Part shown: positions 1-34,438 of the stretch, in pieces
Numbering within the stretch: the stretch's first letter is position 1
Layout: each line of letters opens with the position of its first letter
NCBI GenBank assembly: GCA_029251005.1
Contig: JAQXEE010000147.1
Coordinates: 1-34,438, forward strand
Direction: 5' to 3'
Origin: Flavobacteriales bacterium
GTDB lineage: Bacteria > Bacteroidota > Bacteroidia > Flavobacteriales_C > GCA-002722245
Length of the DNA stretch: 34,438 nucleotides
Notes under the pieces: generated by a model
The model's input: the letters and a program-made list of their open reading frames with translations, nothing else
Databases searched by the model: none
Told to the model about the DNA's origin: nothing
Made by a program: the position numbers and the translations under genes

Positions 1-7
1 CCCTACG

Positions 8-3000
8 TTATTTATTCTCCGAGCACCACTTACGAGCATTATCGAAAGCTTCTAACCAAGGTGAAACTTCGTCGTTACGATCAGCTGGGTAGTTTGCCCA
101 GTTCCATGGGAAGATTGAACGTTCAGCGTGTGGCATCATCACTAAGTGACGTCCGTCGGTTGATGTCATCATTGCTGTGTTGTAATCCGATCCGTTTGGA
201 TTGGCAGGGTAAGCTGCGTGTCCGTATTTTCCAACGATGTTGTATTCTTGTTCAGAATATGGTAAGTTGAATTTTCCTTCACCGTGAGCGGCCCAAATAC
301 CTAATGTACTTCCGGCTAATGAACCTAACATTACCGAGTTGTTTGTCTGAATTTCAACACTTGTAAAGTTACATTCGAACTTTTGAGAGTCGTTGTGTAA
401 CATCTTAGGTTTTTCTTCATGATCAGGATTGATTAATCCTAGCTCAACAAATAACTGACAACCGTTACAAACTCCTAAACTTAATGTATCTTCTCTTGCG
501 AAGAAATCTTTAAGCGCTTTGTTTGCTTTTTCATTGTATAAGAAAGCTCCAGCCCAACCTTTGGCAGAGCCTAAAACATCCGAGTTAGAAAAACCTCCAA
601 CAGCGGCAATCATTTGAATACCCGTTAAATCTTCACGACCAGATATTAAATCCGTCATGTGAACATCCTTCACATCAAATCCTGCTAAGAATAAAGCGTT
701 TGCCATTTCACGCTCAGAGTTAGAACCTTTTTCACGAATAACAGCAGCTTTTGGTCTTGCACCAGAAAAATCTGGTTTAACTCCTTTGAAAGCTTCGTTG
801 AAGTTAAAGTTTAATGCTTGTTTTTTATAGTTGTCGAAACGTAGCGTTGCTTGATCAACACCCGATTGTCTTTGGTCCAATAAGTAAGAAGTTTCGTACC
901 AGATATCTCTTAATTGAGAGATATGGAAAGCGTTATTCCAGTCACCGTTTTTCACTTTTACAAACTCACCAGCAACTGCTTTACCAATTTTGAAAAACTC
1001 AATGTCAGCGTTGTTCAATACCGCCTCAACGGCAAGTGGTTGATCCGATTGAAAAACTAAACCACTATTTTCAGCAAATAATACTTTTATGGCATCGGCT
1101 TCACCTAGAGCAGTTAAGTCGATTTCTGCGCCTAAATTATTATCGGCGAAACACATTTCCAATAGGGCAGTGATTAAGCCACCTGCAGAAACATCATGAC
1201 CAGCAGTAAGCAATCCTTTTTTGATTAAATCCTGAACTGCGTTAAATGCATTTCCGAAGAAAGTATCGTTTAATATAGATGGTGTTTCAGAACCCAACTT
1301 ATTTAAAGTTTGAGCGAATGACGAACCTCCTAATTTAAAAGTATCTTGAGATAAGTTGATATAGAAAATTTCATTTCCTTCAGCCTTGCTAAATACAGGC
1401 TCAACAACTTGTTTAATATCGTCACAATGTCCAGCAGCAGAAATAACAACAGTACCCGGAGAAATAACCTCCATGTCCTTGTACTTTTGCTTCATACTTA
1501 ATGAATCCTTTCCAGTTGGAACATTGATTCCTAAGTTGATAGAAAAGTCCGATACTGCCTGAACAGCTTTATATAAACGAGCGTCTTCACCTTCGTTTTT
1601 ACAAGGCCACATCCAGTTTGCCGAAAGCGAAACCGATTTTAATTTATCTTGTAATGGTGCCCAAACTATGTTGGTTAACGACTCTGCAATGGCGTTTTTA
1701 GACCCTGCAACAGGATCAATCAATCCTGAGATTGGAGCATGACCGACTGAATTGGCGATTCCTTCTTTACCATTATAATCTAGTGCCATAACACCAACAT
1801 CATTTAACGGTAATTGTAAAGGACCTGCACATTGTTGTTTCGCAACTTTACCAGTTACACAACGATCAACTTTGTTGGTTAACCAATCTTTACAAGCAAC
1901 AGATTCTAATTTAAGAACAGCTCCTGTATATTCTAATATTTTATCAGCCGAATATTCCAAACCAGCGTAATCTCTTACAACTGTATTATCTGTCATAACC
2001 GTTTTAGGAGAAGAACCAAACATGTCGTTTAATTCTAAATCCATTGGCTTTTCACCTGTAGTAGACGATTCGAATGTAAATTTACCGTCTCCAGTAACTT
2101 CACCAACTGTATGCATAGGAGAGCGTTCACGATCGGCAACTTTTTGTAATTGCTCAACATGTTCTGCTTTGATTACTAATCCCATTCTTTCTTGAGACTC
2201 GTTTCCGATAATCTCTTTTGCAGATAGGGTAGGATCTCCAACAGGTAAGGCATCTAAATCAATTTTACCGCCTTTATTATCCACTTCTACTAATTCCGAT
2301 AAACAGTTTAAGTGTCCACCAGCACCGTGATCATGAATGGAAACAATTGGATTAGCACCTGTTTCAATCATTCCACGAATAGCATTCATGGCTCTTTTTT
2401 GCATTTCAGGGTTTGAACGTTGAATTGCGTTTAATTCAATTCCGCTTTCAAATTCACCTGTGTCAGCCGAAGAAACAGCAGCTCCACCCATTCCAATTCG
2501 GTAGTTTTCACCACCCAATAAAACAACTTTATCTGTTACGTTTGGAACGTCTTTTAACGCTTCCTCTCTTTTACCATAACCGATACCACCGGCTTGCATG
2601 ATTACTTTATCAAATCCTAACTTACGAGCGTCTTCTTCATGTTCGAATGTTAAAACAGATCCTGTAATTAAAGGTTGTCCGAATTTATTTCCGAAATCAG
2701 AAGCACCGTTAGAAGCTTTGATTAATATATCCATAGGAGTTTGGTACAACCACTCTCTTTCTTTCATTCCGTTTGATTCCCAAGGACGATTTTCGTTTAA
2801 CCTTGAATAAGACGTCATATAAACCGCTGTTCCTGATAATGGTAAAGAACCTTTACCACCCGCTAAACGGTCTCTAATTTCACCTCCTGATCCTGTTGCG
2901 GCTCCATTAAATGGTTCAACAGTGGTAGGGAAATTATGTGTTTCTGCTTTTAAAGAAATAACCGAGTTGATTTCTTCTTCTTGGTAAAAATCAGGTTTGT

Positions 3001-3682
3001 CTGCCGATTTAGGGGCGAACTGCGTGATTTTTGGACCTCCAACAAACGCAACGTTATCGCTGTAAGCAGATACGATTGTATTGGTGTTTTCGGAAGATGT
3101 CTTTTTGATTAATTTAAAAAGGGAAGTTGGCATTTCTTCACCATCGATAACGAAAGTTCCGTTAAAGATCTTGTGACGACAGTGCTCTGAATTAACTTGT
3201 GAGAATCCGAAAACTTCCGAATCCGTTAGTTTTCTTCCTAATTTCTTTGCTAAACCATCTAAGTAATCAACCTCTTCAGTGTTTAAGGCTAAACCTTCTT
3301 GTTGGTTATATGCAGCGATATCTTCGATGTCCATCACAGCTTCAGGTTTGATTTCAAACGTGAAGATGTCTTGATTTACATCATTGTACTTATGTTGTAA
3401 CATCGGATCGTAATCCTTACTGTCTGTATCAATCGCTTGGAATTCTTCAATTCGAATAATTCCGTCAACACCCATGTTTTGAGTAATTTCAACAGCATTG
3501 GTACTCCAAGGCGTAATCATGGCAGCACGAGGTCCTACAAAGGAACCTTCTATTGTTGAATCCTTAACGACCTCAACGTCACCAAATAACCAGTTTAATT
3601 TTGAAACATCTGCAGTTGCAATTGCTTGAACAGTTTGAACGGCAAATACCTTTTGTGAAGGATTTCCAAAGAATGTAATCAT
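8..3682 (-). CDS. purL: Phosphoribosylformylglycinamidine synthase, large single-chain type
   Basis: Catalyses the ATP- and glutamine-dependent conversion of FGAR to FGAM, the fourth step of purine synthesis, in the cytoplasm. The 1224-residue product is the large type that joins the PurS-like, synthetase and glutaminase parts in one chain (the E. coli enzyme is about 1295 residues). The order seen is a PurS-like N-terminus (about 1-140), a linker with NSEHCRH at 164-170, two AIRS-like halves, and a class I glutaminase from about residue 975. The glutaminase nucleophile is Cys1072 in GVCNGC, with His1185 and Glu1187 in the C-terminal HAERS motif. The gene is complete: its TAA lies at 8-10, just inside the window edge. 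A TAnnTTTG -7 box 19 bases upstream supports the ATG at 3682. It appears monocistronic as far as the window shows, with no other purine gene nearby. Confidence 0.98.
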   Translation of the reverse strand: MITFFGNPSQKVFAVQTVQAIATADVSKLNWLFGDVEVVKDSTIEGSFVGPRAAMITPWSTNAVEITQNMGVDGIIRIEEFQAIDTDSKDYDPMLQHKYNDVNQDIFTFEIKPEAVMDIEDIAAYNQQEGLALNTEEVDYLDGLAKKLGRKLTDSEVFGFSQVNSEHCRHKIFNGTFVIDGEEMPTSLFKLIKKTSSENTNTIVSAYSDNVAFVGGPKITQFAPKSADKPDFYQEEEINSVISLKAETHNFPTTVEPFNGAATGSGGEIRDRLAGGKGSLPLSGTAVYMTSYSRLNENRPWESNGMKEREWLYQTPMDILIKASNGASDFGNKFGQPLITGSVLTFEHEEDARKLGFDKVIMQAGGIGYGKREEALKDVPNVTDKVVLLGGENYRIGMGGAAVSSADTGEFESGIELNAIQRSNPEMQKRAMNAIRGMIETGANPIVSIHDHGAGGHLNCLSELVEVDNKGGKIDLDALPVGDPTLSAKEIIGNESQERMGLVIKAEHVEQLQKVADRERSPMHTVGEVTGDGKFTFESSTTGEKPMDLELNDMFGSSPKTVMTDNTVVRDYAGLEYSADKILEYTGAVLKLESVACKDWLTNKVDRCVTGKVAKQQCAGPLQLPLNDVGVMALDYNGKEGIANSVGHAPISGLIDPVAGSKNAIAESLTNIVWAPLQDKLKSVSLSANWMWPCKNEGEDARLYKAVQAVSDFSINLGINVPTGKDSLSMKQKYKDMEVISPGTVVISAAGHCDDIKQVVEPVFSKAEGNEIFYINLSQDTFKLGGSSFAQTLNKLGSETPSILNDTFFGNAFNAVQDLIKKGLLTAGHDVSAGGLITALLEMCFADNNLGAEIDLTALGEADAIKVLFAENSGLVFQSDQPLAVEAVLNNADIEFFKIGKAVAGEFVKVKNGDWNNAFHISQLRDIWYETSYLLDQRQSGVDQATLRFDNYKKQALNFNFNEAFKGVKPDFSGARPKAAVIREKGSNSEREMANALFLAGFDVKDVHMTDLISGREDLTGIQMIAAVGGFSNSDVLGSAKGWAGAFLYNEKANKALKDFFAREDTLSLGVCNGCQLFVELGLINPDHEEKPKMLHNDSQKFECNFTSVEIQTNNSVMLGSLAGSTLGIWAAHGEGKFNLPYSEQEYNIVGKYGHAAYPANPNGSDYNTAMMTSTDGRHLVMMPHAERSIFPWNWANYPADRNDEVSPWLEAFDNARKWCSENK

Positions 3683-3701
3683 TGCATCGAAATTTATGGT
3701 G

Positions 3702-3709
3702 CAAAAATA
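3702..3709 (-). promoter_or_regulatory. -7 box of the purL promoter
   Basis: Read on the minus strand this is TATTTTTG, an exact match to the Bacteroidota -7 consensus TAnnTTTG, 19 bases before the purL ATG. A TTG that could serve as the -33 element lies at 3733-3735 (minus strand), with a 23-base spacer, at the long end of the usual range. The untranslated leader would be only about a dozen bases. Confidence 0.6.
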
Positions 3710-3821
3710 AAGCTTTTTAAGAGGGAAAACTACAATTAGGATTGAGGTTTATTAACAAAGTATGAAAATTATTAAAAACCCAAAAAAACAATATCATAGC
3801 AATGGTTTTTTAACAGTCTGA

Positions 3822-3986
3822 GTATTCGTCAAAGCTTTGAATATTCAAGATGCGGTAGTTGGTGACGGATTGAACAAATATCAATTTATAATTAAGAAAA
3901 TACTACTGGATTTAATTTTACTAAACGTTTATTTTAGCGTTTTTCAGCAAACTTTTACAAGTACAGCTTCTGGTGATGAAATTTAA
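3822..3986 (+). pseudogene. Possible remnant of a secreted-protein N-terminus
   Basis: A 54-codon open frame without an ATG (TTG codons at 3837 and 3870) ends at a TAA. Its second half reads IIKKILLDLILLNVYFSVF and then QQTFTSTASGDEI. This is a lysine pair, a hydrophobic core and a segment very like the mature start of many Bacteroidota secreted proteins (QTFTSTASG...). The methionine expected before KKILL is replaced by isoleucine codons and the frame stops soon after. A decayed gene for an exported protein would explain this, but a chance open frame in AT-rich DNA is also possible. Confidence 0.25.
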
Positions 3987-4193
3987 GTTCTCAATCGTGT
4001 GTTTTTGAAATCACTAAAGAATCTTATTAAGAATGATTAATTCGGTTGATTAATTGTACTAGTTATTTATTTTTAACACAAACGTTTTCGAGCTAAATAT
4101 CTTTACCTCTAAAGAGTGAATTATAGTTTTTATCTCATAACAACAATGCAGTTCATTTCTAAATTAAAAATCCCTTTTGTTAGTCTTTACTAT

Positions 4194-4748
4194 CTAATCT
4201 TCTAAGTTTGTCTGGACTACAGAAAGAACTTTGCCAAACGTATAACCTAAGCCTAACCTGAATTTATTTCTAGCAGTGTCAAATTTAAGAAGGTAACTAC
4301 ATCTTTTAAATTGATGGCATATTCCGAAATCCATACCAAATACGAATCTGTAAGGAGCTGAGTCAAAATATATTTTGTAATTACCGTTGTTGTAATAATG
4401 TAAAAAGTCAAACTCAGGACCATAATAAAATTTCCCGCCAGCATTAACCGAAACCGTATGATTTCCTTTTTTAAATAAAGAATAACTACCGCCTAGATTT
4501 CCATTATAAAGATTAAATACTCCGAATTTAGATATGTTTACAACTTGATATTCTTGATAGTTTTGGTAAAAAAAAGCGAGTCCTAGTTGTATTCCGAATG
4601 ACGGGCTGAATTTGTAAATGGCTTCAATACCTGGTGAATAAACAAATTTTGATTGTCCGTAGGTAAGCCAAACAGAAGTTGTGTTGGAAAACCCTTTCAA
4701 ACCTAAAAGGATAAAACAGATTATGACCAGTATTTTAATCTTCTTCAT
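4194..4748 (-). CDS. Small outer-membrane beta-barrel-like protein
   Basis: I do not recognise a named family. The 184-residue product begins with a Sec signal peptide (MKKIKILVIICFILLG, cleavage probably after about residue 21). It continues as short alternating polar/aromatic strands separated by turns, such as YSPGIEAIYKF, FGIQLGLAFFYQ and FRFGLGYTF-like segments near the end, which is the look of an 8-stranded outer-membrane barrel. Its ATG lies inside the end of the upstream CotH-like gene (14-base overlap), so the two are almost certainly co-transcribed and translationally coupled. It probably sits in the outer membrane; whether it acts with the CotH-like lipoprotein is inferred only from the overlap. 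Confidence 0.75.
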   Translation of the reverse strand: MKKIKILVIICFILLGLKGFSNTTSVWLTYGQSKFVYSPGIEAIYKFSPSFGIQLGLAFFYQNYQEYQVVNISKFGVFNLYNGNLGGSYSLFKKGNHTVSVNAGGKFYYGPEFDFLHYYNNGNYKIYFDSAPYRFVFGMDFGICHQFKRCSYLLKFDTARNKFRLGLGYTFGKVLSVVQTNLED

Positions 4749-5994
4749 CGATTAAATTATTGATTTTTTCTTGCATGAAATCGTTGCGCTCATTGTTAAA
4801 CTGAATCAGCTGATTTATTTTTTTATTCCAATTGTGCTTCGTGATTGTGTTCCATTTTTTTTGATGTCTAGTATATTCATATTCAATGTTTTCCATTAAA
4901 TTTTTAATTATATGCTTTACCCTTTCTTTTTCGAATACATAGTCAATAAAATAGGCGTATCTCTCAAGGAATTCATCTTTAAATTTATCATTTTTAATCA
5001 TTTGGTTAAATAGGAAAAATCCCGATCGATGATCGCCTGCTAAATCTCCTAACCAGAATTCATTTACCTTGTTTAAATTAAAGCCTAGGTCAGTATCGTA
5101 AATAATCCAAGTCCATTTCCTAAACTCATAAGTAGTTCTATCTCTCCACCATTTTACGTTATTTTCTAATTGATCACCATTTGCAATGTAAGTTTGAGTG
5201 ATAATATAGTCCATGTAACTCTCTACATTGATTTTTTCGGAAAGCTCTTCAAAGTTCTGATCGTCTTTTAAATCGTTGTTTTGAACAAAATGAATGACCT
5301 CATCTAAAAATAAATTGGTACTTCCGTCATCTGCTTTAGGAGATTGTTCATTCCCTTCTAAAATATCAACGTATTCTTCATTAACGTTGTAGGTGTATTT
5401 AAAGTGGTGAGGAGTTATCATATCCCGCATGTTGTAAATTCCCCAGTAATCGTTGTTTAAATAAACAGCGCTGGGTTTGTAGTTTTGTATTTCGGCTGCA
5501 GTAAACTCTTTTATTATTTGTGTGATGGTGGCATCCTTAATATGGGTGATTCCAAAATCGTTGCCTGAATTCCTTAAAAACAATCGTTTGTAATTATTAG
5601 CTGACTCTTCGCCGAAAAAAGGGTAGTCTGTATTTTTTTCTCCATATTCTTTACGCCAATAAATTCCAATAGACTTCATCGCGTTTGATCGAGTACAGTT
5701 TCCTTTTATTTTAAATCCAACTTTGTTAATATTTGTTTTTTCTCCATTTTGACTTAAAGTTAATTCTGCTGGAAATTCCCAGTTTTGATTATAGTTGGCA
5801 ATGGAGTTGCAGTTTCCTAATGCTATCCCATTATTACCAATCACAAATAGTCCCGAATCCGGAGACCATAAATAGTCTTCATTTATGGTGATTTGAATTA
5901 CTGTGATATCATGATCTAATTTCTCAAGTATTTGCTTTTTATTACAAGAAGCAAAAAAAAGCATAAAAATTATTAGGGGGTAAAATATTTGCAT
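4735..5994 (-). CDS. CotH kinase family lipoprotein
   Basis: CotH proteins are atypical secreted protein kinases first known from spore coats; many bacterial homologues have no known target. This 419-residue protein has a lipoprotein signal (lipobox FFASC, Cys17), so it should be anchored in an envelope membrane. CotH-like blocks are visible: KIKGNCTRSNAMKSIGIYW (about 93-111), the RLFLRNSGNDFGITHIKDA block (about 137-155), YWGIYNMRDMI (about 183-193), VDILEGN, and YDTDLGFNLN (about 297-306), where Asp residues of a kinase-like active site are expected. It overlaps the next gene by 14 bases. No exact -7 box was found upstream. The family call is firm; kinase activity and substrate are not shown by the sequence. 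Confidence 0.85.
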   Translation of the reverse strand: MQIFYPLIIFMLFFASCNKKQILEKLDHDITVIQITINEDYLWSPDSGLFVIGNNGIALGNCNSIANYNQNWEFPAELTLSQNGEKTNINKVGFKIKGNCTRSNAMKSIGIYWRKEYGEKNTDYPFFGEESANNYKRLFLRNSGNDFGITHIKDATITQIIKEFTAAEIQNYKPSAVYLNNDYWGIYNMRDMITPHHFKYTYNVNEEYVDILEGNEQSPKADDGSTNLFLDEVIHFVQNNDLKDDQNFEELSEKINVESYMDYIITQTYIANGDQLENNVKWWRDRTTYEFRKWTWIIYDTDLGFNLNKVNEFWLGDLAGDHRSGFFLFNQMIKNDKFKDEFLERYAYFIDYVFEKERVKHIIKNLMENIEYEYTRHQKKWNTITKHNWNKKINQLIQFNNERNDFMQEKINNLIDEED

Positions 5995-6625
5995 TACTTA
6001 GCGTGTAATATCCTATCAAGAGTTTATCTTGTAAAGGTAAACAAGTTTATTATCTCATCTATTAAAAATTTTCAACTAATTGAAAATGAGTTTATTTTAT
6101 AATAATTATATAGTTTTTATTTAAGTATATACGGAGTGTGTTCGTTCATTCTGCTGACTCGCTGGCATTGGTTTTACTCCGATCGTGAACTGATATTATA
6201 AGTTGGAAGTAAAATAAGATGTGTTTTACGAAATTATTGGTAGGTTTTTAAGGAATAGCAAAGATAATTGGTTCTTCTAAATAATTGTATTTGCTCCTGG
6301 AGTTTACTAAACCAGCACTAAGAATGTCGGGTTTAACTTAGAAAATATTTTTCATCTAACTGAATATTGATTTATGGACTGTAACTGTTCGGTTTTGTTT
6401 CAGGTAACATAACAAATGCAATACTTTTAAAAGACACACTAATTTATCTTTAGGAGGTTTTATCCTTGGTATAAAGTCTATCAATTAAGATAATAAACCT
6501 CGATATACAAAATACGTATTCAAAAAAACACTCTTATTAACCTTCACAGGTGAACAAGCTTAAAGATTATAAGTAACCATCCAAAGTCATCGGCGTAGTA
6601 CTATTAAACCTAACTCGACAAACTT
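5995..6625. other. Intergenic region between the CotH-like gene and the MORN protein gene
   Basis: About 630 bases between divergent genes, so it should hold both promoters, but no exact TAnnTTTG box was found for either. The nearest is TACCTTTA for the minus-strand gene near 6036. A short GC-richer island around 6130-6190 stands out from the AT-rich surroundings. No supportable gene was seen. Confidence 0.5.
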
Positions 6626-7657
6626 TTGAAACATATACTCTCCATTTTTTTATTGCTGTCTTTAGTAAGTTCCTCATTTGCTCAAATTATAATAGATTAC
6701 AACGACCCTCTAGCCAATGGCAAACTAATTCTACAAGTCAGAAATGACGAGGTGAAATATATTTGTCCCGAGATAATGGTCGAAAAAGGCTTGATGATTC
6801 CTTGTGATAATCAACCTGTTGTTTCTTATAATTACTTTATTAAAAGAGATGTTATCGATAGTAATTGGCTGAATGATGTTTTGCGAGTGTATGATGAATT
6901 TATTGATGTGTCAGGAGCTGAAGGTAAAACACCTTGGTTAAATTTTGAGAAGAAGGCAAGTCATTCAAATAAAGAAGATTTTACAAGTAAAGATCAAAAA
7001 ACAGGTATCACTTACCGCCATCATGAAACAAGGAAGCATTTAATTGGATATACAATTGCTAACCCTAGAAAAAAGGTTTTTAACGATGAAAAAAAGTTTC
7101 AACTTCACTACGATTGGGAAGAAATGATAAAAGGGAAGTTTGAGTCATTTTATTTAGATGGCTTAAAGAGATTTCGGCATAAATATGAGATTCATAGAAT
7201 CATGTCTATGGATAAAAATATAGAGGAAACTAGACTGGCATCAGCAAGTGATGTTAGAATTGTAGGATCTATAGATTCTTATTACCCCAATGGAAAAAAG
7301 AAAACAGTAGTTACATATATCGACCGACTTATAGCTGTAAAAGCAGAAGAAGATGTAGAAAGAAAAGTAACAAAAATAGTTAGAAATGGAGTTAAGTCCG
7401 AGTATTATAAAACAGGAAAACTTTTTAGTAGAGGTAACTTTAGTTTAAAAGGAATAGAAGGTAAACTTGAGTACTTCAGCCCTAAAGGTGTTGTAATTAA
7501 AGTAGAAAATTATAAATCCGGAGTTTTAAATGGAAAAGTAACTGAATACTATATTAGTGGCACCATCAAATCTAAAGGAGTATACAAAAATGGTCAAAAG
7601 ATTGGTGATTTAGTGGAATTTGATGAAGACGGCAATAAAATAAATGTAGCTGAATAG
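6626..7657 (+). CDS. Secreted MORN-repeat (YwqK-like) protein
   Basis: The 343-residue product has a signal peptide (MKHILSIFLLLSLVSSSFAQ), an N-terminal region of unknown fold (about 21-210) and a C-terminal set of MORN/YwqK-like repeats (about 218-336). The repeats are of the type YYPNGKKK, YYKTGKLFSRG, YFSPKG and YYISGTIKSKG, each followed by a G-containing hairpin. YwqK-like repeats form beta-hairpin stacks; such proteins are often labelled antitoxin only by distant similarity, and nothing here suggests a toxin partner. The start codon is TTG: no in-frame ATG lies upstream of the signal peptide, and the next Met would remove it. The protein is probably periplasmic or surface-exposed. A second MORN protein lies at 29485-31068. 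Confidence 0.8.
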   Translation: MKHILSIFLLLSLVSSSFAQIIIDYNDPLANGKLILQVRNDEVKYICPEIMVEKGLMIPCDNQPVVSYNYFIKRDVIDSNWLNDVLRVYDEFIDVSGAEGKTPWLNFEKKASHSNKEDFTSKDQKTGITYRHHETRKHLIGYTIANPRKKVFNDEKKFQLHYDWEEMIKGKFESFYLDGLKRFRHKYEIHRIMSMDKNIEETRLASASDVRIVGSIDSYYPNGKKKTVVTYIDRLIAVKAEEDVERKVTKIVRNGVKSEYYKTGKLFSRGNFSLKGIEGKLEYFSPKGVVIKVENYKSGVLNGKVTEYYISGTIKSKGVYKNGQKIGDLVEFDEDGNKINVAE

Positions 7658-7700
7658 TTGCAATTATATATTTTAGAAGACACTTTTTCAATAAGTTTTT

Positions 7701-8891
7701 TTAGAGTATTACCTTTAATTCACGACCAACCATTTCAAAAGCTATTAATGCTTTATTAAGTTGTTCGATTGAATGAGCGGAAGATAGTTGCACTCTTATT
7801 CTTGCCTTTTCTTTTGGTACTACAGGAAAGCAAAAACTAATGACGTAAACTCCATGATCTAATAGTTTTTCAGCGAATTCTGCTGCGAGTTGAGCATCAT
7901 AAAGCATAATGGGGACAATAGGGTGTGTACTTGGAATAATATCAAATTTTAACTCCATTAATTTTTTTCTGAAATACAACGTATTCTCTTCTAACTTTTC
8001 GATTAGAGTTGATTGCTTATCCAGTATTTTTATTATCGAAATGCTCGTGCTTGCAATCATAGGAGCGAGCGAGTTAGAAAATAAATACGGTCTTGATTTT
8101 TGCCGAAGTAATTCAATTATTTCATTGTTCGCTACTGTAAAGCCGCCACTGGCACCTCCAAGTGATTTTCCAAAAGTCCCTGTTAAAATATCAACTCTTC
8201 CAATAACTCCGCAATACTCTATGGAGCCTCTACCTGATTTTCCAATTACTCCTGTGGCATGAGAATCATCAACCATTACTAGTGCATTATATTTATTAGC
8301 CAAGTCACATATCCCTTTGAGATTGGCAATTATACCGTCCATTGAAAATACACCATCCGTTGCAATTAATATTCTTCTTGCTCCTAAAGCTTGCTGTAAC
8401 TTAGTTTCAAGATCCTCCATATTGTTGTTCTTGTAGCGATATCGTTTTGCCTTACACAATCGAATTCCGTCAATAATGGAGGCATGGTTTAGCTCATCAG
8501 ATATAATAGCGTCGTTTTCGTTTAAAAGTGGTTCAAAGAGGCCTCCATTTGCATCAAAAGCAGAAGAATAGATGATTGCGTTCTCAAATCTTAAAAAGTC
8601 CGATAATTTATGCTCTAATTCTTTATGAATAGCCTGCGTTCCACAAATAAACCTAACAGAAGATAACCCGTATCCCCATTTTTCTAGAGCACCAATTGCA
8701 TTCTTGATAATTGTTTTATTTGATGAGAAACCAAGGTAATTATTAGCACATAAGTTAAGCACATCAACATTTGACTTAGTTGAAATTAAATCAGATTGTG
8801 GGGTACTCATTGTTCGTTCTGATTTATATAAGCCTTGCTTTTTCAAGTCACTTATTTCGTTAGATATCTCCTTAATTATGTCTTTTATCAT
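7701..8891 (-). CDS. kbl: Glycine C-acetyltransferase (2-amino-3-ketobutyrate CoA ligase)
   Basis: A PLP enzyme that cleaves 2-amino-3-ketobutyrate with CoA to glycine and acetyl-CoA, the second step of threonine catabolism. The 396-residue length matches E. coli Kbl (398) and identity is high along the whole chain: CANNYLG at 48-54, SVRFICGTQ at 78-86, NHASIIDG at 135-142, DDSHATG at 208-214, and the PLP lysine Lys242 in GTFGKSLGG. These signatures separate it from the related BioF and serine palmitoyltransferase. It starts two bases after the stop of the upstream dehydrogenase, so the two enzymes form one operon and hand over an unstable intermediate. Confidence 0.95.
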   Translation of the reverse strand: MIKDIIKEISNEISDLKKQGLYKSERTMSTPQSDLISTKSNVDVLNLCANNYLGFSSNKTIIKNAIGALEKWGYGLSSVRFICGTQAIHKELEHKLSDFLRFENAIIYSSAFDANGGLFEPLLNENDAIISDELNHASIIDGIRLCKAKRYRYKNNNMEDLETKLQQALGARRILIATDGVFSMDGIIANLKGICDLANKYNALVMVDDSHATGVIGKSGRGSIEYCGVIGRVDILTGTFGKSLGGASGGFTVANNEIIELLRQKSRPYLFSNSLAPMIASTSISIIKILDKQSTLIEKLEENTLYFRKKLMELKFDIIPSTHPIVPIMLYDAQLAAEFAEKLLDHGVYVISFCFPVVPKEKARIRVQLSSAHSIEQLNKALIAFEMVGRELKVIL

Positions 8892-8893
8892 AG

Positions 8894-9850
8894 CTATGCG
8901 ATATTAGAATTTTGATAATCATAGGACTTTATTTCATCAATAATGGTTTCTACCATTAATTGTAAATTATAAGAGTGGGACCAATTCCAGTCTTTCTTTG
9001 CTTCCTCGTCATTAATATATCTTGGCCATGAATCCGCAATAGCTTGCCGATGATCGGGCGCATAATTAATCACAAATTCAGGGATTATTTTTTTGATTTC
9101 AGCTGAAATCATTTGGGGACTAAAACTAAAACCAGCTAAATTATAACTAGTTCTTATTTTGATGTTTTTTGTTGGAGCCTGCATAATATTAACTGTTGCT
9201 TTTATAGCATCTTCTATATAAATCATTGGTAATATAGTGTCAGCAGATAGAAAACAAGAAAATTTGCCTGAACCTAGAGCCGAATGGAATATTTCTACAG
9301 CATAATCGGTTGTTCCCCCTCCAATATTTAATTGTGGACCAATTATACCGGGGTATCGTATAGATCGTACATCAACGGCAAATTTATGAAAGTAATAATT
9401 ACAAAGGTTTTCTCCGGCTGCTTTGCTCACTCCATACATAGTAGTAGGAGTAAGGACTTGGGTTTGTTTCGCAATTTTGTTTTTTATTTCGCCTCCAAAA
9501 ACAGCAATAGAACTTGGGAAAAAGAGTTTACTGACTTTTTCATCTCTACAAATATTTAAAATATTTAGAAGTCCATTAATATTGGTTTTCCAAGCTCTTT
9601 CGATATCGTTTTCTCCAGCACTTGATAAAATTGCTGCAAGATGATATATTTCAGTGACTTCATGTCGGCGTACGACACCTAATATTGATTGATAATCTAA
9701 AACATTTACTTGTTCATAGATTCTAAACTCGTTTGCGCTTAATTTAATATCTGATGCGATCACCTTAGCTTTTTGGTGCAACACAAGGTGATTGTATATT
9801 TGACTACCTACTTGTCCGCAACAACCTGTTATTAAGATAACTTTCTTCAT
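8894..9850 (-). CDS. tdh: L-threonine 3-dehydrogenase, SDR/epimerase type
   Basis: Oxidises L-threonine to 2-amino-3-ketobutyrate with NAD, feeding the adjacent Kbl. It belongs to the UDP-galactose-epimerase-like short-chain form known from Flavobacterium, not the zinc-dependent form of E. coli. Visible features: the Rossmann loop GCCGQVG at 9-15, Ser114 in PSSIAVFG, the YxxxK pair Tyr139/Lys143, the family block RSIRYPGIIGP, GGGTTDYAVEI, and a C-terminal ADSWPRYINDEEAKKDWNW. I chose the ATG at 9850 (318 residues): an upstream ATG at 9889 would add 13 residues before the Rossmann strand MKKVILITG, with no support. The 189-base gap to the hexosaminidase gene suggests its own promoter, though no exact -7 box was found. 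Confidence 0.93.
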   Translation of the reverse strand: MKKVILITGCCGQVGSQIYNHLVLHQKAKVIASDIKLSANEFRIYEQVNVLDYQSILGVVRRHEVTEIYHLAAILSSAGENDIERAWKTNINGLLNILNICRDEKVSKLFFPSSIAVFGGEIKNKIAKQTQVLTPTTMYGVSKAAGENLCNYYFHKFAVDVRSIRYPGIIGPQLNIGGGTTDYAVEIFHSALGSGKFSCFLSADTILPMIYIEDAIKATVNIMQAPTKNIKIRTSYNLAGFSFSPQMISAEIKKIIPEFVINYAPDHRQAIADSWPRYINDEEAKKDWNWSHSYNLQLMVETIIDEIKSYDYQNSNIA

Positions 9851-10039
9851 TATTAATTTTTTAAGGTTAACAATGTGCCTGATTACCAAACTGATATTAA
9901 TAAGTTTGTATCTATACTAACGGATAAAACATGAAAAATGTTATTAATTATTACTTAAGATTAAACCTTTTCTTGTGTGTTTTAAAGGTTAAAAAAAGTA
10001 GACTTTGATTATTAAGGTCTTCTTAAAATTGTGAGTTGT

Positions 10040-12019
10040 TTAATTAAAAAGACGCTTCATAGTCTGAATGGGAGCAAACTTAACATCAAGCTTAAAATTC
10101 TCAATTTCTAACATCAAAACCTGTGCTCTATCCTTATCTAATTCTTTTAATTCACTTGGGCTATTTACTGATCTCCAAGCTAACTCACAAAGCTCTTGCA
10201 CTTTTAAAGCAAGTAGTTTTGCTTCCATTAATCCTTGTGATTGATTGCCAACCTTTACGAATTGCTCAGCAGCTTTAATCCAGGTTGCTAAAGTTGTTTT
10301 AATTTCATCCCTATTTTTACAGATTCCAGTTTTACAGTTTTGACTAACCAAAGTTTCAAAATCGTTTGCTCTAAAACTCTCAGTATAACAAGCATCTACT
10401 AGGCGATTAAGTGGATAGTGTGTAGTGTATTTCAAGAACCGATGTCTTTCATATCCTTTTAACGGTTCTAATAATTGAACGAAAGGTTGAAATTTATTAA
10501 CATCAGACTGATTCGATAATTGTTTTAGTAAAATAGTTTGATTAGTAAGGTGAATTAAGCCATGTTCTTCCAGTTGATTTGAAATCGCACCAACTTTATT
10601 GTAAAAAGCATTTGTATTACAATTCTCATTCGAACTCCATAATCTTTCAGCAACAGCAAGCGTAGCAGGCCAAATACGGGAGTCGATTGTTTTTTCGTTT
10701 ACCAACTCGCTCCACATTGTGGCCTCGCCACCATAAATTAATTCCTTCTCAGTTTGAGTTAAATCAGCATTTAGAGGTAAAGGATTGTTTTCATAGTAAA
10801 CCTTTAAGTCGTTTGCCATATCCAAATAGTAACCGTTAGAAAGTAAACCAGCATATCCTTTTTTAGCAAAAGAATAAAGTGACTCTTTACCTCTCCATGA
10901 TTGAATAGCAACAGATAAAGGAAGACTTTCTTCAAAAACCTCATCCCATCCAATCATTTTTTTACCATGTTTGGTTAGTATATCCAAAACTCTTGTATTG
11001 AAATAAGCTTGCAATTCACTATTAGAAGTGTAACTGTTTTTGTCTTTAAATTTTTGTATTTTCTTATTGTTATCCCAATCTATTCCTTTATTCTCATCAC
11101 CACCAATATGTATATATTCATCAGGGAAAATAAGTGCCATTTCACCTAAAAATTCATCTAAAAAAGAGTAAGTTGATTCTTTGGCAGGATTTAAAGAAGG
11201 GTTGAAAATACCGTAATTTTTTTCAATTTGGTAATCTGCATTAGCCGAACTTAATTCTGGATACCCAACCAACCAACTTGTAGTATGTCCTGGAATATCA
11301 AATTCAGGAATTACACGAATTCCTCTTTCTTTAGCGTATTTTACGATACCTTTCATTTCTTCTTGCGTGAAGTAGTTCCCGTTACTGCCCAATTCATGTA
11401 ATTTCGGGAATTTCTTAGATTCAATTCTAAATCCTTGGTCTTCGGTTAAATGCATGTGTAGTACATTCATTTTAACAGCAGCCATTGCATCGATATTTCT
11501 TTTAATTACATGAGTAGGAATCCAATGACGACAAACATCTATCAACAAACCTCTCCAAGGAAATCGAGGACTATCTGAAATCATACAGCTTTTAACATAG
11601 GCAGTTTTGCCTGTTCTTTGTATTAACTGTAAAAGTGTTTCTAACCCACGATAAGCTCCAATATTGTTATTAGCAGTAATGATAATTTTGTTTTGATTAA
11701 CCTCTAATTTATAGCTTTCATCGCTTCCTAACTTAATCGTATCAACGAAGGTTTCTGTTTGAATTAAAATTTCATGAGCGCTTAATGTATCCTGTAGTTG
11801 CGTTGTATTTAAGAAAACACCCGATCTGTTTTGGAATCTTTGAACAAAACGTTGCACGTACTTATTTAACTCAGGAGAGGAGAGGCTTAATCTTATAAGT
11901 GTGTTTTTTGAAATAGTAAACGCTCCTTTCGAAGTATTAATTGATTTAGGTTGAGGAAGTAAATCTTGAGCTTTTGTTGTACTTACTATAATTGCAAGTA
12001 AAAAAAATATTTTTTTCAT
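10040..12019 (-). CDS. Family 20 beta-N-acetylhexosaminidase, exported
   Basis: Releases terminal GlcNAc (or GalNAc) from chito-oligosaccharides or glycans by substrate-assisted catalysis. The 659-residue product has a signal peptide (MKKIFFLLAIIVSTTKAQ), a GH20b-type N-terminal domain (about 20-150), the catalytic barrel from about 153 (FPWRGLLIDVCRHW), HMHLTEDQGFRIE at 188-200, IPEFDIPGHT at 237-246, and the catalytic Asp308-Glu309 pair in HIGGDE. There is no T9SS sorting tail, so it is probably periplasmic. It starts five bases after the stop of the last metal permease gene, so it is the last gene of the tro operon, an odd partner for metal uptake. With the chitinase at 27305-29323 it could complete chitin breakdown to GlcNAc, though the two genes are 15 kb apart. 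Confidence 0.95.
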   Translation of the reverse strand: MKKIFFLLAIIVSTTKAQDLLPQPKSINTSKGAFTISKNTLIRLSLSSPELNKYVQRFVQRFQNRSGVFLNTTQLQDTLSAHEILIQTETFVDTIKLGSDESYKLEVNQNKIIITANNNIGAYRGLETLLQLIQRTGKTAYVKSCMISDSPRFPWRGLLIDVCRHWIPTHVIKRNIDAMAAVKMNVLHMHLTEDQGFRIESKKFPKLHELGSNGNYFTQEEMKGIVKYAKERGIRVIPEFDIPGHTTSWLVGYPELSSANADYQIEKNYGIFNPSLNPAKESTYSFLDEFLGEMALIFPDEYIHIGGDENKGIDWDNNKKIQKFKDKNSYTSNSELQAYFNTRVLDILTKHGKKMIGWDEVFEESLPLSVAIQSWRGKESLYSFAKKGYAGLLSNGYYLDMANDLKVYYENNPLPLNADLTQTEKELIYGGEATMWSELVNEKTIDSRIWPATLAVAERLWSSNENCNTNAFYNKVGAISNQLEEHGLIHLTNQTILLKQLSNQSDVNKFQPFVQLLEPLKGYERHRFLKYTTHYPLNRLVDACYTESFRANDFETLVSQNCKTGICKNRDEIKTTLATWIKAAEQFVKVGNQSQGLMEAKLLALKVQELCELAWRSVNSPSELKELDKDRAQVLMLEIENFKLDVKFAPIQTMKRLFN

Positions 12020-12024
12020 ATGTA

Positions 12025-12870
12025 TTAGGCTTTTACCTCTAATTTATTAGGTAGAAGAGTTTTACCAATCAAAGTTGTAATCAAAATTAATCCCATAAAA
12101 ACACCAATAGTTGGAACTGTAGGTATGTCAAAAAGAACTGCTAACAAATGTCCAGAGATACAGCTGATTATTCCAAACAATATTGAGATAACCAAAAAGG
12201 ATTTAAGTTTTCGTGTAATTAAATTTGCAAAAGAGGCTGGTATAACGAGCAGACCGATAACCATAATAGCACCAACACTATCAAAGCTATATACAGTTGA
12301 AATACTTGTTAAACCTAACAATAAGTAACTCCAAAAGGGAATTGAAATCCCTAATGTTTGGGCGAAACCCTTATCAAAACTTGTAATCTTAAAGCCTTTA
12401 AGTCCAAAACTAACAATGATCAAATTGATGATTGTAATGATGATTAAGTTAAACGTAGGAGTTGGAACTCCAACTGTTTTATCTACTAATGGAGTGGTGT
12501 TAATGTCTCCAAACAAAACACAATCAACATCAATATCAGCATTTTTGGCTTTTGAAGTAATTAAGATAATACCTACAGCAAATAGTAAAGTGTAGATAAT
12601 TCCAATAGAACTGTCTTTTCCAAAACCACCTACACGGTTTAACCAATCAATTAATAAAATAGCAAAAATTCCAAATCCACTAGCTCCTAAAAGCATCCAA
12701 AATGAGTTGATTTCTCCAGATATTAAAAAAGCGATTACAATACCAGGAAGAACAGCATGAGACAAAGCATCACCAATTAAGCTTAGTTTTTTTAACACTA
12801 AAAAGCTCCCCAATAAACTACTGTTTATGGCAATGATACAAGCGGTTAATATAATCCAGAAATCAAACAT
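12025..12870 (-). CDS. troD: Mn/Zn ABC transporter permease, ABC-3 family
   Basis: Integral inner-membrane subunit of the metal importer encoded by the four preceding genes. The 281-residue length and the long run of hydrophobic helices are normal for the ABC-3 (ZnuB/TroC/TroD) family. Family blocks seen are SLLGSFLVLKKLSLIGDALSHAVLPGI near the N-terminus and the GAIMVIGLLVIPASFANL block near residue 205-222. The start ATG overlaps the previous stop in a TAATG, a translational coupling signal. Symbol assigned by operon order and similarity to the TroABCD type; Mn versus Zn preference cannot be read from this subunit. Confidence 0.88.
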   Translation of the reverse strand: MFDFWIILTACIIAINSSLLGSFLVLKKLSLIGDALSHAVLPGIVIAFLISGEINSFWMLLGASGFGIFAILLIDWLNRVGGFGKDSSIGIIYTLLFAVGIILITSKAKNADIDVDCVLFGDINTTPLVDKTVGVPTPTFNLIIITIINLIIVSFGLKGFKITSFDKGFAQTLGISIPFWSYLLLGLTSISTVYSFDSVGAIMVIGLLVIPASFANLITRKLKSFLVISILFGIISCISGHLLAVLFDIPTVPTIGVFMGLILITTLIGKTLLPNKLEVKA

Positions 12871-14168
12871 TAGTCTTCGTAGGGTATATTTTGTTGATGA
12901 GGGTCATTTACTGGTTTACCCATTAATTTTAATAATTCAGCTTCTAATTGAGGCGTCATTATATGTTCAATCGTTTCAGCACTTTCGTGCACATGGTCAC
13001 TTTGTATTTGCATAAATTTTTGCATGTACAATTCCCATAATCTGTGAATTCTAATAATTCGCTTTGCTTCAGAAATGCCTTTTTCTGTAAGCATCCATAA
13101 ACTACCAGCTTTAATAGCTAGACCTTTTGTTTTTAACAAGCGTAAACCTGTTTTTAATTCATTTAAGGGAGTGAATCGGTAATTTAAAATCTCTTCAATC
13201 GTTCGGGCTTTGGTTGTTTCGGCTTCTTTCTCTCCAATTTTATACAAGTTCTTTAAAACGTTATCGGATAACATTTTCTTGGTGTTTTTTGAAGCTTTAA
13301 TGTGTTTAGTGAACAGTCCTTTAGGGGAAAAGAAAGCAGAGAAAATAGCGATACTTGATAAAGAAACAATGATCCAAGGTCCTGTAGGCATATCAGGTGA
13401 TAGGTAGGAGATGAAAACTCCAGCAATGCTACTAAGTGTGGCAAATAGCCCTGAAATTAAAATAGACTTTTTGAAATTTTTAGTCCAGAAAAAAGCGGAT
13501 GATGCAGGTGTAATAATTAAAGCACTCATTAAAATAATCCCAACAGTTTGAATTCCAATGGCGGTTGATATAATAATTAATCCTGAAATTAACCCTTGAA
13601 TAAATTGTCGATTTAACCCAATGGTTTTTGAGAATTCAGGATCAAACAATGCTATTTTAAAATGTTGGTAGAAGAGGGGGATAATTGTTAAGACTAAGGC
13701 ACTCATTGTCCCAAATACGTATAAATCATTACGAACGATTGTGGCCGCTTTTCCAAATAAAAAATCGGATAATCCACTTTGGTTACCATTTCCTGAATGT
13801 TGTATAATGTTTAAAAAAATAACTCCAACACTAAACATCACCGATAGCGTAATAGCAATGGCCGCATCTTTTTTAATTCGGGAAGTTTTGGAAATCCAAT
13901 CAACTAAATAAACCGCTATGATTCCAGCTATGATTCCACCTGATATTAAGTACACAGGACTTTTAACGCCTGAAAGCATAAAACCAATACAAATCCCAGG
14001 AAGGATAGAGTGGGAAACAGCATCAACAATCAAAGCTTTTTTATTTAAAACGACTAATACACCAACAATACCGCAAGTGAATCCAAGCATGATGGTCCCG
14101 AACAGTACATTTGTAATGTTGGTGTCCTGAAAGGAAAAAAAGTATATAAGGTCTTTCCAAAAATCCAT
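12870..14168 (-). CDS. troC: Mn/Zn ABC transporter permease fused to a DtxR-like metal-sensor domain
   Basis: Residues 1-285 are a normal ABC-3 permease (helices, LNKKALIVDAVSHSILPGI, MSALIITPASSAFFW). Residues about 300-432 are an extra cytosolic domain that aligns with DtxR/MntR repressors: a winged helix (about 305-370, ending MLTEKGISEAKRII) and the metal-binding dimerisation domain. Positions equal to DtxR His79, Glu83, His98, Cys102, Glu105 and His106 are His375, Glu379, His394, Glu398, Glu401 and His402; Glu at the Cys102 position is as in MntR. The N-terminal ligand (DtxR Met10, MntR Asp8) appears to be Asn. The segment resembles the stand-alone regulator of the same operon (HRLWE...NDPH...IP) but lacks its FeoA-like end. 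ATG overlaps the ATPase stop in TAATG. The domain may gate transport when metal is plentiful; that is inference. Confidence 0.9.
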   Translation of the reverse strand: MDFWKDLIYFFSFQDTNITNVLFGTIMLGFTCGIVGVLVVLNKKALIVDAVSHSILPGICIGFMLSGVKSPVYLISGGIIAGIIAVYLVDWISKTSRIKKDAAIAITLSVMFSVGVIFLNIIQHSGNGNQSGLSDFLFGKAATIVRNDLYVFGTMSALVLTIIPLFYQHFKIALFDPEFSKTIGLNRQFIQGLISGLIIISTAIGIQTVGIILMSALIITPASSAFFWTKNFKKSILISGLFATLSSIAGVFISYLSPDMPTGPWIIVSLSSIAIFSAFFSPKGLFTKHIKASKNTKKMLSDNVLKNLYKIGEKEAETTKARTIEEILNYRFTPLNELKTGLRLLKTKGLAIKAGSLWMLTEKGISEAKRIIRIHRLWELYMQKFMQIQSDHVHESAETIEHIMTPQLEAELLKLMGKPVNDPHQQNIPYED

Positions 14169-14956
14169 TATGATTCTCTAATTGGAAATTGTTTTTCTTT
14201 ATAAATCTGACCAATTTGCTCTAGCATACTTAAGTTTCCACCATAAGTGTTTTGCAATATTTCGGTTGTAAAAACTTCGCTTAGGGGGCCACTGGCAACA
14301 ATTCTGGTATTTAAAAAGATCATCCAGTCAAAGTAATCCATTGCCGATTGTAAATCATGATGGACAACAAAGATTGTTTTTCCATCTTCTTGTAACTGCA
14401 ACAATATATCTACAATTGCCTTTTCGCTGGCCATATCAACACCAGAAAATGGTTCATCCATAAAGTATATTTCCGCTTCTTGTGCTAGTGCACGTGCAAT
14501 AAATACCCGTTGCTGTTGGCCTCCGGATAATTCTGAAATATGTCGATCAGCAAAATCTAACATTTTCACTTTTTTTAAAGCTTCAACTGCAATTTGCTTG
14601 TCTTCTCTATTTAAACGTTTGAACAAACTCTTTTTTCCATAGCGTCCCATTTCAACTACATCTAAAACAGTAGTAGGGAAATCCCAGTCTACGGATTCTT
14701 TTTGTGGAACATACGCTACTTTATGACGAACTTGTTTAAGGTTTTCATTTAATATTTTAGAAAACCCACTAGCAATTGGGATTAAACCCATAATGGCTTT
14801 AAGTAAAGTGGATTTACCCGCACCGTTAGGCCCAACAATTCCAACCATTTTGCCCTTAGGGATACTAAAATCAGCATTCCATAAAACAGGCTTATTGTCA
14901 TAAGCAACAGTTAAATCATGAACTTCAACAATCGGGTTTTTAACTTGCTTAATCAT
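14168..14956 (-). CDS. troB: Mn/Zn ABC transporter ATP-binding protein
   Basis: ATPase that powers the TroA-dependent metal importer from the cytoplasmic face of the inner membrane. The 262-residue protein has Walker A GPNGAGKST at 42-50, Q-loop YVPQKE at 81-86, the ABC signature LSGGQQQR at 142-149, Walker B IYFMDEP at 162-168 and a switch histidine in VVHHD (196-200). These are all intact. The pattern, including the VDWDFPTTV segment after the Q-loop, is typical of the ZnuC/TroB/MntB group. Its start overlaps the end of the binding-protein gene by 8 bases and its stop overlaps the permease start, so the whole set is translated as a coupled unit. Confidence 0.93.
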   Translation of the reverse strand: MIKQVKNPIVEVHDLTVAYDNKPVLWNADFSIPKGKMVGIVGPNGAGKSTLLKAIMGLIPIASGFSKILNENLKQVRHKVAYVPQKESVDWDFPTTVLDVVEMGRYGKKSLFKRLNREDKQIAVEALKKVKMLDFADRHISELSGGQQQRVFIARALAQEAEIYFMDEPFSGVDMASEKAIVDILLQLQEDGKTIFVVHHDLQSAMDYFDWMIFLNTRIVASGPLSEVFTTEILQNTYGGNLSMLEQIGQIYKEKQFPIRES

Positions 14957-15866
14957 TCGTTAAAGCCGTTACGATTGAGTTAGTATTCATTTTAACCATT
15001 TTAATATACGTATCAGCACCACTTTTCGCATCACCTAAACCATCACTAAAAAGCATTTTACCTTTTTTCAAGTTTAGTCCTTTTGCAGAACAGCCCTCCA
15101 TGACAGAATTGATATTTTTTTCAGAAACTGAATTTTCGATAAAAATTGCAGGGATTTTTTTCGCTACAATAAAGTCGGTTAGTTCTGTAATTCCTCTAAT
15201 CGAAATATCCGATGCAGTTGAAATTCCTTGAACTCCTTTTACTTCAATATTAAAAGCTCTACCATAATATCCAAAGGCATCATGAGCAGTAATTAACACA
15301 CGAGAAGAATCGGGGATCTTCGTTACTTCTTTTTTGATGTATGCTTCAGTTTCTCCAAGTTGTTTTACGTAAACACTCGTAGCTGAATCGATATAAGCTT
15401 TGGAAGCAGGGAACTGTTTGCCAAATTGTACTCCAGCCAACTTTATCGATTCTGAAAATAGGTTGACATCATGCCAAAAATGTGGGTCGTAAGCCGTTCC
15501 GAAATCAGTAGTTGCTCTTAATCGCTCTTTAGGGACAATATTTCCTAATCCAACAACAAACTTATTTTTACCTAACTCATGTATTGCATCAACTAGGTTT
15601 GATTCAAAATGGATTCCGTTATATATAATACCATCGGCATTCATTAAATTTTTCAACTCTGAACTTTTACTCTTATAAGTGTGCGGATCAACTCCAGGTC
15701 CCATTAATGCTTTTACTTCAAAATATGCAGGGAGAATGTTTTGCATTGCATCAGCTATCACGCCAGTGGTACAAATTATTTGTGTTTTGTTTGATTCCGC
15801 AGCTTCTCCGCAACTTGATAAGATTGAGGTGAATAAAACAAGGGATAATGCATTAATAATTTTCAT
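14949..15866 (-). CDS. troA: TroA-like Mn/Zn-binding lipoprotein of the ABC importer
   Basis: Captures divalent metal in the periplasm and delivers it to the TroBCD importer. With the ATG at 15866 (305 residues) the signal peptide ends in a lipobox LSSC with Cys19, so it is an anchored lipoprotein. Four expected ligands are present: His62 (GVDPHTY), His129 (DPHFWHD), His195 (TAHDAFGYYGR) and Asp275 (FSDGLGD). The His3-Asp set and the block VKGVQGISTASD match the TroA cluster A-I proteins. There is no long His-rich loop of the ZnuA type, which argues mildly for manganese or mixed use. An upstream ATG at 15887 exists, but the chosen start lies one base after the regulator stop and begins a cleaner signal peptide. 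Confidence 0.92.
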   Translation of the reverse strand: MKIINALSLVLFTSILSSCGEAAESNKTQIICTTGVIADAMQNILPAYFEVKALMGPGVDPHTYKSKSSELKNLMNADGIIYNGIHFESNLVDAIHELGKNKFVVGLGNIVPKERLRATTDFGTAYDPHFWHDVNLFSESIKLAGVQFGKQFPASKAYIDSATSVYVKQLGETEAYIKKEVTKIPDSSRVLITAHDAFGYYGRAFNIEVKGVQGISTASDISIRGITELTDFIVAKKIPAIFIENSVSEKNINSVMEGCSAKGLNLKKGKMLFSDGLGDAKSGADTYIKMVKMNTNSIVTALTND

Positions 15867-15867
15867 A

Positions 15868-16530
15868 CTAATTATCTTTTGAAACATTTAAATTTTTTGA
15901 TACTAAATCCGAAAATGTTAATTCTGTTTTATTATTAATTTTTACTTGTATAGATTTGTCAAATTTAAAAAAGTCTAAAACCTCAATTTCAGATCCTAAT
16001 TTCAGATTAATTCCATCTAGGTATCTTAGGAAATCCTTAGAATCTTCTGATACACCTGTAAGGATAGCTTCTTCACCAATTTTAAGTTCGTTTAGTTTGA
16101 ATATTTTAAGTTTTGGGAAAACACCATTTTTATCGGGAATAGGGTCGCCGTGTGGATCGTTTTTAGGATAGCCTAAATACTCATCCAATTTATCTATTAG
16201 TTTTGGAGAACGAATATGCTCAAGTTGTTCTGCGATTTCATGAATTTCATCCCAGCCAAACTCCATTTTTTCCACTAAAAACACTTCCCAAAGCCGATGC
16301 TTTCTAATTACCATAAGTGCAATGTTCTCGCCTTCTTTTGTGAGTGTAGTGCCTTGGTATTTTATGTAGTTAACTAAATTTTTGTCTGATAGTTTTTTAA
16401 CCATATCAGTTACGGATGAAGCTTTGGTAGACAATTCTTCTGAAATTGAATTGGTGGAAACACCTACTTTATCTTTGCCACTTAATTTAAAAATTGCCTT
16501 TAAATAATCCTCAGTTGTGCTTGTTTGCAT
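15868..16530 (-). CDS. troR: DtxR/MntR-family metal-dependent repressor
   Basis: Likely senses Mn (or Fe/Zn) and represses its own operon. The 220-residue protein has an N-terminal winged helix, a metal-binding dimerisation domain, and a C-terminal FeoA-like SH3 domain (about 140-215). Metal-site residues are Asp8 (TTEDYL), His78, Glu82, His97, Glu101, Glu104 and His105. Asp at position 8 and Glu rather than Cys or Met at 101 are the manganese-type pattern of MntR; the residue matching B. subtilis MntR Glu11 is Lys, so the site is not identical. I chose the ATG at 16530: a TTG six codons upstream lies inside the -7 promoter box and so cannot be translated from that promoter. First gene of the operon. 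Confidence 0.9.
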   Translation of the reverse strand: MQTSTTEDYLKAIFKLSGKDKVGVSTNSISEELSTKASSVTDMVKKLSDKNLVNYIKYQGTTLTKEGENIALMVIRKHRLWEVFLVEKMEFGWDEIHEIAEQLEHIRSPKLIDKLDEYLGYPKNDPHGDPIPDKNGVFPKLKIFKLNELKIGEEAILTGVSEDSKDFLRYLDGINLKLGSEIEVLDFFKFDKSIQVKINNKTELTFSDLVSKNLNVSKDN

Positions 16531-16538
16531 TTTGGGAA

Positions 16539-16557
16539 GTTTTAGCAAAGATAAAAC
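16539..16557. promoter_or_regulatory. Candidate TroR operator, 19-bp inverted repeat
   Basis: GTTTTA, seven bases, TAAAAC: a perfect 6+6 inverted repeat with one more pair inside (C16546/G16550), so 7 of 9 half-site positions match. Its 19-bp length is that of classic DtxR-family operators. It completely covers the -7 box, so a bound repressor would block transcription. The sequence itself is not a DtxR or MntR consensus. Confidence 0.5.
16546..16553 (-). promoter_or_regulatory. -7 box of the tro operon promoter
   Basis: On the minus strand this reads TATCTTTG, an exact TAnnTTTG match, ending 15 bases before the troR ATG. No clear TTG -33 element is found at the normal spacing, as is common for regulated promoters. 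Its position decides the troR start codon. Confidence 0.65.
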
Positions 16558-16596
16558 AATTTTAGGGTTGTCTAAATACCTAGTTTGGGGGAGTCT

Positions 16597-16617
16597 AAAA
16601 AAAGATTGATCAATCTT
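16597..16617 (-). terminator. Candidate terminator downstream of the 565-residue lipoprotein gene
   Basis: A perfect 16-base palindrome AAGATTGATCAATCTT (16602-16617) runs directly into a T7 tract on the minus strand. This gives a 6-bp stem with a GATC loop, the form of a weak intrinsic terminator. It lies about 260 bases after the lipoprotein stop and 44 bases before the tro -7 box, so it would insulate the tro operon. A protein-binding palindrome is the alternative. Confidence 0.45.
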
Positions 16618-16877
16618 GTATAGATTGTTGGAATTTCATTACAGGAAAATGGTCAAGAAATGAAAATTACTTATCAGTCTTTCCAGTTAGTAAATGGAGG
16701 GTGATTAAAAATGATAAAAAGTTGAGCGTTAAATTTTAACCGCTCGCAAATGAAAGATCTATAGAACACCAGACTTTTAATAAGAAGACTTTATGACATA
16801 AAACTCTGAAACAGATTTTTTGTCAAGGCTTCAAAATGAACGTTACTGTTAATTGATTTGATATAAACAACTTTTAA

Positions 16878-18575
16878 TTATAATGCTAAACCCTGTTCTT
16901 GATTTTGAATTAGACTTTTGACGTTGTTAAATTCAGTTTTAGTACCAAAAAATAATTCAATAAAATCGGGGTCATTGGACAATATGTGTAATGATCTATC
17001 GGCTATTATTTCGTTAAACGCTTTAACTAACAATTCAACATTAATTTCATCTTCTTTATTCTTAGGGTAAGCAAATAGGGCCTTGGATTCGCCAATCATT
17101 AAAATAGAGTATTCATTGTTTTTGAACTCCGATTTTATAGCAAGGTTTGTTAAACTTCCTTTTAATTGATTTGTAATACCATAAATTAAAAAAGAATAAT
17201 CAATAGGGGCAGTTGAGGACCATTTATCTATTGTGACTATCTGATTATTGTAATGAAGTATGTTTTTAATCAAGGCGTTTTTCCCTTGATAAACTTCATT
17301 ATTTTTGATTTTTGTAAGCGTGTTCAAATCAATAGAATCGGTTACTTCCAATTTAAAAAGATCCAACACAATTTCATCATAAGTTTCAGGTGCCGGTTTA
17401 GGAAGCATAGCTTGTTTTTGCATTTGTTTAATTAGCTCTTCATCTTTAATATATTTTCCACAATTCTTCATAAACTCTAAACAATTCATTTTTTCGAAAA
17501 TGTAATGTATTTTTTTTACAACATCAGGGTTTATGATTTTATGTTTTTCCATCATTTGAATTGTCTTGATGGGAATAAGAGTATCTTTTTCCATTGCATA
17601 AACCATCGGTATGACTGGAATACTTTTTAAATATCTTTCTTTATTAGCTAATTGCTCCAAAAGAATGGGCTTTGTTTTGTTGTTTTTTGATCGCACCATA
17701 TTTTGAAAAACCTTGCGGATGAAGATCCCATGCTTAAGACATATACTACTAATAGATTTAGCTTTTTCACCTCCATTATCAAGCATCATTTTTACAAAAG
17801 ATTCAGCCATTGCATTCTTGTCTTTTTTTTGTTTTAAAGCAGAAATGTCTTCTGGGATCACCCATTTGGATTTATAAGTTAATAATGCAGCTGAAATTGC
17901 TTTTTCTTTAATGTTTTTAGATCGGGAATATGAAAATTGTCTTAATCCGTCGATAATATCTTTTTGTTGAGATTTAATAATTTTCTTACTTTTTATCAAA
18001 TCAGTTACTTCGTCTAGTATCTTTTCGTTTTTACCTTTTCTAGCAATCCAATAAAAGTATTTCCCTTTCTGTTCTTCTTGTCCGTTGTGGAAACGATCAA
18101 TAAAAGCATCTTCGTAATCTAAATTTAAAATTCCAATTGTACGTATAGCTTTACTCTCAATAGATGTTTCATTAATTAGATTTAAGATGTTTTGTTCAAT
18201 CGTTTGTTCTTGTAACTGGTATTTAATTGGTTTAAATCTTAAAAACTCACTCAAGAAAATTTTGATTTCACTTATGTTTTCCGAAGTGAGAAGATTGTTA
18301 ATTGAATCGTATACTAAAGAATCATGAGCAATTAGTCTTTCGGCAAGGCTTAAACTGTCTAGTCTTAACCTTTCTGCAGCGAATTTTTCGTTTATAATTT
18401 GAAGTTTTAATTCATTAATCTTTTCAAAGTCAGTAATTGTTTCAATCTCCGGCTGATTTTCAAGCGGTTTTGTTTCAATTTCTTTTACCAACTCTTTTAA
18501 AGCAACTGGCTCAGGATCTTCTCCACAAGAGTAAAGAATTGTCGAAAGTAATATTATAAGAAATGAATTTTTCAT
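16878..18575 (-). CDS. Helical-repeat lipoprotein of unknown function
   Basis: No family recognised. The 565-residue product has a lipoprotein signal (lipobox LYSC, Cys17) followed by an acidic, proline-containing linker (GEDPEPVALKELVKEIE). After this it is almost entirely amphipathic helices rich in Lys, Glu, Ile and Leu, including a likely coiled coil at about 45-80 (EKINELKLQIINEKFAAERL). The regular spacing of helices at about 100-400 resembles HEAT/ARM-like repeats, but I could not define a repeat unit. The C-terminal 120 residues look more mixed alpha/beta. Predicted to be attached to an envelope membrane. It stands alone on the minus strand between the tro promoter and a long non-coding region, which gives no clue to function. 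Confidence 0.7.
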   Translation of the reverse strand: MKNSFLIILLSTILYSCGEDPEPVALKELVKEIETKPLENQPEIETITDFEKINELKLQIINEKFAAERLRLDSLSLAERLIAHDSLVYDSINNLLTSENISEIKIFLSEFLRFKPIKYQLQEQTIEQNILNLINETSIESKAIRTIGILNLDYEDAFIDRFHNGQEEQKGKYFYWIARKGKNEKILDEVTDLIKSKKIIKSQQKDIIDGLRQFSYSRSKNIKEKAISAALLTYKSKWVIPEDISALKQKKDKNAMAESFVKMMLDNGGEKAKSISSICLKHGIFIRKVFQNMVRSKNNKTKPILLEQLANKERYLKSIPVIPMVYAMEKDTLIPIKTIQMMEKHKIINPDVVKKIHYIFEKMNCLEFMKNCGKYIKDEELIKQMQKQAMLPKPAPETYDEIVLDLFKLEVTDSIDLNTLTKIKNNEVYQGKNALIKNILHYNNQIVTIDKWSSTAPIDYSFLIYGITNQLKGSLTNLAIKSEFKNNEYSILMIGESKALFAYPKNKEDEINVELLVKAFNEIIADRSLHILSNDPDFIELFFGTKTEFNNVKSLIQNQEQGLAL

Positions 18576-19370
18576 AATAAAATGGTTTAATTTTAATTCA
18601 CAGCGTTGTAAAAAAATAAAATTCCATAATTAACTTCGCCGAAGTGGAGTAAAAAAACAAGCTATCTTTCACTATTACTTTAGTAATTTTTATTAGCCCC
18701 TTCGACTTAAAATTAATTCAAATATAGGTTTCTTGAATTAGCTATATAAAGATGCAATATAAGAAAAGGTTTTTAAAATGACATTTTTTCTTTATTTAAA
18801 ATAATAAAAGGGATTAAAGGTGTTAAAAAGAAGCTTCTAATGCTCTTAAGAACAATTCTTTATAATTACAATTGATATCAATGTAAAAAGTTTACTAATA
18901 ATTTGTTTAAACCTTAATGACAAGTATTAGTCAAGCTCAACTAAATTAGTTAAAAGAATTGTAAAAAGAATTCAGATTTTTGAATAAACACAATGCTCAT
19001 AAGATTATTAATTATAGGTATGAAAGGTATTTTTCTTTAGTATGATATGTTCAGTAAGGTGAAAATTTAAGGTTGACTATGATTTTAAAAACTTCCTCGG
19101 TTATTATCAAAGATAGCATCACAGTTGCTGTTATTTAATACCCAAGAAACAATTTTTACCTTGAATTATTCGAAAGTAAGATAATCATCTCATTTCGTAT
19201 TATTTTGAAAGATTGTTCAGCGTGATGGGTTTTAAAAAAAACTTTTTTAACTAAGTTTTATAAAATGTAATTGAAAAGAATTTTTTTTGAAAATATTGGA
19301 ATGCAAATGACTAAAGGTTAATGAGTTTTCCTTTATAAATTGTATTTTTGTGGTATAAAATTCTAAGAAA
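18576..19370. other. Long intergenic region with local secondary structure
   Basis: About 795 bases between divergent genes with no supportable gene. At 18633-18645 ACTTCG-C-CGAAGT is a tight palindrome. CGAAGTGG (18640-18647) can also pair, with one mismatch, with CCCCTTCG (18697-18704), around a small ATTACT/AGTAAT hairpin. This sits 60-130 bases upstream of the lipoprotein ATG, so it could be in its leader. The remainder is AT-rich; the only clear promoter element is the -7 box at 19343-19350. Confidence 0.45.
19343..19350 (+). promoter_or_regulatory. -7 box of the FAD/Fe-S oxidoreductase promoter
   Basis: TATTTTTG, an exact TAnnTTTG match, 20 bases before the ATG at 19371. It is identical to the purL box and at nearly the same distance. 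No strong TTG -33 element is seen at 17-23 bases. Confidence 0.6.
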
Positions 19371-22316
19371 ATGGACAATCACAAATTAGAGTTGTTGAGA
19401 GAGAAGTTGGCTGGAGAGTTACATTTCGACGAAGTAATGAGAACATTATATGCTACCGACGCTTCTGCTTATCGTGAAATGCCTCTAGCTGTTGCCATTC
19501 CTAAAACAGAAGACGATTTATTTGAATTAGTAAATTTTGTTCGAGAAAATGGTTCGTCAATTATTCCAAGAACTGCAGGCACATCTTTAGCTGGACAAGT
19601 TGTTGGTGGTGGAATTGTTGTTGATGTATCCGTCCATTTTGGAGAAATTTTAGAAATTAATAAAGAAGAACATTGGGTTAGAGTTCAACCTTCGGTAATT
19701 CGTGATGATTTAAATCGGTTTTTAGCAGATTACGGATTGTTTTTTGGACCAGAAACTTCAACCAGTAGCCGATGTATGATTGGTGGAATGGTAGGGAATA
19801 ATGCATGTGGTGCACGATCCGTAATTTATGGAAGTACCCGTGAACATTTGTTGGAAGTTACAGCAATTTTAGCAGATGGAACCAAAGCTATATTCAAAGA
19901 TTTAACACATGAAGAGTTTTTAAATAAAGTAAATGGTATTGGAGTTGTAGGTGAAACTGAGAATCAAATTTACTTTGATATTCGTGAAATGTTATCTAAT
20001 GAGGAGAACCGTGCGGAAATTGCGCGTGAGTTTCCAAAGAAATCTATACCAAGAAGAAATACTGGTTACGCGCTTGATTTATTATCAGACTCTCAACCAT
20101 TTGACAAAAATGGAGATAAATTCAACTTTTGTAAGTTAATAGCAGGTTCTGAAGGGACACTTTGTTTAATAACGGAGGTGAAAATAAACTGTGTACCAGT
20201 ATTGCCTAAAAATGTGGCAATGATGTGTCCACATTTTGATACAATTGATGCTTCTTTAAGAGGGACTTTAGTTGCTTTAAAGCATAATCCATCTCAGGTT
20301 GAATTAATGGATGATATTGTTTTAGAGTGTACAAAAGCAAATGCCGAACAAAAAGAAAATAGAGTTTTTGTGAACGGAGATCCTAAGGCTTTATTAATGG
20401 TAGAGTTGCATAGAGAAACTCCAGAAGAATTAGAGCAATCCTTGAAAGATTTAAGAGCTTCTTATGAAGAAGTTGGTTTAGGATATGATTTTCCCATCTT
20501 ATATGGTAGTGATATTAGTAAAGCTTTGACATTAAGAAAAGCCGGTCTAGGGTTACTGGCTAACATACCTGGTGACGATAATGCTGTTCCTGTAATTGAA
20601 GATACTGCGGTTGATGTGCAGGATTTACCTGATTATATTGCTGAGTTTAATGTGATTATGGAAGGGTACGGACAAAAGTGTGTGCATTACGCCCACGCTG
20701 GATCAGGAGAGATTCATTTACGTCCGGTTTTAAACATGAAAACTGAAGAAGGACATCGATTATTCAGGAAATCTGCTGAGGATATCGCTACGCTTGTAAA
20801 AAAATATAGAGGTTCATTGAGTGGTGAACACGGGGATGGTAGGTTAAGAGCCGAGTTTATCGAAAAAATGGTAGGACCAAAAAACTACCAATTATTAAAA
20901 GATGTAAAGAAAAGCTGGGATCCAAACAGTATTTTCAATCCGAACAAGATTGTTGATGCACCCCCAATGGATACCAACTTAAGGTATAATCCAGGGCAGG
21001 ACACACCGGCAATCGAAACTGTGTTTTCGTTTGAAAAAAATGAAGGCATTTTAAGAGCTGCTGAATTGTGTAACGGATCAGGTGATTGTCGTAAAAGTGA
21101 ACAAAGTGGAGGAACAATGTGTCCGAGTTTCATGGCCACTAAAAATGAAAAACACACAACAAGAGCTCGTGCGAACATTATGCGTGAGGTTTTAACTAAC
21201 TCAACCAAACTAAATAAGTTTGACAGTGAAGAAATCAAAGAAGTGATGGATTTGTGTTTGAGTTGCAAAGGTTGTAAAAAGGAATGTCCATCAAATGTGG
21301 ATGTTGCTAAACTAAAGGCTGAGTTTTACGAGCAATACTATAAAGATAATAAGGTACCGTTCCGATCTAAAATTATTGGAAATGTAACTGCTGCTAATAG
21401 ATTGGCTGCAACTATGCCAGGTGCTTACAATTTTTTCACGTCGAACAAAACGACTGGGAATTTAATAAAAGGAATAATGGGGTTCACAAAAGAACGTCCA
21501 ATTCCTTCAATGGCAAAAGAGACGGTAGAGAAGTGGTATAACAAAAACAAGGCTACTAACTTTGGTGAAAACCCGGCTAAGAAATTAGGAAAGGTTATTT
21601 TCTTTACGGATGAATTCACCAACTTTAACGATGATCACGAAGGTAAAATTGCCATTAAATTATTGGCGAAATTAGGCTTCGAAGTTATTGCACCTAAAGT
21701 GAAGGAAAGTGGTAGGACTTGGTTAAGTAAAGGCTTAGTTTCGCAAGCTAAAAAACCAATTATAGAAAACATTGAAATTTTAAAAGATTTAGTTTCTGAA
21801 GGCACTCCTTTAATAGGTATTGAACCAAGTTCTATTTTAATTTTCAGGGATGAGTATTTAGATTTAACGAAAGGAACCGAGCATGAAGCTGCTCGGAAAA
21901 TTGCGGACAATACGTTTTTAATGGATGAGTTTTTGAGTAAACTGGTTCAAGATGGATTGGTTACTGAGGATATGTTTACCGAGAAGGAAGAATTAATTAA
22001 ACTACACGGCCATTGTCATCAAAAGGCATTATCAAGTTTAACGCATACTAAACGTATGTTATCGCTTCCTAAAAACTATACAGTGCATATTATACCAAGT
22101 GGGTGTTGCGGTATGGCAGGAAGTTTCGGGTACGAAAAAGAGCATTATGAAACGAGTGTTGCAGTAGGAGAGTTGGTGCTATTTCCAACAGTTCGTAAAC
22201 AGCCTAGCGATGTAATCATTGCTGCACCTGGAACAAGTTGTCGTCACCAAATTAAAGATGGAACTGGAAGAAAAGCATATCATACCGTTGAGATATTTTA
22301 CAATGCTTTAAAGTAG
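19371..22316 (+). CDS. FAD-linked and Fe-S D-2-hydroxyacid dehydrogenase (YdiJ-like)
   Basis: A 981-residue flavo-iron-sulfur oxidoreductase that should oxidise a D-2-hydroxyacid (D-lactate or D-2-hydroxyglutarate) and pass electrons to the respiratory chain. The N-terminal FAD domain is PCMH-type (PRTAGTSLAG at 67-76; GGMVGNNACGARS at 138-150). It is followed by the FAD-oxidase C-terminal domain ending in GEHGDGRLRAEF. Next come two ferredoxin-like clusters, one with Cys567, Cys573 and Cys584 visible and one with Cys629, Cys632, Cys635 and Cys639. A CCG (heterodisulfide-reductase-like) domain follows, with GHCHQKA and SGCCGMAG motifs. Length and order match E. coli YdiJ (about 1018). The exact substrate cannot be read. 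It is transcribed alone, between its own promoter and a good terminator. Confidence 0.9.
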   Translation: MDNHKLELLREKLAGELHFDEVMRTLYATDASAYREMPLAVAIPKTEDDLFELVNFVRENGSSIIPRTAGTSLAGQVVGGGIVVDVSVHFGEILEINKEEHWVRVQPSVIRDDLNRFLADYGLFFGPETSTSSRCMIGGMVGNNACGARSVIYGSTREHLLEVTAILADGTKAIFKDLTHEEFLNKVNGIGVVGETENQIYFDIREMLSNEENRAEIAREFPKKSIPRRNTGYALDLLSDSQPFDKNGDKFNFCKLIAGSEGTLCLITEVKINCVPVLPKNVAMMCPHFDTIDASLRGTLVALKHNPSQVELMDDIVLECTKANAEQKENRVFVNGDPKALLMVELHRETPEELEQSLKDLRASYEEVGLGYDFPILYGSDISKALTLRKAGLGLLANIPGDDNAVPVIEDTAVDVQDLPDYIAEFNVIMEGYGQKCVHYAHAGSGEIHLRPVLNMKTEEGHRLFRKSAEDIATLVKKYRGSLSGEHGDGRLRAEFIEKMVGPKNYQLLKDVKKSWDPNSIFNPNKIVDAPPMDTNLRYNPGQDTPAIETVFSFEKNEGILRAAELCNGSGDCRKSEQSGGTMCPSFMATKNEKHTTRARANIMREVLTNSTKLNKFDSEEIKEVMDLCLSCKGCKKECPSNVDVAKLKAEFYEQYYKDNKVPFRSKIIGNVTAANRLAATMPGAYNFFTSNKTTGNLIKGIMGFTKERPIPSMAKETVEKWYNKNKATNFGENPAKKLGKVIFFTDEFTNFNDDHEGKIAIKLLAKLGFEVIAPKVKESGRTWLSKGLVSQAKKPIIENIEILKDLVSEGTPLIGIEPSSILIFRDEYLDLTKGTEHEAARKIADNTFLMDEFLSKLVQDGLVTEDMFTEKEELIKLHGHCHQKALSSLTHTKRMLSLPKNYTVHIIPSGCCGMAGSFGYEKEHYETSVAVGELVLFPTVRKQPSDVIIAAPGTSCRHQIKDGTGRKAYHTVEIFYNALK

Positions 22317-22348
22317 ATTTTTACAGATATAATATCGAATCGAATTAC

Positions 22349-22375
22349 AAGGGTAAGCTTAGCTTACCCTTTTTT
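22349..22375 (+). terminator. Intrinsic terminator of the oxidoreductase gene
   Basis: GGGTAAGC (22351-22358), loop TTA, GCTTACCC (22362-22369), then T6. The stem extends to 10 bp with the flanking AA/TT. It lies about 35 bases after the stop codon. Confidence 0.9.
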
Positions 22376-22380
22376 ATACT

Positions 22381-22470
22381 GTCATGCCGGACTCGATCCG
22401 GTATCTCACCGAAAAACCTAGGCTCTAGGTAACAAATATAAGTCATCTCGAACGGCAGTTCGCCAATCTT
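22381..22470. repeat. Hairpin-rich dispersed intergenic repeat element
   Basis: Three short hairpins in a row: CCGGA-CTCGA-TCCGG (22387-22401), CCTAG-GCT-CTAGG (22417-22429) and CGAAC-GGCA-GTTCG (22449-22462). The first and third follow a GTCAT (22381 and 22442). GTCATGCCGGACTCGATCCG and GTCATCTCGAACGG resemble short GTCAT-type repeats found many times between genes in diverse bacterial genomes. It is more GC-rich than its neighbours and codes for nothing visible. Only one copy is in this window, so repetition is inferred. Confidence 0.5.
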
Positions 22471-22547
22471 ATACTTTCCTTTTTCGCCAGACAAGTCATA
22501 TAAATTAAGCTTTTGTTAGTTTCGGGTTAGAAGTAAAAAAGGTTAAG

Positions 22548-22832
22548 TTATGAATCTAAAATATCCTCTCCAGCTCTAGGTTTTTGAGGTTTTCGAGTTT
22601 TTAAACTTAGATAAAAGGCTTGATAGGTTACAGCAATAAGAAATAATAGAACTCCGACATGAGGAACTAAGTCTCCTACTTGCAAATAACTCACAATAAT
22701 CACAATTAAGGACAAACAACACAATATTGCCCCAATTAATCCTAAAACTCTAAAAGCTGTCTTTCCATACCTAAAATGAAGAAAAGGAAATACAAGAGCA
22801 AGAGCAATAATTATTAAACCAATTAACATCAT
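22548..22832 (-). CDS. Small membrane protein of unknown function
   Basis: The 94-residue protein has three hydrophobic segments, at about 1-18, 27-48 and 57-76, and a charged C-terminal tail (KTRKPQKPRAGEDILDS). It is therefore a small inner-membrane protein with a probably cytoplasmic tail. I know no family for it. The open frame begins at a TTG (22835); the two ATG codons that follow (22832, 22829) are better starts. It sits between the hairpin repeat and the terminator of the photolyase-linked operon and appears monocistronic. Confidence 0.6.
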   Translation of the reverse strand: MMLIGLIIIALALVFPFLHFRYGKTAFRVLGLIGAILCCLSLIVIIVSYLQVGDLVPHVGVLLFLIAVTYQAFYLSLKTRKPQKPRAGEDILDS

Positions 22833-22898
22833 CAAAATAAATTAAAATTACTTACTAAAAATGAGTGTTTAGCTGTTTGTAATATAGAATTACTCAAG

Positions 22899-22925
22899 AA
22901 AAAAAACTTTATTTGTTAAATAAAG
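22899..22925 (-). terminator. Terminator of the SRPBCC-to-SDR operon
   Basis: On the minus strand CTTTATTT, loop AAC, AAATAAAG, then T8, starting 8 bases after the stop of the SDR gene. The stem is AT-rich but perfect over 8 bp. It marks the end of the four-gene operon that starts at 25582. Confidence 0.8.
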
Positions 22926-22933
22926 AACACGGT

Positions 22934-23836
22934 TTATTTCAAGATATTTTCTAAAGCAGATTTTAAATTTTTATATTGAAAATTAAATCCTTTGTTAATG
23001 AGTTTTTCAGATGAGACTCTACTTCCTTTTAACAAAATTGTACTCATCTCCCCAAACACTAAGTTGAAAATAAAACTAGGGATATTTGGTAGCCAAATTG
23101 GGCGCTTCATTATTTTACCAATTAATATAGATAAGTCTTTGTTATTACTATGTTGCGGAGCTACAGAATTGTAAACACCATCAATTGAAGAGTTGGTAAT
23201 CATGAAATTTATTATGCTACACATATCAGAAATGTGTATCCAAGGAACATATTGTTTCCCGCTCCCAACAATACTCCCTAAGCCGAATTTAAAGGGTTTT
23301 ATTATTTCGGCCAAAGCTCCACCACTATCAGAAAGAATAATACCAATTCTTGCAATACAAACTCTTTTGGATAATGCTTCTTTTTTAAATTTTTTGGCTG
23401 AATTTTCCCATTCAAAACAAATTTCACTTAAAAAATCGTCTCCATTTTTTTGAGTTTCTTGAAAGATGTTTTCAGAGTTAAAAGAACCATAATAACCAAT
23501 AGCTGATGCTGAAATAAAAGCATCGAGGGTTATGTTTTGTTTCTTAACTTCAGAGAATATTAAATTAGTACTATCAACTCTACTAGAAAGGAGTAGTTTT
23601 TTTCTTCTTTTCGACCAGCGCTTACCCGTTATTGAAGCTCCAGCTAAATGAATAATTATGTTTACGCCTTCAAGCGCTTTTGGATCAATATATTTTTGCT
23701 CAACATTCCACAAAAAATCGTTGTTTTTTTTTACTTCTCTAGTAAGGAATCGAATTGAATAATCTTTACCGTATGTTTTTTCAAAATGCTGAGCCAACAT
23801 TCCTGAACTGCCCGTTATTAGAATTGTTTTTTTCAT
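22934..23836 (-). CDS. TIGR01777-type epimerase/SDR protein (YfcH-like)
   Basis: The 300-residue NAD(P)-binding protein has the Rossmann loop GSSGMLA at 9-15 after MKKTILIT, the IIHLAGASITGKRW block (about 61-74), the SSRVDSTNLI segment, SASAIGYYG (about 109-117) and the downstream VPWIHISDM block, all hallmarks of the TIGR01777 family (E. coli YfcH). Its substrate is unknown throughout the family. The gene is the last of an operon with a flavin reductase fusion, a small Lacal_2735-type protein and an SRPBCC protein, divergent from photolyase. TIGR01777 genes near photolyase are a familiar flavobacterial arrangement, which suggests a role in the response to light or photo-oxidation. Confidence 0.88.
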   Translation of the reverse strand: MKKTILITGSSGMLAQHFEKTYGKDYSIRFLTREVKKNNDFLWNVEQKYIDPKALEGVNIIIHLAGASITGKRWSKRRKKLLLSSRVDSTNLIFSEVKKQNITLDAFISASAIGYYGSFNSENIFQETQKNGDDFLSEICFEWENSAKKFKKEALSKRVCIARIGIILSDSGGALAEIIKPFKFGLGSIVGSGKQYVPWIHISDMCSIINFMITNSSIDGVYNSVAPQHSNNKDLSILIGKIMKRPIWLPNIPSFIFNLVFGEMSTILLKGSRVSSEKLINKGFNFQYKNLKSALENILK

Positions 23837-23851
23837 AAAGAAATATTTTTT

Positions 23852-24907
23852 CTAAAAAATTGTTGGGTGAGTTTCTAATTTCCTAAAAATTCTATCTTCA
23901 TCTAATTTAAAAGAACCTATGTGTTTTTTATTCCAATCAGATGGAGCTATTATCGACAAGAATAAAGTATCGTTTTCTTTTTCATATAAATGGTAGTTCA
24001 TACCAATTACGGGTTCGAAGTTGAACAGTGAATCATAAATTTTTTGATTCCATTCGTAAATTTCCAACATACTTTTGTACTGATTTTTTATGTCTTGAAA
24101 TTTTGTTGCTAAGTGATGATTAACCTTATTACTACCAGTTTTTTTCCAATGACCTAAGTTGTCATGCTTAATACTTGGAGCCCCAACATTAGTAGTATAT
24201 TCCTTAAGTGCTGCATCGTATCGGTTTGTTTGTTCGTTGAAAACAACATTATCAGGTCGTTCCTTTTTTGGTTTTTTGAGGAATTTGTGTATGTCTTTCT
24301 TTTTGGCATAAGGAAATTCATAAAGAAATTTACCTGAGAAGTATTTGCTTAAACCAGAAACACTCACTGTATTTATTGACTCTAGGTTTAATGCACCACT
24401 TTCTTCTATTGCATTGGTAGAAATTACTAGATGCTGAATAGAGCCAATAATTAAAATACATCCATTACTAATAAGTTTTTCTTCTTCGAACTTTAGACCA
24501 ATTTTAATATTAGATTCTTTAACAAAAGGTGCAACAAATTCACCTTTATATTCTTCTGTGAGTTGTAAAGCTTCAAACTCTGATTCATCTTCATCAAACC
24601 TTGCTGAAGAAAAGTGTGCTTTTGCAGCGATGTTTTTATGCACTTGATTAACAGTGAAACAACCGTTTTTTTTGATGTTATTGTATGTGTGTCTCGGGGT
24701 GGAGTTAGGACGCATTATAAAACCAATTAATGCTGGTTCGGATCCTAAATGAATAACTGAAGAAACAATGGATAGATTAGTCACTCCATCACTGTTGATT
24801 GTTCCCACAAGGTTTGCTGATTTATAACCACTAACAGAGTTGATCAGGTTTACCTTGTATCTACGATCTAAATTGGAAATGTCGTTTTTACTAAAGTATT
24901 GTTCCAT
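23852..24907 (-). CDS. Flavin reductase-like protein fused to DUF2452
   Basis: Residues 1 to about 205 form a flavin-reductase-like FMN-binding split barrel. Typical features are NLVGTINSDGVTNLSIVSS at 32-50, FIMRPNSTPRHTYNNI at 63-78, the GCFTVNQVH strand at 82-90, and a HL near residue 160. A lysine-rich linker (KKPKKERPDN, about 211-220) leads to residues 218-344, which match DUF2452: PDNVVFNEQTNRYDA, NVGAPSIKHDN, WKKTGSNKVNHH, FEPVIGMNYHLYE, WNKKHIGSFKLD. DUF2452 is, as I know it, usually a separate protein of about 140 residues, so this is a fusion. The gene begins 9 bases after the small-protein stop and ends 15 bases before the SDR gene. A role supplying reduced flavin to photolyase or handling photo-oxidised flavins is plausible but not proven. 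Confidence 0.85.
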   Translation of the reverse strand: MEQYFSKNDISNLDRRYKVNLINSVSGYKSANLVGTINSDGVTNLSIVSSVIHLGSEPALIGFIMRPNSTPRHTYNNIKKNGCFTVNQVHKNIAAKAHFSSARFDEDESEFEALQLTEEYKGEFVAPFVKESNIKIGLKFEEEKLISNGCILIIGSIQHLVISTNAIEESGALNLESINTVSVSGLSKYFSGKFLYEFPYAKKKDIHKFLKKPKKERPDNVVFNEQTNRYDAALKEYTTNVGAPSIKHDNLGHWKKTGSNKVNHHLATKFQDIKNQYKSMLEIYEWNQKIYDSLFNFEPVIGMNYHLYEKENDTLFLSIIAPSDWNKKHIGSFKLDEDRIFRKLETHPTIF

Positions 24908-24916
24908 GTTAGGCTT

Positions 24917-25093
24917 TTAATTATTTTTTAGTTTTTCAATTTCATTAGCACACTCCTCTGCTTCAGCTCTTTTACTATCCGATTTGGTTCTGTCTGTTTT
25001 GGAAAGGTCAAAAGATTCTTTGAGTAAACTTTCATACTTAATTTGAAGTTTTTCTAATTCGGTTTTCTTTTTAAAAAATGATAAAAATCCCAT
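24917..25093 (-). CDS. Lacal_2735 family small protein
   Basis: A 58-residue cytosolic protein: MGFLSFFKKKTELEKLQIKY, then a second helical stretch ending AEECANEIEKLKNN. It follows the pattern of the Lacal_2735 family (an FxxFKKK start, a KLxxKYExLLKE helix, a SDxKRAEAE turn and a final helix). The family is known from Flavobacteriia and has no established function. It is predicted to be two amphipathic helices, possibly a small coiled-coil hairpin. It begins 6 bases after the SRPBCC stop and ends 9 bases before the flavin reductase start, so it is certainly part of this operon. It is easy to miss because of its length. Confidence 0.82.
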   Translation of the reverse strand: MGFLSFFKKKTELEKLQIKYESLLKESFDLSKTDRTKSDSKRAEAEECANEIEKLKNN

Positions 25094-25099
25094 ATCTTT

Positions 25100-25582
25100 T
25101 TAAGTATGTGTTCCAAACAACTCAGTAAGTTTGTTGTTTCGATAAGTGAATATTTCTTTTAATTCTCGTTTTATTAAACCTTTTAATAAATTACGTCCTA
25201 ACCAACCGAAAGGAACTTTAAAGTCAACAACATCTTTTATTTCCGTCCCTCCAGGAATAGATTTGAAAAAATGTTTGTGATGCCAAAGGTCATAAGGCCC
25301 GTATCGTTGTTCATCAATGAAATAACTACCTTCTTCCACTTGTGAAATTTCTGTTACCCATAGAGATGTGTAAATAGGGAATGGATTAACTTTATATTGT
25401 ATTATTTGTCCTGCATATATTTTTTCGTTGGCACCAGATATGATTCTAAAATTTAATTTGTCAGGAGTTATACTTGCCAAGTTTTTTGGATTAGAGAAAA
25501 AATCCCAAGCTGTTTTATTGTCAATGGGTAAGCGCTGTACAGATGAAATTTGGTAAACTTTTCCTGTTAAAGTAATTTTCAT
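25100..25582 (-). CDS. SRPBCC-family ligand-binding protein
   Basis: A 160-residue protein with the START/Bet v1-like (SRPBCC) pattern: an opening beta strand YQISSVQRLPI, then WDFFSNPKNLASITP, the usual first helix-loop of polyketide-cyclase-like members. The strands of a curved sheet follow (YTSLWVTEISQVEEG, DEQRYGPYDLWHHKHFF, TEIKDVVDFKVPFG), and a long C-terminal helix ends FTYRNNKLTELF. Ligand unknown; a hydrophobic molecule is expected. The open frame extends two codons upstream to a GTG, but the ATG at 25582 is preferred. It is the first gene of the operon and is divergent from photolyase across about 116 bases, which must hold both promoters. No exact TAnnTTTG box was found there, so an alternative sigma factor or an activator may be used. 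Confidence 0.85.
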   Translation of the reverse strand: MKITLTGKVYQISSVQRLPIDNKTAWDFFSNPKNLASITPDKLNFRIISGANEKIYAGQIIQYKVNPFPIYTSLWVTEISQVEEGSYFIDEQRYGPYDLWHHKHFFKSIPGGTEIKDVVDFKVPFGWLGRNLLKGLIKRELKEIFTYRNNKLTELFGTHT

Positions 25583-25698
25583 AACCACCTTTTTGTTTAA
25601 ATATATCGATTAAAGGTTAAACAAATTACTATATTAGATAAATGTATTTCTCAATCGTATAGATTTATTCTATTTGACTGATATTAAAGTAAGTAGTT

Positions 25699-26976
25699 AT
25701 GACAAAGGTTAATGTGTTTTGGTTCAGAAGAGATATTCGCATCTCTGATAATACAGCTCTAAGAGCAGCGCTTCAAGCTGATTTACCCGTGCTGGTACTT
25801 TTTATTTTTGATGAGTCGATTTTAGGTGAATTGCCTAAAGACGACCCTAGGGTGAATTTTATTTATGATGAACTTTACAAAATAAATGAATCTCTTAAAA
25901 ATATGCATTCCTCTGTTTTGGTAACAAAAGGAAATCCAGTTCTAGAATGGAAGAAATTAATATGTGAATATGAAATTAATTGTGTTTTTTCGAATCGTGA
26001 TTATGAACCTTATGCACTAAAAAGGGATAATGAGATTAGGTTGTTTTTAAAAGATAACGGTATTCAATGGCAAGATTTTAAAGATCAAGTTATTCATGAA
26101 AAAAATGACATTTTAAAGAAAAATGGTGAGCCTTACACTGTATTTACACCTTACAAAAATAGATGGTTAGAAAGTTTTTCTCCTATTGAAATTGAAAAAA
26201 CGAATTTCAAAAACCTTTTAAAATCAAAGAATATTTTCCCATCTAAAGAAGCCTTAGGATTTGTGGGTAATGATATTAAGGTCTTGCCGTTTACATTAAA
26301 TACGACCGCTTTGTATGCTTCTCAAAGAGATTATCCTTTTAAAAATATAGGTAGTTATTTAGGTCCTCATTTGAGATTTGGGACAATAAGTATTCGTGAA
26401 ATTATCATTAGTCTTGAGGGTAAATCAGAAGTTTTTATTAGCGAGTTAATATGGAGAGAATTTTTTATGCAAATTTTGTGTCATTTTCCAAAAGTTGTTT
26501 CAAATAATTTTCGATCTAAATATGATGGGATAAATTGGAGAAACAATGAAGATGAGTTTCAAAAATGGAAAGATGGTAAAACCGGATATCCGTTGGTTGA
26601 TGCTGGAATGAGAGAGTTAAATAAGACTGGGTATATGCACAATAGGGTTAGAATGGTTACAGCTGGTTTTTTGTGTAAACATTTACTAATTGATTGGAAG
26701 TGGGGGGAAGCTTATTTTGCAGAAAAATTATTGGATTATGAATTGTCCTCGAATAATGGGAATTGGCAATGGGCTGCTGGTACAGGTTGCGATGCAGCTC
26801 CATATTTTAGGGTTTTTAATCCGAAACTTCAATTAGAAAAATTTGATAAGAATTGTGATTACGTTATGAAATGGGTTCCTGAATATGGAACTAGTTTTTA
26901 TGCTGATCCGATTGTAGAACACAGCTTTGCTAGAAATAGGGCGATTGAAACTTACAAGACTGGAATTTTAGGATAA
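25699..26976 (+). CDS. phrB: Class I cryptochrome/deoxyribodipyrimidine photolyase
   Basis: Repairs UV-induced pyrimidine dimers using blue light and FADH-. The 425-residue protein has the Rossmann-like antenna domain (VNVFWFRRDIRISDN, 4-18) and the helical FAD domain. The electron-transfer tryptophan triad is complete: Trp280 (GINW), Trp333 (IDWKWGE) and Trp356 (GNWQWAAGTG), with the spacing of E. coli Trp306/359/382. Asn352, opposite flavin N5, and Glu254 of IWREFF, matching E. coli Glu274, are also present. GYMHNRVRM (311-319) and DAAPYFRVFNP are intact, so an active CPD photolyase is likely. It is slightly shorter than E. coli PhrB (472), mostly in loops. Divergent from the SRPBCC-to-SDR operon. 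Confidence 0.95.
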   Translation: MTKVNVFWFRRDIRISDNTALRAALQADLPVLVLFIFDESILGELPKDDPRVNFIYDELYKINESLKNMHSSVLVTKGNPVLEWKKLICEYEINCVFSNRDYEPYALKRDNEIRLFLKDNGIQWQDFKDQVIHEKNDILKKNGEPYTVFTPYKNRWLESFSPIEIEKTNFKNLLKSKNIFPSKEALGFVGNDIKVLPFTLNTTALYASQRDYPFKNIGSYLGPHLRFGTISIREIIISLEGKSEVFISELIWREFFMQILCHFPKVVSNNFRSKYDGINWRNNEDEFQKWKDGKTGYPLVDAGMRELNKTGYMHNRVRMVTAGFLCKHLLIDWKWGEAYFAEKLLDYELSSNNGNWQWAAGTGCDAAPYFRVFNPKLQLEKFDKNCDYVMKWVPEYGTSFYADPIVEHSFARNRAIETYKTGILG

Positions 26977-27304
26977 AAAAATTATTTTTTTGAGTATTCT
27001 AATAATCTAAATGTCGAGAAATTTATAATCTTTGATGAGTTAAATTGGTTAAGTTCTAATGAGTAAATAAGTGCATATTGCATAGCACGTTCAGTAGTAA
27101 CTAAAAATGGAAAAAGGTATAAGAATTGCTTAATGGCGTGTTATTGTTTTTTAGTTGTTGCTAATTTATTTGGAGTTTAAATCTCACTTAACTATTAAAC
27201 AATACGAAAACCGAAAACAATTACTAAGTCTTTTAGTTGTTAAACAGCGCTTTTTTAATTTATTGTTAAAATTGTGTGGATGCTAGTTTTTAGTGTTTCA
27301 ATTT
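26977..27304. other. Intergenic region between convergent photolyase and chitinase genes
   Basis: About 330 AT-rich bases. Directly after the photolyase stop an A7-TTA-T7 inverted repeat (around 26975-26991) could end transcription in either direction, but it has no GC pairs. A TGCA-TAT-TGCA motif within GTGCATATTGCATAGCAC lies around 27072. No gene was seen. Confidence 0.4.
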
Positions 27305-29323
27305 TTATTTCTTCATAAATCGTCCAACAGAAAAAGATCCGGTTTGTTCTTTTATCATTACCTGATAAACTCCTGTTGAAAGACTTGAAACATCCAAATT
27401 ATGTGATGTTAAACTTGAATGACGAACTACTTTTCCTGTAACGTCAATAATTTGCATTTCACCATTAAGTTCGTTTTTAAATTGCAATACATCAATTACA
27501 GGGTTTGGGTAAATCATCATTTGGTTAAAACTTAAATCCTCAATACCAACACCACCTTCTTTAATATCAAACCAGTTTAAACCATACCATCCCTTGTTGA
27601 CGTAAATTCTAAGTTGGTGCTTTCCTTCAGGTAGCTCAAGATCATAATAAATAGTTTTAAAGGTATTCCAACTTCCAGTGCTGCTAAGGGTATCTCTTAG
27701 TATTTCAACACTATCAACTAATATACTATAATCAGCAACGTTGTTCATTGCCGTTGCGTATCTAAATTCTAGTAGGTATGATTTTGTTTCGGGCACAACA
27801 ATGTTGTAGTCAGTGTAGGCTCCTGTGTTTCCTCCGCCAAGTTTCATATTGTTTTCGGCATCAGAGGTAGGTCTGATTTCAGAAGCAAACATGTTGTGAA
27901 AATTCTCAGCTTCAATTCTAGTTGGAATGAAATACCCAGGTGAAGTTAATTCAACACCAAAGTTTTTTGTTAGTGAATTTGTTGAATTCTCAAATGCATT
28001 CGCTGCAACGGTTATTGTAATGTCATAAACATGAAACTGCTCATCTCCCGGATAACTGTTGCCTTTTAAAACAATTTTAACCAATGTATCATTCATCGAA
28101 TAAATAGTGTCAATTAAGACTCCGTTAGGAAGGTTAGCTATTGTCCATTGATTCGTGTCAATTCCATTAATAAATGAATCATTTTCAACTTCTACAATGA
28201 TTTCTCCACCATCCTCTTCAGTAATTGAAATAGTATCAGGATTGGATAAACTCAAGTAGGGAACTTCATTAAACAATTCATCATAAAGATTAACAAAGGC
28301 ATAAGAATCATTACAATTCTTATCGAAATTTATCGACCAAGTCATCATTCCTCTTAGATTTGGATATCCATCCTCTTGAAGTAAGGTGTAATTACCCGGT
28401 TGTGGACCTTCACCTAGTAAATATTTCATGGTAGCATCAAGGACCTTTGGTTCCGTAAATCCCCAACCTTTACAAGAGGGAAGTCCAACACCAATTTTTG
28501 AGGCAGGCAAGCCTGAATAAACACCCAATTCATCACCTGCTGTAAAACCTTTTATAGCTGCCTCTGTTAATGCTAGAATAAAGTCTGGAGTTGATTGGCC
28601 ATAAAATTCCCCATCTAAACCAGGCATAAAACCTGAATTATACAATTGAACATTCAACATGTCAATACTATCCCGTAAAGCTTCAATCATAGGTAAATAG
28701 GCACCAACATGATTATCGTTTAAAACTAGCCGCTCTGATATTCCGGCTTGTACATAATGAGTTTCAGGAGCCATGGTTAGTAAAAGCTTTTTACCATGTT
28801 TAGCATGATAATTAGCCATTATTTCTTTAATTCCTTCTACCATAAAGGTTAAGCGAGGATCACCAAAAGAATCGATCGAAAAGTTTTCGAATTGAAGAGA
28901 TTTACCTTCCAGATCAATATCCAATCCATCAAAATTCCATTTATCTAGAATAGCTCCGACAGATGAAACAAATACTTCTTTTTCCTCAATAGAATCTAGT
29001 AAAATAGGGTAGGTAGCTCCACCAATACTTATGAATATTTTTTTCTCCTCATCCTGTAATTCAGTCATTTCTTTTTGAAACAAAGTAGAGTCTTGCCAGT
29101 ATTTTCCTGGTTCGGGCACAAAATCCAATTCGTAGTCATTCTCGCCTTTATAACCAGCAAAGGATACCATAATCACATTGTATCTTGGATCTATTTCAGA
29201 AAAATAAACAAAATTACCGGCTGTCCAGTTTTCCCAATATCCAACCATAGCAGGGTTTGGTAATTGAGAGAATGCTTTGAGAGTGCTTAGAATAAGTAAT
29301 CCTAAATAGAATGTTTTTTTCAT
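27305..29323 (-). CDS. Modular GH18 chitinase with CBM6 and T9SS sorting domain
   Basis: Hydrolyses chitin or chito-oligosaccharides outside the cell. Order in the 672 residues: signal peptide (1-20); a GH18 barrel (about 22-353) with FISIGGATYP at 97-106 and catalytic DGLDIDLE at 132-139 (Glu139 the acid); an Ig- or cadherin-like linker domain (about 355-465); a CBM6-like domain beginning RIEAENF (about 467-592); and a type A T9SS C-terminal domain (about 602-672) starting MIYPNPV and ending VGRFMKK. The tail means export by type IX secretion and attachment or release at the surface. The GH20 enzyme at 10040-12019 could finish the digestion in the periplasm. It lies 161 bases downstream of the GldN-like/MORN gene on the same strand. 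Confidence 0.95.
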   Translation of the reverse strand: MKKTFYLGLLILSTLKAFSQLPNPAMVGYWENWTAGNFVYFSEIDPRYNVIMVSFAGYKGENDYELDFVPEPGKYWQDSTLFQKEMTELQDEEKKIFISIGGATYPILLDSIEEKEVFVSSVGAILDKWNFDGLDIDLEGKSLQFENFSIDSFGDPRLTFMVEGIKEIMANYHAKHGKKLLLTMAPETHYVQAGISERLVLNDNHVGAYLPMIEALRDSIDMLNVQLYNSGFMPGLDGEFYGQSTPDFILALTEAAIKGFTAGDELGVYSGLPASKIGVGLPSCKGWGFTEPKVLDATMKYLLGEGPQPGNYTLLQEDGYPNLRGMMTWSINFDKNCNDSYAFVNLYDELFNEVPYLSLSNPDTISITEEDGGEIIVEVENDSFINGIDTNQWTIANLPNGVLIDTIYSMNDTLVKIVLKGNSYPGDEQFHVYDITITVAANAFENSTNSLTKNFGVELTSPGYFIPTRIEAENFHNMFASEIRPTSDAENNMKLGGGNTGAYTDYNIVVPETKSYLLEFRYATAMNNVADYSILVDSVEILRDTLSSTGSWNTFKTIYYDLELPEGKHQLRIYVNKGWYGLNWFDIKEGGVGIEDLSFNQMMIYPNPVIDVLQFKNELNGEMQIIDVTGKVVRHSSLTSHNLDVSSLSTGVYQVMIKEQTGSFSVGRFMKK

Positions 29324-29484
29324 TTTATTGGTTTAACTAGTGATGTTAAATTAGCTTTTTTTTAATGAATCTTTACAGGTTTTTTTGGGAATATTTTAAG
29401 ATTTAATTCTTGATAGTTACACCTTTTTTGTGGTTAAAAAATAGCATGTAATTTAATTTTTGACTTGTTTTATTAAGGCTAAGT

Positions 29485-31068
29485 CTATTCTAAAATATCA
29501 CTTTTAATACAGAGGTTTTGTCTGCAACTATTATTTTTATTTTGGGTGTATTTTATATTGTGAATAAAGTATCCATTTCGAAAGTGTTTTTCTGCTCTTG
29601 GATTATCTAATAGTATTTTTTCAGTTTCCGAATCTTTTGATTGAATTTTATAGCTCCAAATGCCATCGATAAACCCATTTGTAAATGAGCCTTTTTCTAA
29701 TAATGATCCATTTTTGTAAAACCGTTGAAGATATTTTAATTGATAGTCTTTAATATCATATGAGGCATAGAGTTTACTATTGTCATGAAATAACTTTTGC
29801 AACCCTTGAATTTCGTTGTTTGAATAATTAAGAATGGCCATTACTTTACCATTTTTATGATAGAATTTATATTTCCCCATGATTTTACTATCCTTTGTAT
29901 TCCCTTTTAAAATCAGTTTATTGGTTGAGGATAGCACTTTTATATTACCGCTATAAGTTCCGTTAATTTTATTTCCAATAATTTTAAATTCATTGAAGTC
30001 ATATTCTTTTCTTTGCATTTTTTCTTTTTCTATTGCTAAAAAGAAATGTGGTAATACAGTTATTGCAAAATCATTATCAATCAATCCCGATGTTGAATCG
30101 CTATATGAACCTAAGGTTTTATAAGATTCCAATGTTTCTTTAAAATGGTGTTTCTCAAAAAGACTGTGGTAATTGTAAAAACATCCATTTTGAAAATTAC
30201 CTTTGTTTTTAAAAGCCCACATTATTTCTGGAAAATAAAACCATATTTTACTACCGTCTAGATATTTTGAATTTGTAATGATTTCTAAACCTACAATAAA
30301 GGATGAAGTCTGTTTTGTAAGCGGGTTCAGGTAATAGTCTTCCATTAATCTTATTCCGTTAATGTTAAATTCTTTCTGTGAAATAATTTTATTGATTTCG
30401 AATTGTGAAAAATATGTAAAGAATTTATGAGCTTTATAAGCTGTTAATGAGTTGTTTTTTAAACAGTTTATTATCAAATTTTGAAATCCAATAGCTTCAA
30501 ATGTTGGAGGATAGCTGTTTTTGGAAACTTTAAGGATGTTATTCGAATCGATATACGTTTTACTGTGTTTTGCTTGATTTTTTAAAAGTGACCTTATAAA
30601 AGACGATTCTTCTTTTTGAACCTCAGTGCCAATCGAATCTTTGTAGTCATAAACCTTAGCATTTCCAGAGTCATAAATTCTTTTCGGAATGGATATTTGA
30701 ACATTCTCTTTGTTAATTTCTTTACCATTATTGGTTTTGTAATCCCCTGAAATATAATCAAGTAAAAATAATATAGAATCTGACTCTTGTCTTAAAAAAT
30801 CATTAATCATGATGTGTTTAAAGCATCTTATTCTAGCGTATTCTTGCTCTGCGTATAAAAATGAATTTGGATAGAAATTTTCATAATTCTGATCAATTAT
30901 TTTATTATTTGCTCCATCGATAAAATTCCAATTATTAAATATGGTTTTTACTCGAGGTTCATTTGACAATGCTTTTTCAAAAATAAAAGGAGCATCTAAC
31001 ACATTTTGAGCATTTAGTACTGATATTATTAATTGAGAGGTTAAGAGTATGCTGAATAATTTCCTCAT
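29485..31068 (-). CDS. Secreted protein with a GldN-like region and MORN repeats
   Basis: The 527-residue product has a signal peptide (MRKLFSILLTSQLIISVLNAQ). Residues about 195-320 resemble the gliding-motility/T9SS protein GldN: a helical FQNLIINCLKNNSLTAYK, the strand pair EDYYLNPLTKQTSSFIVGLE, then IWFYFPEIMWAFKN and HSLFEKHHFKETLESY, in the order of the conserved C-terminal half of GldN (FWVFYP..RE.L). Residues about 365-475 are MORN/YwqK-like repeats (KFYHKNGKVM, LFHDNSKLYA, RFYKNGSLLEKG, followed by a GIWSY turn). A second similar end (KHFRNGYFIHN) follows. The GldN match is weak and by eye. It is probably periplasmic. It lies upstream of the T9SS-exported chitinase on the same strand, but 161 bases apart, so a shared transcript is uncertain. 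Confidence 0.6.
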   Translation of the reverse strand: MRKLFSILLTSQLIISVLNAQNVLDAPFIFEKALSNEPRVKTIFNNWNFIDGANNKIIDQNYENFYPNSFLYAEQEYARIRCFKHIMINDFLRQESDSILFLLDYISGDYKTNNGKEINKENVQISIPKRIYDSGNAKVYDYKDSIGTEVQKEESSFIRSLLKNQAKHSKTYIDSNNILKVSKNSYPPTFEAIGFQNLIINCLKNNSLTAYKAHKFFTYFSQFEINKIISQKEFNINGIRLMEDYYLNPLTKQTSSFIVGLEIITNSKYLDGSKIWFYFPEIMWAFKNKGNFQNGCFYNYHSLFEKHHFKETLESYKTLGSYSDSTSGLIDNDFAITVLPHFFLAIEKEKMQRKEYDFNEFKIIGNKINGTYSGNIKVLSSTNKLILKGNTKDSKIMGKYKFYHKNGKVMAILNYSNNEIQGLQKLFHDNSKLYASYDIKDYQLKYLQRFYKNGSLLEKGSFTNGFIDGIWSYKIQSKDSETEKILLDNPRAEKHFRNGYFIHNIKYTQNKNNSCRQNLCIKSDILE

Positions 31069-31179
31069 TAAATGATCGTTTTAATCATTGTAATATAAAT
31101 ATAAAACAAGGTTAATTGTGAATTAGGCTTATAATATTGATTAATTTAGAATAAATAATAAAGTCTTAATCAGTCGAAT

Positions 31180-32415
31180 ATGAATTGCATAATCATAAGC
31201 ATCGGAGATGAATTATTAATTGGTCAAACAATCAACACTAATTCTGCTTGGATGGGTAAGGAGCTTAATGCTATTGGTGTTGATTTAACAGAGGTTCTAA
31301 CAATTTCTGATAAGGAAAAAGCGATAAAAGATGCGTTAGTTTATGCCGAATCTAAAGCCTCAATAGTATTATTAACGGGTGGTTTAGGGCCAACTAAAGA
31401 TGATATTACGAAGAAGGTGTTTTCTGATTATTTTGATGCGCCACTTATTCAAAATCAAGAAGCACTAAACAATGTAATTGGTTTTTTTGAGCGTTTCAGT
31501 AGAGAGATGCTACCTGTTAATGAGTTACAAGCATTAGTACCTACTGGTAGTACAATGCTGTTGAATAAAAAAGGAACAGCTCCAGGAATGTGGATGGAGA
31601 AAAATGAAACTATTTTTGCGAGTATGCCTGGTGTGCCTTATGAAATGAAGTATTTAATGTCTTTTGAGGTGTTACCTCGATTGGAGAAAAAGTTTGACTT
31701 ACCATGTATTGTCCATCAAACAATGATGACTCAGGGAATAGGAGAGTCTTATGTTGCTGAAGCAATTACGGATATAGAAGACAACTTACCAAGTGACATA
31801 GGATTGGCTTATTTGCCTTCTCCGGGAATACTTAAATTAAGGTTAACAGGTAAAGGAATGGATAAGGACGATTTGAAGAATAGAATTAATGAAATATTCG
31901 ATCAGATTGAATTACGAATTTCTGATTATGTATACTCAAGAGAAGAAAAGGATTTAGCGGAAATAATAGGTGAAGTACTAATAGATAAAGGGCTTACGGT
32001 TTCCACCGCTGAATCTTGTACGAGTGGAGCTATTGCTTCAAAACTTACAAGTTTTTCTGGGGCATCCAAATACTTTATGGGAGGCTTAGTAGCATATTCG
32101 AATAAAGTGAAACAGAATCAACTGAAAGTTTCTGAACAGATTTTAAATTTGGATGGAGCTGTAAGTGAGGCTTGCGTTAAACAAATGGCCATGGGTGCAA
32201 AATCTCTTTTTAATACAGATTATGCTATTGCAACTTCTGGTATTGCGGGTCCTACTGGAGGTACAGGCTTAAAACCTGTTGGCACAGTTTGGATTGCAAT
32301 TGCATCTCCAAATGAAATTATTGCTGAATGTTTTCAGATGGGAGAAGGCAGAGAAAAAGTCGTTAAAAAGACTCTAATTACAGCTTTGAGTCTATTTTTG
32401 GGCCTAGTGAAATAG
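31180..32415 (+). CDS. cinA: CinA-family nicotinamide-nucleotide amidase
   Basis: Competence/damage-inducible protein A. The family's C-terminal domain deamidates NMN for NAD recycling; the N-terminal COG1058 domain is a molybdopterin-binding-like fold linked to ADP-ribose or NMN pyrophosphatase activity. The 411-residue length is normal for two-domain CinA. N-terminal motifs are ISIGDELLIGQTINTNS (6-22) and LLTGGLGPTKDD (about 64-75). The C-terminal amidase motifs are STAESCTSG (about 275-283), FMGGLVAYSN and TSGIAGPTGGT. It is monocistronic, converging on the anti-sigma-like gene with only about 20 bases between the stops and no clear terminator. No exact promoter box was found. Confidence 0.95.
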   Translation: MNCIIISIGDELLIGQTINTNSAWMGKELNAIGVDLTEVLTISDKEKAIKDALVYAESKASIVLLTGGLGPTKDDITKKVFSDYFDAPLIQNQEALNNVIGFFERFSREMLPVNELQALVPTGSTMLLNKKGTAPGMWMEKNETIFASMPGVPYEMKYLMSFEVLPRLEKKFDLPCIVHQTMMTQGIGESYVAEAITDIEDNLPSDIGLAYLPSPGILKLRLTGKGMDKDDLKNRINEIFDQIELRISDYVYSREEKDLAEIIGEVLIDKGLTVSTAESCTSGAIASKLTSFSGASKYFMGGLVAYSNKVKQNQLKVSEQILNLDGAVSEACVKQMAMGAKSLFNTDYAIATSGIAGPTGGTGLKPVGTVWIAIASPNEIIAECFQMGEGREKVVKKTLITALSLFLGLVK

Positions 32416-32434
32416 CTTGTTGAAAAAAAATAGT

Positions 32435-33283
32435 TTAATTTTTATTCTTACCCTGTGTGATCTCGATTTTTTTATCCCCAATTGATATTCGACCCTTACC
32501 TGGAATAAATAATATTAAATCCTTTATTAGAAGGATTGAGTTATTTTTAGCTTTATGAATATCCCTAATTAATCCTGGAGGAAAAGTATTACCAGTAATT
32601 CGGAATCCTTTGGGTTTAGTTGTTTCTGACGCATTTGTTACATACACCATTCCATCAACAATTGGAACTTGCCTGTTTAAACTTGTATATATCGCATCAA
32701 TATTCGGGAACTTGACTAAATCCTTTTTTGGTAACGAATTAGGCCAAGCCAATTTGGATATATAAAGAGTAGGTAAGGATGGTCTATTATTTATTGGGAT
32801 TTCACTTAGAGTGAACCAATTATTAGATTCTTGTTTCGGTTTTTTATTGATTGAAACATCTTCTTGATTTTCAAAAACGCCAACTTCACTTTTTGTCTCT
32901 TTTTGGTCAACAATTTCCTCTTTAGTATTTTGTTTAACAGTCTGATTTACAATCACACTTAACTTATTTTTCGCTTCTATTACTTTAATTTCAGGTTGCG
33001 TTGTTTTTATAGATGCTAAAACAGGTTGTGTAATAAAAGAGCCAGCTGAAGTTATTGGGTCTTGATTTTTAATTACAGGATTTTTAAGCTCTTTAATATT
33101 CAAACCAACAATAATACCTAAGGTAATGGCAGTGAAAACACTTGCCGAAATAGTCCATTTTTTTACTCTTGTGTAGCTTTTTGCAATAGCATTTCTTTTT
33201 TCAAGAACTTGCCCAAAATCCTTAAAGTCGTTTATGACTTTATCGGTTACTTCAGGTTTGTTTTGATATTTAAAATCGTTCAT
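32435..33283 (-). CDS. Single-pass putative anti-sigma protein
   Basis: The 282-residue protein has a charged cytosolic N-terminus (about 1-43), one membrane helix (about 44-62, WTISASVFTAITLGIIVGL), a low-complexity Lys/Glu/Thr-rich periplasmic stretch (about 63-150) and a structured end (about 200-275). Position in the operon and topology fit an anti-sigma factor for the upstream ECF sigma. The end (GFRITGNTFPPGLIRDIHKA followed by LIKDLILFIPGKGR) recalls the C-terminal domain of GldM and similar domains in other Bacteroidota anti-sigma proteins; this is a weak match. The start ATG overlaps the sigma stop in TGATG; a GTG one codon earlier is less likely. No zinc-finger anti-sigma motif (HxxxCxxC) is present. 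Confidence 0.65.
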   Translation of the reverse strand: MNDFKYQNKPEVTDKVINDFKDFGQVLEKRNAIAKSYTRVKKWTISASVFTAITLGIIVGLNIKELKNPVIKNQDPITSAGSFITQPVLASIKTTQPEIKVIEAKNKLSVIVNQTVKQNTKEEIVDQKETKSEVGVFENQEDVSINKKPKQESNNWFTLSEIPINNRPSLPTLYISKLAWPNSLPKKDLVKFPNIDAIYTSLNRQVPIVDGMVYVTNASETTKPKGFRITGNTFPPGLIRDIHKAKNNSILLIKDLILFIPGKGRISIGDKKIEITQGKNKN

Positions 33284-33861
33284 CACTTAATTGTATTAAA
33301 TAATTTTTGGAGTTTTTTTAACACTCTGTGAGTTTTAACTCTTGCATTTTCAGTTGTTAACTCAAGTATTTCTCCTATTTCTTTGAATGGTCTTTCTTCA
33401 AAAAATCGCATTTCAATTAATTCTATTTCGTTCGGCTTTAGTTTAGGTAAACAAATTTTTAGCTTTTGAAGATCAATTGCGATATCGTTTTCTTCATCTT
33501 CGTCGTTTGAAAATAAATTCCAAGATTCATAAGGTATGTTTACAGTTCTTTGTTTTTGTTTCTTTCTAAATTTTGTTGCAATTTCATTATAGGCTACTCT
33601 GTAAAGCCAGGCGCTAAAAGGGTATCCTTTAAATTTGTATTTTTTCAAATTGAAAATCGCTTTAGCAAACACGTCGCTTACAATTTCCGATGCTACCTGC
33701 TCATTTTCTACACGTTGAAGTACAAACTTAAAAATTGCCATGTAGTATTTCTCATAAATGGGAGCAAACTTTGCAGGGTTGGTCGTAGCAGCTTTTAAAA
33801 TGCTTTCTTCCTTTTTAATGGTACTCTTGCTTTGGTGATATATATTTTTTTGTTGCGTCAA
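33283..33861 (-). CDS. ECF-type RNA polymerase sigma factor
   Basis: The 192-residue sigma-70 family protein has region 2 at about 32-100 (FAPIYEKYYMAIFKFV, ASEIVSDVFAKA, FSAWLYRVAYNE) and region 4 at about 138-188 (LPKLKPNEIELIEMRFFE, PFKEIGEILELTTENARVK, HRVLKKLQKLF). Regions 1 and 3 are missing, as usual for the ECF group. It should direct transcription of an envelope-related regulon, controlled by the coupled membrane protein that follows. The start is TTG at 33861; no in-frame ATG precedes it, and the first internal Met (about residue 41) would cut region 2. Its target promoter is unknown. Confidence 0.9.
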   Translation of the reverse strand: MTQQKNIYHQSKSTIKKEESILKAATTNPAKFAPIYEKYYMAIFKFVLQRVENEQVASEIVSDVFAKAIFNLKKYKFKGYPFSAWLYRVAYNEIATKFRKKQKQRTVNIPYESWNLFSNDEDEENDIAIDLQKLKICLPKLKPNEIELIEMRFFEERPFKEIGEILELTTENARVKTHRVLKKLQKLFNTIK

Positions 33862-33945
33862 TGTTATTGTTGATGTGTTCTCATAACGGTTTTAACTAAT
33901 AACGTTACAAGTTTATTTTAAGAATTAACAATAATAGTTAAAAAC

Positions 33946-33953
33946 TATCTTTG
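33946..33953 (+). promoter_or_regulatory. -7 box for the small lipoprotein gene
   Basis: TATCTTTG, an exact TAnnTTTG match, 64 bases before the ATG at 34018, giving a leader of roughly 55 bases. It is identical to the tro -7 box. No good TTG -33 element is seen. Confidence 0.45.
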
Positions 33954-34017
33954 ATTAGGGTGAAATATATATTAAAATAATTTTTAAATTCGCAGTCAAC
34001 ACTAATTATCTGATACC

Positions 34018-34152
34018 ATGTTAAAAAAAGTAATGTTGACTTCTTTTGCGGCTATGATTCTATTTGTTTCATGTAGAAGTACAGAAAACCCTAGTCAGAT
34101 AGGAAATAGAAATAAGTTAGATATCTATCATCAACAAAAGAAAGTAAGGTGA
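34018..34152 (+). CDS. Small lipoprotein of 44 residues
   Basis: ATG to TGA without interruption: MLKKVMLTSFAAMILFVSC, then a short polar mature part RSTENPSQIGNRNKLDIYHQ and six more residues ending KKVR. The positive start, hydrophobic core and lipobox LFVSC (Cys19) are a textbook lipoprotein signal, and such small lipoproteins are common and usually missed in Bacteroidota. The mature peptide would be only 26 residues. It is divergent from the ECF sigma operon, with about 155 bases between, and has a candidate -7 box. No family recognised. Confidence 0.65.
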   Translation: MLKKVMLTSFAAMILFVSCRSTENPSQIGNRNKLDIYHQQKKVR

Positions 34153-34438
34153 AATTGATGGAGCAATTGGTCTCTTGTTTTTTACTAAATGTCGGTTAAA
34201 ACTTCTAATTCTTTAAATTACTTGGTTTAAACCGGAACTTCCAGTACAGAATGGTTTTTACTGTTAGTTCTGTTGTTGGTAAAGCTTTTTTAAATGTTTG
34301 AAAAGTTTTCATTTCGACTTGTTTTCGCAGTCTTACTCATTTTAAATTGAACTTTTTTTTGTGATAGATCTGCTGTTAAGAGCAACTTTTTTTTTAAAAC
34401 CTAAAGAATTGAAAAAAAAAAAAAAGTAGAGTAATATC
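34153..34438. other. AT-rich right end without a recognised gene
   Basis: No gene seen up to the window edge. It contains a 10-base palindrome GGTTTAAACC (34224-34233), T-runs, and an uninterrupted A14 tract (34412-34425). Confidence 0.5.

Follow-up and report, generated by a model that had tools for sequence, protein, structure and literature searches.

Within the window, a stretch of 34,438 nucleotides from a Flavobacteriales bacterium, five minus-strand genes form a metal ABC importer operon that is transcribed in the order MntR/TroR regulator, ZnuA-like binding protein, ATPase, fused permease and second permease. The stand-alone regulator (15868..16530) combines an HTH, a metal domain and FeoA. 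It is followed by a substrate-binding lipoprotein of the ZnuA/TroA type (14949..15887) and an ABC ATPase of the TroB/MntA type (14168..14956), both assigned by Pfam; a TroC/MntB-type permease of 432 amino acids (12870..14168), in which an ABC-3 transmembrane domain is joined to a DtxR-type cytosolic tail (ORF, Pfam, AlphaFold model and structure match); and a TroD-type permease of 281 amino acids (12025..12870; ORF and Pfam) that has no tail. The DtxR-type tail is therefore carried by only one of the two permeases at this locus. The genome encodes just two copies of PF02742, one in the fused tail and one in the stand-alone regulator, and both lie at the locus.

A permease with a DtxR/MntR domain

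The initial annotation described about 130 extra residues on the permease as akin to DtxR/MntR repressors, and three lines of evidence bear this out: a Pfam match, a profile comparison and a structural superposition. The ABC-3 domain (PF00950, E 4e-61) covers residues 15-280 (13329..14126, minus strand). Beyond it lie a winged-helix part at residues 302-368 (13065..13265, minus strand; alignment and AlphaFold model) and the Fe_dep_repr_C metal-binding/dimerisation domain at residues 361-429 (12882..13088, minus strand), which was matched at E 2e-21 and 76 bits against a cutoff of 27. The domain search suggested for the tail thus succeeded for its C-terminal domain but not for Fe_dep_repress, the N-terminal HTH model, which had no Pfam match in the fused permease. 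A profile of 23 tail sequences matched the structures of SloR, DR2539, ScaR, IdeR, DtxR and MntR across the entire tail, winged helix included (E 7e-20 downwards), and comparison of the tail profile with the profile of the stand-alone regulators aligned 132 columns (E 2e-27). In the AlphaFold model of the fused permease (mean pLDDT 88.8), Foldseek superposed the tail on Mn-bound DR2539 over 131 columns with a TM score of 0.82 by target length and an rmsd of 1.9 Å, and it also matched IdeR. We consider it confirmed that the last ~130 residues of this ABC-3 permease are a DtxR/MntR domain, comprising a winged helix and a metal/dimerisation domain.

In fold and ligand positions the tail resembles the DtxR/MntR family, with D. 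radiodurans DR2539 (8pvt, 8pw0) the closest and SloR, ScaR and IdeR also similar; it differs from these regulators in being membrane-tethered, in lacking the SH3/FeoA domain and in its unconserved recognition helix. The permease part resembles the PsaBC/MntBC manganese importers (7kyp) both in fold (TM 0.91 to PsaC) and in its DHD metal residues. Among fused-permease relatives D49 and H53 are invariant and D101 is nearly so, and these positions, matched by eye, are those of the essential MntBC residues D47, H51 and D94 (PMC8487065). Unlike the fused permease, PsaBC/MntBC have no cytosolic tail, and their permease is homodimeric.

The stand-alone regulator and the spread of the fusion

A separate, related regulator had been reported in the same operon, and it is indeed present, with a corrected start. 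The first-listed TTG start (16548) sits in the promoter, within a TATCTTTG promoter-like element at 16546-16553, and translation probably begins at ATG 16530. Just upstream of this -7-like element is a predicted operator, ATTTAGACAACCCTAAAA (consensus TTTTAGAYNNRTCTAAAA; 16560..16577, minus strand). Of 60 loci, 33 have the palindrome TTTTAGAYNNRTCTAAAA ahead of the stand-alone gene, where 0.3 would be expected. A conserved predicted operator beside a stand-alone regulator points to a repressor that serves this operon and acts at a site of its own. The search at the threshold used found no TTTTAGAYNNRTCTAAAA / TTTTAGAY operator ahead of the regulator in the Pontibacter loci (e.g., L106, L115, L117 and L122); the regulator HTH is conserved there despite the missing TTTTAGAY match, and the site may have moved or changed.

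In the window's own family, 8 of 10 genomes had a match, and all 8 carry the fused permease together with a nearby stand-alone regulator. The fused copy of one genome (G251) contains an in-frame stop. Across 395 Bacteroidota genomes, 27 encode the full fusion and about 39 a permease ending after the winged helix, both counts being approximate because they are set by where the profile match ends. A one-genome-per-species scan returned 80 named fusion loci, almost all of them assigned to Bacteroidota by title or placement; genera with the fusion include Pontibacter, Algoriphagus, Echinicola, Reichenbachiella, Chryseobacterium, Parapedobacter and others. The co-occurrence with a stand-alone regulator that the initial annotation had singled out for a survey recurs widely: a stand-alone DtxR gene lies within about 5 kb of the fusion in 65 of the 80 loci, and several of the other 15 are cut by contig ends. 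The usual gene order is regulator, binding protein, ATPase, fused permease and second permease. The mainstream fused tails group together in a single clade from which all stand-alone regulators are excluded (100/100).

In one genus, represented by three genomes that are 99-100% complete (G204, G220 and G327), the fused tail is the only DtxR domain. We considered whether the tail acts as sole regulator where the stand-alone protein is missing and did not favour this, since in these three genomes the tail HTH is degenerate as well and the search ahead of the fused gene found no operator. Five loci (L187, L188, L189, L190 and L191) contain orphan fused permeases, with no ATPase or binding-protein gene recognised within 12-13 kb; in three of them, from one genus, the orphan fusion is the only DtxR domain in the genome.

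Constraint on the metal site, the DNA contacts and the linker

The six tail residues originally named as metal-site positions (H375, E379, H394, E398, E401 and H402) all align with DtxR-family ligand positions and, together with a fusion-specific invariant H392, are encoded within 12963..13046 (minus strand). They are near-invariant: H375, E379, H394, E401 and H402 are conserved in 69 of 69 relatives, and E398 is Glu in 59 and Asp in 10. N303 (13260..13262, minus strand; alignment), which we take to be the first-helix ligand position occupied by M10 in DtxR and D8 in MntR, is a possible seventh ligand position; it is Asn in 66 of 69 relatives, and the equivalent position is Asn in 90% of stand-alone homologues. 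From the alignment and superposition, we infer that the six residues would converge on one metal site. Relative to the stand-alone regulators, the tail has lost 0.04 bits of information at the ligand positions, and in the joint alignment its metal domain is conserved at 3.29 bits, compared with 3.53 for the regulators of the same loci.

The two proteins diverge strongly at positions adjacent to the ligands: from stand-alone regulator to tail, W99 becomes Pro, Ser or Ala at 390, F97 becomes Ile, Leu or Val at 388, and E101 becomes His392. These substitutions bear on the idea that the tail pairs with the stand-alone MntR, holding it at the membrane and coupling transport to repression. Such pairing would draw on dimerisation domains that both proteins possess and on their shared operon, and it would give a partner to a tail that has no obvious one, because only one permease carries a tail here. 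The divergence of the ligand-adjacent positions between the paralogues speaks against it, as do genomes that have a fused gene but no stand-alone DtxR domain, and we regard the pairing as quite improbable.

The winged helix is conserved at 2.16 bits in the tail versus 2.93 in the stand-alone regulators. Averaged over the positions that we take to be equivalent to the DNA contacts of DtxR/IdeR, the loss in the tail reaches 1.90 bits, while the mean for all columns is 0.51 (resampling of alignment columns gives p about 1e-4), and the DNA-recognition residues of the DtxR/MntR family are not conserved in the tail. Ser37, Pro39 and Gln43 have been discussed as contact residues of DtxR/IdeR (PMC8464063). 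Hydrophobic core residues of the winged helix (L338, L342, L345, W358 and L360) are conserved, which argues that its fold is kept. The variable HTH is not explained by lineage-specific DNA recognition or operator drift, a cause that was ruled out within Pontibacter and a Cyclobacteriaceae-centred set: among 16 Pontibacter loci, the contact positions have a mean pairwise identity of 0.35 in the tail versus 1.00 in the stand-alone regulator, and the metal domain one of 0.88 in both. Residual DNA binding by the tail is possible, given that IdeR reads DNA mostly through shape and backbone contacts (PMC8464063) and that the tail winged helix has a net charge of +3.8.

In the AlphaFold model, a continuous helix at residues 285-314 (13227..13316, minus strand) starts where the last transmembrane segment of the membrane domain ends and continues into helix 1 of the winged-helix part. 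The stretch that begins with G284 and ends at residue 302 has the same length, 19 residues, in every one of the 69 relatives and is strongly basic. This constant helical connection suggests mechanical coupling, unlike a flexible, protease-sensitive linker. A free tail produced from an internal translation start was also considered and set aside; a Met between residues 285 and 305 is present in only 40 of 69 relatives, so the feature is not conserved. That the tail might be a passive metal acceptor or a vestigial domain with no regulatory role would accord with the lost constraint on its DNA-contact surface, but strongly conserved ligands and a linker length that stays fixed down to about 41% identity make this the remotest of the readings considered.

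The joining of a metal permease to a DtxR domain is already known from Chlamydia. YtgCR (CT069/CTL0325 of C. trachomatis), overlooked in the initial annotation when it stated that it knew of no demonstrated function, has the same architecture: an ABC metal permease with a C-terminal two-domain DtxR tail of ~139 residues, encoded in a metal ABC operon. During infection this tail is released by cleavage, and it represses its own operon and trpBA in an iron-dependent manner (PMC5599777, PMC6504234, PMC7755916). By analogy, the Bacteroidota tail could be freed by proteolysis, or remain membrane-tethered in the fashion of ToxR, and repress transcription when loaded with metal. The shared architecture, with its 139-residue cleaved repressor tail, invites this interpretation, as do the intact metal/dimer domain and a winged helix that has kept its fold and is basic. 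Yet the contact positions are unconstrained even inside one genus; most loci have a stand-alone regulator with conserved HTH and operator; where the stand-alone DtxR is missing, the HTH is again degenerate and the upstream search revealed no operator; and the linker is a constant-length helix rather than a flexible cleavable stretch. Compared from its literature description, YtgCR also differs in that its tail is the only known iron-dependent repressor in Chlamydia, whereas a separate repressor is present in most loci here and no cleavable linker is predicted. We therefore think repression by the tail rather unlikely, and the YtgCR cleavage mechanism, judged by alignment and model, probably does not apply to the window permease. 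A literature search, covering part of the literature, found no published study of Bacteroidota permease-DtxR fusions. What appears to be new is the apparent loss of DNA reading with metal-site residues fully retained, the fixed helical attachment and a second set of tails.

A candidate sensor on the importer and its relatives

We propose that the tail is a cytosolic metal sensor that would regulate the importer post-translationally and would no longer serve as a DNA-binding repressor, a reading based on patterns of sequence constraint to which we assign a probability of about 0.62. Of the earlier suggestion of a sensor on the transporter, the core holds up as the best fit to the evolutionary evidence (a constrained metal site, released DNA contacts, a rigid and constant attachment and a separate repressor); its trans-inhibition and its direction of control are still proposals. 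At high cytosolic Mn2+ or Fe2+ (or Zn2+), metal would fill the site formed by H375, E379, H394, E398, E401, H402 and N303. The filled site would alter the conformation or dimerisation of the tail, and this change, relayed by the rigid helix and by contacts to the ATPase or the partner permease, would slow transport. The stand-alone MntR at the head of the operon would provide transcriptional control via the conserved operator. The least certain steps are the identity of the metal, as the sequence does not tell Mn, Fe and Zn apart, and the direction of the effect, which could be inhibition or else activation or stabilisation.

Trans-inhibition by the tail is plausible by analogy, and, since trans-inhibited importers are known, the most economical assumption is that high metal would inhibit. 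In MetNI and ModBC, the regulatory domains are located on the ATPase and have other folds. The proposed logic is alike, with a cytosolic regulatory domain that senses the imported substrate and slows the importer; the window domain differs in lying on the permease and in being derived from a metalloregulator, and inhibition here is only proposed. Little is known of post-translational control of ABC metal importers. If the sensor reading is correct, these importers read cytosolic metal themselves beside a transcriptional repressor of the same family, a repressor has become part of a transporter, and there is a limit to how widely the cleavage model of Chlamydia YtgCR can be applied. With ligand residues, tail boundary and operator all defined, the sensor hypothesis is directly testable.

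Similarly, FeoB is an importer controlled by small winged-helix/SH3 domains of the DtxR-regulator kind, FeoA and FeoC; unlike the system described here, it is a GTPase-type importer whose domains are separate or differently fused and have no DtxR metal site. FeoC protects FeoB from FtsH (PMC10710835). The tail could likewise govern assembly, stability or turnover of the importer, with metal marking or protecting the complex. This possibility gains from the FeoC precedent and from related importers that have, on both of their permeases and at the same helical spacing, a winged-helix tail lacking the DtxR metal domain. By itself, however, it leaves the near-equal conservation of every metal ligand unexplained, and we consider it improbable.

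These winged-helix-only tails are also of interest for the sensor reading. They are colinear with the fused tail from the same glycine, clearly so for the TroC type (hhalign 98%, E 3.5e-14) and more weakly for the TroD type (91%). TroD-type tails (mean identity 42%) conserve H24, H28 and E37 in 33 of 33 sequences and H46 in 32 of 33; TroC-type tails conserve H32 in 31 of 31 and H39 in 28 of 31. By their conservation, the His and Glu residues look like metal ligands of a second kind, at a separate site. The Bacteroidota ABC-3 importers could then be a widespread family with in-cis metal sensors, built on one winged-helix scaffold at a fixed helical distance and bearing at least two metal sites, DtxR and HxxxH-E-H; on sequence comparison, we hold the odds of this broader view to be even.

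Several loci depart from the usual layout. In L167-L173 and L180-L186, winged-helix tails that lack the DtxR metal domain occur on both permeases, except that in L173 only the second permease has one. In L177-L179, the fused permease lies in an operon with regulator, binding protein and ATPase, and no second permease was recognised nearby; this importer may be homodimeric and bear two tails. In L174-L176 the fused DtxR tail is longer and includes an additional, weak FeoA/SH3 match, giving a permease of about 495 amino acids, and the operator is present upstream of the fused-permease gene of L174 (L191 is a wider stretch around L174). Finally, Chryseobacterium encodes near the importer a DtxR-like gene of 125-129 amino acids (L109:2715-3104 and L118:2678-3055, minus strand) that has kept the HTH and lost the metal ligands, a mirror image of the fused tail.
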